Shown here: piece by piece, positions 1 through 64,000 of the stretch
How the letters are laid out: the number at the start of each line of letters is the position of its first letter
Numbering within the stretch: position 1 is the first letter of the stretch
Source of the DNA: Dysidea avara
Lineage: Eukaryota; Porifera; Demospongiae; Dictyoceratida; Dysideidae
DNA length: 64,000 nt
NCBI RefSeq assembly: GCF_963678975.1
Contig: NC_089285.1
Coordinates: forward strand, 8,790,694 to 8,854,693
Reading direction: 5' to 3'
Program-made: the position numbers and the translations under genes
The notes under the pieces: model-generated
Seen by the model: the letters and a program-made list of their open reading frames with translations, nothing else
The model's database searches: none
Told to the model about the DNA's origin: nothing

Positions 1-83
1 ATGTAACTGTAACTAAATAGTTCAGTTGCAAGTAATATGTAATATGTAACTAGTTACTTTTACAAAGTAACTTGCCCAACACT
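1..83 (-). mobile_element. End of a hAT-type non-autonomous element
   Basis: Read on the minus strand, this stretch begins with CAGTGTTGGGCAAGTTAC and continues with alternating AGTAACTAGTTAC-like sequence. That is the look of hAT terminal inverted repeats with subterminal repeats. It abuts the hAT transposase remnant on its right and runs off the left edge of the window, so its other end and target duplication cannot be seen. Confidence 0.5.
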
Positions 84-1294
84 GGTGGGGATCCACATAA
101 CAAATGGTGGCACGGATAGTTGAACAACATCAGGCCATATGTGCAGTGCTTGCAGAAGATAGGAAGCACTGGAACAAGATGCCCAGTGAGAATGAATTTG
201 CCAATCTTGAAGACATGAATTTACAGATGCATTATCAGGAGAAAAACATGTCACAATTTCAGCAGTTCGTCCTCTCCTTGATCACATTTTGAAGACAATT
301 GTGGATGTGAAACCTAGTGACAGACCAATTGTAGAACAGATAAAAGAAAAAATTTGGGAGGATCTCTCAGATCGTTACAGCGGACTCACAGAAACATTAT
401 TAGATAAATGCAGTTTTCTTGATCCAAGATTTCGTTGCAAGTTTGTTGTAGACAGAGAAGAAGTACTTTACCAGATAAAAGAAGAGGCAGTTTTACCAGA
501 TAAAAGAAGACGCAGTTTCAAAGTTAGAAAGTTTGTTGCCACCACGACCTCCACCAACAGATCCAGCTGTAGAAACAGAGTCTACAGAACAAGTTGTGAA
601 GAAGAAGAAACTTAAAGGACTTAGTGCAATTTTACAGCATTGTGTGAAGCCAGTTGGTGAAGAAGACTTGTCTTGTGAAGAGAAAGTGGAGAAGGAAATA
701 AGGAGATACGAGGAGTATCCACCAGTACACATTGACACTGATCCACTACACTGGTGGGAACATGAGAAACAGAAGTTTCCAGCCTTGCAATACTTGGCCC
801 GCAAATATTTGTGTATTTGTGGGACAAGCGTTCCATCAGAGCGATTGTTTAGTAAGGGAGGAAATATTGTCAACACCCAGCGCAACAGACTTTCAGCAGA
901 AAACGTGATTATGTAATCTTTTTATCTAAAAACATGTCTTAGACTTTTGACGTTATACCCATGATTATGTATGTAGACAACATGTTGTGCATTACTAAAT
1001 AAGTGTGTTTTGTAGTGTACTCTGTCTGTAAGTTGTTTATTCAGTGATGATAAATGATCATAATTTCACTTTGTTCCATTATATCATTCTAAAATGAAAG
1101 TACAAAAAGTAATAATAGTACATATATACAATACAACTATTATGTGCTACTATAATGGTGTTACATGTACTTTGTGAGAGCCATTTACTCATTGATCTTT
1201 AATAATTACAGTACTATGGTAAATATCACAATAACCGTGATATTTCCCCTCACAATAATCGTGGAGTTACTTTTTTGATACCGCCCAACTCTAG
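84..1294 (+). mobile_element. hAT transposase remnant (C-terminal half), plus strand
   Basis: Three overlapping frames (104-292, 289-615, 533-916) carry successive parts of a hAT transposase. They end in the dimerisation domain at about 710-910: the LHWWEHEKQKFPAL block, then CGTSVPSERLFSKGG. This domain lets hAT transposases multimerise. The frame changes near 290 and 535-600 mean it is inactive as it stands. After the stop at 914-916 come about 290 bp of 3' untranslated sequence, then a hAT-like terminus at about 1270-1294, which reads CTAGAGTTGGGCGGTATC on the minus strand. The N-terminal half is outside the window or lost. The copy appears inserted in the opposite-strand hAT remnant to its right. 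Confidence 0.7.
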
Positions 1295-2596
1295 TCAAAT
1301 CCAGTTGATGTGAAGGTAGCTGAATGACTGACTTCTCTGTGGCATAAACAGCTAATGCCATTTTCTGTTCAAGAATTCGCTGCATCATATACAAGGAAGA
1401 GTTCCATCTTGTTGGTTCATCCTGAATAAGCCGATGCTGTGGTAAGCCAAGGTTTTCCTGTATTTCCCTAAGGCGACTATAAACCAGACAAGAGTGACTG
1501 AAATGGCCAATTATTCTTCTGCAGGAAGCCAGTAAATCATTTACTGCTCTTTGATAAAGCACTCCATCATGTATAATCAACTGCAAGGTGTGTGCCAAAC
1601 AACCATAGTGAGAAAGGCCAGCATCATTCAAAGCTTTGACCATATTGGTCCCATTGTCTCTAAGCACCATGTGGATCTGATCTTCCTGGATTCCCCATTG
1701 TGTCAACATTTCCTGAAGCTTTCTATGTATTTGTTTCCCAGTGTGTGATCCTTCAAAAGATTGTGCATGTAAAACAGGACACCCTAACAGGGTGCCCAGT
1801 GTGCCATGAGACTCATCAAGGAGTTTACACTTAGGGTTGTGCTCCAGAGATCACTTGTGAAACTGAAAGGCGGTACACCTTTGAGTTGACTTTCTACTCC
1901 CTTTTTGCAATTCTCATGTAGCTGAGGCATAATTGTTTCAGTTATGTATCCACGAGACACACTCTCGTTGCAGTTAGTAACATTGCATATGGATCCTCCG
2001 TTACCTTGAAGTACTCCCAAATAGGTGATCGCCTCTTAGACATAGCTATTTAGCTAATTGTCATTTCCTCGTAGGTATCCAACACAACTCTTAAAAATGT
2101 ATTGATAATGGTAGGCACATTCTACTACTCCACGTAGCATCAACAGCTAAACCATAGTTACAGCCAGTGGAATTTCAATTAGCAGCTCATGTGAGTATTG
2201 TACGTATGGCTTTAAATAGAAGTAATTGCCAGGTTGGTGGACGGCTTATTAGTACACTTATCTGAGAACTTACCAGAGTTTAAGCAATGTTAGTACAGTA
2301 ATATTAAGTATACTAGCTTATAGTTTGTTAACAGGTTTATTTTATATAAAAATGTAATTAATGATACTGAATGTATTAATGAGCCTTGCCGGCCCAGGCT
2401 ATATAGAATCTTCGCCCCAGCTGGATCTTCTTGAGGTAGCTGCTTGTTGAGAGAATATACATGGGTAAAAGGTAAATTATATATCACGTGATCAATATCA
2501 GCTATATCGGTAGTCACTTATCCAATTCCAATATACGTAAATAATGGCCGATAAACTATTAACCGATAAGCCGATTAACGTATCGGTGCACCCCTA
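1295..2596 (-). mobile_element. hAT transposase remnant (ZBED-like), minus strand
   Basis: Minus-strand frames at 1784-2020 and 1295-1709 read as the middle of a hAT/ZBED transposase. FTSDLWSTT is the region around the first catalytic Asp. RDNGTNMVKA and CLAHTLQL follow, then QDEPTRWNSSLYMMQR, in the order usual for the family. Coding stops abruptly at about 1295, where the terminus of the plus-strand hAT begins. The right end at about 2560-2596 reads TAGGGGTGCACCGATA on the minus strand, a typical hAT terminus. About 550 bp between that terminus and the first coding block show no recognisable coding. Broken by a frame change and by the insertion. Confidence 0.7.
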
Positions 2597-2689
2597 AAAA
2601 TTACATTTAAAATAGGTACAGTAAATAATGTACCATTATTAAATTACTTCCATGCTCATTAAAACTTGTCGGGTTTGCAACCTACTTCA

Positions 2690-3361
2690 GACTTATGTCC
2701 ATTTATCGTAAAAATGAAAGAACTGCTTGTAAAATGCTGAACTCAATGGACATCAAATTCTTGTTCTTTGCACTGTAGATTTGATCATAGTGATGATGAA
2801 GCATTTCACATACCATCAAAACGATAGTACACTCCAACTTCTTCAAAGACTTCATTACTTGTTGTGTTTGTCTCAGTTGTATAACTTTGGCTTGACTGAA
2901 AAGACCTAATGTGTTCCATCAAAAAATTGCACATGGCAGTTGAAAAAGCCATCATCACTGGTCTACTTGCTGGTACTGGAGCCTTATGCTCCTTGCTGAA
3001 GCCCAGCCAAGCCTGCCTCAACTAACTAGCTCAGGATGACTGTCTTCTACTAAGTCAACGGCACTCACAGAGTACTGTTTACTGTAATAGGAGGCCCACT
3101 TTAAACCTTATTTGGGAATTCTTCTCTTTCTTGTAGTCCGAATAAAGCTGTGTGAACATGTTGTGATGGTAGTCAACCATTTCCTGTAACAAGTGCTTCG
3201 ATTCACACAACTTGTTCACTAAAGTTGCCAGGGAGCCATCAAAACACTGTTTGCGTAGAGCAGTGACAACTTCGCCTACAAGAACATTCATGTCCATAGC
3301 TCTAATGGAGGCTTGCAGTGTCTTCCTTGTGCTTTTACTCATAGTCTTCGCTTGATGCTTT
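2690..3361 (-). pseudogene. Unrecognised gene, 3' part, interrupted by the gypsy element
   Basis: Two minus-strand blocks look like genuine coding. The block at 3079-3357 is a Lys/Leu-rich helical segment (MSKSTRKTLQASIRAMDMNV, then LVNKLCESKHLLQEMVDYHH). The block at 2720-3021 contains RQAWLGFSKEHKAPVPASRP and VGVYYRFDGM. Between them a short intron-like stretch and at least one frame change occur. I do not recognise a named domain; the FSKEHKAPVPASRP/YYRF combination recalls uncharacterised multi-copy sponge and cnidarian proteins. The reading frame runs straight up to the start of the gypsy LTR at 3362 and a small further piece lies beyond that element at 7276-7345, so the retroelement landed in an exon. 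Confidence 0.4.
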
Positions 3362-3518
3362 TGTAACAGAGTAACAGATTTTATGGCAACCTTATTTTTG
3401 TATATTGTAATTAGTCCTATAAAGATCATTGACACCTTGACGTGTAAAATGCACACAATATATAAGCATGCATTGTTCTTATTGTAATTGCCACATGGTA
3501 CTAGTCATCGTTGTCACA
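3362..3518 (+). repeat. 5' LTR of the gypsy fossil
   Basis: Begins TGTAACAGAGTAACAG and ends TCACA. It matches 7105-7275 nearly base for base except for a small indel near its 3' end. Confidence 0.85.
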
Positions 3519-3744
3519 CTGGCGTAGTCGGCACTACCTAACTGAGAGTGTATACGGGTCTACGACAATCCAGTAATGGAATTTTGTAACCCCAGGCTTG
3601 AGGCTGTGGTACCGTGGCGAATTTAATTAACGGTACCCAACTAGCTAAGTAGGAGTGTGTCTTCTTAAAAGTGAAGCCTGGGAACATGTAAAGTCTGGGA
3701 ACATGTAAAATCTGGGAACATGTAAAGTCTGAGGCCAATAAGCT

Positions 3745-3799
3745 TGAAATATACACACTCGCACTCGGGCTGCGCCCTCGTGCTCGTGTGTATATTTCA
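3745..3799. repeat. 55-bp imperfect palindrome with GGGCTGCGCCC core
   Basis: TGAAATATACACAC at the left is mirrored by GTGTGTATATTTCA at the right, around the core CTCGGGCTGCGCCCTCG. The DNA or its RNA would fold into one hairpin. It lies inside the internal region of the gypsy fossil, just before the protease tail. A related core occurs at 36013-36078. Confidence 0.7.
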
Positions 3800-6700
3800 G
3801 GCACAAGGCTCAGCAACTATTCAATTAACAATTACAGGGGTTAAATTTCAGCATAAGTTTATTGTGGATGACCAAATTACAGCTGATGCAATATTGGGGC
3901 TAGACTTTTTGGAAGCAAATAAATGCGTGCTAAACCTTGCCAAGGGAGAATTGTCTATAGATGAGAAAATAGTTCCACTTTCATCACATTCTAGCGTTGG
4001 GACAGTGGGGTGTGCTAAGGTTACAATGATGGATACAGTAACCGTTCCTGCTGGCAGTGAACTTGAGATCATGGGTCATGTACACTCAGATGTACAGGGA
4101 ACATGGTTGGTGGAAAGCGATGACACCAATACATTACCTGTCTGTGTAGCTAGGGCATTAGTATCAAACCAGGGTGATACTGTGCCACTGAGGGTTGTGA
4201 ACACAGGCTTAACACCAGCAACTCTATATAGAAAGAGCAGAATTGCTATCGCTGAACTAACAAATGACTCCAACATATGTAGCACCACAAGAAGTGAAGA
4301 CTGTACACCTTCACAGGGATCTATTCACAACAATGAATTGCCACTAGCACACCCCCTTCCTGATGACATCACTAATGCTGAGAAAGAACAATTCGTAGCC
4401 TTGTTCTCACATTACACTGATGTAGTAGTTATTAATCCTGAGGAGTTAGGACGAACGAGTATTTTACAACACAACATAAACACAGGTACCTCACCACCAA
4501 TCAGCCAGCCGGCAAGAAGAGTACCACTCCCCCGCCGTGACACTGTACACCAACTTTTACAGGAAATGACAGATAAGGGAATAATCTCACCATCCAAGAG
4601 TCCATGGGCTTCTCCGATTGTCCTCGTCAAGAAAAGGATGGTACTACACGTTTTTGTGTAGATTATAAGAAGGTAAATAACACAACAACCAAAGATGCTT
4701 ACCCACTCCCCAGGGTAGATGACACGCTGGACACCCTAGCAGGGTCGGTTTGGTTCTCAACATTAGACCTGAAAAGTGGCTATTGGCAAGTTCAGATAGC
4801 ACCAGAAGACCGTGCAAAAACTGCATTCTGTACTCAGGAAGGCCTCTTTGAGTTCAATGTAATGCCCTTTGGGCTTTGTAACACTCCAGCCACTTTTCAG
4901 CATCTAGTGGATTCTGTACTAGCCAGACTTCAATGGTCATCTAGCCTTGTTTACCTTGATATCCTTCCAAGACATTGAAAGTGAAAGAATGGCCCAAGCC
5001 CACTTCAGTTCAGGAAGTACAGCAATTCCTTGGTCTGGCAAATTACTATAGACGCTTTGTGAAGGATTTTGCTGCTGTTGCAAGACCATTGCACCAATTG
5101 ACTGAGAAGAAGGCCCCTTTTAAGTGGACTGAATAGTGTGAAGATGCATTTACAACATTGAAGATACATCTTACCTTTGCACCAACATTGGCCCTTCCAG
5201 ACTGGTCACAGCAGTTCATTGTTGATACTGATGCAAGTGACACTGGGATAGGAGCAGTGTTTTCCCAAATACATACAGGTTGGGGCTGAACATGTAACTT
5301 GCTATGCAAGTCGTACCCTCATAAGGTCGGAGAGAAATTATTGTGTGACCAGGAAAGAGCTCTTAGCAGTGGTGTATTTTCTCTAGCACTTCCGGCAATA
5401 TCTTCACAGTGGTCCATTCACCCTCCAAACGGATCGTGGGGCTTTGGCATGGCTCCAGCAGTTTAAAGAGCCAGAAGGGCAGCTCGCACGATGGCTGGAA
5501 AAGTTGCAGGAGTACCATTTTACTATTATTCATCGCCCAGGCCGAAAGCACACTAATGCAGATTCCCTCTCACGTTATCCATGTCGACAGTGTGGCAGAG
5601 AATCCCATCTTACCGAACAAGTGATCTCAACTATTGCAGCAAGTGAGATTATCTGTGGTTACTCTTCTGAGGATATGCATGATTTCCAACAATAGAAGCA
5701 AATCATTGACCCAGATCTAGCTAAAGGTCAAAGCTTGGAATATCGTCGATTCCTACAGTGGGACCAGCTGATTGTGCACAACAGAGTACTGTGGAGGTGC
5801 TATATGCACCCAACAAGTGGAACTTTTTGAAAACAGCTAGTAGTACCAACCAACCTGTGCACTAAAGTGCTACGTGCAACTCACCAAGGGGCTTGTGGGG
5901 GTCATTTAGGTCAAGATAAGTGCCTTAACAAACTGAAGGAGCGTTTCTACTGGCCTTGCCATTACACAGACGTCTGTAACTGGTGTCAAGCATGCCCCAC
6001 ATGTGCCACACGTAAAACACCAGCTCCACGACAACGTGCAGCTCTTGGGACTATTTCAGCTGGATACCCTACCCAGATAATGGCAGTTGATTTACTAGGA
6101 CCATTGACAGAGAGTGAAGAGGGGAATTCATATATAATGGTGGTTGGAGATTACTTCACTTGATGGATGGAAGCTTTCCCAATTACCAACCAAGAAGCAG
6201 CCACAGTAGCAGAGAAGCTTGTTAATGAGGTATTTATGCAATTTTCCATCCCAGAGCAACTACACTCTGACCAAGGCCGTCAATTTGAATCAAAGCTTAT
6301 TGCAGAAATTTGTCATTTATTGAACATTGAAAAGACAAGAACAACACCATACCATCCACAAAGTGATGGCCTAGTAGAGAGAATTAATAGGACTCTGCTT
6401 GATATGCTCTCAACACGTGCCAAGGACCATCCTTTCGAGTGGGAAAATTATATTCGGAAAGTGTGTATGGCATACAATAGCAGTGTGCAAGCTTCCACTG
6501 GTCATACGCCGTTCTATCTGATGTTTGGCCGGCAGGCACGCTTACCACTTGATGTAATGTATGAGACTAGTCCACCTTCACCTGCAAATTCTACCCCTGG
6601 AGAATATGCTGTAGCACTCCAAAAGCAATTGAGAACTGTTTATGACCTGGTCAGAGAGAAAGCATCTAAGGCACACCTTCGGCAGAGACAGCCACACAAA

Positions 6701-7104
6701 CTTGGTGACTTAGTCTGGCTACACTCTGCAGTCACGAAGAAAGGTTCCAGAAGCAAATTACAGCATCAGTGGACTGGTCCCTTTAAGGTAGTCAAGAAGT
6801 TGTCAAATGCCACCCGATAATACAGCAAGACAGCAGACATCCTCACAGCTAAACACACCTACACTTACCTCTGGACATGTGTTTGGTGAAAATCTAGAAC
6901 TGGTTCCTGCTGATGATGACAACGTACAAACTCCAATTGTGAACACTCCTTCATCTGAAAACAATTAAAGACCAGAAGTAGTTACTACTCTGACACCACC
7001 ACGCTGGTATTCTGATAGAACAAGACATCCACCTATACGTTATGATGATTATCTACGACACTAGTTCCTGGACTGTGGGCAGTCCACTTGAAAGAGGGGG
7101 ATAG

Positions 7105-7275
7105 TGTAACAGAGTAACAGATTTTATGGTAACCTTATTTTTGTATATTGTAATTAGTCCTATAAAGATCATTGACACCTTCACGTGTAAAATGCACACA
7201 ATATATAAGCATGCATTGTTCTTAATAATGAACAGCTTTAATTGTTGCCACATGGTACTAGTCATTGTTATCACA
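7105..7275 (+). repeat. 3' LTR of the gypsy fossil
   Basis: Begins TGTAACAGAGTAACAG directly after the purine tract and ends TCACA. It is a near-identical partner of 3362-3518. Confidence 0.85.
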
Positions 7276-7345
7276 CTTTTTCTTAGGCTTTGACTCTTCA
7301 CTCTCCGCTGTAGCATTCTTTTCTCTATAGTCACGTTGTCCAATC
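7276..7345 (-). pseudogene. Small upstream piece of the gene interrupted by the gypsy element
   Basis: On the minus strand this reads as Lys/Glu-rich sequence (REKNATAESEESKP) that ends at the retroelement junction. The segment resumes on the other side at 3361 in the same orientation. It is too short to identify. Confidence 0.35.
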
Positions 7346-8941
7346 ACGAGATCACTACACAAAAAATATAGTATCGATACTGGTGCTAATTCATGTGCTG
7401 CCATCTTAACCACACCTTTGAACCAATTAATGTGTCTAGCCAGAATCCATTCTTATGGTGTGCTCATTTTACACAGACCTATTCAACATTAGACGCTCTC
7501 CCTCCCTTTTACTATTAACTCTTGATACAACTATATACTATATCCAGTGTAGCCATTTAGCGGAATCCTAGTGCAATTGATGTATAATTGAAGGAACCAC
7601 TGCAAGGAAATCTGGCAGTGGACGTGCACACTGTAAAATTTGAAGACATTTGCAACACCAGCTAGTGGCTAGTACAAGATTTATACTAATGTTGATTGTT
7701 TAATTGTTTTGTGTAATGCTTGATTAAGACTACAGTACAATAGTATTGGTTCTCTGTCTGAGTGTAAGTAGAGTAGAAGAAGAACAGTGACAGCAGCTGC
7801 CATCATCGAAGGCCAGATGCAGAAGGTGACAAGATGACAGCCACATCCTTCTAATGGGTATGGGCTATCACTTCAGCTTAATGACAATACTTCGATGCAG
7901 GACTGCACTAGGGTGAACTTTAGAGGCAGCACTTACTAGCAGCTCATACAGGGCACCAGTAAACAGAAGCAGCTGGAGTTTATATTAGTGACAAATTTGC
8001 TGAAGTGGTCTCAGTTGTTGGAGACCCACAGTTGTCTTTGTATCAAGGCAAAGTATCCGCAAAAGGCCATGTTTGGGCTGTCATCAGTATGAAAGGGAAA
8101 ACTGGTATCACAACTTTGTGAAAGTATAAAAGGATGCAACATGGCAGTTAACTGTTAGAACTATACATAATTTAAGCCCAGTTTACGTCCATATCTTGGA
8201 AAACACAATTTTGCCCTTCATGTGAGGGGTCTAAATGAGGTATATACAGGATAATGATTCCAAGCATGTCAAAATTTAGCTATGCAATTCTTTCCTGACA
8301 ATGGAATCAACTGGTGGAAGATACCTCCAGAATTGCCAGACTGAATTAAACCCAAGGTTGTACAAAGGCACTTTTGGGCTTGGTTATACCTGCCCAAGGT
8401 GCTATGAAGGTATTGTAAGGATGGTTTTAGGTGACCAGAAGACCCCAAACCTTTATGATCCCTACAGTACCATCATACTCTATCATTAGCTCTTAGACGT
8501 ACGCTAAAGCATGTAAATTCACTAAGCATGTAATACTGAACACTTACCAACCTATAATACCCTTAATTTTTAATTGAAGGGACGGCTGAACCAGACTAAG
8601 TTTTGATGTAAAGATACTCACTGCAAAAATGTTAGGTTTACATACAGAAGGTATTTGGAAATAGTCCATGTAAACATGCTGTGTTCACGTTTTGACCAAG
8701 TACCCCACCCAAAGTTAGAAAGTTTCCAAGATAGTGGCTAAGAAGCAAGCCAGCTTATCTATAAGCCAGATGTGGCTAATTAACTAGTATTTGTTTTATC
8801 CCTAGCTTATTTTTATTCATAAAGTCATGTACAGTTAGACTCAGGAATCCAGGCAAAATAGTTTGCAACAACGTAATAAATAATCCAAGGAAACAATCAA
8901 GTTACCACCTTAAGAATTATACCTGAAAGGCCAACTTCACC
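7346..8941. other. No gene recognised
   Basis: About 1.6 kb with no open frame longer than 62 codons and no recognisable domain, TIR or tandem repeat. It could be intron, 3' untranslated sequence or old repeat. Confidence 0.5.
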
Positions 8942-8950
8942 CGCACACAC

Positions 8951-9001
<51 letters not shown>
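8942..9001. repeat. (AC)n microsatellite
   Basis: About 60 bases of almost uninterrupted CA dinucleotides with two CG interruptions near the left end. Confidence 0.95.
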
Positions 9002-9005
<4 letters not shown>

Positions 9006-9599
9006 ATGATACATACACGTACACTTTGTCTCTACAACTATCTTCTGCTCTACTTCTTTGTAGGGTCTAGGACCCAGAGTAAAACATGTTGTGACCAAAT
9101 TCACTGTACTTATAACACAGGTATTTAGTTTGTTGGGAACACTAACAGTCACACGTGCATACACATTGCACTATAATAAACACCCAAATATAATTCAAAA
9201 ATAGACCATATCCACACTTACATCACATCATAAAAATGGTGACAATAGAGTGTGGACTTTGTACAGAGGGGACTGAGAGAGATAGAGTTTTGCTAAGAAC
9301 GTCTACATATTCAGCAGGGATGAGGTGAGGCATACCTACAATACAAATGCACACTACTTTGTATCCATGTGCAAGGTTAGGACTATTTTGTATTACCATA
9401 ACACAGTATTTATTGCTATTGCAGCCCCTACAGTATCACAGAAAGGGGTAGTCACTACCTGAACAAGATCAATGATTTTGATCAACGAAATTATATTTTG
9501 TGACTGCTTGATTTCGGGTAATGATGAAACTCGGAATGGAACGGAACAGAATCAATCGGGGCGCTTGCCAGTATAAAATCGTTTTAAACAAATTGTGCA
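9002..9599. other. No gene recognised
   Basis: Non-coding. It contains GGAATGGAAC...GGGGCGC at 9532-9566; a similar arrangement occurs at 27248-27270, so this may be part of an old interspersed repeat. Confidence 0.4.
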
Positions 9600-11790
9600 C
9601 TGAAGATCATTCAGCAGGTTGAACCAGTACAAGCATTTAATGCAGTTACTCAATTTTCAGAGCTATTTGCTGGCTTAGGCAGACTGACTGATAACTATAC
9701 TGTCAAGCTGACTGATGATGCCAAGCCATTTGCATTAACTACCCCCAGACGAGTTGCTGTACCACTGTTGCCAAAGGTAAAGGCTGAACTGGACCGAATG
9801 GAACGAATTGGAGTTATTTCCAAAGTTACAACTCCCACAGACTGGTGTGCTGGGATGGTAGTCGTGCCAAAACTGAGTGGAGCAGTCCGAATTTGTGTAG
9901 ACTTGACCAAGCTTAACCAAAGCGTGAAAAGAGCGTCATATCCTCCCATCAGTGGAGCAAGTACTAGCACAAATTGGAAATGCCAAAGTGTTCTCAAAAC
10001 TTGATGCCAATTCTGGCTTTTGGCAAATTGAACTTGCAGAAGAGTCTAAACTACTTACTACATTTATTACTCTCTACGGCCGTTTTTGTTTCAACCGCCT
10101 ACCCTTCGGCATCACCTCTGCACCTGAACATTTTCAGCGGAGAATGAGTGAAATTTACAAGGCCTTAAAGGAGTACTTTCCTGGTACATGTGAAATGGAA
10201 TAATTGAATCTCATCATTCTAAGACGGAAACGTTGCACTCAAAGTGGTAGCTCATCAAGATTCTTGGCTGAAAGTAAAGGGACTAATGGTTTGTGATCAG
10301 TTTCTATTTGAAAGGTAAGTCCGATTAAGTAGTCTTGGAATCTCTCACACGCCCATGTCACAGCTAGTGCCTCTTTTTCTATCTGGGAATATCTCTTTTC
10401 TGTGTCAGTGAGAGGTATAGAAATGAAAGCAATCAGACACAAGTTGCCATTTGGCTGTTGCTGTTGTAAAACTGCCCCCAATCCAAATGAGGAGGCATCA
10501 ACTGACACAGTAGTTGGATTGCTAGGATTGTAAAGGCCCAAAACTTGGCTGGATCCACCAACTACAACATCCAGAGCCTTTACTACCATCAACTTTACCA
10601 GAACATCCTTGGCAAAAAGTTGCCACAGATCTATTCGAATGGAACAGTTCTTCTTACCTCCTAGTGGAGGATTATTATTCACGTTACATGGAACTAGCCA
10701 AACTTACTTCAACAACATCAAATGTAGTGATCAAACATCTCAAGTCAATTTTTTCCAGACATGATCTGCCTCAAGTAGTTGTATCAGACAATGGTCCTCA
10801 ATACTTCACAGAGTTTGCTAAACAATATGATTTTACTCATATCACAAGCAGCCCTCAATTTCCTCAAGCAAATGGAGCTGCAGAACGTGCTGTACGCACA
10901 GTGAAAACCCTTCTGAGTAAGAGCAATGATCTGTACATGGCTATGCTAGCTTACCGTTCTACACCACTTGAAGATGGCTATACTCCAGCCCAACTCTTAA
11001 TGGGTAGACAACTTCGTACTCTGGTACCTACCACACAGCAACAATTGAAGCCGAAACTCCCTAATGGCCAAGATTTGAGAAAGAAAGAAACCCAGATCAA
11101 ACAAAGGCAGAAGCAAAACTTTGACTTGCGACACAAGGCTTCTGATCTCAAGCCTCTTAAAAAGGGAGATGAAATATGGCTTCCAGACAGAAAAGAGAAA
11201 GGAACTATTGTAAAACCTCAAGGCACTAGATCATACGTGGTAGAATCAGAAAACCAAAGTATGTATCGTAGAAACAGAAAAATGATACTACCAATGCCAT
11301 CTCAGAAAAAGAGTAATGTAGAAACACCAAAGGCTAATAGCAACAAGAGACTCTGATTGAAAACTAACAGTGATCATATTGCTCTTGTTTTTACTAGAGT
11401 CCACCCAGAACAAGAACAAGTTCAACCTGAACAAGTTCCAGAACCAGTCACAGTGAAACAGACCAGAAGTGGTCGCATTTCCAAACCACCAGATCATCTT
11501 GTCGAAACTGATGATTGAACTGAACTCTTTATTGTTCTGTTGTGTTTATACCCCAGAAGGGGAGATGTAGTATATGGTAGTTCTGTAGTGGTTTTGTAAG
11601 TATTGTAGTTATGTAGTAATAGCATTAGGCATGTGAACATTTGAATGGGCAATAAGCCATGAAACAAGATTCATGTATTATGATTGATGCATGGTTAGAT
11701 TAGCAATACCAGTGTACCTTGCACTAGTACAGTCATGACAGCAGAATTAATCCTTGCTGATAGAATACACTGTAACAACCCCTCAGTACA
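9600..11790 (+). mobile_element. Second Ty3/gypsy retrotransposon fossil, incomplete
   Basis: Plus-strand parts are a reverse transcriptase N-terminal region (VKAELDRMERIGVISKV, then FSKLDANSGFWQIELAEES and LPFGITSAPEHFQRRM), an integrase core (LPQVVVSDNGPQY, FPQANGAAERAVRT) and a Lys-rich integrase tail (10664-11356). An RNase H block lies between them at 10239-10640 on the minus strand (VSVDASSFGLGAVL, FQIETDHKPLVPLL). A purine tract (AGAAGGGGAGA, 11555-11565) precedes a probable 3' LTR starting TGTAGTATATGG at 11566; its right end, placed near 11790, is a guess. No 5' LTR or gag is visible. Broken and rearranged, clearly not intact. Confidence 0.75.
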
Positions 11791-13132
11791 ATGTCTTGTA
11801 GAATGGAAATGAACATACCACAGTGAAATCCACATTGGTTATGTAACGAGATGTAACTCACACAATCAAGTGCCCATTCTACCACCACACCTGCTAAACA
11901 GGTTTTTTTCTACAACGGTTTGTTGTATCAAGCCTAAATTTTGAATGCTAGTTGTAGCCAGGTAAAGGAATGTTCCCTCATACACTGTAAAGGTGTTTGT
12001 CTACACCTAAGTATATTGAAACCCACAATCGGATGCTTCTGTTGAAAGCTAACTTTCTATAAGTAACTTGGGAACAACTATGTGGTAAGTATGAAGTGTT
12101 GCAAAAATTATTGTGTACTGCTAACATACTTTAATTTGCTGTTGGTGATCACTAAGTGTAAATTGAAATCAACATGAAGGTTACTGAAATGTTGCAACAA
12201 GCGTATATTTTCTTTTGAATAAAATCCACCATGGAGAGCACTAGAACTGTACTGCATAACCTTTAGAGTTTGTCCTAGAACACCTTTAGGGAGTATTGTA
12301 ACACCATTTAGTTGATCCTGGAGCACCCCTGGGGAGTACTACAACTTCCTTGAAAGGAGCTTAATTTAAACAGTAGTTAGAACACCCCTATAGGTATTTG
12401 GAATATTCCCTATTTAACAGTGGATCGTATAACCATCATGCTGTGGTTAGGCTTTTTAGCAGTAGAGCTGTCTTTTCTTACCTCACTCTGTGTGAAGCCA
12501 TGTTTACTCTAACGATGAAGTCACCTTCAACAGAGTTTTAGTATTGTCTTCCTGACTCCCTGCTATAGAGGCTTTCAGTAGTCTAACTGAACAGTGACTG
12601 TTGCTTTCATTGCATTCAAATCTTACTGAAGGTTTGTCTGACTTGTGGAGTGGAACACCACTATGGTAATGTATCCCAAATTTTGTTAAGTCAGTATGTC
12701 AGCACTCAGTACCCTACATGGGGTCTTACATAAAAATGGACAAGAATATGTTGTTTATTGACACCTCTTAGATAATCTTGTGAGAAGAATCGTACCTGCT
12801 GTTTACACCACTAGGTGGTAATGTGTAAGCATGTCCTCTAGTATTCCACCTACTATATCTGAGGGATATCACTACAGTATGAAATGTCAATGGATTTTTT
12901 CCTTTTGTGAATATTTTATCAGTCAGAGTTTTGTTTCAGGATAAATATTCTGACATTGCTTTTGCCCATGTATTTTATTTGATTAATGGTACCTCCATAC
13001 TTACCTTATACCCAAGGGGAGGGATTTTTCACTTTTTTGATGTTTTTGGGGATATAACACTAAAAGTTTTATCCTTGAAACTTTATACCTTAATACAGGG
13101 GATTTATTACTTCTTGTAACACAGAGGCAGGT
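11791..13132. other. No gene recognised; degenerate short repeat at 12267-12395
   Basis: No convincing coding. Three degenerate units at 12267, 12312 and 12378 share a theme of AGAACACC(T/C)(T/C)TA followed by GGAGTA, spaced 45-65 bp apart. They look like remains of a tandem repeat. The remainder is featureless AT-rich DNA. Confidence 0.4.
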
Positions 13133-13257
13133 ATGTTCAACAGCCAATTTTGGCAGGTTTTGATAAACCTGCTTTTTGCCAGTTTTGGCAACATTCAGTA
13201 TCATATTTTTGCCAATTGTGGCAAAATTAGGTTTATCCCAGATGTTGGCAAACCTAC

Positions 13258-13470
13258 TTTTTGCCATTTTTGGCAACTTTCAAAGCTGCCAAAATTGGCA
13301 ACTTCAGAAGCTGCCAAAACTGGCAACTTCAGAAGCTGCCAAAACTGGCAACTTCAAAAGCTGCCAAAATTGGCACCTTTCAAAGCTGCCAAAACTGGCA
13401 ACTTCAGAAGCTGCCAAAATTGGCAACTTCAAAAGCTGCCAAAACTGGCAACTTTTAGAGCTGCTTCAAA
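13258..13470 (+). repeat. 25-bp tandem array, left arm
   Basis: GGCAACTT starts recur at 13272, 13297, 13322, 13347, 13372, 13397, 13422 and 13447, exactly 25 bp apart. Each unit reads approximately GGCAACTTCAGAAGCTGCCA followed by AAACT or AAATT. Confidence 0.95.
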
Positions 13471-14159
13471 AATGTATCACCTGCTTTTTGCCAGTTTTGG
13501 CAACATTCAGTATCATATTTTTGCCAATTGTGGCAAAATTAGGTTTATCCCAGATGTTGGCAAATTCAGCATTGTCCATATTTTGCCAAATGTAGATCCA
13601 ACATGTTGCCATTTTTGTCAATCTATTGGGTTCCATATTTTGCAGCTATTGGGTTATTGCCAAAGTTGGAACAGCCTTAAAAGCAAAGTCTGGCAATGTA
13701 AAGAATTTTATTTTGCCATTGTTGGCAATTTATGAAATGCAACTTCAAAGTAGTGACAAAAACAGAATTAATGTAAAAGTTACTGAGCTTCCAAAACTGA
13801 CTCTTTTAAGCCCAAATTTGGCAGGACCTTTTTTTTGTCAAATTTGGCAATAATTTGTGACCCCCATTATTGCCAACATTGGCATTATATGGGATCTGAA
13901 TTATTGCAAAACAATAGAGCAACGTATTTTCCTTGGCAAGCTAAGGAGAGTATACACCGCTTTGTCATGGAACCAGTAAGTGCTTCAATTTCTCTCACAA
14001 GCATCTTAACAGTTATTCCAAAATTGGAAGGTATCAGGTTTTACTTATATAGTGCTGTGTGTAACCATTAATTGTGGGTTTGAGTTTCCATTTTTGGCAA
14101 GAAATAAGATGTTTTTTTATTGCCAAGTTTGACATGCCTACTTCATGCCAATAATGGAA

Positions 14160-14345
14160 TCTTGGAAATTCTAACCAATTTTGGAAATTCAAACTTGCCA
14201 ATTTTGGAAATTCAAACTTGCAAATTTTGGAAATTCAAACTTGCCAATTTTGGTAATTATAAACTTACTAACATTGGATATTATGAAACTTGCCAATTTT
14301 GGTAATTACAGAACTTGCCCATTTTGGATATTTTATAAACTTACA
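14160..14345 (+). repeat. 23-bp tandem array in the spacer
   Basis: TTGGAAATTCAAACTTGCCA-type units start at 14181, 14204, 14227 and 14250, a 23-bp spacing. They then decay into longer TTGGTAATTA and TTGGATATTA variants. The array is related in vocabulary to the flanking 25-bp arrays. Confidence 0.85.
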
Positions 14346-14509
14346 TTTATAATCTTGCCAACTTTGGTAGCTATAAAAGCTTCCAGTTTTGAAACCCCAA
14401 ACTGAAATTCAATCCCACAATTAAAAAATACCTTTGCAACTATAAAGGGACATGGAATTTATGCCACTTTTGGAAATATCATAGAGCTGCTAGTGATACA
14501 TTTTTGAAG

Positions 14510-14795
14510 CAGCTCTAAAAGTTGCCAGTTTTGGCAGCTTATGAAGTTGCCAGTTTTGGCAGCTTATGAAGTTGCCAGTTTTGGCAGCTTATGAAGTTGC
14601 CAGTTTTGGCAGCTTATGAAGTTGCCAGTTTTGGTAGCTTCTGAAGTTGCCAGTTTTGGCAGCTTTTGAAATTGCCACTTTTGGCAGCTTCTGAAGTTGC
14701 CAGTTTTGGCAGCTTTGAAAGGTGCCAATTTTGGCAGCTTCTGAAGTTGCCAATTTTGGCAGCTTTGAAAGTTGCCAAAAATGGCAAAAAGTAGG
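14510..14795 (-). repeat. 25-bp tandem array, right arm (inverted copy)
   Basis: GTTGCC or variant starts recur every 25 bp from 14521 to 14771 (eleven starts). This is the reverse complement of the left array with a few more units, including a run of four nearly identical TTATGAAG-type units. Confidence 0.95.
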
Positions 14796-14850
14796 TTTAT
14801 CAAAACCTGCCAACAATGGTTCAGGAACATACCTCACAGAGGGCAACATT

Positions 14851-15819
14851 CAAAAAGCGTAAAATGTCATATGGCTTCTTTAATTGACCAAAGAATGTTG
14901 CTCTATAGTCCATATTAGGAATGATAACAGTAAACAGCCACCATACTGGGAGTGAACTATACATGTTTGTGGCTAGTTAACATGTAAGAAGCCATACCAC
15001 GCTCTATGCTTTTCACTCTCCAATGTTGCAAGAAGTAGTAAATCCCCTGTATATTACACATGGAATTGTGTACAAATCTGCTTTTAAGGTAGAAACAAGC
15101 CTTAGGGGTGAAATCTCCACTTTTTCAAAACTGATGATGCCAACAGTGTTCATTTAACGTCCTTTCTTAAAAACGCCTACCTATTTTTTGGTTTACATCG
15201 GGTTTGGGGAATTATCAAATTGCCAGCGCTGTTGTAACACGTGAGTTTGTAGCACTGCGGTAGTAGGTCTATATGGATGACGATATCCTGTGAGTAGCAG
15301 TACCTATTCATTATTATACAAAGTATTTTGTTCAAATTTGTACTATAAGCTACTTTTCACTTGTGGTGACGCATGCAGCGAGCGCGCGCAATCGTTTTGT
15401 TTGTTGATTGCAAACTTGTCCCTGGTTGTTAGCTAGTTATTACTGTTTGATAATTTTAATTGCTGTATAGCACAATTATAGTTTGTTTGCATGTAGTAAT
15501 CTTGTTGTATGTCTTTTTACAGCCGTGAACGAAGGCTTCCTTACAAGAATATCAAAGTAGTTCGATGACAAAAGAGGCTGAAGCACTTGCTGACATCTCC
15601 AAACACTGATTGAACACATTTCAATATACTGTGCATGCTCACAAATTCTATATACCTGTAATGCCATATTCATAAACTACTTGTGAATCATTGTATATGC
15701 AGTTATTTGATAAACAATATAGCATAGTACACAGTTTACATTTGCAATATGTATAAAAAAAGTAATCAGCAGAAAAACACGACTAAGCAATAAACTGGTT
15801 TTCACTTGTACTTCATGTT
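14851..15819. other. No gene recognised
   Basis: Non-coding flank between the fold-back structure and the 3' end of the Mutator-like gene. No TIR was found that would mark the end of a transposon carrying that gene. Confidence 0.4.
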
Positions 15820-18389
15820 TCATGGGTTCAGTGCACAATCACGATGATGGCTAGCCCTTTCAGTGCCACATGTACACACCGGTCCATCCTCACCAAAGCT
15901 GCTGTGCACAGCCTCTTCCTCGTGATCACCATCAGCATTATCCATCTGGCCTTTGGTGTGGCATCGCTTTCTGTTAAGCGGACAGCTGTGGTGTCGAATG
16001 CTTCTGTGGTCTACTGAACCACACTTGCACTTCCGCTGTACACGTGTACTAGGGCTACCATCCTCTTCACTTGAACAATCATCATCATCACTACCATATG
16101 TGTGCTCAATGCGCTGCCTCCGGCTCCACAACTTCCTCTCTTGCTGCTCCTGTGCTCTGGCTTTCTTCCACTGGGTGCGTCTCTCTTTGGCATTAACTGT
16201 TTTCTTTTTGCTCAAGTTTTTTGCTCGTACTTCAGTAGCTGATTGTAATGCTTCAACCATGCCATCAAAAATGGGCAACCTTAATCGACGGAAAAGTTCT
16301 ACAATCCAATGGTAAGTATTACCATGCTTTTGATAAAGCCAGCTCATGTTACTCTGCAGCAAACCCAAATTGGTGCTAACAGCATAATACACGTGTTGTA
16401 AATTCTTATCTTTTGATCGAAACCTTGTGAGTATGTTGTGCGATGCTTTGGGATAGTTGGAATGACCTCTCCCCAACTCCTGGTGAATTATTTGTGCTGC
16501 TTTGGAAGCCCTATTGCTGCATTCAATCTCAAATGCCAATGAGTGGAATGGACATGTCAATACAAATTTTGTATGGTACTCCTCACCATCGCATTTGAGG
16601 TTATCGTCATCACAGCTTTCACAGCTGCAGCTGATACTGTTGTGAAAATCACAGTTTCCATCTGCCCAAGAGTGAATATCTCGAGCATGATACTTGCCTA
16701 GAACAGTCAGTCATGAAGAAAATGCATCAGGATCTTTTTTGTCATCACCATGAGAAGTTGGTTCTAGCTCCTCTTAGGAAACTCTTAGATAAGCATCCAC
16801 AATTTTTTGAATGCCTTTTAAGGCAATGACACTTAACAGTGTCAACTGCTGGAAACTTTTTTCTGTGTATATCATGGAGTGCAGGAGAAAATGATTTCTG
16901 CTTTGCTAATTCCCCCAAACTCTTAGTAAAAGCTCTTGCGACATGGCCTCCACAAAGCATAACTTTTGATGTTGCTTCATCTTTGAGGTGATCCCTAAAT
17001 GACTTGGCTGCAGAGGAATCGCCGTCCTGCCACTGAACTTCGATGTGCATACCCTCTTCCTTTGCCTTTTTGAAAGCAATGTCAGCTGCATATCCTTCAG
17101 CACTGTTTGATGTACCTTGATACAATTCTCCACCTATTACATCGTCTTCTTTTCCACGCATACACACATGAACATAGTATAAAAGGGAATTGTTCATATA
17201 ATTACGGATAGTAAATGAGCAATTCTGACTGAATTTTCCTCTAGTAAGCCAGCAGGTTATTGCCTGTTCCCAACTGCCAACCACTGTCAACTACAGGGTG
17301 CAACACACGGATGGTATCTGAAAAGACTTGTATACTTACTGATGACATCCCCAAGCACTGCTTTAGCATACTGTGCATGTGCACAACCTGCTATTACAAA
17401 TGCTACCTGTAAGGCTAAGCTCACAGCTGTATGTTTCGACAAGGTGACATTCGCTGAACTATTAAAATTCAATTGGCGATCACCACACCCGGAACATGTA
17501 AACTTGATAACAACAGCCCCTCCAAGCCCAGCTAGTTTTACACTTACGGGTACCAGCTTGCCAGTGCATCTTGGTGTATGGCAAATAGATGTTGAATTTA
17601 CTTGCTCATTGAATTCTTGTAATTGAACAGTCTCACATATAAATAGATTCTTGGGCATTACAAAAGGTCCTTTACGTTGCCTTTTTACAGGGGTAGGCAA
17701 AAACTCAGAGTCACTCTCACAATTGCTGCTATTGGCTGTAAGTGTGGTTGTATCATCATCGGAGTCAGAAACTGCAATATTTTCTATGCCGGGGTTACTG
17801 CTACATGTAATTGTATCACTTCCAGAGCTACAGCTAACTTCATGTGGGCTTCCAGAGCTACTGCTAACATTATGTAGACTTGCAACATCACTAACCACAT
17901 CATGTGGACTGCCAGCATTGCTAACTGCATCATGTAGACTGTCAATACTAACCCCATTATCATGTGAGCTTCCAGGGTTGCTAACCCCATCATCAGACTC
18001 TGGCTCTCTAAACAACTCGTCCCACACGTTCAAACTCTCACCAGGTGGAGTGGATGCTGTATCTTGTAAATTACTGCTATTTTCATCAGGTCTTTCATCC
18101 CTGGTGGTACTCATTATCTCGTCTATAATAACGAAAATCAAGTTACTGGGTGTGCTGTACATACATGCTGCACGAGGCACTGCGTGTCCGTCGTGGTATA
18201 CGCAACTTTTCTATATGTTAAATAGTCTACAAGTGTATTACCACTGTTCCTTTTCCTTTTGTTAGCCCATCTCAGCTGTGAAAGCTGACTAAACTTCTGC
18301 CTTTTTCTTTTGACGGAGTGGTGGACGGCATTCCTCCATTTCCTATTTTTCCGAAAGAATATCTTTTTCATCGTACGAAATTTTCCCAA
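15820..18389 (-). CDS. Mutator-like transposase gene or domesticated relative, multi-exon
   Basis: Minus strand. Exon 1 (18242-18389) is very basic. Exon 2 (17340-18122) has a Ser/Asp-rich repeated stretch and then a Cys-pair region (FTCSGCG). Exon 3 starts at 17283 and contains WQDGDSSAAKSF, LCGGHVARA and KCHCLKR, which resemble the catalytic region of the Mutator-like transposase domain family. The C-terminal block (15820-16690) has LTCPFHSLAFEIECSNRASK, GRGHSNYP, a basic stretch and a Cys-rich tail (CKCGSVDHRS). Introns with GT/AG ends and matching phase are predicted at 18123-18241 and 17284-17339. Between exon 3 and the C-terminal block (about 16690-16790) the correct frame holds two stops, so this copy is damaged or has an unplaced small intron. 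The role is DNA transposition or a host derivative of it. Confidence 0.65.
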
Positions 18390-19518
18390 ACACCTGCGGG
18401 ACTTGACGATCGATTTTGCTGACTGATTCTTGCCTAGTTTTGTGATGTATCCATTTCAGTCTACTGTTGGAGTCTACCAAAGCATGACTGCGGATGCTTT
18501 TAGATATTGAGAAAGTTTAAGGCTGGTTTTGTATTATGCACCGAGTAACACATTTTATTGCTCTGTGATACTTACATATAATGTTCCAATGCTACAAACA
18601 TCCGTAATTTTCTTTTAGGGAACTGCATCTTCACTTAGGATCACAGAAAGCTGACCTGAAGTAGTTGATCAGATAACTATTGGCTTCGTAACTCTATTGT
18701 AGGTGGAGTTTGCATGGTTTGTGTAGACCATATGGTGATTCACTACACTTTCAATACTTTTATGATAATAACATATCACTCAAATAGTACTTTCAAGCTA
18801 TATGTGTTCCAAAATGGTGTACATGTGGTGCAAGGTTGATTTCTACCTTAACATTACTCAATCTCGAAATTACTGCCCCTCAAAATACTTGGCTATACGT
18901 TACTGTATATGTACAAATTTTTGAGAGACATAATTTTTGCGGACTTCATGGTTGCTTGGCTTTCCACGAAATTTCATCCACAAAAATGTAACGATTATTA
19001 ACTATGCTTTATTATTGGTTGTAACCATGGTGATAGGAGTGAGTAAGGATATACAATGGACAATACTCTTTATATTTAATGAAAGTACTGTGATGGTTAG
19101 ACCCAGTGGAATTTAATACAGACTATCAGCATTATTGATTTGTTTTCATAGGTATAGACAGAAGTCAGATGTGTTTATTGTATCCACTGATGCATTCAAA
19201 ACCTATGTGAGGTGTACCAGAGTGTATATACTACCTTGTCATGTCAGGTATGTTCCAGAACTATGAAGCAGGAACTGTTACACAATAATTTTTATTGTAG
19301 GTGATTCCTGATACCCAGTATTTCCATGTCACAGGAAAGGTTGTGATTTAGTGACTGAATGATACACCATCTTGATTTCATGGCCATCATGGGTGCTAAA
19401 TATATTGTTGACTGGTGTAAATGACACATCTAAGTTGTCTGTCACAATATCAATATGTTAAAATAAGTAATTATAAGGTTTGTGGTTATAATTCACGTGA
19501 TCATATAGCTACATATGC
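18390..19518. other. No gene recognised
   Basis: Upstream flank of the minus-strand Mutator-like gene and of the plus-strand gene that may start at 19519. No long frame or repeat was seen. Confidence 0.4.
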
Positions 19519-22500
19519 ATGCAATTACCAGCAACGGACACTTGTGTATGTAGCAGGGCTGAAGCTTCATATCAACGATCAGATGTTCACAAGCAAATCC
19601 AGCTACCGAGAAGGGTCAAAGCTATGGAAGTGGATAGACAGCTATCACCACGGCGACTACAAAAGGCTACGGAGGCTATAATGTACCTATCCAACCTTCA
19701 CGAAGCAGCAGGATCGAGTGAGTAACTGTAATTACCATAACAGTGTCCTTTTAGCTGCACATAGCTGAATATTTAGCGAGCTAGCAACACGCCGAGATAA
19801 TATCACTTTGCACCCTCCGTGACCCGGCACTGATTTTAACCTTCCGGCTTACAAGTTATTAGGTAGCTAGCTACACGAGTAATAAGTGAATGGTAAATGT
19901 TAAAATTGTAGAGCTAGCAGGTGGAATGAGGTGGTGAACAGTAAATGAAATAGCCGGCTACCATTGCATGCTGCACTAATTAAGCATCGGCGTCGCGACC
20001 TGAGGAGCATGCTTCAGTCAAGCGGCCTAGAGGAACATCGCCTGAATACAGTGTAGTAGCAGGGGGGAATCCACACATTTACAAGAGCATAATCCTACTT
20101 TACTCTAGCTACCTACTAGAAGATATAGTTATATTTCATTGCAAGTATTTGCTGATCTCTCTTAAAAATACTAAAGACAGTGATAAGTGCCAATAGAATG
20201 TAGTTTCAGCTGGTGCGGCTTTATTAGACAGATGGCCCTAATGGCCCCCCTTCCACCCACACATCTCTATGGAAAGCAAGCTAGAAAAAAAAAACAAAAA
20301 GGGGAAAAAAAAGGATTTACCTACAGAAAAGACACCTAAAAGAACATACAGAAACCCAGAGTGTTAGTGAACTGGTAGATGCCCCTCTGCAATGGCAAGA
20401 TCTATTGCCGTGGGCACACCAGGAGAACGTGATCGAGAACCATGGATGCACATGATGGAGGAGCAAAGCAAGGAGAACCCCAAACTGCAACGGAGCCAGC
20501 CCATCACCACTGAATGTGGGGAACTCCACTTCTCACTTAGTAATTGAGCCAAATGTTTATAGGTGGCAGTGGCTGCTTTCCCATTCCACCGGAGGAGGAA
20601 AAAACTAATGGAGTAAAGCTGCCATGCTCTACTTTGTGTATACACTCCTCATAAGCACGACACTTCTCAGCCTCATGCCTACGAAAAGTGGCAGCCAAGG
20701 TGGTAGACCGATTGGAGGCTGCAGATAGGGTGTATATTTTCCAAACCAGCCCAATGAATTCTTCAGTGTTATTTGCTTAAAATAAAGTGAAGCAGATAGC
20801 TATAGTGCCTGGATTTAAATTATAAATTAAAAATGTTAACGACTGAATCTATTTTGAATTGTTCTTGGCACAGGAAAAACGGTAACAGTTATCAGGAGTG
20901 GATGGGAGGGGGGTGGGGGGCTTTAGGGGGTTGAAGCCCCCCCCCCCCATTCACTTTTAGGCTTTATTTCAGTGATCAATATGCTGAGAATTGTAATGAA
21001 ATTTTGTCTTAGCATAATTATATGATCACTAATAATACAAATACCCATAAACTCACCTTATAAATATCTTTCCAAGACATTATCACTGGATTTATGCTAA
21101 AGGTTATACAATGAGGACCCGGATCAGCATTGGAGGTGTACAAAAGCGAGATACTCTAATAGAGCAGTCACCCAACTACTCTAATAGAACATTCAGCAGA
21201 TACATAACAGTTGGTTCTACTATAGAATTTATCCATTATCTGTCTACACCTATAAATACAATGAAGTACATTGGTCCATTTAAGGCTTGATTCCTCTACT
21301 TGTGTAGAGGAATGGTATCTTCTCTAAAATAACGAAGATACCATGGATTTGGGCAATAACCAATTTAGACTATGGTTGTGTAGCTCTGGTCACCACCAAC
21401 AATGGCAGCTTCCTGATTGAATTAGTGTTAAAACAACTCACTGAGATGAATACAATCATCTCTATTATACAGAGACATTTTCTTAACGCTCTAGCAATGA
21501 TTTCTGATGGCTGTTGCGACTGGAATACAGCAAAACACATGACGCACATGACAAAATTTTGTCATGGGTATCTAACCAGTTTAGATACTCATGTCCACCC
21601 ACATGTATGTATTGGATTTTAAATACCTCATAAACAACCAAACTTCAAATGGTCTAAACAGAAATGTACATTTTATGTGGAAAATGTCTCCACATTTCAG
21701 TATTTTAGCATCTATTTTTCAAAAATTTCCTGGGGGACATGCCCCCAGGCCCCCTAGTTCTAGCATACTTTGCACACCTCCACCCAAGATATTAGTACCT
21801 TGAGTTACATGTAGCCCCCCCCCCCTTTTAAATCCTAGATCCGCCCCTGGTTATATATTTTTGTCATGAGATTCACAGTTTACCTAAAAGTATTTATACA
21901 TTGTGATGTACATTATGTGTGGACAGACCAAAGGAAGCCACAGAGCATTGTATCACCCTGTTCAATGTAATAATATCATTTTCATAAATTCAAAATGTTT
22001 GGTTTCCGATACTGAGGACTTTTCATGATGCTAGAGCCTATAGTTTGCTAAAAGTATGTAGAAAGGAAAGCACACATCTGTATCTTAGTGTGAAAAGCAC
22101 ACTAGCATGCCAGTCTAAAGGGCAAATTTGCCTCTAAAGCAGGGGCGGAGGAAGCATCTACAAGTTGGGTAGGCATCTGTGAGATCATACTTCTATGACC
22201 ACCACCAGCATCATAGTTGTGCAGCATTTGCAGTTAGGCTAGCCCCAGAAAATTTTCAAAAGAATTGCTTTCTGCAATTGAACAGCTATCTGGAGACGAT
22301 TTCACATCTATAAAAATTATATAATTTATTTTAGTCACTGACTGCTCTATTAGGATATCGCCGGCTGTTCTATTAGAGTGTCTCAAGTAAAAAGCGATCC
22401 TAGAAAATCAGAGCAACCAGACTGCTTTCTATGAACTTGGTCTCAATAGCTACTACTAAAAGTTAAATGCCTACCCTGCCTACCCAGTTCCACCGCCCCT

Positions 22501-22983
22501 ATAAAGTAGCATTTTCAGTATTTTATCAAATTAATCTTATAGTGTGCTTAATTGACTGTTGTATTAGGGTGACTGCTCTATTGATGTGATTGCTCTATTA
22601 GGGTATTGCTTGACTAGTTTCTGGATTCTTCAGAAACCTGCCCCTAGGCCAATATGCTGTTGTGGCTCTCATGATCTGTACAAACTTACCCCATGGTTAG
22701 CCATGGCCTTCGGACAAATACGTAAGAAAAACATTCCTACCTATATTGTGTATAGCTACTAAATATCTTGTTTGGAAATTTACATTCTGATTGCATCATT
22801 ACAGCTCCACAATGTGATGTTGCTGCTCTAAGGAAGGAAGTAAAGGAACTAATGGAGGTGGTACAAAAGTTGGTCACAGAATTTCAAGCAGTCAAAGTTG
22901 AACTAGAAGCTTCACGGCTAGACATGGACTCTATTCATGCAGCTTTGTGTGAACTTTTGGCCAATAAACAATCAGCTAGTTAG
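19519..22983 (+). CDS. Predicted small coiled-coil protein, two exons
   Basis: Exon A (19519-19717) begins at an ATG and ends TCGA before GTGAGT. Exon B (22805-22983) follows an ATTACAG acceptor and ends TAG. The phases agree, and the combined length of 378 nt gives a 125-residue protein with no internal stop. Exon A encodes a basic helical stretch (SPRRLQKATEAIMYLSNL). Exon B encodes heptad-rich sequence (ALRKEVKELMEVVQKLVTEF), a likely coiled coil of about 45 residues. I do not recognise the family. The 3.1-kb intron holds a LINE-like tail and two TIR elements. The exon pairing is an inference from phase and splice consensus; earlier 5' exons are possible. Confidence 0.45.
20317..20740 (-). 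mobile_element. 3' end of a LINE-like retroelement ORF
   Basis: On the minus strand the codons read AEKCRAYEECIHKVEHGSF, TPLVFSSSGGMGK, then LAQLLSEKWSSPHSVVMGWL and SSIMCIHGSRS, ending at a stop near 20367. This matches my memory of the C-terminal tail of non-LTR-type ORFs common in cnidarians and sponges, downstream of a reverse transcriptase that is absent here. A frame change within GGMGK breaks it. It is 5'-truncated and sits inside the intron of the predicted coiled-coil gene. The family assignment is from memory and is tentative. Confidence 0.45.
20893..21849. mobile_element. 957-bp TIR element with a GTTAT target duplication
   Basis: The left end is CAGGAGTGGATGGG and the right end, read inward, is CAGGGGCGGATCTAGG. 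The 5-mer GTTAT directly flanks both ends (20888-20892 and 21850-21854). G-rich hairpin sequence lies just inside the left end, and a GGGGGACATGCCCCC-type palindrome lies near 21731-21746. It has no coding capacity. CAGGGGCGGAT termini are widespread in animal DNA transposons, but a 5-bp duplication does not match the usual 8 bp of hAT. It carries one pair of the CTCTAATAGAG motif. Confidence 0.65.
22140..22500. mobile_element. 361-bp MITE with AGGGGCGG termini
   Basis: The left end AGGGGCGGAGGAAG and, further in, TGGGTAGGCAT are mirrored at the right by ATGCCTACCC and TTCCACCGCCCCT. There is no coding. It contains a divergent pair of CTCTATTAGAG motifs at 22340-22385. The flanks share TAAAG but an exact target duplication is not clear. 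Confidence 0.65.
22553..22612. repeat. Three copies of the GACTGCTCTATTAGAGTATC-type motif
   Basis: GACTGTTGTATTAGGGT, GACTGCTCTATTGATGT and GATTGCTCTATTAGGGTATT lie head to tail. They are members of a dispersed 20-nt family that occurs about a dozen times in this window, usually in pairs. Confidence 0.8.
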
Positions 22984-23119
22984 CATATATGTATAGTAAC
23001 AATTTTACTGTAAAATGTACATACATATTTACCAGTTAAATGATTTTAAGTAGCACAATTACATACTTCGGTATAAAATGGAATATTGTGTGCTTATATG
23101 TTTAAGAATTATTAAAAGT

Positions 23120-23728
23120 TTACAATATAACTAAATCTCCATTAAGTAAGTCCAGGATAATATCATAGTGGTATTGTTCATTTTTCCGTTCGTATGTTAT
23201 ACAGTGGGTCTTCTCTTGATGTGAATAAGCTAGTATTGTTCCATAGTACCACAGCAAATCATCACTGTCTTCATCTTTATTTGCTTCCCTACTAAAGTAA
23301 TCGGGTCTTTGATATATGTGACACATTCAGTGGGCAAAGTGCTCATATCAATCAAGTCACTTAAATCCTTGACAATATCTGTAATTTGTCTTTGTTTGCG
23401 ATTTGTTGTAAATACTATTGATGCCCTTTGACATAAAACCTTTCTTCTTATTTGGATTTGTGTTTTTAATACGGCAATTTTTTCCCTATTTTTTTTAGAA
23501 GTACTTATCATTTCATTGTCAATACATAACAACTCTTCTTTTAAGTTCTTCTGAAGATGTAATTAGATGCAATTGAGATAACATTTCTTTTTCTTTGTGC
23601 AACTTTCTCTTTAGTACTTCTCCAGTTTTAACTTCACTGATGGAGTAATAGAGGAAACAATTTACCCAGTAATAGACTCCCCTATTCATGGTGAACACAA
23701 TGGTGCAAGTTGCAACTTTGTACTGCAT
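23120..23728 (-). pseudogene. Decayed gene with a Tudor-like C-terminal domain (copy 1)
   Basis: Three overlapping minus-strand frames give successive parts: a helical block with LKRKLHKEKEMLSQLHLITS, a basic block with VLKTQIQIRRKVLCQ and NRKQRQITDIVKDLSDLID, then ITLVGKQI and a small beta-rich domain (WYYGTILAYS, CITYERKNEQYHYDIILDLL, GDLVIL). The same order and wording occur at 38518-38856 (WYTGTVVEYD, FDLIVDIIIGDLVV). The [W]Y.GTV pattern resembles Tudor/chromo-barrel folds. Two frame changes break this copy. It is probably a multi-copy transposon-associated gene; its function is unknown. Confidence 0.5.
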
Positions 23729-23740
23729 TGTATTTGTAAG

Positions 23741-24084
23741 TTACAGCCGTTTTTGTAAGCGCATGTAATTTATTTTCCCAATACTTGCTGTACAAATCCA
23801 TCTTTCTGTTGTTGCTACTTTGTAGGGTTGTGTAACTCCAAAAGTCGTTGCCATATGAGGCTGAAACTTGGCCAGAGCATACACTTGGCTAAGCAGATTA
23901 TAGATATTCAATAATAAAGAATCTGAAAAATGCGCCATTATGTTGGGTTTTTGCAGATCCGGTCACAATTGTTAACAGAAGTTATAGACGTATAATTGAA
24001 CTTGTGACATCATTGCTCACTTGATAAATTCCTATCCTTGTCTAATTGAGAATTAGAACTAGATGTAGATGCTACAAAAAATGG
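23741..24084. other. No clear gene
   Basis: A 65-codon minus-strand frame at 23741-23938 (KFQPHMATTFGVTQPYKVAT) might belong to the upstream part of the decayed Tudor-like gene, but nothing in it is diagnostic. Confidence 0.3.
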
Positions 24085-24335
24085 GTGATTTGTTTGCAGC
24101 TAAACTTTTTGCATGATTGTTTCTTTGTAACTGAACTCTCTACAACGTAACTTCTTCTAGCTGATCTCTCTACAGGGTAATTTGTTTGTAGCTGAATTCT
24201 CTACAGGGTGATTTATTTGAGCTGAACTCTCTACGTGATGGCTTCTTTGTAGTTGAACTCTCTATTAGGTACCTTCTTCTAGCTGATCTGACTACAGGGT
24301 GACTTGTTTGTAGCTGAATTCCCTACAGAATAACT
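24085..24335 (+). repeat. Tandem repeat of about 30.5 bp with a 61-bp higher-order period
   Basis: Units of the form TTTGTAGCTGAACTCTCTAC + AGGGTGACT start at 24100, 24131, 24161, 24192, 24222, 24253, 24283 and 24314. The spacings alternate 31, 30, 31, 30, 31, 30, 31. CTTCTTCTAG alternates with TTGTTTGTAG upstream of the core, so the true unit appears to be a dimer. Confidence 0.9.
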
Positions 24336-24373
24336 TGCAGTGTAATATTACTGAGTAAATTATAAATGCAGCT

Positions 24374-24415
24374 GAATGCTTTATTAGGGTGACTGTTCTA
24401 TTAGAGTATCTCGAT
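24374..24415. repeat. Pair of CTCTATTAGAG-type motifs
   Basis: GCTTTATTAGGGTGACTG is followed at once by TTCTATTAGAGTATCTCGAT. The two units abut each other just downstream of the 61-bp tandem repeat. Confidence 0.8.
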
Positions 24416-24539
24416 CTCGCATTTGCTGCACGTAGTTGCCTTTCGAATCATAACTCAGTGATTCTTCTGTACTACTGCAAGGACTTTCTATGATGATTAT
24501 TCCAGCTACATACTGATTTTCAGCTCGTTGGTCTAAGCG

Positions 24540-25260
24540 GTTTGCCTGGTAGACACGAAAACTAATAGTTTTTTATTCATAAAAATCGATCAAGTAATTT
24601 TGACACAGGTTGGGTTTTGTGTCATATCTCCATGGTCTTTACCCCGATTCCTTTCAAACCACAAAAAGGCACTCCTACGACGGTTGCTCCATCTACTTAT
24701 CAATTTTCAACTGATTCCTCCAAGGGGTTTACCCTGTAGGCGTGACAGACCTTCGACCTTATTTTACGCAAATAATCGGTCATAACTCCATGAATGTTCA
24801 TCGGATTCGTACCAACGTTGGTACGGATATCCGCCTTAATGAGCCCTTTAAGTGTGCCAAATTTCAGCTCAATCCGAGCACGCATTCGTGTTTTATGGCG
24901 AATTTTGCGAAGTGTGCGAAATGAAGATGAAGAAGAAAAAAATAAAGAAATTGAAATGAAATTTTGTTCGCTGGTATCTCAAAAATGGCTGGAGCGATTT
25001 TCTTCAAATTTGGTATGTAGACTCCCCTAACTGGGCGGCACTTCTCTAGCAAATTTGGTTCCAATCGGATTAGGGATCACAGAGCTACATAGGTGTGAAA
25101 ATTGCGTTTTCTTTCTTCCTGTTAATATACTCACGGTGTGGAGCGCCAACTTCTTTGGCCGCACGACACACTACCATGTGTCTTGATGTGTGACAAGTGG
25201 AAGAGATAATATTGCTTCCAATCACCTGGCTGAAAGTACTGACTTGTAGTTTTCAAAGTC
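24540..25260. repeat. Probable interspersed repeat, class unknown
   Basis: No stable reading frame, although short frames overlap on both strands. The right part contains GGCCGCACGACACACTACCA at 25157-25176, nearly repeated at 32318-32337. This suggests a dispersed element. No TIR or poly-A tail was seen. Confidence 0.35.
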
Positions 25261-25300
25261 AGGTCATACTGTTGGTAGCACCTGGAAGCCTGCTCGATTG

Positions 25301-25563
25301 CCAAGAAAATGGTAAAATTTGCTTATTAATCGGATATTCGCCGTAGATGATACGCTTGTTTAAACGTGCACCCTTGAATTGTTACAGTCAAAAACTTCTT
25401 CTAATGATCTCGCCAGTTCCAGCAATGTTATCCCTACCATATTTCATCCCAATTTAACAGTTTTGGTAGCAGTTTGAAGGTTATTTCATTGCCAAGACAA
25501 TGGTGTAAATCGCATATTAATCGGATATTCACCGTAGATGATACACCTGTTTAAATGCGCACC
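25301..25563 (+). repeat. Two direct repeats of about 72 bp, 190 bp apart
   Basis: 25301-25372 and 25491-25563 share ATTGCCAAGA, TATTAATCGGATATTC and CCGTAGATGATAC, with a common end near GCACC. They may be remains of a longer tandem unit. Confidence 0.75.
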
Positions 25564-25569
25564 GTTATT

Positions 25570-25602
25570 ATGGCAATATATTAGCCATTTGATAATAAAG
25601 GA
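25570..25602. repeat. 33-bp segment shared with 38486-38518
   Basis: AATATATTAGCCATTTGATA plus ATAAAGG is identical at both places. At the second place it forms the immediate 3' flank of the Tudor-like gene copy 2, so this may be a detached tail of the same element. Confidence 0.7.
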
Positions 25603-25717
25603 CTAACACGTTATTTATAACTTAGATAGTATTTATGGAACGCCAAATGTGACAAAAATTCTATTTGACATCGTTAAAATCGGTCACATCGATGTTTTGT
25701 AATCAATGTCATAGCAT

Positions 25718-25838
25718 CGATCTAAAAACATCAATGATTTTGCATCTATCTCAAAACATTGATGATTTTGCATCAATCTCAAAACATTGATGATTTTGCA
25801 GCGATCTCCAAACATTGATGTTTTTTATCAATGTGGTG
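25718..25838 (+). repeat. 28-bp tandem repeat, four units
   Basis: AACATTGATGATTTTGCATC-type units start at 25727, 25755, 25783 and 25811, exactly 28 bp apart. The first is slightly diverged (AACATCAATG). Confidence 0.9.
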
Positions 25839-26161
25839 GCAGAACATACTTGGAAGTGAGTGTATACTTACAGCATGAATATATTGATATGTGCGAAAAT
25901 TTTAATTCGCCAAGTTGCATGTAATTATATGTATTAGTGTATAATCTATAAAATAATAATGTGCTTAATAATTCTGCACACGCTTAAATCTTTGCGAATG
26001 GGCGAGCTACTTATAACGAACCGGTCCGTCTCCCTTGTGGATTTATAGCGAGATTTATAGACTAGAGAGTCTTGTGCCATCTACTGTGGCTGATGAATAC
26101 AACTCCTGACTGCTGTTCTGTAGTTCTAGATGAGTTGGAGTGAGGTGTTATTGAAATAAAA

Positions 26162-26382
26162 ACATTTTTTACGGAAGGAGCCAAAGGAGGAACAGTAGAG
26201 ATAGAAGCTGTGCTAGCGAAAACGGATAGGTTAGCACAATGGGCATTAGCCATATCATCTCAGACGGATATCGAACACGGTGAAGATCTGCTTTCCTATG
26301 TAATAGCAGCAAGGGATGCAGTGCTTGATTGCTTGCAGGGGGCTGATAGAGGACCAGGAAGGCCGATGATTCCAATCCTGAG
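26162..26382 (+). CDS. Exon of an integrase-core-family-like gene (isolated)
   Basis: This open stretch ends CCAATCCTGAG before GTATTT, a plausible splice donor. It encodes IEHGEDLLSYVIAARDAVLD and CLQGADRGPGRPMIPIL. The wording resembles the N-terminal part of uncharacterised cnidarian and sponge proteins that carry an integrase-core domain further on. There is no ATG in this frame and no second exon could be found within 1.5 kb. It may be a stray exon of a decayed gene. Confidence 0.35.
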
Positions 26383-27366
26383 GTATTTTTTCATTACTAA
26401 GATAGCTGCAGTTTTTTTGTTTTTTTTTGCAAAAAAGATGCCTTTTCACATATTTTACATGCTATAAGCAACACGTCATAAGTCACTTTTTAAAAATTTC
26501 TCTCTCAAATGTATGCAGTTTAAATTTTCCTTTTACCCTTCAGTGATTTTAAACTATGGAACAATCTACCCAAAATATTATTCAAACACAACTAAGTTTT
26601 GTAATGATTCAGAATTACACCTGTGCAACATGATTTCTGCACAGTACATATCAAAACTTGTGTAAGATATTCCGGATTTCCGAATAGATTACACCTGTTT
26701 TGTATAAAATTACATCATCTTCTAAACAAGACGTCATAACTTCCATGCATTCTGGTCGATAAACATGAAGTTTGGTTTATCAGACTTCTTGATGAAGGGC
26801 GATTTGATTCATGTGTAAGTTCTTTGTGTAGTAATAAAGGGGAAGCTAAAAAGTCTTGTACCACAAAATTTACATATTCAGAATGTCCGTAAAAACACGT
26901 GTTTTTCAACATATCTTTGTAAACTAACCTGTTTAACAATTTGTACGGTTGAAGTCTTATTAAACATCCTTCACTGCATAGAATGATACCAAATTTAGTG
27001 AATTTGGTTGAGGCTAACAACTTGTAAACTGGGATTTTCCCACCGTGATAATTAAATTGTCCAATAGGTTAATGTATGGAATGCATATTATGTCATCATC
27101 ATCAGCAGTAAATAACTGTCGCTATCGGTTGGCACTGGATAGAGAAATTTATAGAGGTGCACCGATATCAATATCGTATCAGTGAAAAGTTGACTTTTTA
27201 GCAGATATGAGCAGATATTACACATAAGTAGGGTAGTGCTAAAAGCCAGAATGGAATGGAACGGGGCGCACGCCAAGTTAATAAATAGTTTTTGCAGATT
27301 GTACACCGTTTCTTACCATTACATAGTGACTAGAATTGTGCTGAAGTTAGTCTTCTTCTACTTGTA
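26383..27366. other. No gene recognised; hAT-like terminus at 27152
   Basis: Mostly featureless. TAGAGGTGCACCGATATC at 27152-27169 looks like a hAT terminus related to the one at 2580-2596, but no partner end was found. 27248-27270 carries GGAATGGAACGGGGCGC, similar to 9532-9566. Confidence 0.4.
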
Positions 27367-27709
27367 TGCATGCTAGAAATCGCTCGCTCGAAGTTTCTAT
27401 TTAATGCCCACTGCACAAAAGCGTTTTGCAATTACCTACGCTGAAAAACTATCATTTAACCTGCTGAACTATTATTTTGTAAGCACTGTAAGCACATGAT
27501 TCACAGCCACTAACATACACTGTGGCTAACTCTTGTAAATTATTGCCCATGCTGGCAGACTTCAGAAAACCATCCTCGCTGTTACTAAAGAGTTGGACAC
27601 GACTATAACATGAAAATAGTACAGTAGTTTACCTTTTAGAATGATAAGGAAGCAATTCTACATGGCGGGCATTAAATAGAAACTTCGAGAGCACGATTTC
27701 TAGCTTGCA
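27367..27709. mobile_element. 343-bp MITE with 42-bp TIRs flanked by TA
   Basis: The left end TGCATGCTAGAAATCGCTCG continues to TTTCTATTTAATGCCC. The right end, read inward, is TGCAAGCTAGAAATCGTGCT followed by the same inner sequence. TA flanks both ends (27365-27366, 27710-27711), as expected for Tc1/mariner-type insertion. It ends only 87 bp before the ATG of the HIRAN gene. Confidence 0.75.
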
Positions 27710-27795
27710 TATATACCAGGGGGGTACGACACGTTGGATAACAAACCATTTCAAATCCACCGCATGGTTCGAATTCCAAACTACTCACATGTGGG

Positions 27796-28940
27796 ATGGC
27801 GGCTAGCAACGTGCGCGGCAACGTGGAAGAAAGTAGAGATGGTAATGATCCTTCAGACGCGCACTGTAACGGAGTATATTTTACATCTAAGGCTAGTCGG
27901 TATAGCGACATTAGCACGAGGATAACTGATGATGAAGTGCCTGTATGTGTCTTGACTACCGTTGGAGACAAATTTCTGTACGTCATACCCGGATTTGATA
28001 TCCTCGCAGTGGAACTGTGTCACATCAAAGTTTCGTTAGGGACAGAGGAATCACCCGAAATATATGATTTTTTATCAAGAATGACAGAAGCTTATGTAGA
28101 CTGTTCCCTTCAGAAATGGTAGTCAAGGACATCGCAATAATCAAGGTATTCTTTGAAAATTGTATCAGTGCATCATACATATATTACATGATACATTGAA
28201 TTACACTGTATATGAAATAATTTGCTAACTTAGAAAATCATTATATTATTTTTGTACTGGACAGGAAGAAGACTTCAACTTATATGTGAATACTAGTGTT
28301 GTCAATCTACCACCATATGGACTAACTGTTGTATGGGAGTGGGAATGGATAGATCACAATGTGGCAGATGTCTCTGAGACAACTTTAGACATGCTCATGG
28401 ATGATTCTACCCATTGTACACCCAAGGACCATTCAGATTCCGATTCAACTCATTGTACACCTGAGGACAATCCAGATTCTGATTCAACTGATTGTATGGC
28501 AGAGGACAATCCAGATTTGGACCCAATGCATTATACACCCAAGAAGGAGTACACTGTAACATTCAAATGTATTGGGTGTACTGACGATGTGGATGCTCAA
28601 GACGCACTTAAACATGCTAGCCAACTTTTAGATGCCGGTAATTTAGTTCCTGAGAACATTTATCCAGAACCCAGTAATCCATATGACCGCAAAGCAATAG
28701 CTTTCAAATGCTGGATTAATAACAAATGGACCAGAATTGGCTATGTAGTCCGTCCGTGAAATTTTGAATGACGTTCACGATGCCAGGAGTTATGACCAAA
28801 TTACCAACATAAGCTTTGCTTGGGTTAAGTTTCTAGTGTGTTGGAGTCGACCAGGATACTATGCCGGTGTTAGAAATACCAAGCATGGAATTGGTCAGCT
28901 CGAGTTTGTGCATTCGCAAGCACCTGCTGAAAGACGATAA
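27796..28940 (+). CDS. HIRAN-domain protein gene, two exons with two frame breaks
   Basis: Exon 1 (27796-28145) starts at an ATG preceded by GG and followed by GCG. Exon 2 begins at 28265 after TGGACAG. Exon 2 carries three 14-residue acidic repeats (28399-28540, THCTPEDNPDSDST type), then KEYTVTFKCIGC, VPENIYPEPSNPYDRKAIAF and TRIGYVV. This is a HIRAN domain, found in helicases such as HLTF and alone in many invertebrate proteins, where it is thought to bind DNA ends or stalled forks. The tail continues as ILNDVHDARSYDQITNISFA and RPGYYAGVRNT, stop 28938-28940. The frame changes once at an AAA run (28114-28116, one base short) and once at CCGTCCGT (28750-28757, apparently four bases too many). 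It may be a young pseudogene or consensus error. Confidence 0.65.
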
Positions 28941-28966
28941 CATTCATCATTAAAGATTGTGTGAAA

Positions 28967-30610
28967 TTACTTTTTTGCTGTTTGTGTATATGAATGTTCA
29001 AACAAAACTAAAGGTCCATTGGATGGAGGAGGGAGTTCGAGGGGAAGATTATGAAACTTGGGCCTTATTGACAGGCTTCCCCTAACAGGCATTTTGGCCC
29101 GGCGGGGAGCAAAAGCAGATGGCTGTTCTCTTACTGGGATGCGTTTCTCTAGGTTTTTTCCTTGGTTCTTTGTCAAAATCAGGGTGAGGACCTTCATAAT
29201 ATTGAGCATGGGTTGAGGTGTGGTAGTAGAATGGGAGCTGTGGGTCAACTCTTTTAGGAAACTCTGTTACTATCTTCCGCATCCCGAATTTGACCTCCTT
29301 AGTAGAGAAATTTTGGCCAATGCTGTCTCGCATCATGCTAAAAAAGCACTCGACATCATCCGTACTGCTGGCCCTTGGATGCTCAAGTGGTCTACCAGTG
29401 TTTGCACATTCACGTCGATGCCACTCTCTGCCTTCAATGTTTGTGATCACTCCAATTACTGTTTCCCTTGAAAATCCCAAAACATCACTTAAACTCCTAT
29501 TTGATAGGTCAAAATAATACCGCATGCCAATACAACATATGTGTATACCTGTTCACCTCTAGTAGGCTAAAATCATAGGTATCGTGCCACGGCATCAACT
29601 CAGTTAAAATCATCTGGAGCATCTCATAATCAAATTTGCATCGTTGTAAACTGTGTAGTCCTCGTTCATCACTTGCTCTTCGCCAGTTCCATACAGTTTT
29701 GATGTATGTTGCTTCGTATGAATACCCCTTTCTTTCCATAAAAGTAGACAGCTTAGGGTTAAACATACGCTCTGCATCCACCACAGACTGCTTTCTTGAC
29801 CCAATTAAAGCTGGATATGTTAGACCGGAGGTAGTGTCACTAAGTGCTTCTGTGTATCTTTCTAGTTTAAGCTTTGCTGGTCCACCACTCCTTGTGTGGC
29901 TTGCTATGTGCTACATTTTACGTAGGAGATCAAAAAGCAGAAGTACAATACTGCAATACATACTTTGATTAGATGTGTTTCATCTTCCCGTTCATAGAAT
30001 AGGGTGTTTGTTTCTGGATGGTGCTGAGGAACATACATAAAGGTCTTGAAAGGTATTCCCTTTGCTTCATATTTCTCAATTTCATGTACATAATGAAACT
30101 GAACTAGAATTGATCTAAGCTTGTCTTCAAAACCCTCACTTTTGCCTATATGTTTAAATTAAATAACACCAATCAATTCCATTCAACAGGACATGTGTAC
30201 CTGGAATCCAAGTATGAAACTCATAACCAGGTGGTACAGTTCTGGGATGCAAACGGTCTATTATATCCTTCATACTAATACCCTCTGTTATCCACCTGCT
30301 GATATCACTGAGAACACTCTGTGGAACAATGTGGTCATCACACTTGGTTGTTAAGGTTCCATTAGGTAGGCAGTCTATAATACAGTGGTGATCAGGTTCA
30401 CGATTATACAAATCAATTTACCTGTGGGTGTTATCATCTCTAACGTTGTATATCCCTTGCTCCGTAGATAATTAAATTCCCCATCGCTAACAAACCCTAG
30501 GAGGCGATCAATGATAATTTCATTAATACAGACAGTATGCAAAAAAATACCTGATAACTTTCATTTGCCTTGAGGTCATCTCTTTACATCTGCAAGGGTA
30601 ACCAATGAGT
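28967..30610 (-). pseudogene. Large uncharacterised transposase-like gene, several exons
   Basis: Minus-strand coding blocks in order: 30430-30610 (CINEIIIDRLLGFVSDGEFN), 30190-30411 (DIIDRLHPRTVPPGYEFHTW), 29985-30150 (GIPFKTFMYVPQHHPETNTL), 29555-29910 (SVVDAERMFNPKLSTFMERK), then 28967-29510 (SSTDDVECFFSMMRD, PQLPFYYHTSTHAQYYEGP). Splice-like GT/AG ends separate several of them. I recall this set from multi-copy sponge and cnidarian genes of unknown class; a DNA-transposon origin is likely but no catalytic triad can be assigned. Two frame changes fall in homopolymers: a T7 run near 30542-30548 and an A6 run near 29140-29145. Confidence 0.5.
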
Positions 30611-30953
30611 TAATGTGTTAATACCAATCTATTCACATTAACATGTTGTACCACCACTGGGTACTTTATTATGATCACCTAGCAGAAACCATACTACTGC
30701 TGACCACAGCATGCTAAACGTTGCCTAAATAGTTCAATACATCAATACTGTATTGTACAAAGTACATTCAATAGTAAGGAAACAATACATTGGTGTTTGT
30801 TAGCACTGACAGTACCGTATATCAATTAAAATTGACGGTGAACTAAATTTGGCGAATCAACAATTCATCACTAAACTGCCAAATTAAATTTCCACCAACA
30901 TTATTATCATGTCTCCAAGCTTTTGATAGCAGTTGATGAAACAGGTTTCGACT
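30611..30953. other. No gene recognised
   Basis: Non-coding between the transposase-like gene and a hAT-like terminus. Confidence 0.4.
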
Positions 30954-31060
30954 AGTGATGTGCAATATACCGAAAAATTATTGACATTGCAATATTTTTT
31001 TCAATACTGATATCGTATCGAATCTCAATATCAATATTTATCGTATAGTCAATATTCTGC
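30954..31060 (+). mobile_element. hAT-like terminus with subterminal repeats
   Basis: CTAGTGATGTGCAATATACC is followed by AATATC- and TATCGTA-rich sequence with internal mirror repeats. This is typical of hAT MITE ends. No partner end was found. Confidence 0.4.
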
Positions 31061-31337
31061 TACAATTTAAAAAATACTGAGTAATATTTTGGTAAATTTA
31101 CAACTTTTGGTGTGTGATTGTGCAATCACAGTCGAAATGATGCTCAATTCTGTATAGTTTAGCCATTTAAAAAAAAGTCTACCAGTTTCCAAGGCTTGTT
31201 ATTACCTCTATCACAAATCCTATAAAGCATAGCTGCTAATTATAAACATTTGTCCCACACAATTAATCAAAAGAAAAATACTAAAAAAGTATGATGCTCA
31301 TAAACATTAGGCTGTTTAATCAAGTAAGTTAACTTAC

Positions 31338-32183
31338 TCTATCCACTTTCACTATGACAGGTTTGCCTACAATATCATCAACACTGACTGCTGTCAAAGT
31401 AGATGATCTAAATGTTACTGGCTTAATTACAATGCTTAAAAAATCTGCTTCTTTGTATAAGCGAAGTTAGGGTTTGCAAGGATTTCCAGCAGACTGCATC
31501 ATTGAAACACTCTCAATATCACACATTTTGATAAGTGCAACTGGTCTAGATTAATGATAAACAAATTGATTTGGCCATAGGCAGTGCTACCTTCTCTATT
31601 TGTAAAACAACAGATAGTATTCTCCCTTTTAAATTGCCGGTTTTTCACATATTCAGTGGAGTAATACGTAATCCCTGCTTAAAAGCTGAAAAAACACAAC
31701 ATTAGAGTCTTAATCACTTTCAATGGCATCCTTCTGCTCATTAGTTAAAATTAATTTTGCTGTAACACCAATTACATAGCAGTGATTTCCAAGAAAAGAC
31801 ATTGTTCTTCTAAGTGCGTTTGGATATGTGGTTGCCTCGCCTTGAAGTTGGTGGCGCATTAGTTGCATTGTCAGACTGACGTCAATGTTGTGTAATATTT
31901 GATGATGTATATCGTCATTGCCATGAAATAAGTACTTTATGTGTCCATTTTTACTTTCATATCCAAATGAAGAATGTGTCCAAAGTGGACCCCACAACCT
32001 CACAAATTTGCATAAATGTGTTAATAGGTGGGAGCAATACTTTTCCCCATATATCAGTTCACAAAAGTCCAAAAGCATTTCCTCTGGTGCATCAATTTCC
32101 TCAAAAGATATGGTGCTTTTAAGTAAAATATGCATGGCACATACTAATAGTGCATAATGATGCCAAAACAACGATGAGTTCAA
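31338..32183 (-). pseudogene. C-terminal part of a CACTA (En/Spm-type) transposase, DUF4218-like
   Basis: The main minus-strand exon (31710-32183) reads SLFWHHYALLVCAMHILL, EEMLLDFCELIYGEKYCSHL, LTHLCKFVRLWGPLWTHSSF and YESKNGHIKYLFHG. This is the conserved DUF4218 region found downstream of the catalytic domain in CACTA transposases. Two further fragments follow at 31565-31690 (GITYYSTEYVKNRQFKRENT) and 31338-31480 (FRSSTLTAVSVDDIVGKPVI). Stops separate them, so introns or decay must be assumed. The catalytic part is absent upstream and no CACTA termini were identified. Confidence 0.6.
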
Positions 32184-33201
32184 CTCTAGAGTTTCAGAGG
32201 GATAGCGTAAGTGGCGGGTGAGTTACAGGATGACCGAATTTTACAACGTTCGTTCCTGTAAAATCCTCATGTAGTGGTCGCGTCATTTATTGTCTGCGGC
32301 GCGCGTTTCTGCTTTACTGGCCGCGCGACTCACTACCGTGAGTCTTGATGTTAATGTTACAATAATAAAGTTAATACTATAGTCATTAATGTTATTGTAA
32401 TGTTAAATCAGTGTTCTGTATGTGGCCACTGTGCCTTTCTTGAATGATTATACAAACATGTGTAGCTACCCCATATACACCTGTAAAGTTAAAAAGCATC
32501 AAATTGTGATTCCAGTAGTTTATTTACTCACATGCTGGCACAGACAATTGTTCCTATTGCAGGGAACACTAATGCCACCATCAATGTTTGGCTTCTTGTG
32601 TAGTATGCCTCTGGTTGATCTGTAGTTATAAAGATGTGGTATTTCACCACCTACACATAAACAACTTGTATAAAAAATTATGGATGCACAACTTGTGACC
32701 TCTCAAACCATCTCATTTAGCTACAAGCACTGTTTATACAGATGTGTCAATTATAAATTTAAAGAACCTTCTGCTTGTTGATTGGCCAGAACCAGTTGCA
32801 AAATATACACTACCCAGTGAAGCCCCAAAGATTTATATGATGTGCATGGCGTCAATGGTGAGGTCATGAAGTACATCTTTGTGCGTGGCCATAAGTTTAG
32901 TTCACTGGCATTCAGCTGCCATACAATGTTAAACAAGAACCATTCAGTTATAGTCACATAGGATGCAAACATATAGGCTTTATATACAATTTGCAGTATG
33001 TATAACAATTATCGTGAAATATACGTCATAGATACATTAAGTGTACTGCAAATTAATGATGTCTTACTCCCCATTGCCATTAATTCTCAGATCACCATAC
33101 ACTGTAGACCATGTATTATTTGAGCTAGTACATTACAAGCACACAGCAAAATTTGGAATTTTCAACTAGAGTAGGAACCATAGCACATCGATAAAAATTA
33201 C
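32184..33201. other. No gene recognised; dispersed motif at 32318-32346
   Basis: The motif GGCCGCGCGACTCACTACCG followed by TGAGTCTTGATG is shared with 25157-25187 and includes the short palindrome ACTCACTACCGTGAGT. The remainder has no supportable coding. Confidence 0.4.
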
Positions 33202-33377
33202 TGAAACAAGCTGGAGTAGTGCATGACATTAAATCACAGTAAAACAATAAGTATTATATCCAGATTCCTACTGTGTTTTTCCATTATGGTATCTTGAGCA
33301 CAGTAGGGATATACACACTTCTTATTGGTTTACTGTGATTTAATATTTAATATCGTGCACAACTCCAGCTTGTTTCA
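33202..33377. repeat. 176-bp near-complete palindrome (fold-back MITE)
   Basis: TGAAACAAGCTGGAGTAGTG at the left is mirrored by CACAACTCCAGCTTGTTTCA at the right. AAATCACAGTAAAACAATAA, TATATCC and CCTACTGTG continue the pairing almost to the centre. It has no coding. Confidence 0.85.
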
Positions 33378-33702
33378 CGTCCGCTACTGATGTACTGTCG
33401 GGTAAGTATGTTATATTCATACATGTAGTTGTTGTTTCCTTGAACATTATACTCGCATTTCTCAGCTCACCCAGCTGTTTTTAATGGGTACCTGGTTGGG
33501 AAGCAAATGCCACATGTCTCGTGTGCAGTTGAGGTTCAAGTGAAACATCTGACACTTATTCCTTCACTCTGTGAGACGCAATGCAGCCATACAGTCCTGC
33601 CCCTGGAAAATTGCCCATAGATACCTTAGTAGTTCCCAGTCATCTGGGTAGGTATGACTGTTTATATATACGGCAGTTAGCAGCTATGCTTCTCTTACTC
33701 TG
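33378..33702. other. Nothing recognised
   Basis: Short non-coding interval between the palindrome and the VNTR. Confidence 0.4.
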
Positions 33703-33928
33703 TGTGTGTGTGTGTGTGTGTCGGTGTAGTGTGTGTGTGTCGGTGTAGTGTGTGTGTCGGTGTAGTGTGTGTGTGTCGGTGTAGTGTGTGTGTGTCGGTG
33801 TAGTGTGTGTGTGTCGGTGTAGTGTGTGTGTGTCGGTGTAGTGTGTGTGTAGTGTGTGTGTGTGTAGTGTGTGTGTAGTGTGTGTGTGTGTAGTGTGTGT
33901 GTAGTGTAGTGTGTGTGTGTGTGTGTTC
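33703..33928 (+). repeat. GTGTGTGTCGGTGTAGT minisatellite
   Basis: Alternating GT tracts, CGGTGTAGT and GTAGT units over about 225 bp, with unit lengths of about 15-19 bp. The open frame across it (His/Thr-rich on the minus strand) is a by-product of the repeat. Confidence 0.95.
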
Positions 33929-36012
33929 TGCTTATCACCCTGTTCACCTATAGGAGATGTTTCAGTTTGTGTCCATGTGTGTCCCAGAACCTCACAAACC
34001 TTCTTTCAGCCACCCCAACTAATACATGACTTTCCTAGTTAAGAAACAAGTGATACAATACCATACTTCTTGTGAATGTGATAATTAAAGTACTACCAAT
34101 ATCAACACCAGGTACCATATTTGGCTACACTACAACACCTACCCTCCTCTGACAATGATCACAACTTTACCTTCCCCAGAGCTACAGCATTGTCCCCTAC
34201 CAAAGCACAACTGGTCACAACATCATGTGATGTCATTTCAATCAAGTTATGAGGTAACTGCCATCCCATATAAACACCACTCCTGTTCCCACAGTCATTG
34301 TGATGTCATTATAGGTCACACCTAGTCTCCAGTTCAATATGTGCTCTGTACCCACCTTGACCTGTGTGATTTAATATGATGTCATTTTTATATTATTACA
34401 ACATCTGACGTCCATTGAAGCCAATGGGATTGAAGTTAAAAAAACCTTCACAGGAGTATAAACTGTACCGTTTATTGTGAAAATTGTAATCGTCAGGCTG
34501 TAATCATCATCATGCAGGTTTATGAAGATTTGTTGTGTTGCAAAGCAGAAAGAAACAATTTTAACATGGACGAAGACACTAGTAGTTTTGTTTTCAAAAT
34601 CTGACTAGTGAGCTTATCACACTTCTGCAAAGCTGGAAACAATGCTACATAGGTGATATTTCAAAACAGGTGATCTTTCATCACTGTGATTCCATCACTA
34701 TCAGGCAATTATTTCACCCAGTCCTATAGGTTTAGTGGCCTTGCCTAGCAATCCTCTATGTTTATAACAGAACCAATGTCTTGGTTTAGTAAAGAAGCAG
34801 GCTATATTTCAACACAAACTCGCTGATTTCTCAATCACATCACAGCATATCTTTCCAATTTTCATGTCATCACTGGAGGAGTGATTGTTATTTAAACCTA
34901 TATGTTCTCACAATAAGAATAAACAGTATGATTTCATTTCCCATGAAGTGCAAACATCTAAGTTTCATTGGCTTCAATGCACCTTAAGTTAACTGGAGCT
35001 GGTTCATCACTCACCTACACTGACATATTGTAGCCTGCTGAAAGGTTTATGGTACGTGGTACCAAGTGACCATCATCATCCTATCATCATCCTGTCTTGC
35101 AATAACAGTTAATACAATCACGTGCTTACACATGTGTTGAGATTATGTTGTGATGTTAACACCTATCAGCAGGGGTAATTTTTAACTGGTTAATTGGCTG
35201 ACCAGACAACACCGGTTAATACGCACCGCGGTGCACAGCAGTACTAGAAATGCTGCATGTATAGCACATGTGCATTATTTACGTAGTATATATTTAAATT
35301 GGGAATGTGGCTTTAGGGTGGTTGCAGTTATCCTAGTACATATGTTACCATGCATAATGTATCACTTTCACACCTCAGATCAAAGGAGCCGCCCGGGCTG
35401 CATTTCGTATGTACGCCCTGGTCGCAGGGCAAACGACCCAAATGTAGCCCGGCTACACTGGGCTACAACTGGGCAGCTGTTATATAGATGCATGTGCCCA
35501 AATCGATTGTGGGGATCAGTTAATACTCAAGTAACTAGCATGCACGACTTGGATTAGGCCATGAAAACTACTCAGACAGCAGCGTTTTGTTGTCCTCGCT
35601 ATACCACTAGTTGACAAAACGTTGAGCTAAGGTGAGAACTAGTGCTCACGAAGCATTTCTGAACATTTTTGTATATGGACATACCCCCATAACAAAACTA
35701 CCACTCTACACGAAGTAACCACTCTACTAGCAAGCTTACCCATCTAGGCATTTAGTAAACTGTCTAACTAGTCCATAAACGCTTCAATAGCACTGCATGA
35801 TTAAAACATTAAACTTACGTAACCAAAATTCTCCGTGATAATTCTAGGGTTTGTCCGTTCACCATATCTAAACGTAGCCAGAACGTACCAACTGCTGACC
35901 CATTATTGAATTTTTCAGGCAGGTGTATATAAAGTATCCAGAAGCTGCATTCATATTGGCTTGTGTGATTGATCACCTGGTGCAGGCTATTAGCCTGAAA
36001 AGTGTTACATAT
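33929..36012. other. No gene recognised
   Basis: About 2 kb without convincing coding. A 108-codon plus-strand frame at 35231-35557 has no recognisable motif and unusual composition (GC-rich, Cys/His/Arg); it is not supported as a gene. Confidence 0.4.
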
Positions 36013-36078
36013 TAGTTGTAACACTGGGCAATTCGGGCTTTGCCTGATATGTATGCCCTCATGCCCATGTTACAACTA
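36013..36078. repeat. 66-bp imperfect palindrome with GGGC...GCCC core
   Basis: TAGTTGTAACACTGGGCA is mirrored by TGCCCATGTTACAACTA. The loop holds TTCGGGCTTTGCC and ATGCCCTCA, which pair again. The core layout resembles that at 3745-3799. Confidence 0.75.
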
Positions 36079-36365
36079 TTACATGCATGCACATCCTTTT
36101 GCATATACAGGTGTGCTGCAAGGTTACCAATGTGGTAGGAGGTTGTAGTATTGTGATAACTGGCAGTTGTTACAGCTAACTTTGGTGAGTTGCTCGCCAT
36201 AATACAGTCATCTGATTGACTACTTCTACAGGTGGTGTATGTTATGATAAAGTGCCTGCACGGTCTGCAGAAAGAGAGAGAGGAAAAGACTAGATATGTA
36301 GGCTGAACAAGAAAGCAACATAATTATCTTAAGGTGAGCACACACACATACACATGCATACACAC
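36079..36365. other. Nothing recognised
   Basis: Short non-coding interval. Confidence 0.4.
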
Positions 36366-36782
36366 TAGGCCTGCGCCGATTATGCCAGCATAATTTTGGG
36401 CATAATAGGTAGGTAAAAGCATTGAGCATAATGCCAGCGTATTAGGCAAATTTTCATGCATTAGTTATCAGAGGAGCTGAAACTTAGCGTATTTTGCATA
36501 ATGCAGATTGGGATAGTGTAATAAAGCTGTAAAAAGTGGAGTTAGAGATACTTGTGAGCATAAATGTAGCTAAAGATCGATATACTCTAATAGAACAGTC
36601 ACCGCACGTTCATAGATGCATTAGATACTCTAATAGAGCAGTCAAAATGCAATTTTGTAAGAGCATACTTGGGGCATAATGGGGGACGCCTGAGCATATT
36701 TGCAGCATAATAGGGGAAATTTTGGAGCATTGCTCAAAAGCATATAGTAGGCAATTTCGAAAGCATAATAGGTGCAGGACTA
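36366..36782. mobile_element. 417-bp hAT-type MITE
   Basis: The left TIR is TAGGCCTGCGCCGATTATGC and the right TIR, read inward, is TAGTCCTGCACCTATTATGC. The flanks ATACACAC (36358-36365) and GTACACAC (36783-36790) match at 7 of 8 positions, as expected for an 8-bp hAT duplication. The interior is rich in GCATAATAGG repeats and holds a pair of CTCTAATAGAG motifs at 36577-36645. Confidence 0.75.
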
Positions 36783-36984
36783 GTACACACACACAAAGGG
36801 TAAAAGCAAAGCTTTGGCTATCTCTAGTGGTCACGCCTAGGTAGTGAACTACAACCAGTCAGCTACAAGAAAATCATCCTGTATAGCATTCAGATATATT
36901 TACGTCTCTCTGTAGAGTGTTTAGCTAGGTTACAAATCATTCTGTGTAGAGTACGTTCATGCAGCTACATTATAAATCTACATA

Positions 36985-37175
36985 CAGTGGAATCTTGATT
37001 ATATAAACACCAAATCGACTGCTCTGTTAGAGTATTTTGTCAGCAAGTGTATGCTCTATTAGAGTAGTTGAGCAAAGCTCTGTATATTTAAATATAGGGA
37101 AGTTTGATTTAATGTACTGTTGGAATATATGAACACCCTTTCCCCTAATTAGTTCGGATAATTGAGTTTCCACTG
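36985..37175. mobile_element. 191-bp pogo/Tigger-like MITE
   Basis: The left TIR is CAGTGGAATCTTGATTATAT and the right TIR, read inward, is CAGTGGAAACTCAATTATCC. TA lies on both sides. It contains two CTCTRTTAGAG motifs at 37018-37073. A second right-hand terminus of the same style (inward CAGTGGTCCCCCAAGTGTTA) ends at 37235, so nested or tandem insertion is likely. Confidence 0.75.
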
Positions 37176-37459
37176 TATAGTTGAACTTTTCGATTATCTT
37201 AACACACCCAGGGCCTAACACTTGGGGGACCACTGTATGTGACACGTATGTGAATATATGTGCATGTTCAGGTGATTCATGAATGATTTATTGTGATGTT
37301 CGTTCATAGGATGATGTAGACTAAGTCTCAACCATACTGTGGTGGATAGTGTGGGGTGTTGGCGTGACGTACTCTGAAAAATTCTGTGACTATATATATA
37401 TGTATAATGAAAATAATTTTGTAAATATGAACTTATCAGTACTGCTTAGAATTGTAAAT

Positions 37460-37990
37460 TGCTTGATATATATGAACAACTTAGATTTATAAATAATTTG
37501 ATATATGAACTGATCAAGAATAGTAAATAATTTGATATATGAACTGATCAAGAATAGTAAATAATTTGATATATGAGCTGATCAAGAATAGTAAATAATT
37601 TGATATATGAACTTCTATCAGTTCATATATCAAATTATTTACTATTCTTAAGTTGTATCGATCAGTTCATATATCAAATTATTTACTATTCTTAAGTTGT
37701 ATCGATCAGTTCATATATCAAATTATTTACTATTCTTAAGTTGTATGGATCAGTTCATATATCAAATTATTTACTATTCTTAAGTTGTATGGATCAGTTC
37801 ATATATCAAATTATTTACTATTCTTAAGTTGTATAGATCAGTTCATATATCAAATTATTTACTATTCTTAAGTTGTATGGATCAGTTCATATATCAAATT
37901 ATTTACTATTCTTAAGTTGTATTGATCAGTTCATATATCAAATTATTTACTATTCTTAAGTTGTATCGATCAGTTCATATATCAAATTAA
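37460..37990. repeat. Head-to-head minisatellite with 34-bp and 44-bp units
   Basis: The left arm has GATATATGAACTGATCAAGA-type units at 37500, 37534, 37568 and 37602 (34-bp period). The right arm is the reverse complement, with GTTCATATATCAAATTATTT units at 37621, 37665, 37709 and so on to 37973 (44-bp period, about nine copies). The right unit equals the left unit plus about 10 bp (AAGTTGTATC). The centre of symmetry is at about 37611-37616. Confidence 0.95.
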
Positions 37991-38485
37991 TAGTTCTTAT
38001 ACCACGATCATGCAGATATCATATGCATGCAATTTAGTTGTACCTATAAGTTCATATCAACTTATCGGTACAACTCAAGTATTGTAAATAAGTTGATATA
38101 TGAATGCTTAAGAATTTTACATAAGAATGTTATTTAGGATCATATTAAATCCCGGTTCCAAAATAGTAATGTGATCATATAAAAGTTTCTTACAACTTAA
38201 AATAAGACTTTAGATAAGATCTTCCAAGTTTTTTTCCTAGGGAGCTAGCTAGCTATGGCAATGATATGAATGTCTCGAGCGGATGGCGCAACTTTCCCCT
38301 GTAGTAAAAAGAAGAACGGATTACGCTACGAAGTACAATATACTCCAACTACTAGAACAATTCATTGTGAGTTCTTATGCTAAGTTTCAGACGCCTAGGG
38401 ACTTGGGTGTTGAAGTTAGAGCGTTGTGAACAAACTCGCTTATATCAAGAAAGTACCAAAAAAAAACTTCAGTAATGCCCGTTTA
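37991..38485. other. Nothing recognised
   Basis: Degenerate GTTCATATCAACTTA-type sequence just right of the minisatellite (38050-38110) suggests older repeat units. The remainder is non-coding. Confidence 0.4.
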
Positions 38486-38517
38486 TGGTAATATATTAGC
38501 CATTTGATAATAAAGGG

Positions 38518-39400
38518 TTAATTATCCATTACAACTAGGTCACCTATAATAATGTCTACGATCAAGTCAAACTGACACTGATCTGCTTCGCCGTCACATT
38601 TGATGGTATGAAACTTACTGGCTGAATCATACTCGACAACTGTACCAGTGTACCACTTTTCTGCATGTGTGTCTTCTGATTCAAATTTGTGATTTACTCG
38701 TTTCCCTACCAAAGAGAAACTACCTGCAAACTTCTGTAAATCTGAAGAGCTGTCAATATATGTTGCCAGTTCTTGCATTATGTCGTTTAATTGGCATTGC
38801 TTTCCTAAATAGCTAAAGAAAATTCTAGTGTCCTGTTTCAGTAGTTTCTTTCTCATTTTTCCGTGCTGAATTTTGCATCAATATTTGCATATACAGTTCT
38901 TCAGATGAGGTGATAAGATGTTCCTTCATAAGTTCATGCTTCTCGACCTTCTGTTTCATCTGATGTGTCTGCTGTCTAACGTGTGTAAGTAATCATTAAG
39001 CCCTAGTATGCTTTCACATAAATCATTACTGGGACTAATGTTTTCAAGTATCTTTTTGATAGCAGGTTCTGGATCATAATACATTCCACCTGGTAGTTGG
39101 TTTTGTGCATAAGTACACAATTTTGAACTCATTGCAACAGCTCCATCAGCCGTTATTGGATACAGCAGATCTCTATCCCATGTGTTAGAGGCAAACTGAA
39201 CTGTTTCTTTATCAAGATTTACTGCCATGTCCCTTGGCAAGCTTGATGTGAATCAGCATCATTGAGAAAATCAATCAAGTCACCATATGTGGGGGTCCTA
39301 TCATCTATATGATCATACAGTATACACATACAGTAATATCAAATACACATTGTACTACTTACAAGATGTTGTCTTCATCCTTGACGCCATGGTTGGCTTA
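38518..39400 (-). pseudogene. Decayed gene with a Tudor-like C-terminal domain (copy 2)
   Basis: A possible first exon at about 39372-39389 starts ATGGCGTCAAGG and ends before GTAAGT. The block at 38956-39240 reads WDRDLLYPITADGAVAMSSK, GGMYYDPEPAIKKILENISP and NDLCESILGLNDYL. Then come 38870-38950 (KEHLITSSEEL) and 38518-38856 (QLNDIMQELATYIDSSS, FSLVGKRVNHKF, KWYTGTVVEYD, FDLIVDIIIGDLVV). The C-terminal half is homologous to copy 1 at 23120-23728. Several frame changes break it. The ESILGLNDYL phrase recurs in multi-copy invertebrate genes that I take to be transposon-derived. Confidence 0.5.
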
Positions 39401-40880
39401 CTTAAAACCTGACAGTTAAATGATATTTAAATTTTATCTATGAATGTGTATAGGAGCAAATAACTATGCATGTTGTATAGAAATTAAACAGCATAATCTA
39501 AGCTTTACTATAGTTGTAGTAATATTTTTTCAGTGAACTTATTTCAAGTTACATATTAATAATAGGTTAGTAACTGGTTTTCCCATTAGCTAAATGTATA
39601 GCAACACTGGAGCTAGTAACCATTATCCTAGACTTGATGATGTTAATGTATATAGCATAGCATACTTGCACTATAAGAGCCAATTTTAGAGCCAATATTG
39701 TTGCTGTTGCACACTCCATTGCTATAACTAGTGGCTATATATACATATTATCAATCTGTCAAGATAGAATTTGAGTCATACTTATACAGAATACAACTAG
39801 ACACTGCATACATTGTGTAAGATTAAAACTAACTATATATCTATCCTTAGCAATGATGACTCCAAATCACTGTAATTTGAATAGCTAACTCAAAACCGCG
39901 AACAACAAACAATATCAGTTCCTGCCAATCTCCTTATCACATTTGCTTGTGGTTTTTGGTTTTGAAGGTAGATTAGTGTAAACTACAATGCAGGCCAGCC
40001 TTGAATGGATGAATGCCCCGGCGATTGAAGAGTCCAGCAAGAATATTGAGAAGTATACCAGCTTATTTGACTTGTAAAACTTCCTATGTCTGGTGAAAAT
40101 TGGCGAATAGCATTTTAATTGGATTTTTACCTTGCTAAGGGAACTGCCAGAGCAAGCCTATGGATGAATGCAATTAACCGTGGGTGCAGCGCGAGTTTTA
40201 AAGGACTAGGCATCACAGCTGGTGTGCAAAATTTCTTGTACATGGTAAAAATTGATCGAGATCGGCATTTTAGCGTATAATAATAGTGTGTTGACTGGAC
40301 AGTTACAAGGTACAAGAAAACACGTAACAGTACAAGATAACATAGAAGCATCCCACTTACAGAGGTTTTCAGGTTGCAGCAAATTCCTGTAGAATTGCAG
40401 TAATTCATTTACGAATTTACAATTATTCCTTGCCATACACAGACAACCAATCTGAAAACCTCTATAGCAACTGGTGCACCTGTAAGTGCATGCGTAGTTT
40501 TGCTCTATTTTCCTGAATAAAAAATCAGGACTGTCAAACAAGTTGTTAACATTTTGTATAAACAAGCTACTAGTTTGGTTTCTTGGCTAGGTCCTGACAG
40601 AGCCATTTGTGAGAAATGTTTCTAGTGCTTGTGTTATGAATTTAAAAATTAATTTTGTGACCACGGTGTCTTGTTATTCACAAATTCTTTTGTCAGTCCC
40701 TCACAAGTGATGTTCTTCAAACCTTAGAATTGTAAGTTCTCATGGCTCTTCATTGGTCTGATTTTTGGTTCATAGTTTTTACTAATTGGCATGGGGACAA
40801 CTCATGTTTCCATGACAACATTTGAGTTCCATGTCAATTAATGAGAAGTTGAGAATGCATAGAACAATGGATTAAGTGTA
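39401..40880. other. No gene recognised
   Basis: About 1.5 kb of AT-rich non-coding sequence; no TIR or tandem repeat was seen. Confidence 0.4.
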
Positions 40881-41017
40881 TGTTAGATACCCACTGGAGG
40901 TCTTTTAGTAGGGTTGACAACCTGAGGGCACAGTTTTGTCACTAATTAATGCCCACCGAGGTGCCAAACCAAGCACGAGGGTTTCTACCTACTAAACAAC
41001 GACAGTGGGTGTCTAAC
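40881..41017. repeat. 137-bp imperfect palindrome
   Basis: The arms are TGTTAGATACCCACTGGAGG with TTTAGTAGG, and its partner CCTACTAAA with CAGTGGGTGTCTAACC. The interior holds CCGAGGTGCC and GCACGAGGG, which can also pair. Confidence 0.75.
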
Positions 41018-41359
41018 CTATTTAGAAAGCAGCTCGTTACTAGCATTGACAAAAGAAGCACAGAGTCACGCTAGGTAAGGTCCTTTTCAGTGGCGCCGCA
41101 TCAGTGGCCAGTTTAGCGCATGTTGCTTTAGCAGCTGTTATTTAGTTCCAAGGCTTGTTTACTAGCTAATACTAAGGCTGAATAAAATAAATTACTTGTT
41201 TATCATCCAAGTCAGATCAAAAAACTGGGGAGGGAGGATTTTATTTATTTTTTTAATTCAAATTCTGTAGTTTTATTTATTTTTATAGTAATTCAGGTTG
41301 AAAATCCAGTTGTAAAACTTTATTTCCTAATGTATATCATAAAACAATGTACTGCATGG
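41018..41359. other. Nothing recognised
   Basis: Non-coding interval with a T-rich tract at about 41240-41290. Confidence 0.4.
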
Positions 41360-43330
41360 CTATAGATATGTCAGTCAAGACTTTGGTTTATAATGTTTAC
41401 ATTTGGATACAAGCTTCTTTCCAGCTTTGCAGCACACAGTACAACCAGGAAGAAAATCAGTCTTTTGAACTATATCGTCTTCAATTCCACAGAAGTAGCA
41501 TATCGGATTATTTCCAGAAGAATAATATGGTATCTCTATGGAAGCCAAATTTGCTTTCACAAAAAAGAATTCAGTGCAGATTCCTCGCCACACTCAATGA
41601 CAAGAGGCTAATTTCCACACACATGAAAAATTGTCCAGCAGATGTTCTAGTTCCAACTTTTGATCCTTATTCAAGGAAGTTTTGGAGTAGAGTAGTCTCC
41701 ATTTTGAACACTCTTGACACTGCAAAACAGTGCCGACATTTTCTGCATATTGGGCAGAAGGAGAGAAAGGAATTCCATGGCATTCAGCGCATCATCCTTA
41801 CTCAGTGAAAGCCTGTGCTTTTCTGGGATTGAACCATGTGTTTAATTTTGTTTAATTTTTAGTCTTCCAGTAAACCTATGAGAGGTAGCTGCAGAAGGTC
41901 TTCTCGGCCAGAACTGCAGCCTCAACCATTGGACAAATGGAATGGGAGTACCAGAAGGACATCTTTCTTTAACCTGCTCATGCAGATCACATGCACTAAG
42001 TGCCTTTGCTAAATGTGTTATGGCTTGACCCCCGTCATCTATGGAATCATGCCTACGTTCATCTACTGCTGTCTCAACTGCAGCGGATATGTACCGCTGA
42101 CACTAGAAAAGCAGAGAACATCTCTGGACGACCAGCATTATTTTGTCGTAGATCAGTTACTAGACTGAGATCTTCTATCTCTAGTATTCACATACTCTTT
42201 GATCAATCTCTCTCTGTTCTGCTGTACTAGGTGCACTAGCATCACCTGTTAGGCGACGATACGCCTCACGCCAGAATGCAGCTTTCGCATGTGTGACAAT
42301 GCCAAAAGTGTGAATAAATTCTCTTCACATGGCATGAGTATGGTAGGTTGGAAGATCCTTTTTAAATCGTAAAATTCTTTTGCAAAAACTCAGATTCAGA
42401 TGCAATAGAAGGGATCTTCCAAATGAAATGTAGGTGGTTTTTGCCACCTGAAAACGTATATAGTACACATTTGCTGGTAACAACTAGATCTTTGTTGTAG
42501 TTGTATCAATGTCTATTATCAGAAATCTTCAACAAGAATTGGTTCGTACTTGGCAGTTTGTTCCATAGCTAAGTGAAGACTTTGATAGCGGGCAGTTAAT
42601 GTGGGAGTAATAGAAGATTCATGGTTAAGAACCTAAAAATCATTGATATCTGTCTGACAGCAGAACCGTTTAGCTTGGCTAACATGTACAGCTTTGTTCT
42701 GGTGATTCAGATATACGGCATGTATTTCTGTAAATTTTCACCCGGTTGCAAAATAGTTGTATGTTATTCACTCTATCTCTGGCTTTTCATGTAAGAACTC
42801 TCAGATAGAGAAGATGAATGAACTAGTAAACTAGCCTCGTTCAGCCTATTTGAAGTGATTTTCTTCTTTTTGGACTGTTCAGGCCTGATGTACCCGTAAA
42901 AGGCTTCCAAGAGTTATGGAATTCTGTGTCCACGATCAACAAGTGTGCGATGGTTTCCATCAATATCCCACAAGACTGCAGCAAGAGAATTAACAAATGT
43001 TACCCCACAACTCTGGACATAAGCAGCTGTCCATCTCAGTGATTTGCTTTGCAAGAAATCAATGATATCATTCTTCAAATCTAAAGATCTTTTTGGTCTT
43101 ACAACTGGATACTTTTGTGGCAGCCTATTTTGCAATCAGGACAATTCCATCAATACAGAAAAAGCGTTGACTGGGTGTGGCAATTGTTCCATCAACACGG
43201 AAACTGGTGCGTTATCATACAAAACAAACTGAATGTAGCGTCCAAGAGTGCTTACAACCTCTGCAACAGGACAGCTAGAATCTACAACGAATTTGCATAA
43301 ACCCCTTGATCTTTGGGATGCACTGATACC
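41360..43330 (-). pseudogene. Decayed Cys-rich transposon gene of unknown class
   Basis: Minus-strand blocks in order: 42914-43135 (DLKNDIIDFLQSKSLRWTAA, YVQSCGVTFVNSLAAVLWDI, then GNHRTLVDRGHRIP), 42225-42345 (THAKAAFWREAYRRLTGD), 41830-42080 (DERRHDSIDDGGQAITHLAK, IPFVQWLRLQFWPRRPS), 41595-41800 (LQCQECSKWRLLYSK) and 41375-41593 (ICYFCGIEDDIVQ, GCTVCC). I recall the same order in long multi-copy genes of corals and sponges that behave like transposon ORFs. The Cys pairs suggest zinc binding at the C-terminus. Stops and frame changes between blocks show decay. The plus-strand frame at 41347-41808 is the shadow of this gene. Confidence 0.5.
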
Positions 43331-44060
43331 TTGTTCATTCTAGCTTAAAAAGTGGTTGTGCAGGTGATCATGAATACCACAAGTAAAAGTACTAATGGTA
43401 ATCGGGTTATAAATACATTTTACTACTGCAGCACAGGTGACTAATACAAATAGGCTGGTACAATGTAGTAAACTGTTAACCTCAGAGGTTACCTTGGGCA
43501 TACCCTTGTGGTCAATACAAGCCAAAAACGCATTACTTAATTACATGTCAAGAGCATCATGTTGGCCTCCCTCCTAGCTCAATCCTAACTTTGAAAGGAC
43601 AGTATTTCTGGACAAATTCAATTATGGGCCAACACCTGGTGTAATTGACAGAAAATTGTCCAGTCACTGACCGTTATTTCGTTCACTGTGTATAAGCTTC
43701 ACTGATTTTGAGACTTGTTCCATGAGTGATAGCTTGATAAAAACTAGAATTTTTTTGTGTATATAGTGCATAATTTAGTTTACATCCTTGTGTGAACTAT
43801 TAATTACACAGGTTTTTATTGAGAATGTCGTATATGAACTATGCTTAACAATTTAAGGATGATATCACCATTTGTCTCATACAAAAATTCAAACCCACAA
43901 TCAGTTTTGATATCACCATCTATAAAAGAGCTAAACAGATTTAGCAGATTACGGATGTGCAGTGCTTAGTCAGGACAGCAGTGGTCACTTGTGATTGCGT
44001 AGTGTTATGATTCCTTCACTTAGTTCTATGCAGTGTTCTGCTTGGTTTTTTCTGTTTTAA
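43331..44060. other. No gene recognised
   Basis: Non-coding interval. Confidence 0.4.
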
Positions 44061-44745
44061 CCCTAAAACGTGCATATGCCTATAGTATAGGCAAATAAGC
44101 ATGACCGCAAACAAAGTGCTATAGCTTTCAAAGCATACCATTGAGTGTGCATCAGTGATATATATAAGAATTGTACTGGTCGGATTTTAGAGGTACTGGT
44201 CGCTTTGAACCACTGCTGACCAGTGTGGCCAGAACCTGATACCTCTTATGGCTAGTCGTAATGTAATAAGCGTTACAATGCTACCTAGGGCTTTCCCCTT
44301 TGTGCTAAAGCATGATGCCAGAACTCACCATGTAATCAACTTTTCATTACTTAAACACGTAAAACCTTAACATACCTTTATAAAATGATCCATAACTTGC
44401 TACCGGTTGTTCCAATCAACTTCCAATAAAATTTATTTGTTTCAGTGTTAAATTTTACATTAGGCCATACAAAGCACATGTGATTAAACCCACAATCGAA
44501 GTTAAACACAGGACGAGAATCTTAATTGATTGGTAACACTGATGATCACCATTGTTCTTCGTTTCATAATAAGTAAGTCTCTACTATTACAGTGCTTATT
44601 TAACTTTCCCCAAGTAGCCTAGTGAATAGGATATCAATAAAGTGTACTTTTAGGTTAAAGGAGTTGAGCTACCCCACCTAATGTCACCATGAATGTGTGA
44701 AATGTGTCATTATGCATTCCCAAAAGTTTCATGTGCGTTTAAGGG
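44061..44745. mobile_element. 685-bp piggyBac-type non-autonomous element
   Basis: The left end CCCTAAAACGTGCATATG and the right end, read inward, CCCTTAAACGCACATG are each flanked by TTAA (44057-44060 and 44746-44749). TTAA duplication with CCCT termini is the piggyBac signature. There is no transposase inside. Confidence 0.75.
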
Positions 44746-45525
44746 TTAATGATATCCTCATACCTCCAGTAGTCTGGTGTAGCCGACCTGCATCTGTATC
44801 AAGCATTTGTATGTTATATAGAATGCATTTTTAGACATAAATTCACTAGAACCCCTGTGGCATCAAGTAGCACTGAAAGAGTACAGTAGCTCTCCAGAAA
44901 GGAGGTATTCCATGTATCCATTCTAATGTATGGAGTTTATATTAAAATGCTTGATCAACCAAAGCAGTGGCAAATTTGACACAAACTACTTAAATTTTAC
45001 ACCAGCTTGCAGCCGCTATAATGCTGTACCTGTTTAAGTGGGGATTTCCCCATGTGTCATTGGGAATCATCATGATAATCTAGTCGTACGCAATCGTCAA
45101 TATGAAATGTATGTGAGTTATTTTCAATCACTGGCTTTACTACAAGAGCAGTCATTTCCCAGTTGAATTGCAGTAAATGTCAAACTTATTGGAAAACTTT
45201 TGAATCATCTGCCATGAAACCCAGAGTTAACTATGAAGAAACATTTTAATGACAGACAACAATTTCCTTTAGAAATCAACTTAACTGTAGGAAAGAACAC
45301 TAGTCGATATTAGCGTATACAGTTACCACTATATCTAATTATAGTCATAGTATATATCAAGAGTATATAATGGGGAGGAAGAGTAATATATTATGTGGAA
45401 TGGAAGTGAACATTCAATAAGTTGAAGACCAGCACTTCTGTGTGTATATATATATATATATGTAAACCCCTATAAAATTGCATGCTATATGGCTATTGTG
45501 TGCTTTTAATATAATTATAGTTGAG
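44746..45525. other. Upstream flank of the Helitron coding region; (TA)n at 45443-45463
   Basis: No coding. A TA-dinucleotide run lies about 65-80 bp before the ATG at 45526. No Helitron 5' terminus could be assigned. Confidence 0.4.
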
Positions 45526-46545
45526 ATGGTAAGCAAGAGCAGGAAACGTCGTCAGCAGCAACAAAGAAAGTATGTAGAGAAACAGAAGGAAACCTGTAAC
45601 AAGGTAGATCAATTTGAGCAACAAGAAGATGATACTGTGGAGAGCACCATGACTTGGGATCAACGGAAACATGAAGTGAATGAGAAGAGACGATCCAAGT
45701 ATTGGAGTTCCCCCAGTCAGAGAAGAGCTAAATCTAGGTACTATTGTAGTGCAAAGTCTCCTATAAAGGAGCGTATGCGGCTAGCATATCATACCAATAA
45801 GCCGACAATCAGTAAACAACGCAGAGAAAAATATTCCCAAAACCCTTCTCCTACACAGAAAAGGATGCGTGAAAGTTATCATTCTAACCCTTCACCAAAA
45901 AGACATAAAATGCGCAGTAGTTACTCTTCTAAGCCTTCACCAGTTAGGCAAAGGATCCGTAAAAGCTATTCCTCTAATCCTTCACCAGTGAGGCAAAGGA
46001 TCCGTAAAAGCTATTCCTCTAATCCTTCACCAGTGAGGCAAAGGATCCGTACAAGGTATTCCTCTAATCCTTCACCGGTGAGGCAAAGGATCCGTAAAAG
46101 CTATTCCTGTAATCCTTCACCAGTAAAGCAAAGGATGCGTAAAAGCTATTCCTGTAATCCTTCACCAGTAAAGCAAAGGATACGTAAAAGCTATTCCTGT
46201 AATCCTTCACCAGTAAAGCAACGGATGCGTAAAAGCTATGCTTTACATCATTCACATATAAAGCAAAGGATGCGCAAACGCTATGCTTTAGATCCTTCAC
46301 CAGTGAGACAAAGAATGCGTACAAATTATGCTGTAGATCCCTCACCAGTGAGGCAAAGGATGCGTAATGCCTATAGACGTAATCCCTCTCCTAAACGACA
46401 TCAAGTGCTCAGTGCATATAAACGCTATCCAAAGCCATGGATCAAACGGATTTTGGCCAAATACCATCTAAATCCATTAGCTGTTAAACATCGTGCTTTA
46501 TCGTCATATTATGCAAATATCGATCAGTCGATGCATCAGGCATGA
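45526..46545 (+). CDS. Helitron N-terminal basic 15-residue repeat array
   Basis: It starts MVSKSRKRRQQQQRKYVEK. From about residue 100 on, roughly fifteen 15-residue units follow, consensus SNPSPVRQRIRKSYS, encoded by a 45-bp tandem repeat (45834-46515). Every unit has an NPSP-like turn and four to five Arg/Lys, so the array is strongly positively charged and probably binds DNA or RNA. Basic N-terminal repeats of NPEK type occur in other Helitron-like proteins as I recall them; this sequence version is distinct. Central units are nearly identical at the DNA level, suggesting recent expansion. The frame passes to the next block near 46535. Confidence 0.8.
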   Translation: MVSKSRKRRQQQQRKYVEKQKETCNKVDQFEQQEDDTVESTMTWDQRKHEVNEKRRSKYWSSPSQRRAKSRYYCSAKSPIKERMRLAYHTNKPTISKQRREKYSQNPSPTQKRMRESYHSNPSPKRHKMRSSYSSKPSPVRQRIRKSYSSNPSPVRQRIRKSYSSNPSPVRQRIRTRYSSNPSPVRQRIRKSYSCNPSPVKQRMRKSYSCNPSPVKQRIRKSYSCNPSPVKQRMRKSYALHHSHIKQRMRKRYALDPSPVRQRMRTNYAVDPSPVRQRMRNAYRRNPSPKRHQVLSAYKRYPKPWIKRILAKYHLNPLAVKHRALSSYYANIDQSMHQA

Positions 46546-47849
46546 GAAGTATGCTGAAAATCCACTTCCTGCTAAGAAAAGAGCAGCACAACGATATGAA
46601 AGACTACACAGTGAACTATTGCACAAAGCAGCTGAGAAACGATGTGCCTCTTTAAGTGCGTTGGGTGTGTGCAAAAAGTATAACCGTATTTTCAAGCGTA
46701 AAGGCAATCATCACGGTACTGCCTCAGAGTATGTGGAAAGACTAGTTCGAACAATGGGAATAAGGAACAGGGCAGCAAACATGATTAAGGCGCAATTGTT
46801 AGTTAAGTCTGGTATGCAGCAGCTTAGCTTCTTTAAACATCAATTCATAAAATCTTTTAATAAACTGAAGAACAATTTAGAGGCTTCTCTTTGCAAGAAA
46901 TCTGATGAAGTCCTTATGGACTCTACATCACTCCTTGGTATCAATTTGCACACAAGTAACACCGAAGCATTTTTCCCTCAGGCCACATACAACCAGGAAG
47001 CATTTAATGAAGATGGCAGCTTAAAGTGTGAGGAATTTCCAGGGTATACAATCAAGTGCAGCATTGCTGGGAAGGATGTTTCAACATGGGAATGCTGTTA
47101 TGACCCACCATGGTGCAAGTTGGACAAAACCGAAGTAATTGAAGATAGACTTCAGAGCATATATCATAATATCATTGAATGTGCACCTGATACTGCTCGC
47201 AGGTACATCCAGCAGATAGATGATTGCACCAATCAGTTAGCAAAAGAGGAGCTGCTTCAAGGCCATCCATTGCATTGCTATAATTATAGCATCTCCACCT
47301 TGTCATTCTCCTCTGTTGTATTTACGTATGCTAGCTCCTCATTTTCCAGACATACGGTGTGTGGTGCAAATGTTGTATGAAGTACGTAGACATGACAGAA
47401 AAATTGCAGAGATAGAGCATGCTTTGAAACGTGGAGATTTAGAGAAGATCTCAGAGATTGTAGAAATTGCTAAAACCAGCAGACTTCGACAGTTTGATGT
47501 TGACCACAATCCTTTGAGCGAAACACAAATATATGAGGAACATAAGGCAGCTTATGAGAAGTTCTCTGAACGGTGTCTGGATGTTGCAAATTACCCTTGC
47601 ATATCATGTGACAAACTGTGCTACCGGAGAGAATGTTCACACTTAAATAGTTTGCGCATTTTGCCCAACAGCTGTGAATGGCAGGCTTTGCTGGAGTATA
47701 ATGAGAACAGACGAGAATACAATGATGGACTGCCCAAAGGATATATATGCAAGTATTGCTTGAATTATTTCAGACAAGCAAAATTCCCACCACGGTGCAT
47801 ATTAAATGGGTGCAGTTTGGAGATATTCCAGAAGAGATATCCATACTAA
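46493..47849 (+). CDS. Helitron Cys-rich region between repeat array and relaxase
   Basis: Two successive frames (46493-47330 and 47316-47849). The first contains ENPLPAKKRAAQRYERLHSE, then WECCYDPPWCKLDK. The second contains PCISCDKLCYRRECSHL and GYICKYCLNYF, Cys pairs that could bind zinc. Helitrons commonly carry Cys-rich zinc-finger-like regions ahead of the relaxase, thought to help recognise termini. The junction between the frames lies near 47290. Confidence 0.7.
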
Positions 47850-49540
47850 ATGCTTATGAGAAAATATTAATACAGAGGGCAAAATGTTTTCAGACAGTGA
47901 CCAGGATGGGAACAGTTGCAAAAAGGCAGATGCCTGCTAGCCACAAGATTCAGAAGGTAACTGGAGCAACATTTCACTTGCCGTTACCAATTGAAGAAAC
48001 ATTGAAAAGATTGCCTGAACCACAGCAAGCACTTCCAAATCATGGTGAACTATTCATTTTAATGCGCAGTATACCAAGTAAATCCAACGTTATTTGGCAG
48101 GACCTTGTAGATGTGAACAAGGTGTACAATGCTCTTCTAAAGTTGAAAGAAATCAATCCACTGTATGCTTTGATTCAGCTTCCTGGAACTGCAGAAGAAC
48201 TAGAGATTGGTAGCCTAATTGATGCAGGGTCATATGGAGAACCACTTGCAACATCCGGACAGGCTATGGTAGAAGAAATTGCTGAGCATGAGGAGCAATC
48301 ATACTATGAGCAATATACAATTAATCCATTGCATGCCCCAAGAGAAAACAAGAAGGCCACAGCACTCTACCAAATGCTTAAAATAAATGAAGCTCCTCTT
48401 GACAACCGTATGAAAAATCTGGATGTTATGTTTCCCAGATTTGTACCCACATGATATTGGTGGACAGAGGTGTCAACGAGAAGTGCCGTTAAGTGCAGCA
48501 GAGTACGTTAAATGCATTTTGCAATCACGTGATCCACGTTTTAGACTAAACCAACAACTAATCTTTTATTTAAATAATCAAGCTACACTGCGACAAATTG
48601 CAAGTGGAATTTACCACAAACTAAAAGTGATTAGGCCAAGTGAACGGCTAACTGCTGCCCGATGTCTAGAAATGCTGTTGTCAGAAGAAATAGAGGGCAG
48701 CTTAACCACGATATTTGCACGTGTGCGTAATACCGAATCGTTTTGGACCAGATATCGCAATGATCTTAACTGTATGTCACTTCATTATGGCCCACCTACA
48801 TGGTTTATCACATTAAATCCTGGGGAATGGTTGTGGGATGATCTTCGGGCTTATTTGATAAGTATAACCTCCAGTTTCTCTACAATGTCCATAAGTGAGA
48901 TGATCGTCACAGACCCAGTGTCCGCTACTAGATTCATTGATAACAAGTACAAAGCTATTTATGATTTTATTCTTAGTGACAGTCAACCTTTGGGTCCTGT
49001 ATATGCTCTTGGTGCAAAGCGTGAATATCAAGGGAGAGGTTTGCAACACAGTCATGCAGAGGTGTGGGTAGAAGGAGCACCAATAATTGGTGAAAGCACA
49101 GATGAAGAAATTTGTGAATTTGTGAGCAAGTATGTCACGTGTCAGATCCCTGACAGTACACTGTGCCCAACACTGTATGAACGAGTAATAATATTTCAGC
49201 AGCATTCTTGTAATGATTATTGTCTAAGAGGCAAGAAGGAGTAAAGAAAATTTGTAGATTTGGTTTTCCCAGGCCTCAGCGTGAAAAAATAGTCCTGAGA
49301 AATGTCATTGATGCTGTTGCTGGAAGAAAATCCCTGAAGACTAATTCCCGACTTTACGACTTGCCACGTTGTGCGAATGAAGTACGCATAAACGATTACA
49401 GCCCTGCAATACTGCTCGCATGGCAGGGTAATATGGACATCCAATTCATCGGGGAAAATTCATCTGTCTTTAACTGGTATTGCACAAAATATTGTACAAA
49501 ACCAGAAAAAAGCACACTGTTGAAGATTTTGATTGCATAA
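47747..49540 (+). CDS. Helitron-like N-terminal domain with HUH relaxase and two-Tyr motif
   Basis: Three overlapping frames. IPEEISILNAYEKILIQRAK opens the Helitron-like N domain. LDVMFP/CFPDLYPHDIGG marks the LH.L.FP..YP region. PPTWFITLNPGEWLWDDL is the TxNP block. GRGLQHSHAEVWV (His codons 49047-49049 and 49053-49055) is the HUH metal-binding motif. FNWYCTKYCTKPEK holds the tyrosine pair (49478-49480, 49490-49492) expected to nick and join single strands. All key residues of the rolling-circle nuclease can be seen. The frame changes at the A6 run 49506-49511 just after the tyrosines. Confidence 0.85.
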
Positions 49541-51840
49541 ATAAGTCTACTAAGTCCATAACAAGCAAACTGTGGAATTTTGCAATGAGATCCTTGTCAC
49601 ACCGAGAGTGTGGTGCTTTGGAAGCATGTGACACACTTCTTGGTATTCCACTGTTTGTAACTGATCCAAATACCACGATCCGGTGGGTTGATGTAAATAT
49701 GGTGCGCAGTAGACGATTGAAAGAGAAGTCTGTGATAGAAAGCATGGATAGAGAGTCATGTGACATATTTTTTCCTTCTTGGGTAGACTCATATTACCCC
49801 AACAGACCAGAGCAGTTGGAAAATGTGCACCTTCACAACTTTATGTCTTGGTTTGATTTTGTTCGAGCAGAACCAATTCAGTTAGCAATATACTATCGTT
49901 TTCAAGATGGCTTTTTAAAAAGGAGAACACGGCCTTACTTGATTAATCATTACAAATACAGTGTGGATCAGGAAGCAGAGAAGTATTATTATGCATTGCT
50001 TCTTCTGTTCAAACCTTGGAGAAATAGTGAAACATTGATGGGTAGTAGTGAAAGCTACAAAAGTGAGTTTGAAAACTGTCAAGAGCAATTACCGGATGCT
50101 GTAAACTATCACAATCGACTACAGCAGATGCAGAAACAAGATGAAATTGTCAGGGACCAGATTGATAGGCGACGAACAGAAATGGAACAAGAAGAGGATG
50201 GCTCTACAGATGTTGTTATCCAAGATCCACTTCTCAGTGCTTATACTGAAGCCCAGGGTGCTATGGCCGAGTTTGAGGAAGCAGTGGCTAACAAGGACAT
50301 TATTGATGTGGACTCCATGATTGAAAAGTTAAATGATGATCAAAGAAGAGTGTTTGATAGAGTAAGCTCTCACCTCCAAGCCCAAAATTCTTCCACAGTA
50401 CTAAATCATCCAGAACCACTACGTATGTTTGTTAGTGGTTGTGGTGGTACAGGGAAAAGTTTCCTAATAAAAACTTTGAAAGCATGGATCCATTCCTCAT
50501 TGGAAAAGCATGCTGCTATCACAGCACCTACAGGAATTTCGGCATTTAATGTGAATGGCCTAACGATCCATCGCCTACTACAGTTGCCTGTAGAGCATGG
50601 CAAGACGCCTAAATATCGTTCCCTATCAGATGAAGCAATAAAAATTGTCAGAGAGAAGTTACAACATTTGGTGCTTTTAATCGTAGATGAAATATCAATG
50701 GTCAGCCATGTCACCCTACTCTATATTCATCTAAGGCTGACAGAAATATTTAACACAGGTGACATAAAAAATGGTTGGTTTGGCTGCAAGAATATTTTAG
50801 TGTTTGGTGATTTGTTACAGCTACCACCAGTCTTTGAGCAGCCTGTGTATACCCCACTTACTAGTGCTACTGTTCATAAGCATACTGACTCTCCAGGTGG
50901 TGTGGACATTTGGCAGCCACTCTTTGAATACGATGAGCTAGTTATCAACATGCGGCAAAAAGATCATCACCAGTTTACAGAATTGTTGGGAAGAGTTAGA
51001 CTGGGAAAACTTACTGCAAATGATATTAAAATGCTTAATCAGCGCAAGTTATCCCTTAGGAGTGCTTCTATTAGTGGGAGGATGAAAGAAGTGGTAGATG
51101 TGCTCCTAAAACTACCAGAAGACACTGTTTGTTTACTGCCTACCAGGAGCATGTGTATGGAGATAAATGCTGAAGTGTTAAGCCGTCTACCAGGTAAAGA
51201 GTACAAACTAGTTGCAGAAGACAGCGTGGACTGTTCAATGAAGACTGCACCCAAACCGCAGGATTAGAGAACGTCATTGGGGTAAAGATTGGGTGCAAAG
51301 TTATGTTGCGCTGTAACATTGATGTTTCTCGGGGTCTAGTGAATGGTGCTATTGGGACAGTACAGTCCATTCGGCATAGTATTGATCAAGCCAATAAGGT
51401 AGAATCACTGACTATAAAATTCCACAATAATGAGGAAGAACATTTATTAAAAAGAGTAAGTACCAAGTTTGAAGTATTCAGTGGAGCCTTTGTAATTAGA
51501 TCACAATTTCCTATCACTGCTGCAAGTGCCATCACCATCCACAAGAGTCAAGGGCTCACACTGAAGCATGTAGTTACAGACATAGGAAACACTGTGTTTA
51601 CATGTGGACAGGCATATGTGGCTTTATCTAGGGTAACATCACTTGATGGTCTACATTTGATAAATTTTGATCCTAGGTCTGTCAAGGCCCTTGATTCAGC
51701 AATACTGGAATACAACAGGTTGAGAATACAATACCGGCCAACTCTTGAAAGATTTTCTGTCACTAAACAAAGATCCAAGAAAGTAGATGATATTCAGTGG
51801 TGCACGATTCCATGGACATCTGCGGTTCAGCGACCAGCAG
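49500..51840 (+). CDS. Helitron PIF1-type helicase
   Basis: An SF1B helicase with its motifs in order: LNDDQRRVFDRV (Q-like), GCGGTGKS Walker A at 50437-50460, TAPTGISAFNVNGLTIHRLL (Ia), LLIVDEISMV Walker B near 50674-50703, LVFGDLLQLPPV (III), MLRCNIDVSRGLVNGAIGTV, ITIHKSQGLTL (V) and AYVALSRVTSLDGLHL (VI). It would unwind donor DNA during rolling-circle transposition. An acidic and coiled region (DQIDRRRTEMEQEEDG) links it to the relaxase. The frame changes once near 51255, between the DSVDCSMKT and LENVIGVKIG segments. All nucleotide-binding residues are intact. Confidence 0.9.
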
Positions 51841-51860
51841 CACAAGCTGTCACATTTAAA

Positions 51861-52650
51861 AGGAAAGGGTTTGTAAATAAAGATGGTGTGTCAAGTTTTG
51901 CAAACTCAGTGATGCAGTGTGTCCTGTTTTCTCCAGTTGTACGCAAGGTGATCTTGGATGGACATGATGGAGCTATTAAAAATTTGTGCAGACAATATGT
52001 AAACAATGCTGATACCCCTCTGGATTGCACAGAGTTACGTCAAGAGCTAGGCAGTCCATTTGATGGATCTTTTTCTCAAGATGCTTTGAAGTTTTTGATT
52101 TTAATCATGGTGACTTCCTTTGAAGTACACTTACCAATGCATCATACAGTTAATGTGCATACCAGATGTCGACATTGTGGTAGAAAAGATGTGGGCACTT
52201 GTGACGAGAATGTTGTAGAATTACGCTTTCCAGAATCATGTAAAAGTATAAAATTTGATGATCTAATGAAATTTTCTTTAGGGTGGATGGAATCTGATAG
52301 TACATGCAAGGACTGCCATGGCATTGAAGAAGTTCGCAAGGACATTATCAAAGTAGGCAGTGTGCTAGTGTTTAGAATGAATGTATGCCAATTAATAAAA
52401 GGTAAAACTTGTCCTCGAAAGACTAGTGTCACTGCAGTATCAAGTAGTACATTTGTGATAGATGGTCGAAAGTACAAGCTAATGGCAGCAGTTAGTGAAG
52501 TGGCCACTTCATCACGACCTGGATACGAATACAAAGCTATACTTTCAATAAGTGGAAAATGGTTGCATTGCACTGATCTTACCATGAGCACAGAAAATTG
52601 GCCACGTGGTTCAAAGGGTGTGTATTTATTGTTTTATCATGCTGTGTCTT
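51861..52650 (+). CDS. First C-terminal USP-like domain, catalytically dead
   Basis: The domain begins NKDGVSSFANSVMQCVLF, aligning with the USP Cys box, but the catalytic position is Ser (codon 51894-51896, AGT where the sister domain has TGT). A Cys-pair finger follows (RCRHCGRKDVGTC, TCKDCHG). The His-box equivalent reads SSRPGYEYKAILS without the His, then WLHCTDLT and GVYLLFYHA close the fold. Ubiquitin-specific proteases (C19) cleave ubiquitin from proteins; this copy keeps the framework without the catalytic Cys or His, so binding rather than cleavage is the plausible role. It is in frame with the helicase C-terminus and with the second USP domain. Confidence 0.75.
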
Positions 52651-52914
52651 CTGTGCCAACTCAGAAAGAAGCAGTCAACCATAGTAAACAGCCTATTAAA
52701 CATGTAAAAGCCCCTGCATCTGTGAAGCCACCTACAGCAGGTACAACAATCGATTTGGCAGCTGTAAATAGCACCAGAGATAATAGTGAAAGTCTTAAAT
52801 CCACATCCCCTGGTATAGATGCACCAACTGAGACTGCAGCAACTCCTGTAAAGAATACTACCAGGAGATATGCTGAATTCAAAACCTCAGGACCATCTAG
52901 AGCAAGTGTAGCTG

Positions 52915-53732
52915 ATAGGTCATTTAAAAGTTGTGTGCCTTTCAAAAATCCTGATGGTGTATCGTGTTATGCTAATTCAGTGTTACAGTCTCTCTTGCAG
53001 CACAGTGCTCTCAGAAGTGCATTCATTGCCAGTAGGTACACAGTTCTACGAGACTTATCCAACTCATACAATTATCCATCCAGAGATGAAGTACTTTCTT
53101 GTAGACAAGTACGCCGAATGATCGGAGCACCATTTTCTGAGCAAAGGCAGCAAGATGCATCAGAATTTTTGGTTAATTTATCTATGTATTGCAGAACAAT
53201 AGAGAACTGCTTGAAACTGTTCATAAGAACTAGGATACGATGTACCAATTGCCCATACTCATCGTGTAGTGATGTTGGCAATGTGTTACTGCTTCTTACC
53301 ATTCCTGAAGGGCCATCAATGAATGTTACATTAAGTAGTATGTTTGCTAGGATGGAAAGTTGGGAAGTACTAGAAGGTTCACACTGTACCACTTGCAGTG
53401 TTGAAGGTGCTGTGTATGAGTCAAGTCGAAAACTAGTAACAGCTAGTGAGCTAATTGTAGTGCAACTCAAACTGTACAGTTATAGAGGAGGTGTTGCACA
53501 TAAAGTAAATGCGTCTGTGGATGATGTTGCACGTTTTACACTGACAGTGGAGGGTAGGCAGTACAGAGTGAAAAATATTATTTCTCATTATGGACCCAGT
53601 GCTACCTCAGGGCACTACACTTCCTGTCACAAACAAGACAGAGGCTGGGTAATGGCTAATGATACGAATTTGACTAGACTGGATTCACCAATGACTGATA
53701 AAGACATTTATATTTTCTTTGCAAAGGATTGA
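52915..53732 (+). CDS. Second C-terminal USP-like domain, catalytic residues kept
   Basis: NPDGVSCYANSVLQSLLQHS is the Cys box (catalytic Cys codon 52965-52967). QQDASEFLVNL is the QQDA.EFL block typical of USPs. RCTNCPYSSC and HCTTC form the zinc finger. HYGPSATSGHYTSC is the His box (His codon 53613-53615), and GWVMANDTNLTRL supplies the third polar residue. It ends DIYIFFAKD then TGA. It therefore looks like an active C19 deubiquitinase fused to the Helitron protein. A 90-residue Ser/Thr/Pro-rich linker (52650-52910) separates it from the first domain. Sister-domain similarity suggests internal duplication. Confidence 0.8.
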
Positions 53733-54400
53733 CTGAGCATGTAAGATATTTAATCTAAATTTTGAACTTTATTATTTATTGTATATTAATAGGTCTTGAT
53801 TATGGGTATCTGGAAGTGTGTTATCTGGAGACTAAATAACAGGTCACAACTTGTTGTTTTATGCCATTGATAGTTATGTATTCTGTTTTACAGGATGTGA
53901 ATTTAATGCCTTAGAGAAGCTACAGCTGATTTAAAAGTCTGCATGCCTTCATACTTCAGAGAAATAGCCAGCAGGTTGCAAGCTATCATCAAGTTTTTAT
54001 TGTGTATAACCAAAATTAATGAGTACTACTCAAAAGGTATCCATAATCTTGAATAATGAAAATATATTTGATTAAGAACTTTTCTTTAAGGAGTGGATCT
54101 TCATTAGTCTGTTTTAGATCTGTTTGTGCAAGTGTGATGTACGCTTGATATAAACTTCCACAAAGCGTCTATCCTGTTATCAGCATGGGACAAAACAGAC
54201 ATGGATCCAATTTTCTGCGATATTGGGTAAGATAATGCATTGCACAATATACAGATATAAAAATTTTCTTTAAACACATGCAGCATTGCGTGCTTATCAT
54301 GATCATACAATAGTGAGGATTTAATATGTTACTGTATGCCTAACATATTGTAGTCCCTGGCAACATTACACATTGATAGGACTAGAAAAACAATATAATA
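53733..54400. other. 3' flank of the Helitron; nothing recognised
   Basis: AT-rich, non-coding. No terminal hairpin followed by CTRR could be identified with confidence. Confidence 0.4.
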
Positions 54401-55021
54401 TGTGACCCAGTCTGAGAAAACCGGTCTTATCACCCATGTCAGCAGATTCGATTTTTCACCCAGGACACAAAGCTACATGAATAAACTATCTAATTCCACA
54501 ATCAAAATCAGCTAGACTTGAGTGGTCTGGTTTTGCTGGCTGCTTTTCCAAAGTCCTGTGGTGATCCGTGCATGCTGTGTGGGGCCTTAATGGAGCTCTG
54601 GTCAGTCTGGGGATGACTGTATGTGGCTGTACAGCTCTGTGGTATTGAATAAGTGCCTCTGCTGTAAATTTCCATTCATTTTAGCCTATTTTGAGACCTC
54701 AATGGCCCAAAACGTGACCTAATTCATCCCTACGCCTTCCTTTTCAATTTTTGAACACCATCTTGTCTGCCTCCCACCCAATTTGCAGCTCGCCTGATAC
54801 ATTCAGCTTCAGTTTAAAAAATCTAAAATGGCGGGAAACTTAGTTGTTGGCTACTTGCACAGTGGATACTCTGGAAGGTAAGGAATTGGTGTAAAACGTG
54901 TGAAAATTTGGTACACATAGCTTCAACCATTGGTGAACTACAACATACTAAATACTTAAAACTGGCGTTTCTCGATACTTTTAAATAGACGATAAGCCCG
55001 GTTTTCCCAGACTGGGTCACA
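54401..55021. mobile_element. 621-bp MITE with TIRs of about 28 bp
   Basis: The left end TGTGACCCAGTCTGAGAAAA then CCGGTCTTATC is matched at the right, read inward, by TGTGACCCAGTCTGGGAAAA then CCGGGCTTATC. It has no coding capacity. The flanks are TA-rich (AATA/TATA), so the target duplication is ambiguous and the superfamily is not assigned. Confidence 0.8.
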
Positions 55022-55079
55022 TATATAGGAAGTATATTGGTGTTAGTCTTACCTCATCAATTGTATAATTGCATGTTTT

Positions 55080-55625
55080 CATGACAATGATCACAGTGAC
55101 CATAGTGATGAGGATGAAGATGACTATGGCGATGACCGTAACGATGATGATAGTAACATTCACAAGATGGAATCTTTACAGTAGCATCTCAATCATGCAA
55201 AGGTGCACATCACTACAATATTGAAACATTTCTTTATGAGCTGCATTTAGCAAGGTATCATGGAGATCAGAGATCAGGCATCATGCATCATGGAGATCAG
55301 GCAGCATGAACATTGAAATAGCAACTATAAGGCTATTACTTTTATTATTTATTTATATTTCTCACTGCAGGTGTGACGATGATGATGTTCAACATTTTGA
55401 CACATGATGCTGACAATCCACTTGATATGGTGGTAAAGATGATCCTGATGATCAGTGTGGATGATCAGCTTGATGTTGTGGATACTGATGGTCAGAATAC
55501 TGATGATCAACATGGATGATCAGCATAGTATTTTAGATCACCATGACGATGACCACTATGATCAAAAATCATCTACATGATGATAATGTGGAGGTGGTGG
55601 TGGAGGAGGTGGCGGGGGTTGTCAG
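55080..55625 (+). repeat. GAT-rich low-complexity region
   Basis: Degenerate GATGAT-, TGATCAGCA- and GATGAC-type repeats, ending in a G-rich tract (GGTGGTGGTGGAGGAGGTGG near 55591-55615). Confidence 0.75.
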
Positions 55626-57852
55626 TAGTATTATATAGTACTACATGGTCAGCGCCTCCACGTGGTGACCCCTGGGCAGTTGAATATACTCAACTGGCTA
55701 AAGCTGACCAGTCAAGTTGTATGTTCACAGTACAAGGTACGGTCAAATAATAACAACACTTACAGATATAATTTAGAATTTGTATTTACAGGGCTTTGCC
55801 ACACCACAATGAAGCATTCCAGGCAGTATTTCTCTTATCACAACCACAAGGTAACGTTGACAAACTAACAAACATGTTGTGAGACCTGACTTTGTTGTGT
55901 AATTTATGTTTAGTTTTTACTCTTCCAATTTTCTCAATTTCCATAGGTAAGCAAATCCTCACCCTTAGGTAAATCCACACACCCTTATCTTGTTCCAAAT
56001 GATTTCTTCCTTTATGTTGCACATTCCTTAAAACAGCTCAACACGTCATGATTTCATTAATGAAAGCTATATTTTGTTTGTTTCATGTTAGCAGTAGTAC
56101 TCTTGTATTGCATATGATTATAGCTAGTTTAACACCAAATTTAGCTGACTACAGTTAAATTAATGGACAGTTTCTGTAACAGACTTTGTAATGTTTGGCT
56201 TAGTCCCTCCTACACTCCCATTGCCTTAGTAACTGCTGTGCAGACAAACTACAGTACCCCTGCAATACACTGAAGAATATTACCCTCTTTAATAATAGTT
56301 TAAGTCACAGTTCCTTCAAGTTGACTGTTCAAACTACTACCTTGTGAAGGCTCCATATAAAAGGTAGGCCTGCAGTAAGTTTGCTCATTAGTTTAGAGGT
56401 TCCACTGTAAGCCTATTGTTACCATTTCAGTACATCAGTATAAAAGCTCAAGTATAATGAACGTTGACAAACTATCACTAAGAAAAGTAAAACTACCATG
56501 CATAGAGCCAAAAGTTTTCAAGAGAGAAATTTTTGTTGGTTTTGAGATTTTGAAAGAAGCAGCAAAAAAATGTATGCATGATCTTATAGCAGCATATTAA
56601 TTACTACATAGATGTTTTACTTGGAAATCCAGAAAAAAAATTATTGCCACCATTGAAATAATTATGGCTAAGGCTATACAGTATAAAGAACGAAAAAATG
56701 ATTAGTTTTATAAGTGTTTTTGGTAAGACAAGTGAATCAAGCACTTTGAAGTGTTTATAACACATATCTATACAATTATTGCAAGATGATTTTCCTTTAC
56801 TGCTATATTACATATTTCTGCAGGGTGAATGTTGTTACCTTAACTTCACATCTATACTTACCAGTGGTCTAGTAAGATATTTCCTACCACCAGTAAGATC
56901 ATGGGACCTTCAAATTGCTGACTGACTTAGAAATGTTAGATGTGGCACTCCACATCAGGACCTACAGACACCAGTCCTACATTATTATGCCACAACAGTA
57001 TCCTGGGAGTGAAAGACCCACTAACATTGCATTTTGTACTGTATGTATGTAACATTAATTCCTCTATCAATTTATAGGCTATTGTACTATAAAAGCTTTT
57101 GTATATACCCATCTACTGCTGCTCTTTCCTTTAAGAACTTCATAAGCTGTCTACGTTTTAGATGACAAGACTTATTTATTTTAAGGAATTTTGTAATTCA
57201 GAAACAATACACTACACCACATGCATAGCTAATGAACATGTGGTGACCACATCAACAAGTGTCAAAGTTTGTCTGACTCCTAGAAAGGTTTACAAAGCAC
57301 ACAAATCTGGAGCTTAAATAAAATTATTTACCATGGAAACAGTGCACCTTGACAACCTACCTAATATTTCCCACGAAGTACTGATTTCATAGCTTCTGTG
57401 GATCTTGTATGTATAGTAACATTCTGTGCATATACGGATCAAAATTCAAACTGCACAATATATGTGACAAGGCCTACTAAATATCACATGTGAGCTTAAA
57501 TTTCAAACTTTCATTATTGCCTTGAAAGCTTTAGTAGGCATGAAGTATTCACTATACATGCTGCAGAATGCTAAAACTCTAATACAGTAGTTGAGTGACA
57601 ACTCAGGTTTTTGTAGGCCTTATCACATAAATTCTGTATAAAATATTTGAAGAGCCTCATTTCTCATCAAAATTATGAAAATTAGCTACAGCAGTTACAT
57701 CATGTCAGTTCTGTAATGAAAAAGACAAAATATTGTAGCCAACACTATTAATAAAGTATTATTGCAGTAACTACTAGTCACAAAGAAACGCATTAATTTA
57801 CCATTTACCTTAAATGTACGGCCACGTGAGACTGATAATTTCATGCCGGCGG
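55626..57852. other. No gene recognised
   Basis: About 2.2 kb of non-coding sequence downstream of the membrane-protein gene. It may contain that gene's 3' untranslated region. Confidence 0.4.
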
Positions 57853-58457
57853 TCATAAATTCCGAGGGTGGTATCTACTCCTTGAGCTACTCCTGATCAT
57901 GAAGTATTGGAAACTGATAGTTTGACCTAACTTTATTAACAACGTACGTACCTGTGACGATGTCGATGTCGGCTTCCACTAGTGTAAGACTCAGCGGTGT
58001 CTGGGGCTGCCACGGAACTCAACCTGGAAGGGCCAATTCGTTGGAGTAACTGCCCAAACTGCTCCTCGGACAAGATTATGACAGATGTAGCTGGCTGAGA
58101 GGTAGGGGATGGGGCAAACGGTACCAAGTCCGTGGCCTCAGTTTGTGTGCCCATACTGACAGCCTCAGGAGGCGCCATGACAGATGATGGTAATGAAGGG
58201 GTCGGTGGGGTCTCCGTTTGCATGGCCATACTGATAACAGGAGCGATTGGAGTTGGCGAGGATACAGCCACATCAGATACATCTGTTTGTGTACTCGCAG
58301 CACTGCTTGGCGGTTGCCGGTACGCATCAGTTTGCATAGCATTGTTGACAGTGTGGGCAGGCTCACGACGTCGCAAAAAAGATGCGACGCACCCAACCAG
58401 GCAAAGGATGAACGCTATCAAACTACCAAAGACTATATAGAGAGCCACCACTTCCAT
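57853..58457 (-). CDS. Single-pass membrane protein with four LC8-like QT motifs, two exons
   Basis: Exon 1 (57952-58457) and exon 2 (57853-57892) join in phase across a 59-nt intron with GTACGT and TGATCAG ends. The protein is 181 residues. Residues about 5-27 (ALYIVFGSLIAFILCLVGCV) form a hydrophobic helix followed by FLRRR, predicting a cytosolic C-terminus. The tail is Pro/Ser/Thr-rich and holds MQTD (41-44), TQTD (56-59), MQTE (79-82) and TQTE (104-107). TQT is the anchor of dynein light chain LC8 binding motifs, and repeated sites are common in LC8 partners. A short helix (SEEQFGQLLQRI) and an Arg/His/Ser tail (HRHRHRRSSSRSRYHPRNL) end it. No named family recognised. The start ATG follows CAGAACGAA. 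Confidence 0.65.
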
Positions 58458-59499
58458 TTCGTTCTGTGGGAATTAATTAATTATAGATGCACTAACAACT
58501 GATTACAAGGCAGCGCTAAGGAGATGGCGCTACCAACACTGTATTTTGTTTGTGACTATGTATGATTGTAATAAAATTTCTGAATTGATCGTGATCTATG
58601 CTATGTTAAATTAACACCATCACCAGCACAGAGAGAGTACAGAATCAGCTAATCATTATCAACCTGTTCATATCAAGATATCCTGCACATGTGGTCTTGT
58701 ATTCCACAATTTGAAAAAAGCACTTGACTTCACATACAATGTGATGATTTCTGAAATGGAGGTGTGTTGATTTAACCATGATATTTATCATAATGTTACA
58801 TGTGTATGTTATGGCATGTATGCATGCACTTTTACTTCATAAACAACATGGCAATGAATATGCTGTGTATGGAATACTGAGGCTAGGAGGGGATTTGTGT
58901 GGTCCTGTGGCATCATGGTTGGTCTAGTGATGAGTTAGTTCAAGTGGATTCTAGTATGAACATAGTATCTAGCACCCAAGATACTCCTTCCTAAACTGAA
59001 AGCACACACCTTTGCTGTCTGAGTGAATTTCTTCAGTGAAGACAAATCCCCACTATGCTGGGGAAATTTAGCATTCAATTCCCCCACCCTCAGCCCGTAT
59101 CAGTGGTAGTCGGACATTACATTGATAGGTGCGCTACTATATGTATTGCAATTTCAGTTACAAAATTAATGTATTAACTGCTTAATGTGCTAGCATTGTA
59201 GTTTTATGCTCACAGTGTATTATTCCACTGAAATAGTAGAAAAAAATCCAGGCTTAGTTCATCATGTAATTCTAGAACACCAAACATTATATACATGCAT
59301 ACAGTAATATAAGCCACATCTCCTAGGTAAATATGGATTGCAAATCATTCTATAATAATTATATAGTTACATGTTGCAATGGTAACTTATAACTATTACA
59401 CTCCAGAATTTGTTCCTTCGTTATAACGTAGGTACATAGGTATAATCACAATTGTTACATGAATCAATTATATATGTAGATAATTGTTGACAATTTGTT
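58458..59499. other. No gene recognised
   Basis: Upstream of the membrane-protein gene. Its promoter should lie here, but no TATA or initiator can be assigned with confidence. Confidence 0.4.
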
Positions 59500-59835
59500 A
59501 TAAAACATTAACACATATAGAACACATTTAAACTCAAAAAAAAGATATGAAATCCAATCCAAAAACATCCAAGCTGTGAAAATGGGGTGTAATACCCAAA
59601 AATGCACATTTCAGCTGGGTGCAACTGCCAAATGTCTAAATCAGCAGTTTCTTTTGTGCTGAAGTATACTATTGCAGCAACATTTCATCAATAAGGTAAT
59701 ACTGTTACACGACAATCTAAAGACAGGTCAGATGAAGATTACAAAACATTAACACATGTATAACGAACAGTTAAACTTAGAAAAAGATATGAAATCTAAT
59801 CAAAAACAGCCAAGCTGTAAAAAAAGGTGCGGCCC
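59500..59835 (+). repeat. Direct repeats of about 95 bp, 240 bp apart
   Basis: 59502-59595 and 59741-59830 share AAAACATTAACACAT, AAAGATATGAAATC and CCAAGCTGT in order. The second copy runs on into the large inverted repeat. Confidence 0.75.
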
Positions 59836-60120
59836 CCAAAAAGGCCATTGTGAAAAAAGATGTGAAATCCAAGGTGGCGGCCAAGAAATGGCTGTGATGG
59901 TAGGTTAATGGTAAAAATTTTAATAACGACAATTCAGGTGAATTTGGTGCCAAGACCAAGCGGCACAAAATTCATCTGAATTGTCGTTATTAAAATTTTT
60001 ACCATTAACCTACCATCACAGCCATTTCTTGGCCGCCACCTTGGATTTCACATCTTTTTTCACCATGGCCTTTTTGGGGGCCGCACCTTTTTTTACAGCT
60101 TGGCTGTTTTTGATTAGATT
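59793..60120. repeat. Near-perfect inverted repeat, 159-bp arms with a 10-bp loop
   Basis: The left arm 59793-59951 and right arm 59962-60120 are reverse complements with only about three mismatches by eye. A transcript would form a long dsRNA hairpin. The two open frames on opposite strands (LLKFLPLTYHHSHFLAATLD) are identical because of this symmetry and are not genes. The right arm ends against the P-element-like coding. Confidence 0.9.
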
Positions 60121-61406
60121 ATCTATATCACCAGAAAAGCCAATTAATGTTGAAATGCAGTGTGTAGAGTCCTTTTAGATGGTAGAGAAATGCACCCTGA
60201 CTTTGCTTCACTGGAAAGATGTTTAAGGTATAGGCTCCACTTGATATATAGTGGATGCCAACGCATGGAGGAACTGCTTTTAATGATGCAGCTTTTGTTT
60301 GCTGATCCCATAAAATTTGTTGGAAGCTACCTTCTGGGTACATTACATTGATCAGATCTATGTTATTATTACTGATGGCCTTAAGATCTTTGTGTAAGTC
60401 TTCATCTACTGTTATACCATCCTTGTTGGCTGCATTCTCATCTTCTTAAGTTTCACAAGCTGTTGTTTTAAACTCTTGTTTTGTTCATGCAGTAGTCTTA
60501 GACGTCGCTCTTTTTCAGAAGAATTCAGGGCTGAATAGACTGTGTGACTACTAGGATCAGTCTTGTCGTCCTTGTGTGGACGCATCAACATAGCAGCTAA
60601 AGATTTTTGATGTGTAGTGCAAAAAATGCAGCATTCACAAGAGTTGTCAGATGGTAACAATATTTCACAGTTACAGTGGTATATAGATAGATAATTTCCT
60701 CTGCTTTTATTAACTGCAGCAACAATTGTGTCCCTATACAGTACAATGCACTGTACATGTATATTAGAATGCGAATGACAGTATAGTTATACATGCTTAT
60801 ACTTACTATCTGCATTCATTAACACTCCATTTTGCATGTTTGGTAATCCAAAAAATTTGGAGTCCAAGTACCTTGGCACACTTTAATCTTCCCTACAACT
60901 TCTAACAAGTTTGTGAGTTTAGACACTAAACAATTCATTAAAACTAAGTATAACTACAATGCATGGTCATTTTATGCAATTCACCTGAGTTGATGTAAGG
61001 TGGAATATTTTTCAATAGCCTGCTTATTTCACAAGGTATAGTGTGCTTTTTTGTACTTAATGGTCCATGTGAAATCTTCATCAATAGCTACTGAAATGTG
61101 ACTTCTCTAGTTTGTTACCTTGAGAAAAGTTTACCCATCCTGTATAAGACACACTAAATAAGTATTATGGTATAATAATGCTGAATCTTCAGGCAAACTG
61201 TTTAACTTCTTCACTCTTGCTAGCAACAACTCAACACTGTCAGCCACCAAGTCACAATAAGTTGACAAGGGAAATGATAAATGAAGAGGCTGTCCCAGAA
61301 TTGACTGAACTGTTGTCTTACGCTTGCTGTATTTGATTGTGTCATAGTGCTTCTTGCTGGAAAGCCTGAGTTTTCTGTGGCCTCTAGACTCAGTGTAACT
61401 CCTCAT
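60121..61406 (-). pseudogene. P-element/THAP9-like transposase fragment
   Basis: Minus-strand blocks in order: 61131-61406 (LVADSVELLLARVKKLNSLP), about 60820-60910 (KLTNLLEVVGKIKVCQGTWT), 60412-60660 (CCIFCTTHQKSLAAML, SSEKERRLRLLHEQNKSLKQ), and 60130-60400 (SMRWHPLYIKW, SGCISLPSKRTL). The RWHP...SG...LPS.RTL phrase is typical of P-element-type transposases in invertebrates. Several frame changes break it. Coding ends at the inverted repeat at 60120, which seems to have cut off the catalytic remainder. Confidence 0.5.
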
Positions 61407-61781
61407 TGGTGTATAAGGTGGAACATTTCAGGCCTAGATTTCAATGCCTAAACAGCTTTAAAGGTAGCTCAGCCACGCAGTATCACTCCCTACAGATATA
61501 CCTATTGGTTTAAAAACAAAATTATCAAATTTAAGAATGGTTGAGACCTCTGACACTCCAGAGTATTTGTATTGTCCCCGGTATTAACAGGAGGTAAATC
61601 AGCTGATTTTATCTAGGAATTCCATATTGAGTAATAGTTACCTAGCTATAGTACCACTGGAAAAACCTAATGCTGATTTGTTATAGCTTACTGTATTTTA
61701 GGCCTAAAAAATTTACACTACGCCAGTCTGAAGTTCTCCTTTGTCCGTGGATATGGGAAATAGCAAACATTGTACATACTA
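61407..61781. other. Nothing recognised
   Basis: Non-coding interval before the pogo-type MITE. Confidence 0.4.
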
Positions 61782-62207
61782 CAATGGAACCTGCCTTATC
61801 CGGACCTCTATTATCCGGGCACCTCCATTGTCCGGACAGCCCAAATTGGTCGTGTGGCTTGTAGTTTATTGACCATAATGAAGTTTGGTTTAGATGAAAG
61901 CACAAGGAGGAAGCCTAAAGGTTGCTGTTTACCTGTTTGGTGGTTTGTTTATTCTACTACTAATAACTACCACTTGGTTGCTAGGTGATAATGCATTTTT
62001 ACAGCCCAGGGGAGTGACCATGAATGCTCTGTAGTGACTTCCCCCTCTGCCCACTAAACTGCATAGCACTAACTGATAGCAATAACAACATTACTTGTAT
62101 TTAAGTTAGTCACTTTAGCATAATAGCATGTTATTCTTAGTTACGGATATTTCTGAGATATGGACAGTACTATGTACCAGACTGCCCGGATAAGAGAGGT
62201 TCCACTG
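61782..62207. mobile_element. 426-bp pogo/Tigger-like MITE
   Basis: The left end CAATGGAACCTGCCTTATCC and the right end, read inward, CAGTGGAACCTCTCTTATCC have TA on both sides (61780-61781, 62208-62209). Inside the left end the terminal motif repeats (CTCTATTATCCGGGCACCTC). There is no transposase. Confidence 0.8.
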
Positions 62208-62880
62208 TACTACTATATAGATATACAGACAAGTACCTATGATTGGCTTTCATGCCAGATTATAGTTACCAGTAGAAGTATAATTGAATTTATCATACAA
62301 ACAACTCTTGTGACTACTTCCTAAACAGAAATATGCCATGCACTGGAAGTTAGGCTTTTCTTATGCTTCAGCTGGATACTTTGAGACACACCCAAACCCA
62401 GATCTACTCTTTTCATGAGAAAGGTTTACCAACCGCAAAGCGGCAACAAACGCTTATACAGAAACGTATTGAGAGTGGCATAATTTACTGTTAAAAGGGG
62501 GGTAGCAACAATCTGGCAAATCAATAGGCTGACACCAGATGATTCTAATTCGTGTATCTAAGAGATAGCAAGAGGTAGTCACTACCAATAGTCTTGTAGA
62601 ACCATTTGCTACCGGGATCAAAATCAAATCAAGCGATCAAGAGTTAAATTTGCACTGAATCAAGCGATCAAGACGCCCTAGAAAGCTGTTGTGATCGACG
62701 AAGGAAGGTTCGAAACTAGGAGGAACTGACTTGGATTGACTCGTCTAGTAGCGATACAGCTCGAGGTCGCGAAGCACGCACACACACCATGACAGATTAA
62801 CTACCAATTATATGAATACAATCAAGTCACGTGCCTATTTACTTATACATTACGTCAGCTATGTTTACGTAAGTACTAAA
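62208..62880. other. No gene recognised
   Basis: Non-coding. Part of it may be the LTR of the BEL/Pao fossil, whose outer limit is not visible. Confidence 0.35.
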
Positions 62881-64000
62881 TGTTATTCTACATCCTCCGT
62901 GGGGCAGCGTAGTATTTCAGTCCATTTACTGATCTTCTTCAAAGCCTTAGTAGTAGTAGTTCTCTTCTCACGAGTTGGTGCAGGAGGAGGATCAGCAGCA
63001 ACATTACTGGCTGATGTGTCTTCAGATTCCCGGACTGTATGTGTATCTTGTATGATATCATTAACATTGTCAGCAACTTCGAGAGGATACAGTTTGACAA
63101 TTGGTCTGGTTGTTCCATAGTTAGCTGTTTTTATCAGAGCTGAGCGAATTAAACCATCATTGTCTTTGACCAATTCTTCTATCACAGCCAACTTCTAGTT
63201 TAAACTTGGTGTGTCATCGTGTACACCTACAATGTCTCCTTTCTTTATAGATTGTTTATTAGCTCCATTGATTTTGTAGAATTCTCTAAGTGCTGTCAAG
63301 TATGCTTTCCTCCATCGTGACCCAAATCTCTGTATTAACTGTGAATTTTTGTCTACTACCCTTCTTATGTCCACATTACTAAGGTAAGTGGGATCATTAA
63401 GTTCATCTAGATCATCAAGTGTGTGGAGATCGGACTGAATTCTTCCATATATCAAATGGGTAGGAGTGAGTGGCTCAGGATCAGAAATGTCAGAAAACAC
63501 ATATGTAAGAGATTTATCATTGAGCATAGCCTCAATCTCAGTGATAATTGTCTCGAGCTTCTGTTGTGACACAAATGCTCTACCAAGGGTCTTCTTAACT
63601 GCTTGTTTAGTCAAACCTATTAACCTCTCCCAAAATCCCCATACCATGACACTTGCTTTGGAATGAAATGCCAAGTGACATGTTGTCATCCTAAAGCTTC
63701 TTTGAGAACATCTGAATCAAATAGCTTCCGTATTTCCTCCACAGCAGCCAGGTATGTGGAGGCACTGTCTGATATCATGTGACTGGGTAGTGACTTACGA
63801 CTTGCAAATCTTCAAAAGGCAAGTAGAAAGCTATCAACAGTGAGATCTGAAACAACTTCAAGATGAACTCCTCTGGTGCAAGCACAGGTAAATAAAGAAA
63901 TATACACTTTCTTTTCTCTGCTTGGTTCTTTGACATATAATGCACCAGTGAAATCAACACCTGTCACTTCAAAGGGTTTGGATTCACTAACACGCACTTT
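62881..64000 (-). mobile_element. BEL/Pao LTR retrotransposon fossil, 3' part
   Basis: Minus strand, running off the right edge. Parts: integrase core start (PFEVTGVDFTGALYVKEPSR, 63812-63997), later integrase (VMVWGFWERLIGLTKQAVKK, PLTPTHLIYGR, 63195-63689) and the C-terminal DUF5641-like region (LIQRFGSRWRKAYLTALREF, IKKGDIVGVHDD, then the 62883-63191 tail). A TGTAG start just after GGAGGA near 62890 may mark the 3' LTR. Broken, with about three breaks in the visible part; age cannot be estimated without the second LTR. Confidence 0.8.

Follow-up and report, generated by a model that had tools for sequence, protein, structure and literature searches.

An in-frame fusion of a Helitron helicase end with a predicted pseudo-USP and a predicted active USP in a decayed element of the sponge Dysidea avara

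The open reading frame at 51198-53732 (+) of the analysed window, which is the whole 64,000-nucleotide stretch, contains 844 codons without a stop and encodes the C-terminal half of a PIF1 helicase followed by two ubiquitin-specific-protease (USP, C19) domains. It is an in-frame fusion of the helicase end with two USP-type domains, and we infer that the fusion was part of the Helitron while the element was active. The present copy is decayed and is not an autonomous Helitron, as an intact RepHel frame is absent. On the whole, we think it reasonably probable that this is the remnant of a Helitron whose RepHel had a deubiquitinase module at its end, made up of an inactive USP and then an active one. 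The latter (the element's USP2) most likely trimmed ubiquitin off RepHel or off proteins located where transposition took place. The parts of the element are as follows.

45466-46545, + strand: N-terminal open frame with 45-nt / 15-aa basic tandem repeats (open frame; repeat detection)
46481-47849, + strand: two frame-shifted N-terminal open stretches, 46481-47380 and 47241-47849 (open frames)
47726-48454, + strand: open frame with DUF6570 (Pfam PF20209, E 1.2e-13)
48414-49244, + strand: Rep part, Helitron_like_N (Pfam PF14214, E 2.1e-18)
49217-49540, + strand: Rep part, with the motif WYCTKYCTK, which has two tyrosines, at 49475-49501 (open frame; motif position)
49474-51267, + strand: PIF1 helicase, N-terminal half (Pfam PF05970, E 1e-25; PDB PIF1 chains; Helraiser 7lcc, E 5.1e-11)
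51198-51738, + strand: PIF1 helicase, C-terminal half, opening the 844-codon frame (PDB PIF1, E 1.1e-20; Helraiser 7lcc, E 5.1e-9; Pif1_2B, E 1.6e-5)
about 51861-52640, + strand: USP1, predicted pseudo-USP (UCH, 5.9e-5; UCH_1, 3.6e-5; homology to USP2; residues)
52641-52919, + strand: linker between USP1 and USP2, rich in Ser/Thr/Pro/Lys, coding frame unchanged (codon score highest in that frame)
52920-53732, + strand: USP2, predicted active USP (Pfam UCH, 9.2e-21; USP5 and USP15 chains; catalytic residues present)

To locate the join, we searched the beginning of the 844-codon frame against the PDB. Residues 24-180 matched the C-terminal half of PIF1 helicases, and this part carries the motifs HKSQG (51540) and YVALSRV (51615). 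For the first 221 residues, the PIF1-type match ended at residue 170-180 (about 51737) among the best 12 PDB matches, and the match to Helraiser, the bat Helitron (PDB 7lcc), stopped at residue 148. USP1 starts about 120 bases (about 40 aa) past the last matched helicase residue. The linker is thus short, the frame is kept at the join, and 1.87 kb are free of stops, so that no intron is required there. Given only the base composition of the frame, an 844-codon opening would arise by chance with a probability of about 10^-26. Codon scores were trained on the helicase at 49540-51219 and compared over six frames, and it turned out that the 844-codon frame scored highest in all four segments (helicase end, USP1, linker and USP2). 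Helraiser resembles the element in its PIF1-type Helitron helicase and matches both helicase halves; however, its 1496-aa chain stops 36 residues past the matched stretch, while here 696 residues follow, including the two USPs. That the helicase C-terminus continues without a frame change into two USP modules, as the first-pass annotation had proposed, is borne out by the open 844-codon frame, the Pfam UCH and UCH_1 matches and the PDB helicase matches. More generally, the UCH, UCH_1, Helitron_like_N and PIF1 profiles were all matched in frames of the element.

The residues that are catalytic in USPs are well established. USP2 retains the Cys box (GVSCYANS, 52956-52979), QQDA (in QQDASEFL, 53148), two CxxC pairs (53241 and 53385), the His box (SGHY, 53607) and Asn/Asp (in WVMANDTN, 53646-53669), and its match to Pfam UCH (E 9.2e-21, 75 bits; searched as 52920-53729) covers 7-253 of the 254 profile positions. 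Among solved USPs in the PDB (phmmer), it matched USP5 (E 2.2e-6; the best, with 30.5 bits) and USP15 (E 4.2e-6). Among the cellular USPs (USP5, USP15, USP2/21), USP5 aligns piecewise with the element's USP2 at the Cys box, QQDA and the His/Asn-Asp box, so that the Cys and His-Asn-Asp boxes pair with those of the enzyme. Unlike the cellular USPs, the element's USP2 is short (about 260 aa), diverged, carried on a transposon helicase and placed beside a pseudo-USP. From these residues and alignments, it is predicted to be an active USP.

USP1 is much more diverged. As searched (51840-52670), it matched UCH with E 5.9e-5 and 23.2 bits, 0.7 bit below the curated 23.9, and UCH_1 with E 3.6e-5 and 24.0 bits, over the curated cut-off of 22.2; alone it had no PDB match at E 5 (phmmer). 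Its Cys box, GVSSFANS (51885-51908), has Ser in place of the catalytic Cys, and the GHY His box is missing, with RPGYEYKA (52515-52538) standing there. Because of these two changes, USP1 is predicted to be an inactive, diverged pseudo-USP. It retains SQDALKFL (52074), CxxC at 52167 and 52305, WLHCTD (52560, with the Asp kept) and the open frame. Thus, the earlier claim of a tandem USP holds in that there are two USP-type domains; however, USP1 has neither the catalytic Cys nor the catalytic His, and only USP2 looks catalytically competent.

Aligned with each other by blastp, the two domains are 22% identical across 261 aa, need few gaps and score 78.2 bits, whereas the best score among 1000 shuffles was 23.5. 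A profile built from USP1 and USP2 matched USP5 (1.8e-10) and USP15 (4.2e-9). Because the pair aligns with each other at 78 bits (blastp), against 30.5 bits between USP2 and its best solved USP and none for USP1 at E 5 (phmmer), the sequences suggest an old tandem duplication, which would fit better than two separate captures. As controls, USP1 was shuffled twice and reversed once and USP2 was shuffled once; none of these four sequences matched UCH at E 1, and the reversed USP1 gave a single unrelated weak match (PaRep2a, E 0.076). The PHROGs and NCBIfam profiles gave only helicase and other weak matches, with no USP. Structure models were not informative: AlphaFold2 models from two-row alignments had pLDDT of 37.5 and 47.3, a confidence too low for use, and Foldseek with both gave no match at E 0.001. 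The best Foldseek row for the USP2 model was USP15 (6cpm_D), with E 0.019 and TM 0.18, and is not counted as a fold match; for the USP1 model, no USP was among the best 50 matches listed.

Upstream, both a Helitron-type Rep domain with an HUH-like motif and a PIF1-type SF1 helicase are present. The motif GLQHSHAEVW lies in the Rep part at 49038-49067, and we take its GLQHSH (at 49038) to be the HUH motif of Helitron Rep. WYCTKYCTK, matched by eye, may be the two-tyrosine motif that follows the Helitron Rep domain. At E 1, the PDB matches of the piece at 48414-49244 did not include a Helitron chain, and the piece at 49217-49540 had no Pfam match at E 0.01 and no PDB match at E 10. The N-terminal half of the helicase contains Walker A (GCGGTGKSF, 50437) and DEISMV (within 50680-50703). 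Toward the N-terminus, the stretches 46481-47380 and 47241-47849 gave only weak Pfam matches below cut-offs (best E 0.016 and 0.021), and the frame at 45466-46545 had no Pfam match at E 1. The N-terminal end of the Helitron frame contains, at 45860-46367, a 45-nt tandem repeat of 11.3 copies encoding basic 15-aa units (NPSPVRQRIRKSYSS-like), which possibly form a nucleic-acid-binding tail.

The element is spread over eight overlapping frames, with seven frame changes in 45466-51267 (about 5.7 kb). One of these (51198-51267) falls inside the helicase, so that only the second helicase half shares its frame with the USP pair. As a result of the seven changes, the full RepHel protein cannot be encoded by the present copy. 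The Helitron-USP protein described in the first-pass annotation therefore stands as far as the fused helicase end; with RepHel broken upstream, the present sequence of this copy could not yield a full RepHel-USP protein. With seven changes in 5.7 kb, the Poisson probability that the final 2.5 kb would be free of them is 0.048, which is a post hoc and weak contrast.

Helitrons start with TC, carry a hairpin with CTRR at the 3' end and sit between A and T. No element ends were recognised by the 3' scan of 53733-58000 or by inverted repeats between the flanks. The scan for CTRR-T plus a hairpin gave one weak candidate (55485) in low-complexity DNA, and flank-to-flank inverted repeats of 11, 12, 13 and 14 bases numbered 1, 0, 0 and 0, compared with 2.7, 0.5, 0.1 and 0.03 in shuffles. 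Further copies were not found within the window: eight pieces searched by tblastn matched only themselves, barring three weak matches (E 0.014-0.038) that fall in the repeat at 45.8-46.1 kb. In collections that are not for animal genomes, no relatives were confirmed in viral contigs (844-aa frame, helicase half, Rep piece and USP alignment), in prokaryote genome contigs (844-aa frame and USP alignment) or in phages (tblastn with USP2). The helicase-USP-USP arrangement is known from a single copy.

Deubiquitinases on Helitrons have been described for other classes. The statement in the first-pass annotation that OTU-carrying Helitrons are known agrees with PMC4067079, PMC9741609 and PMC2836005. 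Like the element here, OTU Helentrons (PMC4067079, PMC6431247, PMC2836005) are rolling-circle transposons with a predicted ubiquitin-pathway cysteine protease; unlike it, they use the OTU class, with additional ORFs in PMC4067079, whereas here a USP is fused within the helicase frame. PMC9741609 describes Helentrons with VTD (herpes-tegument-type) deubiquitinases, one studied element having two domains, and 121 VTD Helitrons that additionally contain OTU. In assays reported there, three intact VTD domains, taken from two Helitrons of zebrafish, were active, and inactive VTDs are present in insect proteins. The zebrafish elements DrT1 and DrT2 (PMC9741609) are thus similar in having a rolling-circle protein, tandem deubiquitinase domains (DrT1) and a class with both active and inactive domains described. 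However, their domains are VTD rather than USP, and DrT1-VTD2 occupies residues 300-520 of the UniProt entry, while here the deubiquitinase pair sits after the helicase. Besides, the zebrafish VTD Helentrons have a C-terminal AP endonuclease, which was not found in the Dysidea frame (no Pfam match at E 1 in the 844-aa frame), so that by that mark the element is not a Helentron. Nor was there a Pfam match to an OTU or herpes-tegument protease in ten pieces of the element (nine at E 1, two of them within the 844-aa frame, and one at E 0.01).

For the USP class itself, the nearest case in these sources is XP_001314237.1 from Trichomonas vaginalis, which combines Transposase_11 with Peptidase C19 (PMC2836005). 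It, too, is a DNA transposase that bears a C19 (USP) domain, but of the transposase_11 family and not a Helitron, and a tandem or a pseudo-USP is unmentioned in the accessible part of that paper. A USP domain joined to a Helitron was not among the literature matches listed, mostly non-subscription papers, and is also absent from the available portions of PMC4289320, PMC7928374, PMC8022731, PMC8955601 and PMC10308649 and from those of PMC9741609, PMC4067079, PMC6431247 and PMC2836005. So C19 on another transposase (PMC2836005) and tandem deubiquitinases on a Helitron, for the VTD class (PMC9741609), are already known. Within this literature, the USP class in a rolling-circle element, its position immediately behind the helicase and the pairing of a pseudo-USP with an active one appear to be new.

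All functions that we infer for the USP pair are drawn by analogy. An active USP2 would most likely strip ubiquitin from RepHel or from other proteins kept where transposition takes place, and the removal would lead to a longer-lasting transposase or to dampened host repair and silencing signals. The pseudo-USP1 would most likely bind ubiquitin or position the substrate; it is read as a retained binding module because its Cys and His are lost, yet QDA, both CxxC pairs and the open frame are kept. That a deubiquitinase could shield the transposase or alter host signalling, as the first-pass annotation suggested, is not a new idea. Tandem deubiquitinases have been published for VTD with the suggestion that transposition proteins are protected from the proteasome (PMC9741609), PMC4067079 proposes chromatin signalling or RepHel cleavage for OTU, and as early as 2010 the ubiquitin pathway was proposed to be widely involved in transposition (PMC2836005).

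The USP pair is taken as a part of the element because it shares one frame with the helicase end, has helicase-like codon scores and follows after a short gap without a stop; the end of the Helraiser chain 36 residues after the matched stretch also counts for this. The precedent of Helentrons with tandem VTDs, active in zebrafish Helitrons and inactive in insect proteins (PMC9741609), supports the explanation as a whole. Against it stand the single copy, the seven frame changes, the lack of relatives in the viral, prokaryote and phage collections, the lack of ends and the unusable models. A rival reading is a one-off event, in which a single Helitron copy captured a host gene encoding two USP domains, or landed next to one, and no other copy has the in-frame join. 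We find this rather doubtful. To our knowledge, host genes do not commonly encode two homologous USP domains next to each other, and the in-frame join, the short linker, the 1.87 kb without a stop or a need for an intron and the helicase-like codon use all argue against it. Helitrons do capture host fragments (PMC6431247), and the lack of a second copy within the window and in the viral and prokaryote contigs would fit, but capture of a full-length host gene is described as exceptionally rare (PMC6431247). An assembly join of an unrelated USP gene onto the Helitron is highly improbable. The upstream frame changes could partly be sequence errors. However, only about one random join in three would preserve the frame by chance, and such a join would seldom place the start of a domain some 40 aa behind the helicase and also match its codon use. 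The breaks do not look like homopolymer errors, since an unusual base run is absent from six of the seven break zones and only 49474-49540 has one, a run of six.

Another reading, which we regard as unlikely, is that the main action of the USP module is in trans, on ubiquitin signals of the host (histones, PCNA or repair factors) at the nick, rather than the protection of RepHel. Rolling-circle transposition depends on host replication and repair, both regulated by ubiquitin, which counts for such a role. The repair argument was also made for OTU and Ulp1 on transposases (PMC2836005), and USP is described as a mostly substrate-specific class of deubiquitinase (PMC9741609). On the other hand, no target can be read from the sequence, and the covalent fusion favours the element's own protein or its close neighbours as the substrate. 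Returning to a module that trims ubiquitin from RepHel or its surroundings, the chances are about even that there is a whole Helitron lineage with a C-terminal pseudo-USP and active USP as a standard part of the transposase; rolling-circle transposons would then have recruited a third class of deubiquitinase independently. If that is true, removal of ubiquitin would be a general need of rolling-circle transposons. If the USP pair recurs, three classes (OTU, VTD and USP) would have been acquired by these transposons, beside the C19 on an unrelated transposase (PMC2836005), and such convergence would mean that ubiquitin limits these elements in host cells. USP2 offers a concrete enzyme for asking which target is ubiquitinated, and the active/dead pair would be a natural case of a pseudo-deubiquitinase retained beside its active twin.

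The rest of the window has further signs of mobile DNA. Rfam and tRNA scans of the 64-kb window gave no match. Among 17 other frames scanned, two had retroelement integrase core (rve) matches over the curated cut-off (6164-6817 and 10526-11353, both +), and a few others matched transposon profiles weakly. A hAT-like RNase H match at 211-612 (+) and a DUF5641 match at 63198-63716 (-), both weak and below the curated cut-off, are perhaps further transposon remains. Downstream of USP2, two 34-nt inverted repeat arms (54398-54431 and 54991-55024) are 94% complementary and 559 nt apart, and the pair looks like a small inverted-repeat transposon, whose arm pattern had no match in viral contigs. Beyond it, the region 55080-55620 is of low complexity and rich in GATGAT and GATCA.
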